Shown one piece after another: positions 1-46,130 of a stretch of 46,130 nucleotides of DNA. Position 1 is the stretch's first letter; each line of letters starts with the position of its first letter. The position numbers were made by a program, and so were the translations under genes. Under the pieces are notes generated by a model. It worked only from the letters and a program-made list of their open reading frames with translations, was not told where the DNA came from and made no database searches. This DNA is from Nocardiopsis suaedae (GTDB lineage Bacteria; Actinomycetota; Actinomycetes; Streptosporangiales; Streptosporangiaceae): the NCBI RefSeq assembly GCF_027706745.1, contig NZ_JAQFWP010000060.1:1-46130 (forward strand), in the 5' to 3' direction.

Positions 1-260
1 TGGTGGCCGGTATTCGGGCCTGAATACCGGCCACCAGGCGCAACTCGGCGAAAACCAGAACGTGTTCCCCCTGGCCCCTCCCGAGAACCGGACATCCCGG
101 ACGCCGCGCTGCACGGGAACCCCGGCCCGGACTCCAATCCTCGCCGAGATGCGCCTCGTTGTTGGAATCCATGCCCGAATACCAACAACGAGCCCCACCT
201 CGGCGATCGGTCCCACATGCTGATACACGCAGGGCCGGGCCCGGGGGCGCCCGGTGTGGA
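1..260. repeat. Left-edge non-coding segment with two inverted repeats
   Basis: No convincing gene is present. Positions 1-15 and 22-36 are perfect 15-base inverted arms around a 6-base loop. A second structure spans 141-206: outer arms 141-148/199-206 and inner arms 155-165/182-192, separated by a symmetric 6/6 internal loop. The ten bases at 174-183 are the reverse complement of 9-18, so the two structures share sequence. They lie downstream of the PH-domain gene and could terminate it, or be part of a repeated element. The function is not determined. Confidence 0.55.
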
Positions 261-752
261 TCACCTACCGGGCTCTTCGGCCTCGCCGCGGTCGCGCAGG
301 TGGGAGCGGAAGTCCTCCAGGTTCTTCAGCGCCAGGTCGCCGTCGTTGCTCTGGATGCCCATGACGGCCAGCGTCGCCCCGTCGGCCAGGTCCACCGACG
401 GCCACGGCTCGCCCTCGCGCATCTGGACGTCCACGATCTCGGCCCACTCCAGCACATAGGTGCGGATGCCGTTGACCACGGTCACCCCGTCGTCGGCCGC
501 GACCAGCCTCGGCCGCCCCAGCAGGTGCAGCGCGCCCGCGCCGACCAGGCCCAGCAGCACCAGACCGACCCGGTCCTGAAGGCGCCAGTCCGGCGGCAGC
601 ATGACCGCCAGCACCGCCATCGTCGCCACGACGATGACCGCGAGCCCGTAGGCCACCAGTCGGATGTTGCGCGGCCGGTACACCTTCGGGAGCCCGGTGC
701 TCCCACCGCTCGCGGTCCCCTCCACAGCGGCCTCTCCCGCACTCGTGCCCAT
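261..752 (-). CDS. PH domain-containing membrane protein
   Basis: This 163-aa protein has an N-terminal cytoplasmic tail of about 27 residues, two close hydrophobic segments (about residues 31-52 and 63-78), and a C-terminal globular part. The C-terminal part carries the pattern of small bacterial PH-like domains (VTVVNGIRTYVLEWAEIVDV, then a WPSVDL strand and a final helix). Such proteins are common in actinobacteria and their biochemical role is unknown. It starts with ATG 33 bases after ribH and so probably sits at the end of the riboflavin transcript. In Streptomyces, as I recall it, hisE and hisG lie between ribH and a similar PH gene; here they are absent. Family assignment is likely; function is not known. 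Confidence 0.75.
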   Translation of the reverse strand: MGTSAGEAAVEGTASGGSTGLPKVYRPRNIRLVAYGLAVIVVATMAVLAVMLPPDWRLQDRVGLVLLGLVGAGALHLLGRPRLVAADDGVTVVNGIRTYVLEWAEIVDVQMREGEPWPSVDLADGATLAVMGIQSNDGDLALKNLEDFRSHLRDRGEAEEPGR

Positions 753-784
753 CCGGCGCCCGTCCCTCGCTCCCGAAGTCGTCC

Positions 785-1291
785 CTACCCCGCCCGGTGC
801 CCGCGCACCCCGGCGCCGTCCCCGCGCAGACCGCGCAGGACCAGCGCCGAGCCGATGGCGGCCTCCGCCGCCTCGCGCCCCTTGTCCTCGACGCTGCCCG
901 GCAGACCGCTGCGCTCGCGCGCCTGCTCCTGCGTATCACAGGTCAGAACGCCGTTGCCCACCGGGGTCGAGGAGTTCAGCGCCACCTCGGTGAGGCCGTG
1001 GGTGACCGACTGGCACACGTAGTCGAAGTGCGGCGTGGACCCGCGCACGACGGCGCCGAGGGCGACCACCGCGTCGTGGGTGCGCGCCAGCTCCTGGGCG
1101 ACGACGGGCAGCTCCACCGCGCCGGCCACGTGCACCACGGTCGGCGCCTGGGTCCCGGCCCGTTCGGCGGCCGCCACGGCCCGCTCCAGCATCGGCTCCA
1201 CGAACTCGGCGTTCCAGTGGGTGGCCACGATGCCGACGGTCATGCCGGGGGCCTGAAGCCGCTGCTCGTCCGGGCGTCCGGTTCCGCTCAT
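785..1291 (-). CDS. ribH: 6,7-dimethyl-8-ribityllumazine synthase
   Basis: RibH condenses 5-amino-6-ribitylaminouracil with 3,4-dihydroxy-2-butanone 4-phosphate to give the lumazine precursor of riboflavin, normally in oligomeric cytoplasmic shells. At 168 aa it has the family length. Recognisable features are the aromatic substrate residue in THWNAEF (W26), the GAVELP segment (57-62), GAVVRGSTPHFDYV with the proton-transferring His88, and PVGNGVLTCDTQEQA near 110-124. Asn replaces the more usual Phe in PVGFGVLT. The ATG start has a GAGG Shine-Dalgarno element 5-6 bases upstream. It is the fourth rib gene of the operon, 284 bases behind ribBA. The last 20 residues are a basic, Gly-rich tail of no obvious function. 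Confidence 0.96.
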   Translation of the reverse strand: MSGTGRPDEQRLQAPGMTVGIVATHWNAEFVEPMLERAVAAAERAGTQAPTVVHVAGAVELPVVAQELARTHDAVVALGAVVRGSTPHFDYVCQSVTHGLTEVALNSSTPVGNGVLTCDTQEQARERSGLPGSVEDKGREAAEAAIGSALVLRGLRGDGAGVRGHRAG

Positions 1292-1575
1292 GGTGTCCTC
1301 GTGATCCTTCGTGCTCGTTCGTCCGTGCGGTCCGCGGCCGCCGGCCCGCCCCGGCGGGGCGCCGTGCCCGGCAGGCCCGCGAGAGCCGCCACGGGTACCT
1401 CCGCGCGGCGCGCGGGGAGGGGTGCGGCGGCGGGGCGGGGGGGGTGGGGTGGGGGGGCGGGGCCCCCGCCGGGCCGCGGGTTGGCGGGCGTTCCGGCGCC
1501 TCCCGCGGGGGCCCGCCGCCGCGGCTCAGAGGGGCGGGTCCGGGCGCAGCCCTGCGTCCGGCCCGCCCCGCGCTC
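1292..1575. other. ribBA-ribH spacer with extreme G-run tract
   Basis: No gene is visible. Positions 1432-1462 hold five G-runs of 4, 8, 4, 7 and 4 on the plus strand, each separated by a single base, directly followed by a C-run. This is an ideal intramolecular G-quadruplex pattern. It lies on the template strand of the rib operon; the mRNA here is C-rich. Confidence 0.7.
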
Positions 1576-2880
<1,305 letters not shown>

Positions 2881-3041
2881 CGGGGCGGTCTCCTCCCGGG
2901 AGGCGGCGTCGGCGCGCCGGTGCGGGTCGGGCACGTGGGACGCGGCGGGTACGGCGGACGCGGCGGGTACGGCCGCGGTGGCGGGGTCGGGTGCGGTGCG
3001 GCCGGGCGCGGGGGCCGCGGCGGGCGCCGTCGGGGGCGGGG

Positions 3042-3728
3042 TCATGCGACCGCCTCCCGTCCGGTGGGCCCGGCGGCCCCGGCGGCTTCGGCGGCTTCGG
3101 CCGCGCGGTGGCGGCGCACCCAGTCGCGGATGCCGATGGCCGCCAGGACGAAGAACACGCTGTAGACGGCGCCGGTGACCCACAGCCCCGACATCAGGGC
3201 CAGCGGGACGCCCACCAGGTCCACGGCGATCCACACGAACCAGAAGTCGATCAGGGCGCGGCTCTGCCCGAAGGTGGCCACGGCGCTGCCCACGAAGATG
3301 AACGCGTCCGGCCACGGCGCCCAGGACAGGCCCGTCGCCTCGAACAGCAGGGCCACGGCGACGGTGCCGCCGATGAGCAGCCCCAGCAGGACCCCGCGCT
3401 CGTGCCCGGTGGCCGGGCGCACGCGCAGCTCGGCGCCGCCCTTGGTGGCCCGGGCCCAGCGGGTCCAGCCGTAGACGACCAGGCCCACGAACATGATCTG
3501 CTTGAGGGCGTTGCCGGTCAGGTGGGCGTCGATGGACACGGCGAAGAGCAGCACCGCGCCGGTGAGCTGCACCGGCCAGGTCCACATCGACCGGCGCACC
3601 GCCAGCGCCACGGTCGCGAGCGCGGCGATGTTGCCGATCAGGTCGGCCCAGCGCACGTGCTCGCCGAAGAGGGTGAATCCGGCGTAGGCCCACTCCAGCC
3701 ACCACACGCCGCTGTACGCGCCGCCCAT
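3042..3728 (-). CDS. ribM: PnuC-like riboflavin transporter (RibM/PnuX type)
   Basis: A 228-aa polytopic membrane protein of the PnuC/SWEET-like superfamily with about seven hydrophobic segments. It has characteristic family stretches, [19 protein letters not shown] near the first helices and a Trp-rich region [15 protein letters not shown]. PnuC proteins usually import nicotinamide riboside, but the homologue encoded inside actinobacterial rib operons (RibM of Streptomyces davawensis, PnuX of corynebacteria) takes up riboflavin. That location, between ribE and ribBA and behind an FMN riboswitch, is the reason for the call. The ATG start overlaps the ribE stop by one base (TGATG), indicating translational coupling. 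The alanine-rich C-terminal 25 residues look like a cytoplasmic tail. Substrate assignment is by context. Confidence 0.85.
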
Positions 3729-4348
3729 CAGGAGGCCTCCCCGGCGCGCACCGCCTGGGTGAGGCGCTCGACGTACTTGGCGATGACGTCGACCTCGAGG
3801 TTGACCGGGTCGCCGGGGCCCTTGCGGCCCAGGGTGGTCAGTTCGAGGGTGGTCGGGATGAGGGAGACGGTGAAGGACCCGGGCTCGACCGCGGCGACGG
3901 TGAGGCTGACGCCGTCGACGGCGATGGAGCCCTTCTCCACCACGTAGCGGGCGAGGTGCCCGGGGAGGCTGAAGCGGAGGGTCTCCCAGCGCGCGGCGGG
4001 GGTGCGCTCCAGGAGTTCGGCGGTGCCGTCGACGTGGCCCTGCACGATGTGGCCGCCGAGCCGGTCGGAGACCTTGGCGGCGCGTTCGAGGTTGACCGGG
4101 GACCCGGGGCGCAGGGCGCCGAGGGAGGAGCGGTCCAGCGTCTCCTTCATCACGTCGGCGGTGAACACGCCGCCGTCGACGCCGGTGACGGTGAGGCAGA
4201 CCCCGTTGACGGCGATCGAGTCGCCGTGGGCCGCGTCGGAGGTGGTCTCGGGGCCGCGCAGCGCGATGCGGGCGGACTCCCCCTGGCTGTCGGAGAACGG
4301 CGTGATCTCGGCGACCTCGCCCAGTTCCTCCACGATTCCGGTGAACAA
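3728..4348 (-). CDS. ribE: Riboflavin synthase, alpha chain
   Basis: Riboflavin synthase dismutates two lumazine molecules to riboflavin and aminoribitylaminouracil. The 206-aa chain shows the tandem lumazine-binding barrels. Barrel one begins FTGIVEELG and contains [12 protein letters not shown]; barrel two contains [14 protein letters not shown] and [13 protein letters not shown]. The start codon is TTG (4346-4348), reading MFTGIVEE, with GGGGAAGG about seven bases upstream. It is the first gene of the rib operon, with the FMN aptamer 124 bases in front of it. In the leader RNA, GGTGAA before the SD can pair with TTCACC just after the TTG (4364-4369 with 4340-4345), which would enclose both SD and start. 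No ribD was seen in the window. Confidence 0.95.
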
Positions 4349-4471
4349 CGTCGGGCCTTCCCCTTCACCTGGTCCAGGCTCCGGGGTTCACGGCGCGGAC
4401 CCTCGGGTCCGCCGACCAGGGCCCGGTCGTCGCCTCCGGCCCTTCACGGGCCGAACGGTCGCACCGGTCCC
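4349..4471 (-). promoter_or_regulatory. Expression platform between FMN aptamer and ribE
   Basis: The leader contains stable hairpins: CGGCCC/GGGCCG around 4437-4453 and an 8-bp stem at 4395-4412 (GCGGACCC/GGGTCCGC). The seven bases at 4414-4420 are complementary to 4368-4374 next to the ribE SD. There is no U-tract, so control of translation initiation is more likely than classical termination. This is inference from base pairing only. Confidence 0.6.
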
Positions 4472-4601
4472 ACGCGTACGCCTCCCATCCGGACTTTCAC
4501 CGTCGGTACCGGAATTTCACCGGTTCCACCGGCCGATGGCTTCGGCCGGGTCGCGGACTATCACCGCCGGTTCGGATTTTCACCGACCCCGGAGCACGCG
4601 T
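4472..4601 (-). promoter_or_regulatory. FMN riboswitch aptamer (RFN element)
   Basis: Reading the minus strand, the conserved RFN blocks appear in order: a GGTCGGTGAAAATCCGAACC arm followed by GGCGGTGATAGTCCGCGA, a variable stem, GGTGAAATTCCGGTACCGAC and GGTGAAAGTCCGGATGGGAG. ACGCGT at 4596-4601 can pair with ACGCGT at 4472-4477 to close the base stem. It lies directly upstream of ribE. FMN binding is expected to turn off ribE-ribM-ribBA-ribH. Confidence 0.95.
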
Positions 4602-4967
4602 TTTGTACGTCTCGGCCAACAGTGTGCCATGCGCTTCCATTCCCGGCTCGCGGCGGGTTCCGGGAACGGGCCGCCGGAGCGGGAAGCGCGGGTGCCGGGC
4701 GGCGCGCCGGAGGGCCGGGGGCCGGACCCGGCGATGCGGCGGGAAAACCCGACATGGCAAGCCGTTCCGGCGCACGCCGGAAGGGGGGCGGGCGCGGTGC
4801 CGCCGAGAGGCGGGGCGCCACCGCGGCCCAGGCGCAAGACTCCACATCTCAGACGCGGCGTGACATACCCCACTCCGGCGTGGTTCTCCCGTGCTGACCG
4901 ACGCACCGCCGACGGCCGCGCCCTCCCCGTAAGCGCTCCCCCGCACGCTCCTTCGTCAGGACGTTCG
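4602..4967. other. Region between PAP2 gene and rib leader
   Basis: No gene is visible. On the minus strand TACAAA at 4602-4607 is a possible -10 hexamer just before the FMN aptamer, but no good -35 element goes with it. A bulged hairpin at 4794-4824 (arms GCGGTG/CACCGC with nested CCGCC/GGCGG) may terminate the upstream PAP2 gene. The rest is featureless GC-rich sequence. Confidence 0.4.
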
Positions 4968-5969
4968 TCAGGACGGCGGAACGGTGGCGGGCTCCCCCGC
5001 CCCATCGCGCGCGCGATCGGCCATCCCCACCCGGATGAAGAGTTCCGGCGCCCCGAACGACGCCCACAGGGTGGCGGCGAGGAAGGTGGCGTATTCGGCC
5101 GCGGCCGACGCGGACGCCGGGAAGGCGAGGTTGACCACGACGAAGATCAGCACCACGCCGGTGATGCCCGTGATGTAGCGGGCGGCCCGGGTGATCAGCG
5201 ACCCGTCGGCGCTGTACCAGCCCCGCCGGTCGAGCAGGGTGAACCCGACCAGCACGCCCAGCAGCGCGCCGCTGAGCGAGGCCGCGTCGGCCAGTGCGCC
5301 CGCCTGGGGGTCGGGCGGCATCGGGCCGGTCCACCCCTCGGGCACCGTCCACCCGCTCCACACGGTGGCCTGCACCAGCGCGACCAGCAACGGGCCCGCC
5401 GCGGACAGCCCGACGGCCAGCGCCATCTGGACGACGGGGCCGCGCGACCGCCACCAGGCCACCGCGCGGCGCTCGTAGCGCAGGATCAGCCACAACAGCA
5501 GGGCGCCGACGGCCAGCCCGCCCAGGATGTCGGTGAGGAAGTGCACGCCCAGGTAGATGCGGGACAGGCAGATCAGGCCGATGAGCACCAGCGCCGCCGC
5601 CCACATGCGGGGCCGGGCGGCCGTCGCGGCCAGGTAGCCCCACAGGGTCACGGCGGTCTGGGCGTGGCCGGAGGGGATGCCGAAGGAGGACTCGGTGGAC
5701 AGCGGGCGCACACCGGGGTCGTACCAGTAGGGCCGGGCGCCGTGCCCCGCGGTCTTGAGGACCCCGTTCACCGTCGCCGAGCCCAGCAGCACGATGGCGA
5801 GGCGGGCGCCCAGGCTCGCGTGGACGCTCCAGAACACCAGCGGCAGCACCGCGATGAACAGTGTCTTCGAGCCGAGGGTGGTGACGGCCAGCATGATCGG
5901 CTCCAGCCAGGAGCCCCAGCCCTGCACCCATTCGACGGCGCCCGTCTCGGCGCCCCATATCGCGTCCAT
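4968..5969 (-). CDS. PAP2-family membrane phosphatase
   Basis: A 333-aa integral membrane protein with about eight hydrophobic segments. All three type 2 phosphatidic acid phosphatase motifs are present: KTAGHGARP (K-x6-RP), IPSGHAQT (PSGH), and SRIYLGVHFLTDILGG (SR-x5-H-x3-D with the catalytic His). Family members dephosphorylate phosphatidic acid, undecaprenyl diphosphate or related lipids at the membrane; the substrate cannot be read from the sequence. It is longer than typical bacterial PAP2 proteins because of extra C-terminal helices. I prefer the ATG at 5969; a GTG six codons upstream (5987) has a poorly spaced AGGA. It ends about 366 bases before the riboflavin leader and is probably a single-gene transcript. 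Confidence 0.85.
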   Translation of the reverse strand: MDAIWGAETGAVEWVQGWGSWLEPIMLAVTTLGSKTLFIAVLPLVFWSVHASLGARLAIVLLGSATVNGVLKTAGHGARPYWYDPGVRPLSTESSFGIPSGHAQTAVTLWGYLAATAARPRMWAAALVLIGLICLSRIYLGVHFLTDILGGLAVGALLLWLILRYERRAVAWWRSRGPVVQMALAVGLSAAGPLLVALVQATVWSGWTVPEGWTGPMPPDPQAGALADAASLSGALLGVLVGFTLLDRRGWYSADGSLITRAARYITGITGVVLIFVVVNLAFPASASAAAEYATFLAATLWASFGAPELFIRVGMADRARDGAGEPATVPPS

Positions 5970-6146
5970 GCGCACCCCGTTCCTCACGGATCCTGCTCTG
6001 CGGCCGGACGTGGCTCTGAGCGCGCCTGCTCGGGCCGGGGCCCGATACCCTCACCCGTCCTCCTGGACCCGCGGCGCCCGCCGCGGGACCGTCGTCGCCT
6101 CGACGCCCCCGCGCATCGCACCGGAACGCCGTTCGGTTACCGCGTG

Positions 6147-6175
6147 ATCCTAACGGCGGGCCCGGCGGCTCCCAA
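6147..6175 (-). promoter_or_regulatory. Candidate sigma70-type promoter for the PAP2 gene
   Basis: On the minus strand TTGGGA (6170-6175) is followed by a 17-base spacer and TAGGAT (6147-6152). This gives four of six matches in each hexamer, with a predicted 5' UTR of about 170 bases. Confidence 0.45.
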
Positions 6176-6265
6176 GTGCCCGGGCCAGAGGGGCGGTTCG
6201 CCAAGCGCGCGACCGCCCCGCTACCCGGGAACGGCCGCGCGAACCGGAGGCCCGGAACCGCGGGG

Positions 6266-6937
6266 TCAGGACGCCGCGGCCGCCTTCTCGGCCTTGGTGC
6301 GCAGGGCCTCGACCGCGGAGGCGGGGTCCTCGGCGCCGTAGACCGCCGACCCGGCGACGAAGACGTCGGCCCCGGCCTCGGCGGCGCGCTCGATGGTGTC
6401 CCCGGCGACGCCGCCGTCGACCTGCACCCACACCTGCGCGTCGCGGCCGCCCACCAGCTCGCGGGCCTTGCGGATCTTCGGCAGCACCAGGTCGATGAAC
6501 TTCTGGCCGCCGAAGCCGGGCTCGACCGTCATCAGCAGCAGCATGTCGACCTCGGGAAGGAGGTCGGCGTAGGCGTCCAGGGAGGTGCCCGGGTTGAGGG
6601 CGAGCGAGGCGCGGGCCCCGGCGGAGCGGATGGCGCGCAGGGTGCGGACGGGAGCCTTGGCGGCCTCGGCGTGGATGGTGACGCTGCCCGCCCCGGCTTC
6701 GGCGAAGCCGGGCGCCCACCGGTCGGGGTCCTCGATCATCAGGTGGCAGTCCAGGGGGAGCTTGGCCGACTTGAGCAGGGACTCCACCACCGGCAGGCCC
6801 AGGGTCAGGTTGGGCACGAAGTGATTGTCCATGACGTCGACGTGCAGCCAGTCGGCGGCGTTCTCGACGGCGGCCGCCTCTTCGGCGAGGCGCGCGAAGT
6901 CGGCGGAGAGGATGCTGGGAGAGATCTGGATTGCCAC
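6266..6937 (-). CDS. rpe: Ribulose-phosphate 3-epimerase
   Basis: Interconverts D-ribulose 5-phosphate and D-xylulose 5-phosphate in the pentose phosphate pathway. The 223-aa TIM barrel opens with [13 protein letters not shown] and contains [17 protein letters not shown] (metal-binding His and catalytic Asp), CHLMIEDP, a [13 protein letters not shown] loop, VDGGV with the second catalytic Asp, and VAGSAVYG for phosphate binding. The start is GTG (6935-6937). TAGGAT at 6945-6950 on the minus strand could be a -10 element giving an almost leaderless mRNA; its AGGA could equally be the SD, and the sequence does not decide between them. The gene neighbours rsmB as in many actinomycetes. Confidence 0.95.
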
Positions 6938-6991
6938 GCTTTCGATCCTAATGGGGACCGGGTCCGTCCCTGGTCACCCCCGCCGCCCCCA

Positions 6992-7055
6992 CGATGATCT
7001 CGACGAAGGTGCTGTCATCCGGGCCGTTCTGACAGCACCTTCGTCGAGATCATCG
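6992..7055. repeat. Perfect 26-bp inverted repeat between rsmB and rpe
   Basis: Positions 6992-7017 and 7030-7055 are exact reverse complements, with a 12-base loop (7018-7029). The arm reads CGATGATCTCGACGAAGG and continues to TGTCA. The stem is much longer than an ordinary intrinsic terminator and lacks a T-tract. It could still end rsmB transcription (rsmB stops at 7070 on the minus strand), or it could be a dispersed palindromic element. Confidence 0.85.
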
Positions 7056-7069
7056 CCGAGGGGGCGGGC

Positions 7070-8557
7070 TCAGGCGCGCTTGCGGAGCAGGGCCAGGAAC
7101 ATCGCGTCGGTGCCGTGGCGGTGGGGCCAGAACTGGACGTACCTGCCGTCCTTGCCCGCGGTGATGTCGGGGACCTCCTGCAGGTAGTCGGCCGCGCGGA
7201 GCACCTCGGCGTCGGAACGGTCCGCCATGACCGCGTCGACGACGCCCTCCGTCTCGGGCAGGTGCGGCGAGCAGGTCACGTAGGCCACCACTCCCCCGGG
7301 GCGGGCGGCGTCGAGCGCGCGCTGGAGCAGGGCCTCCTGGGTCGGCCGCAGCTCCCCGGCGGTCTCGGGCGTGCGGCGCCAGCGCGCTTCCGGGCGGCGG
7401 CGCAGCGCCCCGAGACCGGTGCACGGGGCGTCGACCAGGACCCGGTCGAAGGAGCCGTCCTTCCACGCCGGGCGGGTCGAGTCGGCGACGACCACACGTC
7501 CCGCGTCGCGCACCGACCGGTGCACCGCCTGGGCGACCAGGCCCGCGCGCGCGGGCTGCACCTCGGCGGCCAGCAGGCGCGCCTCACGCTGCCCGGCGAG
7601 ACCGGCCAGCATGGCGGCCTTGCCGCCGGGTCCGGCGCAGGCGTCCAGCCAGCGGGCGTCGGCCCCGTCGACCTGCACACGGGTCAGCGCGAGGGCGACG
7701 AGCTGGCTGGCCTCGTCCTGCACGGCCACGCGGCGCTGGCGCACCTCGGTGAGCAGGGCGGGGTCGCCTTCGGGGAGGTAGGCGGCGTAGGGCGAGTAGC
7801 GGGCCTCGCGGGCGCCGGCGTTGACCAGGTCGGCGATGGAGGCGCGGCCGGGCTTGGCGAGGAGGGTGACCTCGGGGCGCTCGTTGTGCGCGGCGAGGAG
7901 GCGCTCGGTCTCGGCCAGGTCCCCGGCGGAGTCGTCGCCGAGGGCGCGGGCCAGGGCCTCGACGACCCAGCGGGGGTGGCTGTGGACGATGGCGAGGCGG
8001 CCGACGGGGTCGTCGGCGCCGGGGGCGACGATCTCCAGCCAGGCGTCGAGGTCGCGGGCGCCGACCTTGCGGAGGACGGCGTTGGCGAAGCGCGAACGGT
8101 GCTGGCCGATGGTGCGGCGGGCGACGTTGACGGTCGCGCTGACGGCGGCGTGCGGGGGGATGCCGGTACCGAGGAGCTGGTGGGCGCCCAGGCGGAGGAT
8201 CGGGAGGACCTCGGCGTCGACGGAGGAGAGGGAGCGGTCGATGCAAGCGTCGAGGACGGCGTCGTAGGTGCCCTGGCGGCGGAGGGTGCCGTAGGTGAGC
8301 TCAGTGGCGAGGGCCGCGTCCCGGCCGGTGAGTCCGCGGTCGCGGAGCTTGGCGGGGAGAAGGAGGTTGGCGTAGGCATCGCGCTCTTGGACGGCGCGGA
8401 GCACGTCGTAGGCGACACGGCGGACGGCCGTTCCGGGGGAGGGGGCGGGCTTCTGGGCGTCGCCCTGGCCCTTGCCTTTGCCGCCCTTACCGCCTGAGCC
8501 GCCCGAGCCGGGGCCGCGACGTCCGGAACGGTACGGGGAACGGGAACGGTCGGTCAC
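7070..8557 (-). CDS. rsmB: 16S rRNA (cytosine(967)-C5)-methyltransferase RsmB/Fmu
   Basis: SAM-dependent m5C methyltransferase of ribosomal RNA. After a basic Gly/Lys-rich N-terminal tail of about 45 residues, residues about 48-190 form a NusB-like RNA-binding domain (TAVRRVAYDVLRAV; HAAVSATVNVAR). The Rossmann methyltransferase domain follows with DACAGPGGKAAML (SAM binding), DAPCTGLGALRRRPEARWR (Cys379) and YVTCSPHLPETEGVV (Cys429). The two cysteines are the nucleophile/release pair of RNA m5C enzymes. The reading frame is open much further upstream, into the CRISPR repeats, but similarity begins only in the NusB-like part. GTG at 8557 is the sensible start, giving 495 aa, close to the usual 450-480. 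Confidence 0.92.
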   Translation of the reverse strand: MTDRSRSPYRSGRRGPGSGGSGGKGGKGKGQGDAQKPAPSPGTAVRRVAYDVLRAVQERDAYANLLLPAKLRDRGLTGRDAALATELTYGTLRRQGTYDAVLDACIDRSLSSVDAEVLPILRLGAHQLLGTGIPPHAAVSATVNVARRTIGQHRSRFANAVLRKVGARDLDAWLEIVAPGADDPVGRLAIVHSHPRWVVEALARALGDDSAGDLAETERLLAAHNERPEVTLLAKPGRASIADLVNAGAREARYSPYAAYLPEGDPALLTEVRQRRVAVQDEASQLVALALTRVQVDGADARWLDACAGPGGKAAMLAGLAGQREARLLAAEVQPARAGLVAQAVHRSVRDAGRVVVADSTRPAWKDGSFDRVLVDAPCTGLGALRRRPEARWRRTPETAGELRPTQEALLQRALDAARPGGVVAYVTCSPHLPETEGVVDAVMADRSDAEVLRAADYLQEVPDITAGKDGRYVQFWPHRHGTDAMFLALLRKRA

Positions 8558-8645
8558 GTCGGGATCAGCCTCACGCAGGGGATTGTGGTGGTCGAAAGGG
8601 GCCGGATGGGCCTCCCCGAGGATACTGCGCGTGACGAGGAGCGGG

Positions 8646-8678
8646 GCCGTGTCACACGCAAGTGGGGTGTGACACGGC
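8646..8678. terminator. Hairpin downstream of the CRISPR array
   Basis: Exact 12-base arms 8646-8657 and 8667-8678 (GCCGTGTCACAC and its complement) flank a 9-base loop. It lies between the degenerate end of the CRISPR array and the rsmB start, where a minus-strand array transcript would end. There is no T-tract. Confidence 0.5.
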
Positions 8679-8717
8679 AGGGCGAGCGACCTGGCGGGGC
8701 TGACGCCGACCGGTCCC

Positions 8718-9233
8718 GCTCCATCCCCATACGTGCGGGGCCCACGCCGCGACGAGCGCGGGTGGACCCAGCAGGACGGGTCCACCCCCGCGCGTGCGGG
8801 GCTCACCAGTGCTGCGGCAGCAAGCCGAAACTCAGCGTGGGTCCATCCCCGCGTTTGCGGGGCTCACTCGTTCTGCAGCTGCGTCCACAGCCCGCCTGCG
8901 GGTCCATCCCCGCGTTTGCGGGGCTCACCCCACGCGCGGCGTGCCCGGCTGGCACGCCCAAGGTCCATCCCCGCGTTTGCGGGGCTCACGCCGGTGCGCC
9001 GCACGGGTGGGCCGGGTTCGGCGGTCCATCCCCGCGTTTGCGGGGCTCACGACCCCGACAGCGCTGAGGCCCAGCGCCTGCTCGGTCCATCCCCGCGTTT
9101 GCGGGGCTCACGGCGCCTCTACGGCAGCGACCTGTGCTGCGCCCGGTCCATCCCCGCGTTTGCGGGGCTCACGACTTCACGCGGTCCAGCGGTAGGCCGG
9201 TCTGCGGTCCATCCCCGCGTTTGCGGGGCTCAC
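8718..9233 (-). CRISPR. CRISPR array, nine 28-bp repeats, type I-E-like
   Basis: Repeats start at 8718, 8779, 8840, 8901, 8962, 9023, 9084, 9145 and 9206, at an exact 61-base period (28-base repeat plus 33-base spacer). The last seven copies are identical. Read on the minus strand the repeat begins GTGAGCCCCGC and ends GCGGGGATGGACC, with the short hairpin and ATGGACC-type 3' end of actinobacterial I-E repeats. The copy at 8779 has three mismatches and the one at 8718 about seven, so decay marks 8718 as the leader-distal end. Leader and transcription therefore lie to the right, reading leftwards. The base next to the repeat varies (G, T or C on the crRNA strand), consistent with a 29th repeat base brought in by each spacer. 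The eight spacers are all different. No cas gene lies in this window. Confidence 0.97.
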
Positions 9234-9338
9234 CCTTAACGACCTGGGTGAACGGGCGCCGTTATCGAAGGTTGACCATCTGAACGGCACATGTGGACCG
9301 CTTCTGTCCGCATCCCCGTTCCGTCTGCTCATCCTCCC
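9234..9338 (-). promoter_or_regulatory. Presumed CRISPR leader
   Basis: The 105 bases between the conserved end of the array and the fmt stop codon are less GC-rich than their surroundings and contain no gene. From array polarity this should be the leader. I could not recognise a convincing promoter in it. Confidence 0.5.
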
Positions 9339-10277
9339 TCACGCGCCCAAGCGCTCGCCCTCCTCCGGGCGGACGCCCCTCGCCCAGTCCACCGCGTTCA
9401 TCATCTTCTTGCCCTGGGCCTGCACGTCCCCCAGCCTCACCGGGTGGGTCGCCGTCCCCACCAGCACGCGCTTCTTCTCCACGGCCAGCTCGCCCGCCGC
9501 CAGCTCGTGGCCCGCCGCGATGTCCGTCACCGGCGTCACCGGCCCCAGCTTCAGCCGCGCCCCCCGGAACGTCGTCCACGCCCCCGGCGTCGGCGTGCAC
9601 GCCCGCACCAGCCGGTCCACCCGCATCGCGGGCGCCGCGAAGTCGACCTCCGCGTCCTCCGGGTTGATCTTCGACGCGAACGACACCCCGTCCGCGCTCT
9701 GCGGCCGCGCCTCCAGGGACCCGTCCTCGATCCCGTCCAGCGTCCGCACCATCAGCCCCGACCCCGCCTCGGCCAGCCGCGACAGCAGGTCCCCGCTCGT
9801 GTCACCGGGCCCGATCGGCTCGGTCAGCATCCCGTACACCGGCCCCGAGTCCAGTTCCGGCTCGATCTCGAACGTCGTCGCCCCGGTCACGTCGTCCCCG
9901 TGGAGCACCGCGTGCTGCACGGGGGCCGCCCCGCGCCACGCCGGGAGCAGCGAGAAGTGCAGGTTCACCCACCCGTGGCGCGGCACGTCCAAGGCCTCCT
10001 GCCGCAGGATCGCGCCGTAGGCCACCACCGGGCAGCAGTCCGGCGCGATCTCCCGCAGCCGGTCCAGGAACTCCGGTTCGTCGGCCTTGGCGGGCTTGAG
10101 CACTTCCACCCCCGCCTCCTCGGCCACGCTCGCAACAGGGCTCGGCGTGACCTTGCGCCCCCGCCCCGCCACCGCGTCCGGCCGGGTGACGACCGCCGCC
10201 ACCTCGTGCCGGGAGTCCAGCAGCGCCTTCAGCGTCGGCACCGCCACCTCCGGCGTTCCGGCGAACACCAGTTTCAT
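9339..10277 (-). CDS. fmt: Methionyl-tRNA formyltransferase
   Basis: Formylates initiator Met-tRNA using 10-formyltetrahydrofolate. The 312-aa protein starts [19 protein letters not shown] (Rossmann fold of the formyltransferase superfamily). It contains [17 protein letters not shown] with the catalytic Asn-His, the downstream Asp in ELDSGPV, and the C-terminal OB-like tRNA-binding domain from about residue 205. The ATG start is preceded by GAGAGGG at five bases. It is divergent from priA with a 115-base intergenic region, and its 3' end faces the CRISPR leader, so read-through from fmt could enter the array. Confidence 0.95.
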
Positions 10278-10392
10278 CGGATCCCTCTCCCCTCGCGCCC
10301 GGGCCGCCGCGCCACTCCGCGGCCGAGTCAGCTCCGTGGCCTCTTGTCTACCAGCAGCCGCCTGTCGGAAGGCTCTGGTAAACCTGGGCACG

Positions 10393-12957
10393 ATGGATCC
10401 GCAGCCCGAGCCCGGGGAGGGGCTCCTCTTCGACGTGCCCGAGGCCGGGCCGGCCGCCGACGCGCAGGGCGGACCGGCCGCTCCGAAGACCCCCGCGAAG
10501 GCCGGCGGCACGTCGGCGCCCAAGGCCGCCAAGGCCGCCAAGGGGAAGAAGGGCCCGAAGAAGCGCACCCCGGCGGAGGAGCTGCCCATCGCGCGGGTGG
10601 CGGTGGACACGCCCCTGCCCCACCTCGACCGCCTCTTCGACTACCAGGTCCCGGCGGACATGGCCGACGACGCCGTTCCCGGCTGCCGTGTGCGCGTGCC
10701 CTTCCACGGCCAGGTCCTGAGCGGCTTCCTCATCGAGCGCGCCGCCGCCTCCGACTTCACGGGGCGCCTGTCGTACCTCTCTGCGGTGGTCTCCCCCGAG
10801 CCGGTGCTGACGCCGGAGATCCGCGACCTGGCCCGCGCCGTCGCCGACCGCTACGCGGGCACCTTCAGCGACGTGCTGCGGCTCGCCGTCCCGCCCCGCC
10901 ACGCGCGCGTGGAGAAGGAAGGGCGAACGGGCGAGAAGGCGGACGAGGCCGAGGAGCCTGCCGGCTCCGGCGACACGACCGGTGAGGCGACTGCGGCGGA
11001 CCAGGACGACACCGCAGCGGCCGACGTGTCCCCGGACGACGACACCCCGCCGAGCACCGAGGACGAGGGCGCCGCCCCCGAACAGCCCGCGGCGGGCACG
11101 CCCCCGGAGGCCACCGGGCCCGAGGAGGCCGCGGAATCCGAAGCACCGGCCGCTGCTTCCCGGACTTCTGCGCCCGCTTCGGATGCTCCGGACGCGGTGG
11201 ACGCGCCAAACACGCCGGGTGCGCCAGGCGCTCCCGAGGCGGCAGACACTGGCGCCGACCCGGAAGCCGACCTTTCGGCTTCCCCTTCTCCCCCCGCCCC
11301 GGAGCCCGATGCCAGCGAGGAGCCCACGGCATCGGACGCCCCGGCGGACGCGGCCGACTCCCCCGCCCCCGACGCCGAAGCCATCGGCCCCTGGGCCGAC
11401 TACGCCTTCGGCCCCTCCTTCGTCTCCGCGCTGCGCGCCGGACACCCCGCCCGGGCCGTCTGGTCGGCCCTGCCCGGCCCCGGCTGGGACGACGCCATCG
11501 CCATCGCCGTCCGCACGACCGTCGACGCCGGTCGCGGCGCCGTGGTCGTCGTCCCCGACGGCCGCGACGTCGCCGTCCTCGACGCCGCCCTTGCCGAGCG
11601 CCTCGGCCCCGGCCGCCACGTCGCCCTCACCGCCGAGCTGGGCCCCGCCGAGCGGTACCGCCGCTGGCTGGCCGCCCTGCGCGGGCAGGCCTCGGCCGTC
11701 GTCGGCACCCGCGCCGCCATGTTCGCGCCCGTGCACGACCTCGGCCTGGTGGTCCTGTGGGACGACGGCGACGACGTGCACGCCGACCCGCACGCCCCCT
11801 ACCCGCACGCGCGCACCGTGCTGACCCTCCGCGCCCACCGTGCCGGGGCCGCCGCGCTCATCGGGGGCCACACCCGCACGGCCGAAGGCGCCCGGCTGGT
11901 CGAGTCGGGCTGGGCACACCCGCTGACCGCCGACCGCGCGACGGTGCGCCGCCGCGCCCCCGCCGTCCGCGCCTCCGGCGACGACTTCGAGCTGGCCCGG
12001 GACGAGGCGGCCCGCGCCGCGCGCCTGCCGCACCTGGCGATGCGCGTCGCCCGGGAGGCGGCCGCGCACGGCCCCGTGCTGGTGCAGGTGCCCCGGCGCG
12101 GCTACCTGGCGTCGCTGGCGTGCAACCGGTGCCGCGCCCACGCCCGGTGCGGGTCCTGTCAGGGGCCGTTGGCCCTGCGCAGCGCGCACGCCGCCCCCTA
12201 TTGCCGCTGGTGCGGGCGGATCGCGGGCGACTGGCAGTGCGAGGAGTGCGGGCACGCACGGGTGCGGGCGTCGGTCGTGGGCGACCGCCGCACCGCCGAG
12301 GAATTGGGGCGGGCGTTCCCGTCGCTGCCGGTGCGCACGTCGGGCCGCGACGAGGTGCTGACCACGGTGTCGGAGCGCCCGGCGCTGGTGGTGGCGACGC
12401 CGGGCGCCGAGCCGGTGGCCGAGGGCGGCTACGCGGCCGCGCTGCTGCTGGACGGCTGGACGATGCTGGGCCGCGCCGACCTGCGCGCGTCGGAGGAGGC
12501 GGCGCGGCGCTGGTTCAGCGCCGCCGCGCTCGTGCGCTCGGCCGAGGAGGGCGGGCGCGTGGTGGTGATGGCCGACGCGTCGGTGCCCGCGGTGCAGGCG
12601 TTGGTGCGGTGGGACCCGTCCGGCCTGGCCGAGCGGGAGCTGGAGGAGCGCCGTGAGCTGGGGTTCCCTCCGGCGGTGACGATGGCGTCGGTGACCGGCG
12701 CCCCGGCGAAGGTGCGCGAGCTGCTGGACGGGCTGTCGCTGCCGGAGTCGGCGGAGGTGCTGGGGCCGGTCCCGGTCGACGCGGGCGGCCCGGGGCCCCG
12801 GTCGGCGGAGGAGGCACCGGAACGGGCGCTGCTGCGGGTCCCCCACGCCGACGCCTACGAGCTGACGAAGGCGCTGAAGGCCGCGGCCGCCGCGAGGAGC
12901 GCCCGCCGCGAGGAACACCTGGCACAGGTGCGCGTCGATCCGCTGCAGGTGGTGTGA
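10393..12957 (+). CDS. priA: Degenerate primosomal protein N' (PriA-like)
   Basis: The 854-aa protein has a basic Ala/Lys tail (about 1-60), a 3' DNA-binding domain ([30 protein letters not shown]), then a helicase-like region with two zinc sites ([18 protein letters not shown]...CEECG). Where PriA normally has Walker A (GxTGSGKT) there is [16 protein letters not shown], and in place of DEEH there is LWDDGDD. ATP hydrolysis is therefore not expected, as known for actinobacterial PriA. Residues about 172-330 form an acidic Ala/Pro/Glu/Asp/Ser-rich insertion that the family does not usually have at this length. The likely role is replication restart as a DNA-binding scaffold rather than a helicase. 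The ATG at 10393 has only a weak SD. Confidence 0.9.
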
Positions 12958-13528
12958 GGCGGGGGCCGCACCCGGCGGATCGAAGTCGGCCGAGCCCCTG
13001 CGTCCGTCCAGTCCGCGGTGATTGCGGCGGGGGCGCTGTCGCGCTGTCATGGCCGCGTTTCGGCGGGCGGGCACCGGTCCGGATTCCGGAGGCGGGGCGG
13101 GGCCGCCTCAGCGTGGAAACGACCGCGTCAGTGGTCGTATGGAGGCTGCACCACACGAGGACGACACCATTGAGTTCGGGCTTTCGGCTCCGGTGTCAGC
13201 CCGCCCACCCTTGATCACCCGGCCATCCAGCGTGTGCGCCCGGGCGGCGCACGGATGCTCGCGGTCCCGAGAGCCCTCGCCCTCCTCGTGTCGCCCCGCC
13301 CGACCAGGTCGGCGCACCGGCCGGGGCACTGGGCCGAGCCGCCCCCTCCCCTGTTGATCTCGGGCAGGGGGTGAGGGCTCCCACGCGCCCATGGAGGGAG
13401 CCGTCCCCGGCTCCGCACGCCGCTGGCCGCCGCGTCACCTGCCATGTCCGGAAGCCCCGGTCACGCCGCTCCACGGGACGACAAGCGCCTCAGTCGATCA
13501 TTGCGAGCGACCATGGGCGGCAGGCTTC
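12958..13528. other. Non-coding region after priA
   Basis: No convincing gene is present. A hairpin with 7-bp arms (13234-13240/13246-13252) is the only clear structure and is a weak candidate for priA termination. Possible minus-strand reading frames here are Arg/Pro/Gly-rich shadows. In particular, no PIN-domain toxin follows the antitoxin gene that ends at 13529. Confidence 0.5.
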
Positions 13529-13804
13529 TCAGCCCACCGGCCCTGTGCCGCCCTCACCCGGATCGTCAGGACGCTCGGCTCGGATCAGCTCCGCGGAGTC
13601 GGGGGCATCCGGCCCCGCGCCCCCTCCCTCCGCGAGTTCCCGTTCGATGTCGGCCAGCAGCCTCCTGTTCCCGCTGAAGGCGGCCTCCCGTACAGGAACG
13701 GCCAGCAGCAGTCCTTGAAGGGATCGTCCTTGCCGCCGTGCCTCCTCCATGAGGGCTTCCCGCACATCCTCGGGCACGTCCCTGACGGTGATCTCTCCCC
13801 CCAT
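13529..13804 (-). CDS. FitA/VapB-like ribbon-helix-helix antitoxin, solitary
   Basis: This 91-aa protein has an N-terminal ribbon-helix-helix signature, ITVRDVPEDVREALMEEARRQ followed by GRSLQGLLL (residues about 4-35), as in FitA-type antitoxins of VapBC modules. An acidic C-terminal tail would normally bind a PIN-domain toxin. No toxin gene follows, although in canonical modules it overlaps or abuts the antitoxin stop. GGAGG lies eight bases before the ATG and is part of the palindrome at 13813-13829, a likely autoregulatory site. The protein may act as an orphan repressor, as a decoy antitoxin, or be a remnant. A divergent nucleotidyltransferase gene shares the upstream region. Family call fairly secure; role unknown. 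Confidence 0.75.
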   Translation of the reverse strand: MGGEITVRDVPEDVREALMEEARRQGRSLQGLLLAVPVREAAFSGNRRLLADIERELAEGGGAGPDAPDSAELIRAERPDDPGEGGTGPVG

Positions 13805-13812
13805 GCATGCAC

Positions 13813-13829
13813 CCTCCGATATTCGGAGG
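13813..13829. promoter_or_regulatory. Palindrome overlapping the antitoxin SD, candidate operator
   Basis: CCTCCGA (13813-13819), a 3-base centre, and TCGGAGG (13823-13829) form a perfect palindrome 8 bases ahead of the antitoxin start, containing its GGAGG ribosome-binding site. RHH antitoxins typically bind such short palindromes to repress themselves. Alternatively it works as an RNA hairpin hiding the SD. Confidence 0.5.
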
Positions 13830-13942
13830 CCTCCTCGCCCGCGTTTCTGCTACGTTGCTCTACTTCCCACCCGCGGGAGGTCCCCGGTGCGGGGCGCCGC
13901 ACCCTGGACGCCGGCCCGTCTTCTGGGCCGGGGGAGGTCCCC

Positions 13943-14722
13943 ATGAAGCACTCGTCTCCCGAGTTCGCCGCCGTCGCCGAGAAGGGCACGATCCTCCAGT
14001 GCCAGGTCGGTTCGGGGGTCCACGGCATCACCGTGTCCGACCAGGACGACCGCGACGAGATGGGCGTCTGCGTCGAGCCGCCGGAGTACGTCATGGGGCT
14101 CCGCGGGTTCGAGCAGTACGTGTACCGGTCCCAGCCCGAAGGGGTCCGCTCGGGCCCCGGCGACCTGGACCTGACCGTGTACGCGCTGCGCAAGTGGATG
14201 CGCCTGGCCCTGGACGGCAACCCGACCGTGCTGCTGCCGCTCTTCGTCCCCGAGGAGGAGATCGTCCGCATCGACCTGCTCGGCCGCGAGCTGCGGGAGG
14301 TCTCCGAGCGGATCCTGTCGCGCCGCGTCGGCGACCGCTGCCTGGGCTACCTGCGCTCCCAGCGCGACAGCCTGCTCGGCCGCCGCGCCGGGCGGCGCAC
14401 CAACCGGCCCGAGCTCATCGACGTGCACGGCTTCGACACCAAGTTCGCCTACCACATGGTGCGCCTGGGCGTTCAGGGCGCGGAGATCCTGGAGACCGGC
14501 CGCCTCACCCTGCCCATGCCCGAGCCGTGGGCGACCTGGCTGCGGGAGCTGCGCCGCGGAGAGCACACGCTGGAGGAGGCCCTGGAGGCCGCCGACGAGC
14601 AGGAGGCCCGCCTGGAGCGGCTCGTGACCGCCTCACCCCTGCCCGAGCACCCCGACCGCGACTGGGCCGACACCTGGCTGGTGGAGGCGCACCGCCGCCA
14701 CTGGGCCGAGCGGGGGCTGTGA
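13943..14722 (+). CDS. Predicted nucleotidyltransferase, DNA polymerase beta superfamily
   Basis: A 259-aa protein of the stand-alone nucleotidyltransferase group (YcgL/COG3541-like). Near the N terminus it has GSGVHGITVSDQDDRDEMGV, matching the G-S-x-x-x-G ... D-x-D pattern of the pol beta fold that binds nucleotide and two metals. An internal DLDLTVYALRKW strand-helix (about 74-85) supplies the third acidic residue, and VHGFDTKFAYHMVRL follows. The substrate is unknown; relatives are found near phage and defence genes as well as alone. The ATG has GGGGAGG six to seven bases upstream. It is divergent from the antitoxin gene and convergent with the dinB-like gene; its relation to either is unclear. 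Confidence 0.75.
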   Translation: MKHSSPEFAAVAEKGTILQCQVGSGVHGITVSDQDDRDEMGVCVEPPEYVMGLRGFEQYVYRSQPEGVRSGPGDLDLTVYALRKWMRLALDGNPTVLLPLFVPEEEIVRIDLLGRELREVSERILSRRVGDRCLGYLRSQRDSLLGRRAGRRTNRPELIDVHGFDTKFAYHMVRLGVQGAEILETGRLTLPMPEPWATWLRELRRGEHTLEEALEAADEQEARLERLVTASPLPEHPDRDWADTWLVEAHRRHWAERGL

Positions 14723-14800
14723 CCAGCCGTCCCCGCCCCTCGGTGGGCCGGGCCGCCCGACGGCTCGGCCCGCCGGGCCAGACCCCCGGGGACCGGCCCC

Positions 14801-15358
14801 CTACACCGCGTCGCGGACGTGCGCCGGGTGCGCACGGTAGAGGTCGCGCAGCAGGGCCACCTCCGCCCCGTGGTGCATCACCTCGCGGTTGACGTGCAGC
14901 ACGAGCACCGCGAAGGGCAGGTCCGACCACTGCTCGGGCTCCGCGGAGCCCACCGGGGCCGCGAAGTCGTCCGGCGCCTTGGACCGGACCCCCGCGCACC
15001 AGGCGCCGTAGGCGTCCTCCAGGCGCGCCAGCGCCTCGTCCGCGCTGCCGGGCCAGTGCGCGTCGGCGATGGTCATGTCGCCCTTGCCGAAGTGGTGGTC
15101 GACGCGCAGCTCCAGGACGCCCACGACGATGTGCCCGAGCCGCCAGGCGATCGTGGTGACCGGCGGCGGGTCGGGTTCGGGCCAACTCCAGTCGGCGACG
15201 AACGCGCCGTCCGGGCGGGGGCGCACCGACCAGCACGGTTCGACCGGCTCCCAGAAGAACTCGTCGTCACCGAGCCCGTCCAGGCGGGGCCGCAGCGAGG
15301 CGTCCCAGTAGAACTCCAGTTGGGCGAGGACCTCGGCGGGCCAGTCGAGCGCGGTCAT
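14801..15358 (-). CDS. DinB-like four-helix bundle protein
   Basis: A 185-aa protein of the DinB/YfiT-like superfamily: four predicted helices with family hallmarks WRLGHIVVGVLELRVDHHF and HVNREVMHHGAEVALLRDLY, whose histidines are in position to bind a divalent metal. Members include mycothiol- and bacillithiol-dependent transferases, but most have no known reaction. Aromatic residues are abundant (EFFWEPVEPCW, ADWSWPEP). The ATG overlaps the stop of the upstream methyltransferase gene as TGATG, so the two are translationally coupled. Mycothiol-dependent chemistry is possible in an actinomycete but not shown by the sequence. Confidence 0.8.
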   Translation of the reverse strand: MTALDWPAEVLAQLEFYWDASLRPRLDGLGDDEFFWEPVEPCWSVRPRPDGAFVADWSWPEPDPPPVTTIAWRLGHIVVGVLELRVDHHFGKGDMTIADAHWPGSADEALARLEDAYGAWCAGVRSKAPDDFAAPVGSAEPEQWSDLPFAVLVLHVNREVMHHGAEVALLRDLYRAHPAHVRDAV

Positions 15359-16074
15359 CACCGTGCACCCTCCCTCCGGCCCACGGCCCCGGTGAGGCCG
15401 CTGCCCTCGGCGGCGACGTCCTCGTCCGGGTAGGGCCACCACGCGATGTCGGCCAGGCCGGGTTCCAGGGGCGCGAACGGGGCCAGCGCCCGCGACGCCC
15501 GGTCGGGCCGCCCGCCCCGCGGGTAGGCGGTGAGCACGTGCCCGCCCCGGCCGAGGGCGTCGTGCAGGGCGGCCAGCAGTTCGGGGCCGGGGGCGGGCCC
15601 ACCCGTCTTCGGGGCGGTGTCGAGCACCAGAACGCAGACGGGCTCGTCGACGTCGACGAGCCCGCACGTTGCCAGCCGCTCCACCAGCGCCCAGGGGGAG
15701 TGCCAGGGCACCGACACCACCGGCGCGGCCGCCCGGTGCGGGGACGCCCCGGGGTGCAGGGCGGGCCCGTCGGAGGCGTCGAAGTAGACGGCGCGCACGC
15801 CCGAGCCGCGGTCCCCGACCGCTTCGAGGACGGCGTCGCAGGTGGGCAGCCCCGAGGAGATGTCGACGAACTGGCGGACCCCGGCGTCGGCGGCCAGGTA
15901 GCGGGCCGCGCGGGCGGCGAAGGCCAGCCGGGCGCGGTCGAGCGGGTCGGGCTCGGGGGGTGCGGTGCGCTGCGCGGGAGGTCGGCCGTCCAGCCCCACG
16001 ACACGCGGGCGGGGAACGTCGGCGACCCTCTGGTGGTCCTCGACGATCGGCGGGGCCGGCCACTCATCAGTCAC
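15358..16074 (-). CDS. SAM-dependent methyltransferase, SAV2177/Methyltransf_19 type
   Basis: A 238-aa Rossmann methyltransferase of the family widely duplicated in actinomycetes (previously DUF574). It shows RARLAFAARAARYLAADAGV before the SAM-binding strand QFVDISSGLPT (near 85-95), then VRAVYFDASDGPAL (about 114-127) with the acidic residue that contacts the ribose, and VCVLVLDTAPKTGG. No substrate is established for the family. Its usual length is about 265-270 aa, so this member is slightly short. The GTG start has GGGAG seven bases upstream. It is the first gene of a two-gene operon with the DinB-like gene, behind a 557-base AT-richer upstream region. Confidence 0.85.
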   Translation of the reverse strand: MTDEWPAPPIVEDHQRVADVPRPRVVGLDGRPPAQRTAPPEPDPLDRARLAFAARAARYLAADAGVRQFVDISSGLPTCDAVLEAVGDRGSGVRAVYFDASDGPALHPGASPHRAAAPVVSVPWHSPWALVERLATCGLVDVDEPVCVLVLDTAPKTGGPAPGPELLAALHDALGRGGHVLTAYPRGGRPDRASRALAPFAPLEPGLADIAWWPYPDEDVAAEGSGLTGAVGRREGAR

Positions 16075-16631
16075 GATCGCGCTCCCGGAGTCCTTTGGCG
16101 ATCGATGTTACCTGGTGTGAGGTACATCATTCACCCGGAGATAAATTCACCGGGAATGTACGCCGGTTTTCCCGTACGGAACAGATCGCAACCGCTTCCG
16201 ATCCGCGGAAGAGCGGCAGGCGCCGACACCCGCATCAGCCTCGTCACCCCTACTGAACCGCACCTGTACGCGCACCCTCGGCGCCTTCACCCGCCACCGG
16301 TTCCACCGGCGGGCCGGAGGCCCCGGCGGAGTCGGCACCGCCCCCTCTGACCCCGCGGTCACCGCCCCGATCACCCAGGAGAGGGAGTGCGCACCATTTT
16401 CACCCTTGAGTTCCCGATTAGTGAAGTTTTAACCGGTATATGTTTCTCGAGGCCATGATGTCGACTTTCGAGGAAACGGCGAATCGGCGGCTCAGCGGGT
16501 GCCCCGCTTAAGCCCCCACCCGCCCACCAGGCCACCGGAGCGGCAGGAAGAAGGCGGCGACCGAGGCCTCCGTCAACGCCCCTCCCCGACTGGTCGGTGA
16601 CGGCGACAGGGTCGCCCGCCCCGCTCCCGCC
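16075..16631. other. AT-richer intergenic region upstream of the methyltransferase
   Basis: No gene is visible. Positions 16100-16200 and 16400-16480 are markedly richer in A+T than the window. A short inverted repeat CCCGG/CCGGG surrounds 16135-16155, and AGCGGG (16494-16499) / CCCGCT (16503-16508) forms a tight hairpin downstream of the class V aminotransferase gene. Promoter elements for the methyltransferase are expected here but no convincing hexamer pair was found. Confidence 0.4.
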
Positions 16632-17975
16632 TCAGGTGTCCGCCGGGACGACCGGGACCAGGCGCCCTTCGTCGTCGCGGTACTCCAGCTCCGGGCCGTG
16701 CTCCGCCAGGCGGGCCACCGCCGCCACCAGGCGGTCGACGTGCTCCTCCGTCGTGCCCAGGCCCAGGCTCGCGCGGACCGCCTGCTCGTGCCCCTCCGGC
16801 AGCAGGTGCCGGGTGAGCGGGTGCGCGCAGAACAGCCCGTCGCGCACGCCGATCCCGTACTCGGCCGACAGCGCCGCGGCCAGCAGCCCGGCCGGGACCC
16901 CGTCCACCACGAACGACACGATGCCCACCCGCGGGTGGCGCCCGTCCCACAACGACAGGTCGTGCACCCCCGGGACCGCCGCGAGCCCGGCGCGCAGCCG
17001 CCGCAGCAGGGCCTCCTCCCGCGTGTGCAGGCGCTCCTGGCCGGCTTCGATGAGGGTCGCGCAGGCGGCGGCGAGCGCCACCGCGCCCAGCACGTTCGGG
17101 CTGCCCGCCTCGTGCCGCGCGGGCAGGTCGTTCCAGCGCACGTCGTGGTCGGTGACGTTGCCGGTCGCCCCTCCCCCGGCCAGGTACGGGGCGGCCGCGC
17201 GCAGCCAGTCGGACCGGCCCGCCAGCACCCCCGCGCCGAAGGGCGCGTACAGCTTGTGCCCGGAGTAGGCGACGTAGTCGGCGCCGGACGCCTTCAGGTC
17301 GAATCGGCGGTGCGGCACGTACTGGGCGGCGTCGACCGCGATGCGCGCCCCCTCGGCGTGCGCCGCCTCCGCGAGCTCGCGCACCGGCCAGATCTCCCCG
17401 GTGACGTTGGAGGCGGCCGTCACGCACAGCAGCCGCGGCCCCTCGGGGGCGGCCCGCAGCGCCTCGCGCGCCGCCCGGACGGCCTCGCCCGGGGTCTCCG
17501 GCAGCGGCAGCCGCACGACCCGCCCGGCCCGGCTCCCCCGGTGCTCCCAGGGCAGCAGGTTGGCGTGGTGCTCGGCGGCGAAGACCACCACCGTGCAGCC
17601 GTCGGGGACGCAGCGCGCCAGCAGGTTGAGCGCGTCGGTGGTGCCGCGCACGAACACCAGCGCGTCGCCCGCGCCCACACCCGTGTACTCGGCGACGGTG
17701 CGCCGCGCCCGCTCGTAGGCGGCGGTGCTGACCTGCGACAGGTGCCCCGCGCCGCGGTGCACGCTCGCGTAGAGCGGCAGCGCCTCGTCCAGGGCGTCGC
17801 GGACGGCCTCCAGGCAGGGCGCGCTCGCGGCGTAGTCGAAGTTGGCGTAGTCCACGGTGCCGCCGGCGGCCAGCGGGACGGGCACGCCCGCGCCGAGCAC
17901 CGCGGGCGCTCCGGGGGTACACCCGCGGGCGGCCGGGACGGCGGAGGGGGCGGGGCTGTCTGCGACTGCGGTCAT
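16632..17975 (-). CDS. SufS-like class V aminotransferase / cysteine desulfurase, SAM-IV-controlled
   Basis: A PLP enzyme of 447 aa. It has EHHANLLPW (135-143), ASNVTGEIWPV, the PLP-anchoring Asp in AVDAAQYVPH (D215), SGHKLYAPFG with Schiff-base Lys241, and RDGLFCAHP with Cys383 and Arg378 where SufS-type desulfurases have their persulfide cysteine and substrate arginine. It therefore probably mobilises sulfur from cysteine or acts on a related substrate; the N-terminal 40 residues are an Ala/Pro-rich extension. The ATG at 17975 has GAGGAG at five bases; an adjacent in-frame GTG (17978) is too close to the SD. A SAM-IV riboswitch precedes it, tying it to methionine/cysteine/SAM economy. No suf genes are adjacent, so ordinary Fe-S assembly is not the obvious role. 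Confidence 0.85.
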   Translation of the reverse strand: MTAVADSPAPSAVPAARGCTPGAPAVLGAGVPVPLAAGGTVDYANFDYAASAPCLEAVRDALDEALPLYASVHRGAGHLSQVSTAAYERARRTVAEYTGVGAGDALVFVRGTTDALNLLARCVPDGCTVVVFAAEHHANLLPWEHRGSRAGRVVRLPLPETPGEAVRAAREALRAAPEGPRLLCVTAASNVTGEIWPVRELAEAAHAEGARIAVDAAQYVPHRRFDLKASGADYVAYSGHKLYAPFGAGVLAGRSDWLRAAAPYLAGGGATGNVTDHDVRWNDLPARHEAGSPNVLGAVALAAACATLIEAGQERLHTREEALLRRLRAGLAAVPGVHDLSLWDGRHPRVGIVSFVVDGVPAGLLAAALSAEYGIGVRDGLFCAHPLTRHLLPEGHEQAVRASLGLGTTEEHVDRLVAAVARLAEHGPELEYRDDEGRLVPVVPADT

Positions 17976-17979
17976 CACT

Positions 17980-18012
17980 GCTCCTCAGGGGTCATCGGGA
18001 CCCCAGAGGAGC
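17980..18012 (-). promoter_or_regulatory. SD-sequestering hairpin, expression platform of the SAM-IV riboswitch
   Basis: The arms GCTCCTC (18006-18012 on the minus strand) and GAGGAGC (17980-17986), with inner GGGGTC/GACCCC and a 5-base loop, form a 13-bp stem with one mismatch. The right arm is the GAGGAG ribosome-binding site, four bases from the ATG. This would block translation when formed. Confidence 0.7.
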
Positions 18013-18072
18013 CGGGAGCGTCCCCGTGCGGCGCCCTCGGCGCACGGCGGTGTCTCCGGCTCGAACCCGCGG

Positions 18073-18200
18073 GGGTCCGCGCTTGCCTGACACGTTGCGT
18101 CCATCGGTCGTGTCTCGACCTGGTCCTCACCCGGGGCACCCCACCGCGGTAGGAGGGTTGCCGGCCAGCGAGCCGGGGCTTGGCGCTGGCGCTCATGACC
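18073..18200 (-). promoter_or_regulatory. SAM-IV riboswitch
   Basis: On the minus strand the conserved SAM-IV sequence is almost complete: GGTCATGAGCGCCAGCG, AAGCCCCGGCTCGCTGGCCG, GCAACCCTCCTACCGCGGTG, GGGTGCCCCGGGTGAGGACC, then a variable hairpin and GGCAAGCGCGGACCC at the 3' end. It closely resembles the mycobacterial SAM-IV RNA as I remember it. It precedes the class V aminotransferase gene by about 100 bases. SAM-IV RNAs normally repress sulfur-metabolism genes of actinobacteria when SAM is abundant. Confidence 0.93.
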
Positions 18201-18208
18201 TATGCGGG

Positions 18209-18239
18209 ACTATAGCGCACCGTGTCCGGTTCAGCGCAA
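18209..18239 (-). promoter_or_regulatory. Candidate promoter of the SAM-IV transcript
   Basis: On the minus strand TTGCGC (18234-18239), a 19-base spacer and TATAGT (18209-18214) are followed after eight bases by the first nucleotide of the aptamer. The position relative to the aptamer supports the call; the long spacer weakens it. Confidence 0.5.
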
Positions 18240-18464
18240 GGCGGGGCCGGTGTGACCCGGGTGGCGGCGGGCGCGGCGGTCCACGCGGCCCTGTGCGGCG
18301 ACGGCGTGCGGCCCTGTGCCCGGCGGTCTGCGCGACGGCGTGCCCGGCGGCGCGTGTCCGGAAGGCGGCGGGTCGGTGTCCCCGCCGGTCACGGGGAGGC
18401 CGGGCCCACGGGCCGGGGGCGCTCCCGACGGCCGCCGCGGCGCGCCCCCGTCACGGGGCGAGCA

Positions 18465-18495
18465 TTGACAGGGGCGCACCGCTTGCGGGGATACT
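18465..18495 (+). promoter_or_regulatory. Candidate promoter of the glutaryl-CoA operon
   Basis: A perfect TTGACA (18465-18470) is followed, after 19 bases, by GATACT (18490-18495). It lies about 115 bases ahead of the DUF3870 start, in otherwise gene-free sequence (18240-18608). Confidence 0.5.
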
Positions 18496-18608
18496 TGGGC
18501 GACTGCCCTCCCGCTCAGGGCGCCCTGCCTTCCCAGGTCGCCCGTCCAGGCGCGAGACTCCAGCCCTACGGAGCCTCATGCTGCCCGGAAACGGAAAGGG
18601 CCGAAAAC

Positions 18609-18977
18609 GTGCACGGTCACGATCTTGCTCTGCTCGACGACCCCGACGTCGTCCTCGTCTCGGGCTATGCCCGCCTGCCCGACGCGGTCGCGAGCCACTC
18701 CCAGTACGAGCGCCTCGGCGTGGTGCTCGCCGTCAACGTCACCGACGGGCGCATCGTCGCCGCCGACACCACGCTCCTGACCGATCTGGCCAAACGGTTC
18801 TTCCGCGCGCTCGTCGAGGGCCTGTCCGTCGCCGACGACCTCCCCGAGATCGCCGAGCGCGTGCGCACCCGCTACGCGGGGCAGTCCGGCGCCGCCCTCA
18901 CCACCGCGCTGCGCCGCTGCCTGGAGACCTACCACCAGCTCCGCGAACAGCGCGGCGGCGAGCAGTCGAGCGAGTGA
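18609..18977 (+). CDS. DUF3870 domain-containing protein
   Basis: A 122-aa protein that is essentially one DUF3870 domain: VLVSGYARLPDAV, an ERLGVVLAVNVTDGRIVAAD strand pair, TTLLTDLAKRFFRALVEG, and YAGQSGAALTTALRRCLETY. The domain has no known activity and often sits beside CoA-transferase and acyl-CoA dehydrogenase genes, as here. The GTG at 18609 is chosen because AAAGGG stands eight bases upstream and similarity begins immediately; the frame is open upstream but encodes only Arg/Pro-rich sequence. It is the first gene of an operon, separated by seven bases from the CoA-transferase gene. A role in binding or channelling an acyl-CoA or dicarboxylate is speculative. Confidence 0.85.
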   Translation: MHGHDLALLDDPDVVLVSGYARLPDAVASHSQYERLGVVLAVNVTDGRIVAADTTLLTDLAKRFFRALVEGLSVADDLPEIAERVRTRYAGQSGAALTTALRRCLETYHQLREQRGGEQSSE

Positions 18978-18984
18978 GCGAGGG

Positions 18985-20424
18985 ATGAGCGAGACGAACC
19001 GCGACGGCGCGACCGGGTACGGACCGCACGACGGGACCGGCCGGCGCGAACCGGACGAGCAGACCGATCACAACAGACCCTCGGGCGCCCCGCCCCCGGA
19101 GGGGCCGCTGGCCGGGGTCCGGGTCGCCGACCTGTCCCGGGTCCTCGCCGGGCCCTACGCCACCATGCTCCTGGCCGACCTGGGGGCCGAGGTGGTGAAG
19201 GTCGAGCACCCCGGGCACGGCGACGACACCCGCGCCTGGGGCCCACCCCACGCGGGCGGGGAGGCCGCCTACTACCTCGCCGTCAACCGCGGCAAGCGCA
19301 GCCTGGCCGTGGACGTCAAGGACCCCGACGGCCGGGCGGCCGTGCGGGAGCTGTGCGCCCGCTCCGACGTGGTGATCCAGAACTTCCGCCCGGGCGTCGC
19401 CGAGCGCCTGGGCCTGGGCTTCGCCGACGTCGGCGGGCGCAACCCCGCCGTGGTGTACTGCTCCATCAGCGGCTTCGGCCCCGAGCACACCCCCGCGGAC
19501 CGCCCCGCCTTCGACGTGCTGGTGCAGGCCGAGAGCGGCCTGATGGGCATCACCGGCGAGCCGGACGGCCCACCGAGCAAGGTCGGCGTGGCCATGACCG
19601 ACGTGCTCTCCGGGCTCAACGCCGCCGTGGCGATCCTCGGCGCGCTGCTGCGCGCCCGCACCACCGGCAGGGGGGAGCACGTGGAGGTGTCCCTCATCAA
19701 CTCGGCCCTGTCCGGCCTGGTCAACATCGCCCAGCAGGCCCTGGTCACCGGCGCCGAGCCGCCCCGCATGGGCAACGCCCACTCCACCGTGGTGCCCTAC
19801 CAGGTGTTCGGCACCGCCGACGCCGACATCGTGGTCGCCGCCGGGAACGACGCCCTGTTCCAGCGGCTGTGCGGGGTGCTGGACCGCCCGGACCTGGCCG
19901 GAGACCCGCGCTTCGCGGGCAACCCGGACCGCATCCGCAACCGGGACGCGCTCATCCCCGAGCTCGAAGCCGAGCTGGGCGCCCGCCCCGCCGCCGAGTG
20001 GCTGAAGCTGCTCACCGCGGCCGGTGTGCCCGCCGGGCAGGTGCGCGGCCCCCTGGACGCGGTGCGCTCCGCCCAGGCCGCCGGGGACGACGTGCTGGTG
20101 CGGGTCGACCACCCCACCGCGGGCGCCCTGGACACGGTGCGCGCCGGGTTCCGCCTGGCGTCGGGCGCGCAGCCGGGCGGCCAGGAGGGCGGCGGCGCGC
20201 CGCCGCTCCCCCCTCCCCTGCTGGGCCAGCACTCCCGCGAGGTCCTGGCCGAGCTGGGCGTGTCCGAGGACGGCATCGCCGCGATGATCGGCCGCGGCGC
20301 CGTACGCCAGACCGACCCGGGGAGCGGTGGGCCCGAGGACCCGGACGGCCCCGGCACCGCCACCGGACCGGCCGGGCCCGCGGCCGACACCCCGAACGAC
20401 GACGGAAGGACGGACCACCGATGA
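18985..20424 (+). CDS. CaiB/BaiF family (class III) CoA-transferase
   Basis: A 479-aa family III CoA-transferase. LAGVRVADLSRVLAGPYA starts the core after about 40 disordered residues, followed by LGAEVVKVEHPGHGDDTR, NRGKRSLAVD, and RPAFDVLVQAESGLMGITG, where Asp177 is the expected catalytic aspartate carrying the acyl anhydride. The core ends near residue 440 and a Gly/Pro/Asp-rich tail of about 40 residues follows. The gene is translationally coupled (ATGA) to a glutaryl-CoA dehydrogenase. A glutarate CoA-transferase (compare mammalian SUGCT, same family) that feeds glutaryl-CoA to the next enzyme is therefore the best inference. Other dicarboxylates cannot be excluded. Confidence 0.9.
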   Translation: MSETNRDGATGYGPHDGTGRREPDEQTDHNRPSGAPPPEGPLAGVRVADLSRVLAGPYATMLLADLGAEVVKVEHPGHGDDTRAWGPPHAGGEAAYYLAVNRGKRSLAVDVKDPDGRAAVRELCARSDVVIQNFRPGVAERLGLGFADVGGRNPAVVYCSISGFGPEHTPADRPAFDVLVQAESGLMGITGEPDGPPSKVGVAMTDVLSGLNAAVAILGALLRARTTGRGEHVEVSLINSALSGLVNIAQQALVTGAEPPRMGNAHSTVVPYQVFGTADADIVVAAGNDALFQRLCGVLDRPDLAGDPRFAGNPDRIRNRDALIPELEAELGARPAAEWLKLLTAAGVPAGQVRGPLDAVRSAQAAGDDVLVRVDHPTAGALDTVRAGFRLASGAQPGGQEGGGAPPLPPPLLGQHSREVLAELGVSEDGIAAMIGRGAVRQTDPGSGGPEDPDGPGTATGPAGPAADTPNDDGRTDHR

Positions 20425-21611
20425 GCGACCAGCGCAAGGCCGCGGCCCCCGACGCCCGCGACTTCCTGGCCCTGGACCGGGAGCTGACGGACGAGGAGCG
20501 CGACATCCGCGACACGGTGCGCGCGTTCGCCGCCGACGAGCTGCTGCCCAACGTCGCCGACTGGTACGAGGCCGGGACCATCCCCGACGCGCGCGGGCTC
20601 GCCAAGCGCCTGGGCGCCCTCGGCGTGCTCGGCATGCACCTGGAGGGGTACGGCTGCGCGGGTGTGGGCCCCGTCGCCTACGGCGCGGCGTGCAGGGAGC
20701 TGGAGGCGGTCGACTCGGGCCTGCGCAGCTTCGTGTCCGTGCAGGGGTCGCTGGCGATGACGGCGATCCACAAGTTCGGCTCCGAGGAGCAGAAGCGGGA
20801 GTGGCTGCCGGGGATGGCGGCCGGGGACGCGATCGGCTGCTTCGGGCTGACCGAGCCCGACTCGGGCAGCGACCCCGGGTCGATGCGCACCCGGGCCCGC
20901 CGGGACGGCGACGGCTGGGTGCTCGACGGCACCAAGATGTGGATCACCAACGGGTCGGTCGCCGACGCGGCGGTGGTGTGGGCCGCCACCGACGACGGCG
21001 TCCGCGGGTTCCTGGTGCCCACCGACACCCCGGGGTTCACCGCCAACACCGTGCGGCACAAGCTGTCGCTGCGCGCCTCGATCACCTCCGAGCTGGTGCT
21101 GGAGGGCGTCCGGCTGCCCGGCTCGGCGCTGCTGCCCGGCTCGCGTGGCCTGGGCTCGCCGCTTTCCTGCCTCAACGAGGCCCGCTACGGCATCGTGTGG
21201 GGCGTGGTGGGCGCCGCCCGCGCCTGCTACGAGTCGGCGCTGGAGTACGCGACCACCCGCGAGCAGTTCGGTCAGGCCATCGGCGGCTTCCAGCTCACCC
21301 AGCGCAAGCTGGCCGACATGGTGGTGGACGTGAACCAGGCGCAGATGACGGCGCTGCGCATCGGGCGGCTCAAGGAGCAGGGCGCGTGCCACCACAACCA
21401 CGTCAGCTTCGGCAAGTTCGCCAACGTGGCCGCCGCCCAGCGGGTGGCCCGCACCTCCCGGTCCGTGCACGGCGCCAACGGGATCACCCTGGAGTACCCG
21501 GTGATGCGGCACATGGCCAACCTGGAGACGGTGGCCACCTACGAGGGCACCGAGGAGATCCACGCGCTCAGCATCGGGCAGGCGGTGACCGGCGTCTCGG
21601 CGTTCCGCTGA
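20421..21611 (+). CDS. gcdH: Glutaryl-CoA dehydrogenase
   Basis: A 396-aa acyl-CoA dehydrogenase whose closest family resemblance is to decarboxylating glutaryl-CoA dehydrogenase. It shares LTEPDSGSDPGSMRTRA (FAD site), KMWITNGSVADAAVVW, GSPLSCLNEARYGIVWGVVGA, QLTQRKLADM and the C-terminal NLETVATYEGTEEIHAL. In the last motif Glu375 corresponds to the catalytic base, and the human enzyme reads NLEAVNTYEGTHDIHAL. It oxidises and decarboxylates glutaryl-CoA to crotonyl-CoA, passing electrons to ETF. The ATG overlaps the CoA-transferase stop (ATGA). Together with the preceding two genes it forms a compact glutarate-utilisation operon, the terminal part of lysine or glutarate catabolism. Confidence 0.9.
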   Translation: MSDQRKAAAPDARDFLALDRELTDEERDIRDTVRAFAADELLPNVADWYEAGTIPDARGLAKRLGALGVLGMHLEGYGCAGVGPVAYGAACRELEAVDSGLRSFVSVQGSLAMTAIHKFGSEEQKREWLPGMAAGDAIGCFGLTEPDSGSDPGSMRTRARRDGDGWVLDGTKMWITNGSVADAAVVWAATDDGVRGFLVPTDTPGFTANTVRHKLSLRASITSELVLEGVRLPGSALLPGSRGLGSPLSCLNEARYGIVWGVVGAARACYESALEYATTREQFGQAIGGFQLTQRKLADMVVDVNQAQMTALRIGRLKEQGACHHNHVSFGKFANVAAAQRVARTSRSVHGANGITLEYPVMRHMANLETVATYEGTEEIHALSIGQAVTGVSAFR

Positions 21612-21677
21612 CCCGCGAGTAGCCCCGGCACCGGCGCACCCAGCACAATGGTCGTGAGCCGAATGAGGGAGATGTCG

Positions 21678-22142
21678 ATGGGGAACGACACCAAGCAGTT
21701 CCGGGCCGGGAAGATGCGGCGCGTCTTCGACGCGACCGTGTCCGGCCTGGTGAAGTACGGGCTGGGCCCGTCCTACACGCGGCTGCTGACCACCCGCGGA
21801 CGGTCCACGGGCTTCCTCCGGTCGACCCCGATCGACCTGGTGGAGAACGAGCAGGGCCGGTTCCTCGTCGCCCCCTACGGTGAGGTCGGCTGGGTGCGCA
21901 ACATCCGCAAGGACGGGTTCGCCACCCTGCGCCGGGGCGGCTGGATCGAGCTGGTCAGCGTGGCCGAGGTGGACGCCGGGCGCGCGGCCCCGGTGCTCAA
22001 GGAGTACCTGGCCAACCCGCGGGTCGCGGTGGTCGGCCCGTACTTCAGGGCCGCCCCCGACTCGCCGTTGGAGTGGTTCGTCGACGAGGCCGCCGACCAC
22101 CCGGTGTTCGAGATCATCCGGAGCACGACCGTACGCCTGTGA
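21678..22142 (+). CDS. F420-dependent nitroreductase-family (Ddn-like) protein
   Basis: A 154-aa split-barrel protein of the deazaflavin-dependent nitroreductase family. It contains YTRLLTTRGRSTGFLRSTPIDLV followed by GRFLVAPYGEVGWVRNIRKD, the classic T-x-GRKTG...VxxxGG/GxxxxPxWxxNxxxxP-like core for F420 binding, and a WIELVSVAEVD strand. Family members reduce quinones or nitroaromatics with F420H2; the substrate is unknown. The ATG at 21678 is chosen since GGGAG lies six bases upstream; ATGs at 21648 and 21672 lack a placed SD. It follows gcdH by 66 bases on the same strand and may be co-transcribed, although a biochemical link is not evident. Confidence 0.85.
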   Translation: MGNDTKQFRAGKMRRVFDATVSGLVKYGLGPSYTRLLTTRGRSTGFLRSTPIDLVENEQGRFLVAPYGEVGWVRNIRKDGFATLRRGGWIELVSVAEVDAGRAAPVLKEYLANPRVAVVGPYFRAAPDSPLEWFVDEAADHPVFEIIRSTTVRL

Positions 22143-22437
22143 CCGCCGTTTCCGAGCCCTGCACAGGAACGGCGCTCACGCACCGGTACGGCCTCCACGG
22201 CTCTGGTCCGGACGCGCCTCGCCTCCTTGCGCCCTACCGTGCGGCGAAGCCTTCATCGGTCCCCGAGGCCGGCCCCGGCCGACCTCGGAAGACCTGACCG
22301 GCACCCCGCCCATCGGCGGACAGCGACGCCGTCCACGGTCGCGCGGACGCCCCCCCGTGCTGCCCAGCCCCCTGAGAGGCGGTCCCAGTCGGGTCGGCAG
22401 GGGCCGCCTCCCCGGGATCGGGCAGCCGTACGGCCGT

Positions 22438-23145
22438 TCACACGAGGCGGTGGCCGCCGTCGACGTGCAGTACCGTTCCGGTGACGTAGCCATTGCCCAT
22501 CAGCGACGTGAAGGCCCGGGCGATGTCCTCGGCCGTGCCGATCCGCCGGGCCGGAAGCCGTTCGGCCATCTCCGTGAAGGCCGCCTGCCGGTCCATGCCG
22601 ATCCTGTCCCAAACGGGGGTGTCCACCCACCCCGGGGAGAGCACGTTCACGCGCACGGGCGCCAGTTCCACCGCCAGCCCGTACGCCAGTGACGCGAGCG
22701 CGCCGTTGGCGGCCGCCACGATCGTGTTCGCCCCGTTCGGCCGGTAGGCGTTGATCCCCGACGTGTAGGTGATCGACCCGGTCACGCGCCCGGCCGCGTA
22801 CTTGCCGACCAGCCAGGCGCCGAACAGCTTGGTGTCCACGACGGCGCGGGCCGCCTCCGTGGCGACTCCGGCCGTGGGGCCGTACACGCCCGTGACGTCC
22901 GCCGCGGTGACCGCGACGTGGTCCGCCCGCCCCACCCGCTCGAACAGCCCGGCCACGTCCTCCTCCCGGCCGATGTCCGCCGGGACCGCGGCGGCCTTCC
23001 CGTACGCGGACAGGTCCGCCTGGGCCTCCGCGAGCCGGTCCGCGGACCGCCCCACGATCGTCACGTCCATCCCCTCGGCGAGCACGGTCCGGGCCAGAGC
23101 CAGCCCCATCCCGGAACCCCCGCCGATGATCATCACTTCGGTCAT
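22438..23145 (-). CDS. Atypical SDR-family protein lacking the YxxxK pair
   Basis: A 235-aa short-chain dehydrogenase/reductase fold. The Gly-rich nucleotide-binding turn is GGGSGMGLALA (8-18), with VGRSADRL after strand two (Arg suggests NADPH) and ADIGREEDV. The active-site Ser is present in ITYTSG. The catalytic Tyr and Lys, normally YxxxK before the helix that ends in LAVEL, are replaced: Val and Asn occupy the aligned positions in IVAAANGALASLAYGLAVEL. A standard C-terminal GTVLHVDGGHRLV follows. It may use another mechanism or work as a sensor. It is divergent from an XRE regulator with 101 bases between the starts, a typical regulator-target arrangement. The ATG start is at 23145. Confidence 0.85.
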   Translation of the reverse strand: MTEVMIIGGGSGMGLALARTVLAEGMDVTIVGRSADRLAEAQADLSAYGKAAAVPADIGREEDVAGLFERVGRADHVAVTAADVTGVYGPTAGVATEAARAVVDTKLFGAWLVGKYAAGRVTGSITYTSGINAYRPNGANTIVAAANGALASLAYGLAVELAPVRVNVLSPGWVDTPVWDRIGMDRQAAFTEMAERLPARRIGTAEDIARAFTSLMGNGYVTGTVLHVDGGHRLV

Positions 23146-23246
23146 GCCCCGAGCCTCCGGCGCCCCGCCCGGACCGGGAAGGCCGCCCGGTTCCCGGGTG
23201 CGACAGGGCCACCCGGCCGTGGACCCTCGGTGGCACAATCGCCGGT

Positions 23247-24128
23247 ATGAACGCGATGGCGGAGTTCCTCCGCACCCGGCGCGGGCGGATCGGCCCGGCC
23301 GACGTCGGGCTGCCCGCCGGGCCGGGCCCCCGGCGCACCCCGGGGCTACGCCGCGAGGAGCTGGCCACGCTGGCCGGAGTGAGCGCGGACTACTACACCC
23401 GGATCGAGCAGGGACGCGAGGCCGCGCCCAGCGACGCGGTCCTGAACGCCCTGGCCCGGGTCCTGCTGCTCACCGACGACGAGCACGCCCACCTGCTCGC
23501 CCTCGCCGACCGCGCGGCGGGGCGCACACCCCGCCGCCCGCCCGCGCCGCCGCGGTCGGCCCGCCCCGGCCTCCGGCTGCTGCTGGAATCGGTCCGCCCC
23601 AGTCCGGCGTACGTGCTCAGCGAGGTCAACGACGTCCTCGCCGCCAATCCCGAGGGGCTGGCGCTGATGTCCGGGCTCGGCGACTGGCCGCCCGCACAGC
23701 GCAACACGATCAGGTACACGTTCCTCCACCCGGCGTCGAAGACGGTCTTCGCCGACTGGGACCGGGTGGCGCGCAACTGCGTCGCGCACCTGCGCAGCGC
23801 CGAACCGGCCGCCCAGGGGCCGACCGCCGCGCTGGTCGCCGAACTGTCCGCGGCCGACGGCGGGTTCGCCGCCCTGTGGCGCCGACACGAGATCTGGGTC
23901 AAACGCGGCGGCGAGACCGCGTTCCACCACCCGGGGATCGGCCGGTTCACCCTCGCGAACGAGGTGCTCACCACCCCTGGGGGCGGACAGCGGATGCTGG
24001 TCTACCAGGCCGCCCCCGGCACGCCCGAGCACGACGCCGTGGTCCTGCTCGCGATGGCCGCCCAGGGCCGGCGCCCCGTGCCGGGGGAGAACCCTTCTCA
24101 CGCCCCCGACGGCGGTCCGACAGGCTGA
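23247..24128 (+). CDS. XRE-family regulator with MmyB-like ligand domain
   Basis: A 293-aa transcription factor. An N-terminal helix-turn-helix is seen at about 31-75 (PGLRREELATLAGVSADYY, TRIEQGREAAPS, VLNALARVLLL). The C-terminal region, about 105-265, is MmyB-like, with VLSEVNDVLAANPEGLALM, NTIRYTFLHPASKTVFADW and a late HEIWVKRGGETAFHHPGIGRF stretch; this domain is thought to bind fatty acid-like ligands. Such regulators are typically transcribed divergently from the SDR or oxidoreductase gene they repress, which matches the gene at 22438-23145. The operator should be in 23146-23246, where GC-rich CCCGG/CCGGG repeats are present but not clearly assignable. Confidence 0.9.
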   Translation: MNAMAEFLRTRRGRIGPADVGLPAGPGPRRTPGLRREELATLAGVSADYYTRIEQGREAAPSDAVLNALARVLLLTDDEHAHLLALADRAAGRTPRRPPAPPRSARPGLRLLLESVRPSPAYVLSEVNDVLAANPEGLALMSGLGDWPPAQRNTIRYTFLHPASKTVFADWDRVARNCVAHLRSAEPAAQGPTAALVAELSAADGGFAALWRRHEIWVKRGGETAFHHPGIGRFTLANEVLTTPGGGQRMLVYQAAPGTPEHDAVVLLAMAAQGRRPVPGENPSHAPDGGPTG

Positions 24129-24574
24129 ACGGGGCCTCCTCTGGAGCGGTCGTCTCTCTCCGACCGGGTGGGCGCCACCGTTGAACGCCCTGTGGTGAGG
24201 GCCCTGCCGGACCCGGCCGGACCCGGCCGGCCCCGCCGACGGCGCTTGGGCCCCTGAGCATCCGCCCACCCCCGGGGCCACCATCCGCGAGCACCGCACG
24301 TAGCGGCGTCCCCGGAGGGGCGGGCACGGCCCCGAGACCAACAGCGGAGAAAGGACACCGTCCCAGCGGACGCCGACCCGCGCACCGGCCTCGTGCCCTC
24401 CCGGATGGGTGTCCGTCGGTGGCCCTCCCTTCGTCGCCCTCTCCGTACTTCCAACCGAGTACGCGGGGTTCGGCTGCGCGCAGGAGGTCCCGGCCGCCGC
24501 TCCCCCGCCACGCTGGTGGGTGACGGGGCCGGAACCGGCCCCGACGACGCGACGACGGGGAGGGGAACCCGCGC
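24129..24574. other. Intergenic region between the XRE and DUF418 genes
   Basis: No gene or clear regulatory structure is visible. GGACCCGGCC is repeated in tandem near 24208-24228. A possible SD (GGAGG) stands 11 bases before the DUF418 start. Confidence 0.4.
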
Positions 24575-25882
24575 ATGAGCATGCGCACCGAACGACCGGG
24601 CGGGACGGAGTCCGGCGAGTCCACGGCACCCGGAAGGGCCGGGAACGCCGCCGAGGAGGCCGGGCGGGCGCCCGCGGAAGCGGCCGAGGGGGCCGAGCGT
24701 GCCACGGGGGCCGGCCGCCTGCCGCTGCTCGACGTCCTCCGGGGGCTGGCGATCCTCGGCACCTTGGGCATGAACATCTGGCTGTTCGCCGGTCCCGGGG
24801 GCGAGCTCGGCATCCTCGACCGTGACATGCCCACCCTGGCCTCGGCCGCCGCCGACCCCGGTGCGGGCGCGGTCGCCGAAGCGCTGTTCCGCCTCGCCAT
24901 GAACGGCACCTCGCTGTCGCTGCTCACCCTGCTGTTCGGCGCCGGGCTGGCGGTGCAGTACCGGTCGGCGCGCAAACGCGGTCTGCCTTGGCCGGGGCCC
25001 TACAAGTGGCGGGCACTGTTCCTGTTCTTCGAGGGCCTGGTGCACTTCACCCTGGTGTTCGCCTGGGACGTGCTGATGGGCTACGCCATGACCGCCCTTG
25101 TGGCGGCCTGGCTGCTGGCGCGCGGCCCGCGCGTGCGGGTGGCGGCGGCCGCCGTCGCGGGCACCGTGCACGTGGCGCTGATGGGCGTGGGCACCGCCCT
25201 CCTCGCGGCTTCCCCGGACACCACGGGAGGAGAGGGCGGTGCCTCAGCGGAGCTCGTCCGGCTCTACGCCGAGGGCACCTACCCGGAGCAGGTCGCGGCC
25301 CGGCTGGAGAACGCCGCGGTGCTGCGCCTTGAGCCCGTCATGACCTTCGGCCTGCTGCTAGCGCTGTTCCTCTGCGGCGTGTTCCTCTTCCGAGCCGGGG
25401 CGTTCTCGCCCGGAGCGCAGGGGCGGCGGCTGCGTGTCCGCATGGCCGTGTGGGGGCTCGGCACCGGGGTCCCGATGAAGGCGGCGGCCTCGCTGCTCGG
25501 CGGCGACTGGTTCCTCATCGAGCGCTACGCCGCCGCACCGGTGGCGGCGATCGGGGTGGCGGGGCTGGTCGGGCTGGTCCTGGACCGGGCACAGCGGACC
25601 GGGCCGGTGGTGCGGGCACTGTCCGACCTGGGCCGCGTCGCGCTCAGCGGCTATGTCCTCCAGAACGTCCTCGCCATGCTGGCCTGCTACGGCTTCGGCC
25701 TGGGCCTGGCGGCGCGCTTCGCGGACTCGGGGCCGTGGTGGGTGATCGCCCTGTGGGCGGCCATCGGAGCGGTCCTGCTCGCGGGTAGCACGCTGTGGCT
25801 GCGCCGGTTCCGGCACGGGCCGCTGGAGGCCGTGCAGAAGGCGGCACTGGCCGGGACGGCACGGCGGCGGACGGCGCGCTGA
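24575..25882 (+). CDS. DUF418 domain-containing membrane protein
   Basis: A 435-aa polytopic membrane protein. After about 45 disordered residues comes the conserved DUF418 N-terminal helix RLPLLDVLRGLAILGTLGMN. Then follow several hydrophobic segments, LTLLFGAGLAVQYRSARKRG, a FFEGLVHFTLVFAWDVLMGYAM segment, and a DUF418 domain in the C-terminal half (GRVALSGYVLQNVLAMLACYG). About ten membrane spans are likely. The family is distantly related to acyltransferase-3-like membrane proteins, but no reaction is established. The neighbouring genes give no clue. It is convergent with metK, with a strong hairpin between them. Confidence 0.85.
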   Translation: MSMRTERPGGTESGESTAPGRAGNAAEEAGRAPAEAAEGAERATGAGRLPLLDVLRGLAILGTLGMNIWLFAGPGGELGILDRDMPTLASAAADPGAGAVAEALFRLAMNGTSLSLLTLLFGAGLAVQYRSARKRGLPWPGPYKWRALFLFFEGLVHFTLVFAWDVLMGYAMTALVAAWLLARGPRVRVAAAAVAGTVHVALMGVGTALLAASPDTTGGEGGASAELVRLYAEGTYPEQVAARLENAAVLRLEPVMTFGLLLALFLCGVFLFRAGAFSPGAQGRRLRVRMAVWGLGTGVPMKAAASLLGGDWFLIERYAAAPVAAIGVAGLVGLVLDRAQRTGPVVRALSDLGRVALSGYVLQNVLAMLACYGFGLGLAARFADSGPWWVIALWAAIGAVLLAGSTLWLRRFRHGPLEAVQKAALAGTARRRTAR

Positions 25883-25984
25883 GGCGGCCAGGCTCTGGGC
25901 GCACCAAGGCGCACCAGGAGCACACCGGGCACGGCCCGGGCAGGGACCGGGACCGCGGGGCGGTCCCGGACGGTGGACGAAGGC

Positions 25985-26018
25985 CAGGGCCCGCCTCCCC
26001 TGCGGGAGGCGGGCCCTG
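25985..26018. terminator. Bidirectional terminator between DUF418 gene and metK
   Basis: Exact 15-base arms, CAGGGCCCGCCTCCC (25985-25999) and its complement (26004-26018), flank a 4-base loop between convergent genes. Confidence 0.85.
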
Positions 26019-26060
26019 CGCGTTCGCTGTTCGGCTCCGGCGGAGCCGGGTCGGACGCCT

Positions 26061-27254
26061 TTAGGCGCCGACCGCGGACTTCAGGGCCTCGGCGCGGGCG
26101 GTCGACTCCCAGGTGAACTCCGGGACCTCGCGGCCGAAGTGGCCGTAGGCCGCGGTGTTGGAGTAGATCGGGCGCAGCAGGTCCAGGTCGCGCACGATCG
26201 CGGCCGGGCGCAGGTCGAAGACCTCCTTGACGGCCTTCTCGATGACGTCCGGGGCCACCTGCTCGGTGCCGAAGGTCTCGATGAAGACGCCGACCGGGGC
26301 GGCCTTGCCGATGGCGTAGGCCACCTGGACCTCGGCGCGCTCGGCCAGGCCGGCCGCGACGATGTTCTTGGCGACCCAGCGGGTGGCGTAGGCGGCCGAG
26401 CGGTCCACCTTGGACGGGTCCTTGCCGGAGAAGGCGCCGCCGCCGTGGCGGGCGTAGCCGCCGTAGGTGTCGACGATGATCTTGCGGCCGGTCAGGCCCG
26501 CGTCGCCCATCGGGCCGCCGATCTCGAAGCGGCCGGTCGGGTTGACCAGGAGCCGGTAGTCGTCGGCCTCCAGCCCGTACTGGGACACGATCGGCTCGAT
26601 CACGTGCTCCTTGACGTCGGGCGACAGGAGCTCGTTGAGGTCGATGTCCGGCGCGTGCTGGCTGGACAGCACCACGGTGTCCAGGCGGACCGGCGTGGTG
26701 CCCTCGTACTCGACCGTGACCTGCGTCTTGCCGTCGGGGCGCAGGTAGGGGACGGTGCCGTCGTGGCGGACCTTGGAGAGCTGCTGCGACAGCGCGTGGG
26801 CGAGCTTGATCGGCAGCGGCATGAGCTCGGGGGTCTCGCGGTTGGCGTACCCGAACATCAGGCCCTGGTCGCCGGCGCCCTGGCTGGCGAGCTTGTCCTC
26901 CTCCTTCTCGACCCGCGCCTCGTAGGCGGTGTCGACGCCCTGCGCGATGTCGGGGGACTGCTGGTCGATGGAGACCGAGACCCCGCAGGAGTCTCCGTCG
27001 AAGCCCTTGGCAGAGGAGTCGTAGCCGATCTCGAGGATCTTCTTACGGACGATCTCGGGGATGTCCACATAGGTCTTGGTGGTGACCTCACCGGCGATGT
27101 GCACCTGGCCGGTGGTGATCAGGGTCTCCACGGCGACCCGGCTGGCGGGGTCGTCCTTCAGCATCGCGTCGAGGATCGCGTCACTGATCTGGTCGGCCAT
27201 CTTGTCGGGGTGGCCCTCGGTGACCGACTCGGAGGTGAAAAGGCGACGGGACAC
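26061..27254 (-). CDS. metK: S-adenosylmethionine synthetase
   Basis: Makes SAM from methionine and ATP. The 397-aa protein has [20 protein letters not shown] (ATP and Mg2+ binding near residue 15), the [12 protein letters not shown] loop, [21 protein letters not shown] and [19 protein letters not shown] with phosphate-binding Lys/Asp, all intact. The start is GTG, with AGGAG nine bases upstream. It is the first of the conserved run metK-coaBC-rpoZ-gmk-mihF, read on the minus strand, but is the most downstream of them; an approximately 360-base gap to coaBC suggests its own promoter. The product is the ligand of the SAM-IV riboswitch found at 18.1 kb. Confidence 0.97.
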
Positions 27255-27618
27255 GTTAAGTGACTCCTTGCAGCGGCTGCTGGCTGACAGTTGTCTCTAT
27301 TCGGGCCGGCGGTCCGCCGGGGCTGGTGGGTGACCACCGGCGATTACCGACCCACGGGGTTGGTTACTCAATCCACTGTAGTGGTGCCCTCCCCGCCGCA
27401 CCCGGGGCGCGGGGGGCTCATGGGGCCGTCTCGGCCGCTCCGGCGATGGTGCCGGACCGATGCCGATCCATGGAACGCCCACTTCAGACGCCCCTGGACG
27501 CAGTGTGACGCACGCCACATAAAAAGTTCCAGAGGCCGTTCCGATCATGCCCTTGCGCTGGGGTTTTCGTAGCGTACAGCGAAACGGCTTCCCCGCGGCG
27601 CAACACGTGGGCGCCGTG
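27255..27618 (-). promoter_or_regulatory. metK leader and upstream region
   Basis: The gap contains no gene. On the minus strand GGAAC (27526-27530), a 15-base spacer and CGTC (27507-27510) resemble an ECF-sigma promoter. TACAGT (27375-27380) is a possible conventional -10. Use of the former would give a 5' leader of about 240 bases. I could not fold the leader into any SAM riboswitch class I know. Confidence 0.3.
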
Positions 27619-28848
27619 TCAGGTCCCCGTGAGGCGCTCGGCGACGAGGTCCCAGACGCGGTCGGCGAGGTCGGTCTTGGGACCCGTCGGAACCTCGGTG
27701 GACCCCCCGTCGGACGCCAGGACGACCGCCTGGTTGTCCTCGGTGCCGAAGGCGCGCCCGCCGCCGACCCGGTTGACCACGAGCAGGTCGCAGCCCTTGC
27801 GGGCGAGCTTGGCGCGGCCGTTGGCCAGGACGTCGTCGGTCTCGGCGGCGAAGCCCACCACCACCTGGCCCGCGTGCGCGCGGTCGGCGGAGACCTCGGC
27901 GAGGATGTCGGGGTTGACCGCCAGGTCGAGCGGCTCGGGGCCGGCGCCGGTCTTCTTGATCTTGCTCTGGGCGCTGGCGACGGGCCGGAAGTCGGCGACG
28001 GCCGCGGCCATCACCACGGCGTCGGCACCCTTGCGGGCCTCCAGCACGGCCCGGTGCATCTGCTCGGCGGACTCCACGGGCACCACCTCGGCCCCGGCGG
28101 GCGCCGGAAGGTCGGTGTTGGCGGCGACCAGGGTGACCTGCGCCCCGCGCGCGGCGGCGGTGGCCGCCAGCGCGTACCCCTGCCGCCCGGAGGAGCGGTT
28201 TCCCAGGTAGCGCACGGGGTCGAGGGCCTCGCGGGTGCCGCCCGCGGTGATCAGGACGTGCCGCCCGGCCAGGTCGGCGGGGCCGGGGCCGCGGCGCAGC
28301 GCCGCCCGCGCGGACTCGAACAGGGCCCCGGGGTCGGGCAGGCGTCCGCGCCCGGTGTCGGCGCCGGTCAGGCGGCCCGAGTCGGGGGTGAGGACGACCG
28401 CTCCGCGCGCGCGCAGGGTGGCCACGTTGGCTCGGGTGGCCGGGTGCTCCCACATCTCGGTGTGCATGGCCGGGGCGAAGACCACCGGGCAGCGCGCGGT
28501 GAGCAGGGTGTTGGTGAGCAGGTCGTCGGCCAGGCCGTGGGCGGCCTTGGCCAGCAGGTCCGCGGTGGCCGGGGCGACCAGGACCAGGTCGGCCCCCTGC
28601 CCCAGGCGCACGTGCGGGACCTCGTGCACGGTGTCCCACACGCCGGTGGCCACCGGGCGCCCGGAGAGCGCGGCCCAGGTGGGCTCGCCCACGAAGCGCA
28701 GGGCATCGGCGGTGGGGACGACGCGGACCCGGTGCCCGGTCTCGGTGAACCGGCGCAGGACCTCGCACACCTTGTAGGCGGCGATCCCGGCGCCCACCCC
28801 CAGGACGACCTCGGGCGCGTCAGCTGCGTTGTCTTCAGGTGTGTTCAC
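27619..28848 (-). CDS. coaBC: Bifunctional phosphopantothenoylcysteine decarboxylase / phosphopantothenate-cysteine ligase
   Basis: Catalyses two consecutive steps of coenzyme A synthesis: CTP-dependent ligation of cysteine to 4'-phosphopantothenate and its decarboxylation. At 409 aa it is the normal length. The flavoprotein CoaC half (about 1-185) starts VVLGVGAGIAAYKVCEVLR and contains APAMHTEMWEHPATRANV, the PAMN/H-xxMW substrate-binding motif. The CoaB half (about 190-405) has ITAGGTREALDPVRYLGNRS, SGRQGYALA, and NPDILAEV. The start is GTG. It is followed on the minus strand by metK and preceded by rpoZ, the conserved actinobacterial order. Confidence 0.96.
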   Translation of the reverse strand: MNTPEDNAADAPEVVLGVGAGIAAYKVCEVLRRFTETGHRVRVVPTADALRFVGEPTWAALSGRPVATGVWDTVHEVPHVRLGQGADLVLVAPATADLLAKAAHGLADDLLTNTLLTARCPVVFAPAMHTEMWEHPATRANVATLRARGAVVLTPDSGRLTGADTGRGRLPDPGALFESARAALRRGPGPADLAGRHVLITAGGTREALDPVRYLGNRSSGRQGYALAATAAARGAQVTLVAANTDLPAPAGAEVVPVESAEQMHRAVLEARKGADAVVMAAAVADFRPVASAQSKIKKTGAGPEPLDLAVNPDILAEVSADRAHAGQVVVGFAAETDDVLANGRAKLARKGCDLLVVNRVGGGRAFGTEDNQAVVLASDGGSTEVPTGPKTDLADRVWDLVAERLTGT

Positions 28849-28891
28849 GGTCGGACTCTAGCCCGGGGGCCGGAGCCCCCGCGCCACGCCT

Positions 28892-29158
28892 TCAGCTTCC
28901 CTCGTAGGGCTCCGAGGTCAGCAGGCCGGCCTTCACCTCGCGCAGGGCGATGGACAGGGCCTTCTCCTGGACCTGGGTCTCGACCAGCGGGCCGACGTAC
29001 TCCAGCAGGCCCTCGCCGAGCTGGGCGTAGTAGGCGTTGATCTGCCGCGCCCGCTTGGAGGACATGGTGACCAGGCTGTACTTGCTGTCGACGAGTTCGA
29101 GGAGGTCGTCGATCGGCGGGTTGGTGATGCCTTCGGCGACGGGCTCGGTACCAGCCAC
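28892..29158 (-). CDS. rpoZ: RNA polymerase omega subunit
   Basis: Small 88-aa subunit that helps assemble and stabilise RNA polymerase. The signature is [32 protein letters not shown] and the C-terminal [15 protein letters not shown], as in actinobacterial omega. The start is GTG (29158). It lies between gmk and coaBC, as in most actinobacteria, which supports co-transcription from upstream of gmk. Confidence 0.96.
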
Positions 29159-29228
29159 GTGGGGTTCCCCCTGGACGGTCGTCGGCCCCCGCGGGCGGGG
29201 GCCGGGTGGGCGGTGCGGGCGCCGGATA

Positions 29229-29825
29229 TCACACCTTCGGCGCCTGGATCAAGGCTAGCAGTTCGTCACGGACGTCCTCGACGGACGTGTTGACGAGCGT
29301 GGCGTCGAACTCCTTCTCGGCCGCCATCTCGGTGCGCGCGGCGTCCAGCCGGCGCTGCACCACCTCGGGCGCCTCGGTGCCGCGGCCGGTGAGCCGCCGC
29401 ACCAGCTCCTCCCAGGAGGGCGGGGCGAGGAAGACGTGGAAGGAGTCCGGCATGGACGCGCGGACCTGGCGCGCGCCCTGCAGGTCGATCTCCAGCAGGA
29501 CGGGGGTCCCGGCGCGCAGCCGCTCCTCGACGGGCGCGCGCGGCGTGCCGTAGCGGTTGCCCGCGAACTCGGCCCACTCCAGCATCCGCCCCTCGGCGAC
29601 CATCCGGTCGAACTCCTCGGCGGTGGCGAAGAAGTACTCCACGCCGTCGGTCTCCCCCGGCCGGGGGGCCCGCGTGGTGACCGAGACCGACAGCCAGACC
29701 TCGGGGTGGTCGGCGCGGATCGTCTTGACGACGGTGCTCTTGCCCACCCCGGAGGGGCCGGACAGGACCGTGAGCCGCCGGGCCGGGGCGCCGGCGCCAT
29801 CGGCGTCGATCGGGCTGGTAGGCAC
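29229..29825 (-). CDS. gmk: Guanylate kinase
   Basis: Phosphorylates GMP to GDP. The 198-aa protein has the P-loop GPSGVGKST (about 20-28), [21 protein letters not shown] with the GMP-binding Ser/Arg/Tyr residues, [20 protein letters not shown], and [13 protein letters not shown] with the conserved Asp. The start is GTG. It stands between mihF and rpoZ; the gap to mihF (277 bases) contains a hairpin terminator, so gmk probably starts a transcript of its own. Confidence 0.96.
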
Positions 29826-30062
29826 GTGGGGATCTAACTCTCGATGCGGCGTTCGATCCGGCCGGGCCTGTGCCCGTGCACAACGGGGCGGGGCGCCGGA
29901 CCGGGGGTGATCGGTCTTTTATACCACCGCGCCGCGGCGCCCCCGGCCGTCCCGCGCCCCGCTGGCGGGGGCGGTGCGGACCGGGCGCGCCGCGGCGCTC
30001 ACGGGGTCCTCCGCCGCACCGGCGGCCGCGGCGGTGCCGCGGCCGGCCGGCGGACCCGTAGG

Positions 30063-30086
30063 GCGGTCCCCGCGGTGGGGGACCGC
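30063..30086 (-). terminator. Terminator hairpin downstream of mihF
   Basis: Nine-base arms GCGGTCCCC (30063-30071) and GGGGACCGC (30078-30086) flank a 6-base loop, 16 bases beyond the mihF stop on the minus strand. Confidence 0.65.
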
Positions 30087-30102
30087 ACAGTCGGTCGGGT
30101 CC

Positions 30103-30423
30103 TTACTCGGCGCCGCCGAATTCGCGCTCCAGGGCGGAGCGCTGGTTGGCACCCAGGCCGCGGACGCGGCGCGACTCGGCGATGTTGAGCCGCTCCATGA
30201 TCTGCTTGGCACGGACCTTGCCGACGCCGGGGAGCGACTCCAGCAGGGCCGAGACCTTCATCTTGCCGATGACGTCGTCGGTCTGGCCGTCGGCGAGCAC
30301 CTCCTTGAGGGAGACGCCACCGTGCTTCAGCCGGTTCTTGACTTCCGCGCGCTCTTTTCTGGCCTTAGCGGCCTTCTCCAGAGCCGCGGCGCGCTGCTCG
30401 GGTGTGAGGGGAGGAAGGGCCAC
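30103..30423 (-). CDS. mihF: Actinobacterial integration host factor
   Basis: A 106-aa nucleoid-associated DNA-binding protein of the mIHF/sIHF type, unrelated to enterobacterial IHF alpha/beta. It begins with a long basic helix (LTPEQRAAALEKAAKARKER). The helix-two-turn-helix DNA-binding core is ALLESLPGVGKVRAKQIMER, followed by LNIAESRRVRGLGANQRSAL (about 55-100). The start is GTG with GAGGTGA six to seven bases upstream. It sits between pyrF and gmk as in Streptomyces. A fairly AT-rich 5' region (30430-30560) with little coding bias presumably holds a strong promoter. Confidence 0.95.
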   Translation of the reverse strand: MALPPLTPEQRAAALEKAAKARKERAEVKNRLKHGGVSLKEVLADGQTDDVIGKMKVSALLESLPGVGKVRAKQIMERLNIAESRRVRGLGANQRSALEREFGGAE

Positions 30424-30796
30424 GCCGGGTCACCTCGGTTTTCTCTCGTTTGTAGAGGGCGGACGCCTGCGCAAGTTAGTAGGTTCCGGCCCCGTTCGGC
30501 AACGCAAAGTGGCCCTTCAAGCGCTATTTCGTCCAACTAATTACAGTGTGTCACCACTCGATTGCGCACCGAGGTTGAAATCGGGACTTTTGGCCCGGTT
30601 GGGCATGGCCGCGTCATCCCCGGACAGGCACGCACTCCGGGGTCCGAGCCGGTCGCGCAGCCGCTCGCTGCACGGCTTGCGGCGAACCGAATCGGCGTGA
30701 CCGAATGTGACCGGAATCGGACACGGTGGGGAGCCAGGGGCGGCCGTGGCCGCCCCCCGCACGCGCCCCCGCCCGGTTCCGGACCGGCGAAAGGCA
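30424..30796. other. mihF upstream region
   Basis: No gene is visible. Positions 30430-30560 are AT-richer than average, as expected for the promoter of an abundant nucleoid protein. TGACAC and TAATTA-like elements occur on the minus strand near 30535-30555, but the spacing does not allow a firm promoter call. Confidence 0.4.
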
Positions 30797-30831
30797 CCGG
30801 GGCCCAGCACCCGATAGGCGCTGGGCCCCGG
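30797..30831 (-). terminator. Terminator hairpin at the end of the pyr operon
   Basis: Twelve-base arms CCGGGGCCCAGC (30797-30808) and its exact complement (30820-30831) flank an 11-base loop, beginning 15 bases past the pyrF stop. Confidence 0.75.
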
Positions 30832-30846
30832 CACGGGCGCCGGGCC

Positions 30847-31548
30847 TCAGCCGCCGACCGCCTCGGAACGGCGCACCGCCGCGGCGATGGAGGCCGCGGC
30901 CGCGCCCGGGTCGGCGGCACGGGTGATCGGGCGGCCGATGACCAGCAGGTCCGCCCCGGAGGCCAGGGCCTGCTCCGGGGTCGCCACCCGGGCCTGGTCG
31001 CCGCGGTCCGCGCCGGCCGGGCGCACCCCCGGGGTGATCAGCCGCACGTCGGGGCCCACGTCCGCGCGCAGCTGGGCCACCTCGTGCGGGGAGCACACCA
31101 GCGCGCCCGCCCCCGCCTCCACGGCCAGCTCCGCGAGCCGCCGGGCCGCGTCCGAGGCCGGGCCGACCATCCCGATCCGCTCCAGCTCGGCGTCGTCCAG
31201 CGAGGTGAGCACCGTCACCGCCGCGATCGTGGTGTCGGGGGCCGCCTCCACCGCCGCCCGGACCATGTCCCGGCCCCCGGCCGCGTGCACGGTCAGGATG
31301 GAGGGCTTGAGCCGGGCCACGTTGCGCGCGGCCCCGGCCACCGTGGCCGGGATGTCGTGCAGCTTCAGGTCGAGGAAGACCGAGACCCGGTTGGCCCCGC
31401 GCACCGTGGTGATCACCTCGGGCCCATAGCGCAGGTAGAGCTCCAGCCCCACCTTGACCGTGCTGACGTGCGGGGCGACCGCGGACGCCCAGCGGGCGGC
31501 GGTCTCGATCTCGGGTGCGTCGATGGCGACTGCGATGGGCGCGGCCAC
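30847..31548 (-). CDS. pyrF: Orotidine 5'-phosphate decarboxylase
   Basis: Last enzyme of UMP synthesis. The 233-aa TIM barrel has [25 protein letters not shown], the catalytic [13 protein letters not shown] (Lys/Asp tetrad), [10 protein letters not shown], and ITPGVRPAG...[12 protein letters not shown] (phosphate binding). This motif and length are type 1. I recall that Streptomyces PyrF is the longer type 2, so this copy may have a different origin. The start is GTG with AAGGAG nearby. It is the last gene of the pyr operon but 424 bases from pyrD. Confidence 0.94.
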
Positions 31549-31972
31549 GATGCCTCTCCTTCACGTGCGTGTGTGGAACGTGCGTGCCGTCCGGCCGGGC
31601 CGCCCGCCCCCGGAGGGGCCGGCGCCCGCGGCCGGCGGGAGCCGCACGGACGCGCGGGCACTGCCCCGTGCGGTTCCCCCGTACGGCGGGTTCATGCATA
31701 CCCGGCCCCGTGGGGGCCGGGGCCGGAGCCGCCGGAGCGGTGTGATCTCCGTCCGACCAGGTCAGCCCGGCCGTCACGGCCCCAGGGGCGGTCCGGGCCC
31801 GGAGCGCCGACCGGCGGGCGCGGCGGCCAGTCCCGACCGGCCGCCGCAGCTCACACCGCTCCGGCGGAGGCCCTCTGGGCCCGGCGCGGCGCTCAGACGG
31901 CCCTGGACTCCCCGGCGCAGGCGCTCCGTCCTGGGACAAGGCCGATGCGTGTCCGGGCCGCCACGGGCTGTC
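31549..31972. other. pyrD-pyrF spacer
   Basis: 424 bases inside the pyr operon with no gene, very GC-rich, and without clear hairpin, promoter or repeat. The reading frames crossing it are Arg/Pro/Gly-rich shadows. Confidence 0.5.
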
Positions 31973-32941
31973 TCAGGCCCCGCCAGGGGCGTGCGCACCC
32001 CCCAGCGGCTCCCCCATGGGCCGGTGCGCGGCCCCGATGACGTCGGCGGCCCGCCGCACCCCGTGCTCGGTCAGCGCCTCCTCCAGCTCGCGCAGGATGC
32101 GCGCGCACGCCGAGGGGTCGTGGAAGTTGACCGTGCCCACGGCCGCCGCCGAGGCGCCGGCCGCCAGGAACTCCAGCACGTCGGCGCCGGTGCGCACCCC
32201 GCCGGTGCCGATGATCGGCAGCTCGGGCAGGGCCGCGTGCACCTCGTACACGCACCCCACCGCGATCGGCCGGATCGCCGGGCCGGACACCCCGCCCATG
32301 CCCCCGGCCACCGCCGGGCGCAGGGTGCGCGGGTCGATCGCCATCCCGCGGACCGTGTTCACCAGGGACAGGCCGTCCGCACGCGCCTCGGCGCAGGCCT
32401 CGGCCAGCGCCACCGGGTCGGGCACGTCGGCGGCGAGCTTGGCGAAGACCGGCACGTCGGAGCGGGCGTGCGAGCGCACCGCGTGCACCACGCGGGCCGC
32501 CTCGCGGGGGTCGTCGGTGAAGTGCCGCCCCTGGTCGGAGGGGTTCGCACAGGACAGGTTGACCTCCAGGAAGGCCACCCCGGGCGCCTCGGAGACCCGC
32601 CGCGCCAGCTCGGCGTACTCGGCCACGCCCGACCCGGCCAGCGACACCCCGGCGCGGCCGCCGCGGGACAGCAGCCAGGGCAGGTCGCGCTGGAGGAACA
32701 CCTCCACGCCGGGGCCCTGCAGCCCGGTGGCGCTGAGCATGCCGCTGGGCGTCTCGGCGACCCGCGGAGCGGGCCGCCCCGCGCGCGGCTCCAGCATGAC
32801 CGACTTGGTGATGACCGCCCCGATGCGGGAGATGTCGAAGAACGCCGCCAGCTCGCGCCCGGTGCCCGCGCACCCGGCCGCGGTCAGCACCGGGTTGTCC
32901 AGGTGGACACTGCCCAGCCGCGTCCGCAGGTCCGGGCTCAT
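31973..32941 (-). CDS. pyrD: Dihydroorotate dehydrogenase, class 1B catalytic subunit
   Basis: FMN enzyme oxidising dihydroorotate to orotate. The 322-aa barrel shows NPVLTAAGCAGTG, ITKSVMLEPRAGRPAPR, EVNLSCANPSD with the class 1 catalytic cysteine, FAKLAADVPD, NTVRGMAIDPRTLRP, GGMGGVSGPAIRPIAV and PIIGTGGVRTGADVLEFLAAGA (FMN phosphate). Presence of pyrK upstream fits class 1B, which uses NAD+ through an FAD/[2Fe-2S] partner. ATG at 32941 begins exactly where similarity begins. An unusually long 556-base spacer separates it from pyrK. Confidence 0.94.
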   Translation of the reverse strand: MSPDLRTRLGSVHLDNPVLTAAGCAGTGRELAAFFDISRIGAVITKSVMLEPRAGRPAPRVAETPSGMLSATGLQGPGVEVFLQRDLPWLLSRGGRAGVSLAGSGVAEYAELARRVSEAPGVAFLEVNLSCANPSDQGRHFTDDPREAARVVHAVRSHARSDVPVFAKLAADVPDPVALAEACAEARADGLSLVNTVRGMAIDPRTLRPAVAGGMGGVSGPAIRPIAVGCVYEVHAALPELPIIGTGGVRTGADVLEFLAAGASAAAVGTVNFHDPSACARILRELEEALTEHGVRRAADVIGAAHRPMGEPLGGAHAPGGA

Positions 32942-33497
32942 CGTCGGGTTCCGCCTTCCTGGTGGTGGGTGGCCGCTCTCGGCCGTTGAGAGATGGGCGC
33001 CGTGCCGGGCTCTGCGGTGCGCGCCCCACGACGGCCGGAGCCGTCCCGGGCCCGGAAGCGCTCCGCTGAAGGCGGGCGCTCGCCTGCGGCGGTCACGACG
33101 GCCGTCCCGGTCCCGGGTCCCCGTGCACCGCCCCGTCGTCCGTCCGGGGCCCGACCGGCGACATTCGTCCCCGCCGAAGCCGCCGAATTCGCCGAACGCG
33201 CCGCCGGAGCCGAAGGGCCTCCGTCGGACCGGACTGGCGCGGCCGCAGCGGTCCCCGCCCGGGCCCGGACCGACCTCGGCCCGGACGACCGGCCGGGGCC
33301 ACCGGAGACTCCACGAACGCCGTGCGGTCCCCGGCGATGCCACGGGCCCGGCCCCGCACGACCGGGGACCGGCACCGCGCGGGTCGGTACCGACGGCGGG
33401 ACGGCCTCCCGCGTCCGGGCGGCAGGGCCCGACGCACCCGGTCGCCTCCACTCGGCCCCCTGGGCGACCGCGCACCCCGGGCCGTAGGCCGGGCTGC
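32942..33497. other. pyrK-pyrD spacer
   Basis: 556 bases inside the pyr operon without a supported gene. The frame of pyrD stays open upstream but gives only Arg/Gly/Pro-rich sequence, and the plus-strand frame (32993-33487) has no recognisable domain. No terminator or riboswitch could be identified. Confidence 0.5.
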
Positions 33498-34421
33498 TCA
33501 CCCCGCCGCGCGGTCGGCCATGCCGTCGCCCGGTTCAGGGCGGGCCTTCCAGCCGGGCGCGCCCAAGGCGTCGAACGGGATGGTGCCCACGTCGTCGAAG
33601 CGGACCCGCTCGCCCCGGAAGACCGGGCCGTCGATGCAGGCGCGCACCATGCGGGTGACGCCGTCCTCCCCGACCACCGGGACCACGCACGACATGCACA
33701 GCCCGGTGCCGCAGGCCATGGTCTCCTCCACGGCCACCTGCAGCGGGATGCCGTGGCGGGACGCGACGGCCCCGGTCTCGCGCAGCATCGGCATCGGCCC
33801 GCAGGCGTACACCACGTCCGAGCGGGACTCCTCGATCACCCGGCCCAGCGGGGCGGTGACCGGCCCGCGCACCCCGAAAGAGCCGTCGTCGGTGGTGAAG
33901 GTGGCGGTCTCGGCCACCCGGCGCGCGGTGATCGCGCTGAACACCCGGTCGGCAGAGGCGCCGCCGAGCACGAAGTCCACCCGGCAGCCGCGCCGCCGCA
34001 GCGCGTGCGCCAGCGGGAACAGCGGGGCCCCGCCGGAGCCGCCGCCCACCAGGGCGCAGTTGACCGGGTCGCGGGGCAGCGGGAAGGGCCGCCCGACCGG
34101 GCCGACCACGTCCAGCAGGTCCCGGGAGCGCCGCTCGGACAGCCAGGAGGTGCCCGGCCCGCGCACCGAGAACAGGAACTCCACGGTGCCGCCGTAGTCG
34201 GGCTTGACGTCGTGCACGGCGAACGGGCGCCGCAGCAGCATGGCCGAGGCCTCCCCGCCGACCGCGACGGCGACGAACTGCCCGGCCCGGAAGCGCTCGG
34301 CGATCTGCGGGGCGACCACGGTGATCGCGTAGTAGGCGTCCACCCGGCGCACCGACAGCACCGGGCACCGGATCTGCACCGGACCGTAGTCGCTCAAACC
34401 TGACCGTCCTGCCCTGTTCAC
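33498..34421 (-). CDS. pyrK: Dihydroorotate dehydrogenase electron transfer subunit
   Basis: A 307-aa iron-sulfur flavoprotein of the ferredoxin-reductase family that passes electrons from PyrD to NAD+. It has a FAD-binding barrel with LLRRPFAVHDV (about 64-74), a NAD-binding Rossmann part with VGGGSGGAPLFPLA and VYACGPMPML. A C-terminal [2Fe-2S] motif follows in EETMACGTGLCMSCVVPV plus a later VRACIDGPVF (four cysteines). The start is GTG at 34421. It is downstream of carB by 42 bases and upstream of pyrD. The last 25 residues are a poorly conserved tail. Confidence 0.93.
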   Translation of the reverse strand: MNRAGRSGLSDYGPVQIRCPVLSVRRVDAYYAITVVAPQIAERFRAGQFVAVAVGGEASAMLLRRPFAVHDVKPDYGGTVEFLFSVRGPGTSWLSERRSRDLLDVVGPVGRPFPLPRDPVNCALVGGGSGGAPLFPLAHALRRRGCRVDFVLGGASADRVFSAITARRVAETATFTTDDGSFGVRGPVTAPLGRVIEESRSDVVYACGPMPMLRETGAVASRHGIPLQVAVEETMACGTGLCMSCVVPVVGEDGVTRMVRACIDGPVFRGERVRFDDVGTIPFDALGAPGWKARPEPGDGMADRAAG

Positions 34422-34463
34422 CCGCCGGGCGGCCCCGGCGGGCCGCTCGCCCTGATCGTCGCC

Positions 34464-37760
<3,297 letters not shown>

Positions 37761-37766
37761 GGTTCC

Positions 37767-38951
37767 CTACTTCTCTGCGTTCTCGGGCTGGGCGGACGCG
37801 GGCTCGGCGCCCCGGCTGCGGTCCATCAGGTCGCAGAAGGCGTCGAAGAGCTCGGCGGCGTCGTGCGGCCCGGCCGCGGCCTCGGGGTGGTACTGGACGC
37901 TGAAGGCGGGCCGGTCGAGCAGGCGCAGCCCCTCGACGACGCCGTCGTTGAGGTCGATGTGGCTGACCTCGGCGCGGCCCAGCGGGGTGTCGAACGGCCC
38001 GTCGGTGGGCGCGTCGACGGCGAAGCCGTGGTTGTGGCTGGTGATGTGCACCCGCTTGGTGTGCACGTCCTGCACCGGCTGGTTGACCCCGCGGTGGCCG
38101 AAGACCAGCTTGTAGGTGCCCAGCCCCAGGGCGCGGCCCAGGAGCTGGTTGCCGAAGCAGATCCCGAAGAAGGGCCGCCCGGCCTGAAGCACCTCGCGCA
38201 GCACGGCGACGTTGGCGCCGGCGGTGGCGGGGTCGCCGGGGCCGTTGCTGAAGAACACCCCGTCCGGCCCGGCCTCCAGCACCTCGGCGGCGGTGGCGGT
38301 GCCGGGCAGCACCCGCACCTCGCAGCCGCGCTCGGCGAGCCGCTGCGGGGTCATCGCCTTGATGCCCAGGTCGACGGCGGCGACCCGGAAGCGGGCGGCG
38401 ACGCCCTCGGGCGGGTGCACGGTGTAGGGCTCGTCGGTGGAGACCTCGCCGCTCAGGTCGGCCCCGGCCATCTCGGGCGCGGCCTTGACCCGCTCCAGCA
38501 GCACCCGCGGGTCGGTCTCCTCGGTGCTGATGACGGCCCGCATGGCGCCGCGGTCGCGCAGGTGGCGGGTGAGCGCGCGGGTGCCGGGCACGGCGATGCC
38601 CACCACGTTCTGCCGGGCGAGCTCCTCGTCGAGGGTGCGCTGGGCGCGCCAGTTGGAGGGCACCCGCGCGGGCTCGCGGACCACGAACCCGGCCACCCAG
38701 ATCCGCCCCGACTCGGGGTCGTCGTCGTTGACGCCGGTGTTGCCGATGTGCGGCGCCGTCATCGTGACGATCTGGCGGTGGTAGGACGGGTCGGTCAGGG
38801 TCTCCTGGTAGCCGGTCATGCCGGTGTTGAAGACGATCTCCCCGTAGGCCTCGCCGCGCGCCCCGAAGGAGCGGCCGCGGAACACGCGGCCGTCCTCCAG
38901 CACGAGCACGGCCGGGGCGGCTTCGGGGGCTGCGGTTGCTTCTGCTGTCAC
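37767..38951 (-). CDS. carA: Carbamoyl-phosphate synthase small subunit (glutamine amidotransferase)
   Basis: Releases ammonia from glutamine for CarB. The 394-aa protein has an N-terminal CPSase domain ([46 protein letters not shown]). The class I amidotransferase domain follows, with SNGPGDP, the nucleophile Cys in [12 protein letters not shown], and [15 protein letters not shown] containing the catalytic His-Glu. The start is GTG (38951), overlapping the pyrC stop as GTGA, so translation is coupled. An apparent upstream extension of the frame is a shadow of pyrC. Confidence 0.96.
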
Positions 38952-40261
38952 TGGATCTTCCCATCGAGGACCGTCGGGACGCCGCGCAGGAACGTGCCCA
39001 CGACACGTCCCGGCAGGGTCATGCCCCGGTACGGGGTGTTGGTGCTCTTGGACTCCAGGGCCGCGGGGTCGACCACCCGCTCGGCCGCCGGGTCGTAAAG
39101 GGCCAGGTTGGCCGGCTCGCCCTCGGCGAGCGGGCGGCCGTGCCCGGAGGCGCGCCCGATCCGGGCGGGCGCGGCCGACATGCGCTCGGCCACCCCGGAC
39201 CAGTCGAGCAGCCCGGTGTCGACCATGGTGTGGTGGACCACCGAGAGCGCGGTCTCCAGGCCCAGCATGCCCATCGCGGCGGTGGACCACTCGGTCTCCT
39301 TGGCCTCGATGGGGTGCGGGGCGTGGTCGGTGGCCACGCAGTCGATCACGCCGTCGGCCAGGCCCTGCCGCAGCGCCCGCACGTCCTCGGCGGTGCGCAG
39401 CGGCGGGTTCACCTTGTAGATCGGGTCGTAGTCCTCCACCAGGCCGTCGGTGAGGAGCAGGTGGTGCGGCGCGGCCTCGGCGGTCACGTCGCACCCGCGC
39501 TCCTTGGCCCAGCGGATGATCTCCACCGATCCCTTGGTGGACACGTGGCAGATGTGCAGGCGCGAGCCGACGTGCTGGGCGAGCAGGCAGTCGCGGGCGA
39601 TGATCGCCTCCTCGGCCACCGCGGGCCAGCCGCCCAGGCCGAGCCGGTCGGAGACCTCGCCCTCGTTCATCTGCGCGCCCTCGGTGAGGCGGGGCTCCTG
39701 GGCGTGCTGGGCGACGACGCCGTCGAAGGCCTTGACGTACTCCAGGGCGCGGCGCATCAGCAGGGCGTCGGACACGCACATGCCGTCGTCGGAGAAGACG
39801 CGCACCCCGGCGACCGAGTCGGCCATGGCGCCCAGCTCGGCGAGCCGCTCCCCGGCCAGGCCGCGGGTGACGGCGCCGACCGGGCGCACGTCGCACAGGC
39901 CGCTGTCCCGGCCGAGCCGCCAGACCTGCTCGACGACCCCGGCGGTGTCGGCGACGGGGTCGGTGTTGGCCATGGCGTGCACGGCGGTGTAGCCGCCGGC
40001 GGCGGCCGAGCGGCAGCCCCCGGCCACCGTCTCGGCGTCCTCGCGGCCGGGCTCGCGCAGGTGGGTGTGGAGGTCGACGAGGCCGGGCAGGGCGATGAGC
40101 CCGGCGGCGTCGACCTCGGCGGCGCCGTCGGCGGCCTGGGCCGCCCCGGCGCCGATCGCGGCGACGGTGCCGCCGCGCAGCAGGATGTCGGCGGGCTCGC
40201 CGCCCAGGGGGCGCGCCCCTCGGATCAGGTAGGCCCCGCCGTCGTGGTTCTGATTGGCCAT
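38948..40261 (-). CDS. pyrC: Dihydroorotase
   Basis: Zinc amidohydrolase closing carbamoyl aspartate to dihydroorotate. The 437-aa class I enzyme has [13 protein letters not shown] (metal-binding His pair and substrate Arg, about 58-70), [32 protein letters not shown] and the catalytic Asp in [19 protein letters not shown] small composite domain at both ends holds [15 protein letters not shown]. The ATG start is 21 bases past the pyrB stop; its end overlaps carA. Confidence 0.96.
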
Positions 40262-40282
40262 CGGCCCGAGTTCTCCCTTAGT

Positions 40283-41209
40283 TCAGTTCCCAATGGCCGG
40301 CTCGGAGCCGCCCAGCAGCAGGTAGAGCACCGCCATGCGCACGCTGACCCCGTTGGCGACCTGCTCGGTCACGGTGGCGCGCGGGGAGTCGGCGACCTCG
40401 GCGGAGATCTCCATGCCGCGCACCATGGGGCCGGGGTGCATGACGATCGCGTCGTCGCCGAGCAGCGCGAAGCGCTCCTTGTCCAGGCCGTAGCGGCGGC
40501 TGTACTCGCGCGCGGTGGGGAAGTAGGCGTCCTTCATGCGCTCGGCCTGGACGCGCAGCATCATCACCACGTCGGTCTTGGGCAGCACCGCGTCGAGGTC
40601 GTAGGCGACCTCGCATGGCCAGGATCCGGCGGTGACCGGCACCAGGGTGGGCGGGGCGACCAGGGTGACCTGGGCGCCGAGGGTGTTGAGCAGCAGCACG
40701 TTGGAGCGGGCCACCCGGCTGTGCCGCACGTCGCCGACCACGGCCACGCGCAGGCCGTCGAGGCGGCCCATGCGCTCGCGCATGGTGTAGGCGTCCAGCA
40801 GGGCCTGGGTGGGGTGCTCGTGGGTGCCGTCCCCGGCGTTGAGCACCGACCCGTCGACCCAGTTGGACAGGCGGCGGGCGGCGCCGGAGGCCGAGTGGCG
40901 GATGACGACGCCGTCGGCGCCCATGGCCTGCAGGGTCAGGGCGGTGTCCTTGAGGCTCTCGCCCTTGGAGACGCTGGAGCCCTTGGCCGAGAAGTTGATG
41001 ACGTCGGCGGACAGGCGCTTGGCGGCCAGCTCGAAGGAGGTGCGGGTGCGGGTGGAGTCCTCGTAGAAGAGGTTGACCACGGTGCGCCCGCGCAGGGTGG
41101 GCAGCTTCTTCACGGAGCGGTCGCCGACCTGGGCGAGCTCGCGCGCGGTGTCCAGCACCAGCACGGCCTCGTCCCGGGTCAGGTCGCCCGCGGACAGCAG
41201 GTGGCGCAT
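40283..41209 (-). CDS. pyrB: Aspartate carbamoyltransferase catalytic subunit
   Basis: Joins carbamoyl phosphate and aspartate. The 308-aa protein has [20 protein letters not shown] (carbamoyl-phosphate loop STRTRTS, about 51-57), [12 protein letters not shown] with catalytic Ser/Lys, [27 protein letters not shown] and [11 protein letters not shown]. There is no pyrI regulatory subunit nearby; the downstream gene is an active-type dihydroorotase, as in Gram-positive bacteria. The ATG overlaps the pyrR stop by one base (TGATG). Confidence 0.97.
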
Positions 41210-41838
41210 CAGTTCTCCTCCCCGCCCGCGGCGCGGGTCTCGTCCGTGCGGCCGCCGCCGCGCTCCCGCCTGGGTCCTATGAGGACGGCGTCGAGGCCGT
41301 CGGTCTCCTCAAGGAGCACGGTCACCGACTCGCGCAGGGAGGTGGGCAGGTTCTTGCCGACGTAGTCGGCGCGGACCGGCAGTTCCCGGTGGCCGCGGTC
41401 GACGAGGACGGCGAGCTGCACCGCGCGCGGGCGGCCCAGGTCGTTGAGGGCGTCCAGGGCGGCGCGGACCGTGCGGCCGGAGAACAGGACGTCGTCGACG
41501 AGCACGACCACCCGGCCGTCGATCCCCTCGGGCGGGATCTCGGTTCGGCCCAACGCGCGCGCGGGCGCGAGGTGGAGGTCGTCGCGGTACATGGTGATGT
41601 CGAGGGCGCCGCACGGGACGGTGCGGGACTCGACCCGCTCGATGCGCTCGGCCAGGCGGTGCGCGAGAGGGGCGCCGCGGGACGGGATGCCGAGCAGGGT
41701 GACGTCCTCGGCGCCCTTGGTGCGTTCGAGGACCTCGTGTGCGATGCGGGTGAGCGCGCGCTGGATCTCGGGGCCCTCCAGCACGGGGCGTGCATCCCCG
41801 GCCGGTGGCTCACCGTCCGCGCTTTTTTGGGCACACAA
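41209..41838 (-). CDS. pyrR: PyrR bifunctional pyr operon regulator / uracil phosphoribosyltransferase
   Basis: UMP-responsive RNA-binding regulator with weak uracil phosphoribosyltransferase activity. The 209-aa protein has [43 protein letters not shown] and the PRPP loop [21 protein letters not shown], then [21 protein letters not shown]. The start appears to be TTG (41838), reading [10 protein letters not shown], with AAGGGGG eight bases upstream. A PyrR-binding loop candidate stands directly before that SD, so the gene probably represses its own translation and that of the coupled pyrB. A short acidic/basic C-terminal tail extends past the usual family end. Confidence 0.95.
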
Positions 41839-42296
41839 AGTAGTGACCCCCTTCCCTGCCTCACTGAGCAGGACGTTAAAGGATGTCGATCGGCCTCACG
41901 TTATCAGCGCGGCGGAAGCAGGCCCGCCGGGCTCTATCACCAAACATGGCGAAAATGTGACCCTCGCCATACCATGGAGGCTTGACCACAGGCGGCCACC
42001 CATGGCCGCACCACGGGGGCACCGGGGCGGCCGAAGTGGTCGTCAAATGTGAAACCTCCTACCGTTGCGGGCTTCCCGTGTCCCGAAACCCCACCGGACG
42101 CCCCGTTCGGTCCCGGAATGAGACACCTCTCACTTACGCACGGTTTGGCCACTGAATAGTCGCGTTTCCACCCAACGGCTTGACCTGGCGCCCCGACAGC
42201 CTTACCGTCACTGTCCGTAACCAATCTGGGCTGCGTCACACCGTGCGCGACGGCCCGGGAAACGAGCCACCTCACGGCCGGGGAGCGACGAAGAAC
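41839..42296. promoter_or_regulatory. Divergent pyrR/bldD regulatory region
   Basis: 458 bases with no gene. Inverted repeats: ATGGCGA-N11-TCGCCAT (41946-41970) and GCGGCCA-N4-TGGCCGC (41992-42009). For bldD, TTGACC (42180-42185), 17 bases, and TACCGT (42203-42208) form a plausible promoter. The 19-base palindrome TTACCGTCACTGTCCGTAA (42202-42220) overlaps its -10 and would be a good repressor site; BldD is known to repress its own gene in Streptomyces. A pyrR promoter could not be placed confidently. Confidence 0.55.
41855..41872 (-). promoter_or_regulatory. Candidate PyrR-binding loop overlapping pyrR translation initiation region
   Basis: The minus strand reads CCTGCTCAGTGAGGCAGG. The outer stem CCTG/CAGG presents CAGTGAGG, which fits the CNGNGAGG core of Bacillus PyrR anti-antiterminator loops. 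It ends 16 bases before the TTG start, immediately before GGAAGGGGG. Mycobacterial pyr operons have a comparable site that controls translation. Confidence 0.75.
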
Positions 42297-42791
42297 ATGC
42301 CATCCGAATACGCGAAGTCCCTTGGTGCGCGGCTGCGCGCCATCCGCACCCAGCAGGGGCTCTCCCTGCACGGGGTGGAGGAGAAGTCCCACGGGCGCTG
42401 GAAGGCCGTCGTGGTGGGCTCCTACGAGCGCGGCGACCGCGCCGTCACCGTGCAGAAGCTCGCCGAGCTGGCGGACTTCTACGGCGTGCCCATGTCCGAG
42501 CTGCTGCCGGGCGGCGCCGCACCCGCCCCGCTGGGCCCCACGCCCAAGCTCGTCATCGACCTGGAGCGCATGCAGCAGCTCCCGCAGGAGAAGGCCGGCC
42601 CGCTGGCACGCTATGTGGCCACCATCCAGAGCCAGCGCGGCGACTACAACGGCCGGGTGCTCTCCATCCGCCAGGAGGACCTGCGCTCGCTCGCGGTCAT
42701 CTACGACCGCTCGCCGAGCGACCTGACCGAGGAACTGATCAACTGGGGGGTCCTGGACCCCGAGGCACGGCGCGCCGTGGACGCCTTCTAG
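42297..42791 (+). CDS. bldD: BldD, c-di-GMP-dependent master regulator of development
   Basis: A 164-aa regulator nearly collinear with Streptomyces BldD. The N-terminal XRE-type DNA-binding domain reads EYAKSLGARLRAIRTQQGLS, EEKSHGRWKAVVVGSYERGD, RAVTVQKLAELADFYGVP (about 4-65). The C-terminal domain has the c-di-GMP signature RGD-x8-RQED (about 118-132); Streptomyces has RQDD, so one Asp is Glu, while the residues reported to contact the ligand are kept. Dimerised by tetrameric c-di-GMP, BldD represses sporulation genes during vegetative growth. This suggests a mycelial, differentiating organism. The ATG start has GGGAG upstream at wide spacing (11). It is divergent from pyrR, as in Streptomyces. 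Confidence 0.95.
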   Translation: MPSEYAKSLGARLRAIRTQQGLSLHGVEEKSHGRWKAVVVGSYERGDRAVTVQKLAELADFYGVPMSELLPGGAAPAPLGPTPKLVIDLERMQQLPQEKAGPLARYVATIQSQRGDYNGRVLSIRQEDLRSLAVIYDRSPSDLTEELINWGVLDPEARRAVDAF

Positions 42792-43097
42792 ACCGCCGTC
42801 GAGGCGAAATCCCCCGCGCGGCCCCGTCCCGCGCGGACCCGGCGCCCGGCCGCTTCCGACACCGGCGCCCCCCTGCCCCAGGGGCACCGAGAAGGAGGGA
42901 GCGCGGCCGGGCAAGAGGCTTCCCCTCCCCCCGCCCGGCCGCGGCCGATCCGCGCACCAGGGGGGTGCCCCGCGATCCGGCGAAGGCGGTGGACCGCCCC
43001 GCCGATCGAACTGGTGTGCGAACACGTCCAGTTAACCGCACACGCCCGCCCCGGTCAAGAAGGCCCCCGGCCGCCCCGCCGGGCGTAGGCTGACCCT
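42792..43097. other. bldD-GNAT intergenic region with hairpin
   Basis: No gene is visible. Eleven-base arms CGCGGCCGGGC (42902-42912) and its complement (42933-42943) around a 20-base loop are a candidate terminator for bldD. The nusB and efp genes that I recall following bldD in Streptomyces are not here. Confidence 0.5.
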
Positions 43098-43766
43098 GTG
43101 GAGACCGACACCGGGCCGCTCGACCTGTGGGAGCCCGCCCCTCCCGCCTTCGTCCACGCGCTGCCGGCGCTGCTGGAGGTCTACACGGCCGCGATGGAGC
43201 CGCCCGCCGAGCAGCTCCCCGGGCGGCGCACCATCATGGAGCAGCACGCCCGCCACCCCCACTTCAAGGCGGTGCTGGCGCTGCAGCCCGCCGGAGACCC
43301 CGCCGCCGGTCCCCCGGACGGCCCCGGCGCCGCCCCCTCGCCGCCCCGCCTGGCCGGGTTCGCCTACGGCTTCCGCGGGCACCGCGGGCAGTGGTGGTTC
43401 GACGTGGTCACCGAGGAGCTGCGGCGGCGCGACCCGGCCGCCGAGCGGCGCTGGTTCCGCGACACCTTCGAGGTGGCCGAGGTCCACGTGCGCCCCGACA
43501 TGCAGGGGCGCGGCATCGGCCGCGCCCTCCTGGAAAGCCTCACGGCGGCGCGCCCGGAGCGCGCCGCCGTGCTGTCCACCCGCACGGGTTCCACCGTCGC
43601 GCGGCGGCTCTACGGCTCGTGCGGGTTCATCGACGTGCTGCCGGAGTTCTCCTTTCCCGGCAGCCCGGATCAGCCCTTCGCGGTCATGGCCGCGCGCCTG
43701 CCACTGCGGGGGCGCGGTCGGCGGCGATCCGCCGGTAGATCTCGCGGGTGGCGGTGGACTGGTTGA
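43098..43766 (+). CDS. GNAT-family N-acetyltransferase
   Basis: A 222-aa acyl-CoA-dependent acetyltransferase fold. The acetyl-CoA pyrophosphate-binding motif A is [20 protein letters not shown] (about 133-152, QGRGIG turn), followed by [22 protein letters not shown] (motif B). A Pro/Gly/Ala-rich insertion at about 67-84 separates the first strands. The substrate is unknown. The start is GTG. The final 83 bases overlap the 3' end of metF on the opposite strand and encode an Arg/Gly-rich tail that is probably not part of the fold. Confidence 0.82.
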
Positions 43767-44649
43767 AGGTGATGAAGTGGATGCCCGGCGCGCCCTCGTC
43801 GAGCAGCCGCTCGCAGAGCCGGTGCGCCTGGTCCAGGCCCAGCTCGCGCACGGCCTCCGGGTCGTCCTTGACCTTCTCGAACTCCTCGGCCAGGTGGCGC
43901 GGGAAGGGGGCGCCGGAGAGCTGCTCGGAGCGCTCGATGGTGCCGTACTTCACCACCGGCATGATCTCCGGGATGATCGGCGTCTCGCACCCCTTGGCGG
44001 CCACCCGGTCGCGCAGCCGCAGGTAGTCGTCGGCGTCGAAGAACATCTGGGTGATGGCGTAGTCGGCGCCGGCGCGGCACTTCTGCACCAGGTAGCGCAC
44101 GTCGGTCTCGACGTCCTCCGAGCGCGGGTGCTTGTAGGGGAACGCCGCGACACCCACGGAGAAGTCCCCGCTCTCCTTGATCAGGCGGACCAGCTCCTCG
44201 GCGTACTCCAGGCCGTCGGGGTGCTTGACCCACTCGCCCAGCGGGTCGCCGGGCGGGTCGCCGCGCAGCGCGAGGAGGTTGGTCACACCGACGGCGGCGA
44301 AGCGCCCGATGAGGTGGCGCAGCTCGCGTACCGAGTGGTCGACCGCGGTCAGGTGGGCGACCGGGAGCAGCGTGGTGTCGGTGGCCATCTGCTCGGTGAT
44401 CTCCACCGTGCGGTCCCTGGTCCCCCCGCCGGCTCCGTAGGTGACCGACACGAAGGACGGTCCGAGCGCCTCGATCTCGCGGATGACCGTCCAGAGCCTC
44501 TTCAGGCCCTCTTCGGTCTTCGGCGGGAAGAACTCGAAGGAGAATGTCGGTTCGCCGGCGTTGAGAAGGTCGCGAATGTCCCGGGGCCGGGGGGTGGGCA
44601 CAGTCGCGGTTCCGTTGGTTGTCGGTGAGCCAAACATGCCCTCCACCAT
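43684..44649 (-). CDS. metF: 5,10-methylenetetrahydrofolate reductase
   Basis: FAD enzyme making 5-methyltetrahydrofolate for methionine synthesis. The 321-aa barrel has [18 protein letters not shown] (catalytic Glu), [63 protein letters not shown] and [17 protein letters not shown]. The start is uncertain: ATG at 44649 has no clear SD, while an in-frame ATG at 44637 has GGAGGG immediately before it, too close. The mRNA may be short-leadered. It is divergent from the polyprenyl synthase gene (81 bases) and convergent with, and overlapping, the GNAT gene. Confidence 0.94.
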
Positions 44650-44730
44650 AAGCCCATGGCCTGGGGCGCGGGGGGCCGACCACCCCCGGTCCGGTCAAGT
44701 CACCGGTCAGGCGGCCGATAACCTGCGTCC

Positions 44731-45810
44731 ATGACCTCCACCCCGTCCACCCCCGCATCCCCGGTCTCCTATGTGCGCCCCGCCGTGGACGCCGCGCTGT
44801 CGGAGTTCATCGGGCGCCGCCGCACCGAGCTGTTGGAGATCGGCGCCGAGCTGGCGCCGGCCATGGACGCGCTGGAGGCGATGCTGTCCGGCGGCAAGCG
44901 GCTGCGCCCGGCCTTCTGCTTCTGGGGCTGGCGCGGCGCCGGGGGCACGGACACCCCGGAGGCCTACGGCGCCGCCGCCTCCCTGGAGCTGCTGCAGGCG
45001 TGCGCGCTGGTGCACGACGACGTGATCGACAACAGCGACACCCGGCGCGGGCTGCCCGCCGCCCACCGGCGGCTGGCCGCGCTCCACGCCGAGCAGGGCT
45101 GGTCGGGCTCGTCGGAGGGGTTCGGCCAGGGGGCCGCGATCCTCATCGGGGACCTCTGCCTGGCCTGGTGCGACGACATGTACCAGGGCAGCGGGCTGCC
45201 GCAGGAGGCGCTGGCGGCGGGCCGGGCGGCGTTCGACGCGATGCGCACCGAGGTGATGGCCGGGCAGTACCTGGACATGCTGGAGCAGGTGCGCGGCGCC
45301 GAGAGCGTGGAGGCGTCACTGCGGGTGATGCACTACAAGGCCGCCAAGTACACCGTTGAGCGGCCGCTGCACCTGGGCGCCGCCCTGGCGGGGCGCGGGC
45401 CCGAGCTGGCGCCGGTGTACTCGGCCTACGGGCTGCCGCTGGGGCTGGCCTTCCAGCTCCGCGACGACGTGCTGGGCGTGTTCGGCGACCCGGCGCAGAC
45501 CGGCAAGCCCGCAGGCGACGACCTGCGCGAGGGCAAGCGCACGCTGCTGGTGGCCGAGACGCTGGAGCGCGCCGGGGAGGCGGCCGCCGCCGAGTTCCGC
45601 TCCCGGTTGGGCGACCCGGACCTGGACGGCGAAGCGGTCTCCCTCATGCGCACGATCACCGAGGAGAGCGGCGCCCTGGAGGCGTGCGAGCGCCGGATCG
45701 ACGACTACGTGGAGCAGGCGACACGGGCGCTGGAGTCCGACCTGATCGAGCCGGAGGCGCGATCGGCCCTGGCCGACCTGATCGTGGCGGCGACGTCCCG
45801 GAAGTTCTGA
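44731..45810 (+). CDS. Polyprenyl (geranylgeranyl-type) diphosphate synthase
   Basis: Trans-isoprenyl diphosphate synthase of 359 aa. The first Asp-rich motif is ACALVHDDVIDNSDTRRG (about 91-108) and the second LAFQLRDDVLGVFGD (about 242-256). It also has the substrate-binding SGGKRLRPAFCFW, GQGAAILIGDLCLAWCDDM, and KAAKYTVERPLHLGA. It elongates IPP with allylic diphosphate. The chain length is not certain; an actinobacterial GGPP synthase (IdsA/GrcC-like) feeding menaquinone, polyprenol or terpenoid synthesis is most likely. The ATG start is divergent from metF, and a strong hairpin follows the stop. Confidence 0.92.
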   Translation: MTSTPSTPASPVSYVRPAVDAALSEFIGRRRTELLEIGAELAPAMDALEAMLSGGKRLRPAFCFWGWRGAGGTDTPEAYGAAASLELLQACALVHDDVIDNSDTRRGLPAAHRRLAALHAEQGWSGSSEGFGQGAAILIGDLCLAWCDDMYQGSGLPQEALAAGRAAFDAMRTEVMAGQYLDMLEQVRGAESVEASLRVMHYKAAKYTVERPLHLGAALAGRGPELAPVYSAYGLPLGLAFQLRDDVLGVFGDPAQTGKPAGDDLREGKRTLLVAETLERAGEAAAAEFRSRLGDPDLDGEAVSLMRTITEESGALEACERRIDDYVEQATRALESDLIEPEARSALADLIVAATSRKF

Positions 45811-45823
45811 GGCGTCGCGGACG

Positions 45824-45855
45824 GGACCCCCTCACCGGGGGAGGCCAGGGGGTCC
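45824..45855. terminator. Bidirectional terminator
   Basis: Nine-base arms GGACCCCCT (45824-45832) and AGGGGGTCC (45847-45855), further flanked by GGCGT/ACGCC, lie between the polyprenyl synthase gene and the convergent DUF397 gene. Confidence 0.8.
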
Positions 45856-45860
45856 ACGCC

Positions 45861-46052
45861 TCAAGGGCGGCTGGCGGCCACCTCACGCAAGAACGCCGCC
45901 CACTCCCCTAAGGGGAACGACAGGTGGCCGAGGTCGCGGTTCCGCGTGTCCCGCATCATGACTCGTCCCGGACGTTCTGCCATCTCGACACAATGGCCCC
46001 CGGTCTGGTTGCTGTAGCTGCTCTTGCGCCAGGCCAGTACGGGGGACGCCAT
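45861..46052 (-). CDS. DUF397 domain-containing protein
   Basis: A 63-aa protein that is one DUF397 domain: LAWRKSSYSNQTGGHCVEMA, then VMMRDTRNRDLGHLSF and GEWAAFLREVAAS. Such proteins are greatly expanded in actinomycetes, usually beside an XRE-type partner regulator; BldB/WhiJ-system components belong to this kind of pair. No regulator is visible within the window, but the upstream neighbour is cut off. The start is ATG (46052). A second DUF397 gene precedes it in tandem. Confidence 0.88.
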   Translation of the reverse strand: MASPVLAWRKSSYSNQTGGHCVEMAERPGRVMMRDTRNRDLGHLSFPLGEWAAFLREVAASRP

Positions 46053-46082
46053 ACGGACTCTCCTCGGGTATCCATGGTCACC

Positions 46083-46130
46083 TCAGGAGCGGTCGGAGGC
46101 CACCTCACGCAGGAACGCCGCCCACTCCCC
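46083..46130 (-). CDS. DUF397 protein, C-terminal fragment cut by window edge
   Basis: The minus strand encodes GEWAAFLREVASDRS and a stop at 46083-46085, nearly identical to the end of the preceding DUF397 protein (GEWAAFLREVAASRP). The gene continues beyond the window. The pair looks like a recent tandem duplication. Confidence 0.8.
   Translation of the reverse strand, partial: GEWAAFLREVASDRS

Follow-up and report, generated by a model that had tools for sequence, protein, structure and literature searches.

A SAM-IV riboswitch preceding a SufS-like enzyme in Nocardiopsis suaedae and its possible place in homocysteine synthesis

SAM-IV is a known class of RNA switch that senses S-adenosylmethionine (SAM), a product of methionine, and the soil bacterium Nocardiopsis suaedae carries one on the contig analysed here (hereafter the window, the whole stretch of 46,130 nucleotides). 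A Streptomyces lividans report lists SAM-IV (RF00634) upstream of SLIV_26975, a cysteine desulfurase (PMC8079986), and in S. clavuligerus a SAM-IV is listed at CRV15_21540, a class V PLP enzyme, together with a premature transcript seen by RNA-seq (PMC8269248). The arrangement of SAM-IV with a cysteine desulfurase is already in print, and the window, which shares with these two loci the riboswitch class and, by annotation, the gene family, is a further case of it and not a discovery. SAM-IV is also reported upstream of the O-acetylhomoserine sulfhydrylase MAV_4315 in M. avium (PMC3774663) and as a regulator of metXY (PMC4239095); these actinomycete systems have the riboswitch class in common with the window, but their target is a homocysteine synthase rather than a desulfurase. 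New here are a complementarity between the aptamer's P1 helix and the arm of a downstream hairpin, a separate SufS together with a SAM-I, metM, metO gene order, and a six-codon leader frame in Streptomyces. We read the window's SAM-IV as a SAM-OFF translational switch on a stand-alone SufS-like desulfurase that would supply cysteine sulfur for homocysteine synthesis, and give this reading a rough probability of 0.55.

An earlier reading made from the sequence alone (the sequence-only reading) had placed a SAM-IV RNA at 18073-18200 on the minus strand and proposed an Infernal search with the Rfam model as a check. Such a search of the window with cmscan bears this out, with a match at 18200-18074 that covers the full model (1-116) at 103.2 bits, well above the gathering score of 38 (E 5.2e-18). 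It is the single copy found in the 7.0-Mb assembly. Across an alignment of 21 of the 31 family SAM-IV sequences, the loop pseudoknot is paired in 105 of 105 cells, with a compensatory change in 2 of its 5 pairs and the other 3 invariant. The putative -10-like hexamer TATAGT would place the transcript start at about 18202. By eye, AT-rich hexamers resembling it stand at roughly equal spacing before SAM-IV in related loci; a simple sigma-70 scan around the window leader returned no promoter site.

Downstream of the aptamer, the Shine-Dalgarno (SD) sequence GAGGAG (17986-17981) is paired inside a hairpin of sequence GCTCCTC-T-GGGGTC / CCGAT / GACCCC-T-GAGGAGC, with 7 + 6 = 13 pairs and one U-U mismatch. 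This is the 13-bp hairpin that the sequence-only reading had described as capturing GAGGAG, and its limits proved exact. The 48-nt region folds at -26.5 kcal/mol as against -15.1 (sd 2.6) for shuffled sequences (z -4.4), a value matched by 0 of 200 shuffles. Judged by SD spacing, ATG 17975 (447 aa) is a more plausible start for the enzyme than GTG 17978, which is also in frame. The sequence shows no U-run after the hairpin, and a scan of positions 16400-18600 found no terminator-like site, on which terminator control in the window was rejected.

Table 1. Positions of the riboswitch, leader and enzyme features in the window, and of the SAM-I locus elsewhere in the same genome.
Feature	Position	Strand	Basis
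-35-like TTGCGC, putative promoter	18234-18239	-	read from sequence; putative
-10-like TATAGT, putative, 8 nt before aptamer	18209-18214	-	read from sequence; putative
SAM-IV riboswitch aptamer (RF00634)	18074-18200	-	cmscan
P1 3' strand, GGACC + CC; could pair with P1 5' strand or with 17998-18004	18072-18078	-	complementarity
GAGCCGG, complement of 18009-18015	18056-18062	-	constrained fold
13-bp sequestering hairpin	17980-18012	-	read from sequence; shuffle-tested fold
GGGGTCC, hairpin 5' arm open to invasion by P1 3' strand	17998-18004	-	complementarity, constrained fold
Shine-Dalgarno GAGGAG	17981-17986	-	read from sequence; 5 nt before ATG 17975
SufS-like class V PLP enzyme, 447 aa, ATG start	16632-17975	-	PF00266 and TIGR01979 matches
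SAM-I riboswitch, metM-like and metO-like genes	L152 2988-4782, contig 26, own genome		profile matches

The enzyme behind the hairpin matches Pfam PF00266 (Aminotran_5) at 268 bits. Its best NCBIfam model is TIGR01979 (SufS), at 271.4 bits and under the cut-off of 475.1; its scores also fall short of the CsdA cut-off, and it reaches 62.9 bits against the EgtE model (cut-off 400) and 130 bits against SclA. The solved structures most like it are cysteine desulfurases of the SufS, CsdB and CsdA types, and the closest named relative is that of Nocardiopsis endophytica RSe5-2 (97% identity). H136, K241, R378, C383 and R401, numbered from ATG 17975 and with roles that we assign from SufS, do not vary across the 21 aligned sequences (relatives 44-85% identical), and neither does the context R-x-G-x-x-C-A of C383. 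Lys241 and Cys383, described as intact in the sequence-only reading, are among these residues. The alignment leaves out loci with a stop in the matched stretch (L006, L020, L030), others that were cut short or split (L011, L017, L022, L029), and also L003, L009, L023 and L027, which contain no stop.

The enzyme's neighbours scanned in the window belong to families other than suf or isc, in line with the sequence-only reading, which had noted no such partners next to it. The genome has a second copy on another contig (L142), a true SufS with 527.6 bits against TIGR01979, above the cut-off, that adjoins a SufC-like ABC ATPase, a NifU_N gene and a PF01883 gene. Siting beside suf genes is usual for SufS, if not strictly required. 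Because the window enzyme scores below the SufS cut-off and a separate true SufS lies beside suf-type genes, we read it as a diverged paralogue that stands alone and has the look of a working desulfurase, although the curated cut-off does not class it as SufS; the separate SufS also supports the earlier suggestion of a role outside Fe-S assembly. With the SufS/CsdA type II desulfurases it has in common the fold family, the Lys and Cys active-site motifs and the best solved relatives. Unlike them, it scores below both cut-offs, has no suf partners among the scanned neighbours and lies behind a SAM riboswitch.

The regulatory linkage between SAM-IV and the enzyme is well supported by its spread. 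Within the family, 120 genomes were searched: 81 contain SAM-IV and 79 contain the enzyme (E up to 1e-60). Of the 80 enzyme matches, 78 are preceded on their own strand by a SAM-IV no more than 1 kb away. A model made from 21 family sequences, of which a few come from the very same strains, detects SAM-IV in 77 of 80 named loci recovered with the enzyme alignment, every time directly upstream of the enzyme match; of the three loci without it, two (L065, L111) have available DNA that starts only about 50 bases ahead of that match. At the class level (344 genomes, the enzyme in 133 and SAM-IV in 239), SAM-IV is present in 126 of 133 enzyme-positive genomes as against 113 of 211 enzyme-negative ones. 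Among the best 150 SAM-IV places listed for these 344 genomes, 75 lie in front of the enzyme and at least 50 in front of MetY, with the enzyme and MetY places partly copied by hand. The remaining 25 were assigned to neither; some may precede MetY genes beyond those listed, and by eye none adjoins a match in the full enzyme list. In at least six genomes, MetY and the enzyme each have a SAM-IV of their own. A search for a conserved partner gene within about 8 kb of the 80 named loci (26 genus labels) gave no such gene, the widest neighbour cluster reaching 10 labels. Neighbour clusters were rejected as partners, those scanned being unrelated or without a Pfam match; the scanned neighbours included a Na+/H+ exchanger, a tRNA synthetase, a pseudouridine synthase, a cytochrome P450, signal peptidase II and NuoD.

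A second SAM riboswitch in the same genome brings in homocysteine synthesis, at a locus separate from the enzyme. Here a SAM-I match (72 bits, the only SAM-I found in the genome) precedes a second threonine-synthase-like gene and then a gene for a 91-aa ThiS-family protein ending Gly-Gly. MetM is described as making homocysteine from O-phosphohomoserine (PMC12172450, citing Hasebe et al. 2024), and the same source has the metO-like gene annotated as sulfur-carrier family and an upstream SAM riboswitch at S. albulus metM; by sequence, the genes after SAM-I in our genome match MetM and MetO as that source describes them. The order SAM-I, metM, metO with its Gly-Gly end holds in 20 of 20 genomes hand-picked from the metM matches, three of them without an enzyme match. 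Thiocarboxylated MetO is the sulfur donor of this route, and MetY, the other common SAM-IV target, likewise makes homocysteine. The S. lividans report places a SAM-I before SLIV_16930-SLIV_16925 under 'threonine biosynthesis' (PMC8079986), and these two could be metM and metO genes.

Counted per genome with kinship ignored, the enzyme occurs in 66 of 119 genomes with metM and no MetY, 41 of 98 with both, 26 of 120 with MetY only and 0 of 7 with neither (344 genomes in all). With metM matches taken at E 1e-70, 107 of these genomes have both enzyme and metM, 26 the enzyme only, 110 metM only and 101 neither. Strict coupling of enzyme and metM was rejected on these counts, neither gene requiring the other, and no metM or metO match lies within the 80 named enzyme loci. 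Counting against our main reading, the genome also encodes a cystathionine gamma-synthase scoring above its cut-off. An independent parallel comes from the Vibrionales, where csd, a desulfurase, is a predicted MetJ target (PMC4239095). Taken together, the SAM-I, metM, metO order, MetY under SAM-IV, the pathway counts and the csd/MetJ parallel place the enzyme in a SAM-repressed homocysteine regulon, most simply as its sulfur supplier.

Comparison of genomes favours a supply of sulfur to homocysteine synthesis over the recycling of cysteine or methionine that the sequence-only reading had considered. The enzyme would take cysteine sulfur as a persulfide on Cys383, and this sulfur would go to the metM/metO route where present, our genome included, and to the MetY route elsewhere; both the desulfurase activity and the sulfur acceptor are inferred. 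A desulfurase for the MetM/MetO route is proposed by the present analysis, the link between the enzyme and MetO not having been found in print within the open-licence literature searched. In a more specific form, the enzyme would be the dedicated sulfur donor of MetM/MetO, with SAM repressing both carrier loading (through SAM-IV, in Streptomyces by way of the six-codon frame) and carrier use (through SAM-I); we regard this form as possible, at somewhat less than an even chance. If true, it would identify where a methionine pathway described recently in Streptomyces and relatives obtains its sulfur, and one metabolite would shut off two parts of the pathway through two riboswitch classes.

As for the switch itself, the window strand 18078-18072 (GGACC and two further bases) is the exact complement of GGGGTCC at 18004-17998. 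When SAM is scarce, this P1 3' strand would pair with the hairpin arm, and the resulting helix would break P1, enclose the anti-SD and free GAGGAG, so that the enzyme is made. With SAM bound, P1 would retain its 3' strand, the 13-bp hairpin would form and the ribosome-binding site would be hidden. In the constrained fold of the window leader, GAGCCGG at 18056-18062 would reinforce the open state. The response to SAM and the choice between the two folds are inferred. If true, one and the same strand would shut the aptamer in one state and expose the ribosome-binding site in the other, which makes for a testable switch.

Comparison of leaders supports the pairing in part. We assembled 105 loci (28 of the 31 from the family and 77 of the 80 named), with start codons chosen by script on SD spacing; 84 of the leaders are no longer than 110 nt, and 80 of these short leaders entered the complementarity test after four under 25 nt were omitted (L073, L096, L097, L114). 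In 67 of the 80, the P1 3' strand can form at least 6 pairs (G-U allowed) with leader sequence ahead of the SD, whereas base shuffling, repeated 200 times, gave 7.8 such leaders on average and never more than 15; the other 13 are without 6-bp complementarity. Three short leaders are identical to others, and among the 77 distinct ones the count is 65. All 21 long-spaced Streptomyces leaders have kept 7 pairs with the P1 3' strand. Both sides have changed at two loci, P1 GGATT standing with arm GGAATCC (L012) and GGACT with GGAGTCC (L089), one locus each. GATCC, the exact partner of P1 GGATC, is found in 4 of 12 short leaders with GGATC (as GGGATCC) compared with 2 of 34 with GGACC, and in 4 of 8 Streptomyces leaders with GGATC compared with 0 of 12 with GGACC. 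This widely kept complementarity, accompanied in a few lineages by changes on both sides, suggests a SAM-OFF translational switch.

Other features of the same leaders count against the exchange. Covariation between P1 and the arm is limited: GGTCC precedes the SD in 64 of the 80 short leaders regardless of the P1 sequence, the arm being nearly constant. In 41 of the 80 leaders P1 finds an exact Watson-Crick partner (mean of 6.2 and maximum of 13 in shuffles); the figure is 4 of 18 for leaders with P1 GGGCC and 0 of 13 for those with GGGCT, where G-U pairs are mostly used. With the P1 strand free, the window leader has a best fold of -65.4 kcal/mol that holds the strand in a local hairpin and leaves the SD 2% free; the forced open fold (-55.7 kcal/mol, SD 60% free) is 9.7 kcal/mol less stable. 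A 231-nt fold of the window also retains the SD hairpin. In favour of the exchange, the fold with the P1 strand blocked (-57.0 kcal/mol, SD 0% free) lies within 1.3 kcal/mol of the forced open fold. Unconstrained folding of the window and the 84 leaders did not favour the proposed open state, and proof by energies failed in that set. Mean SD accessibility over the 84 leaders is 0.30 with or without the P1 strand, rising by more than 0.2 in 6. Forcing the P1/arm helix in 67 leaders frees the SD further in 38, leaves it unchanged in 14 and hides it more in 15; blocking just the arm gives an accessibility of 0.39, little above the 0.35 of a random block. The window fold of -65.4 kcal/mol with the SD hidden, and an arm that hardly varies with P1, weaken our preferred explanation and strengthen the case for another platform. 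The exchange nevertheless remains the platform that we think most probable: its complementarity exceeds that of shuffled leaders by a wide margin, both sides have changed in a few lineages, and equilibrium folding takes no account of co-transcriptional folding.

Streptomyces loci present a variant of the leader. Whereas the SD in the window hairpin serves the enzyme, in 21 of 22 Streptomyces loci examined (a set separate from the S. lividans and S. clavuligerus loci above, with L117 as the exception) the SD near the aptamer serves a conserved six-codon frame, M-(S/I/N/V)-(K/Q)-R-M-R-stop, whose last Arg codon varies at the third base. The frame's SD lies next to or in the switching region, and in 21 Streptomyces loci the enzyme itself starts 128-300 nt after the aptamer. 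The frame occurs at L077, L081, L083, L090, L091, L098, L100, L102, L104, L109, L110, L113, L116, L118, L120, L123, L125, L126, L127, L129 and L133. This layout suggests that in Streptomyces SAM acts first on the leader frame.

The premature transcript reported at the homologous S. clavuligerus locus (PMC8269248) and the 128-300 nt between aptamer and enzyme start in Streptomyces would both fit a leader that works by transcription attenuation, and the failure of plain folding to favour the open state would fit some platform other than the P1/arm exchange. In the window, however, the hairpin pairs the SD directly and has no U-run after it, and the terminator scan was empty. The SD near the switch in Streptomyces serves a short frame, and premature ends may follow its lost translation, which would also fit the S. 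clavuligerus transcript. We consider attenuation or another platform improbable, if well short of negligible.

What the enzyme does can also be read in other ways. It might be a second general desulfurase, for Fe-S repair, tRNA thiolation, or thiamine or molybdopterin sulfur, on which SAM control is incidental; its sequence is closest to SufS/CsdA, and the S. lividans report lists the desulfurase under thiamine metabolism (PMC8079986). The same genome already has a SufS beside suf-type genes, however, and the enzyme is tied to SAM-IV, which precedes MetY in many other class genomes, so that we hold a general role to be unlikely. A score of 271 bits where the NCBIfam SufS cut-off is 475, and the fact that class V enzymes include EgtE-type beta-lyases, would allow another C-S or C-Se lyase, such as a selenocysteine lyase, a cysteine sulfinate desulfinase, or a beta-lyase releasing homocysteine from cystathionine. 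Against such a lyase, which we think quite doubtful, the EgtE (63 bits) and SclA (130 bits) models score lower still, and Cys383 and its motif, invariant in 21 of 21 sequences, would presumably not be needed by a simple beta-lyase. We keep to the SAM-repressed, sulfur-supplying desulfurase as the main reading.

SAM-IV also occurs apart from the enzyme: 20 of the 98 family SAM-IV places have no enzyme match within 1 kb, two of which (G016, G037) have enzyme-like pieces under the threshold. From 19 of these 20, proteins picked by base composition were examined in two scans of ten each, and no uniform target emerged among the proteins scanned. They include ABC transporter parts, LuxR-type regulators, an alkylhydroperoxidase-domain protein, NuoD, a GST-domain protein and an FAD-NAD(P)-binding protein, with one protein lacking a match. 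At L036, L038, L045 and L049, SAM-IV precedes ABC transporter genes with polyamine- and peptide/nickel-like substrate-binding proteins, which are candidates for methionine or organosulfur uptake. Near the SAM-IV of L044, L048 and L049 lie matches, mostly below cut-offs, to TIGR04028-TIGR04030, a cluster of genes for an ABC binding protein and for CMD and alkylhydroperoxidase domains. SAM-IV precedes genes with LuxR-type (GerE) domains at L043 and L047; at L042 and L043 we take the downstream frame, by eye, to be polyketide-synthase-like. At L037 (G079), a SAM-IV without an enzyme match is followed 224 nt on by a NuoD-like frame. Since a NuoD-like gene stands just after the enzyme in 9 named loci, the enzyme may have been lost at L037 and the riboswitch left behind.

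The window also holds genes for an S-adenosylmethionine synthetase (26064-27254) and a methylenetetrahydrofolate reductase (43687-44649), neither with an upstream Rfam match at the gathering threshold. It also carries an FMN riboswitch (95.2 bits, 4473-4600) upstream of a minus-strand gene at 3731-4348, which presumably encodes a riboflavin synthase.
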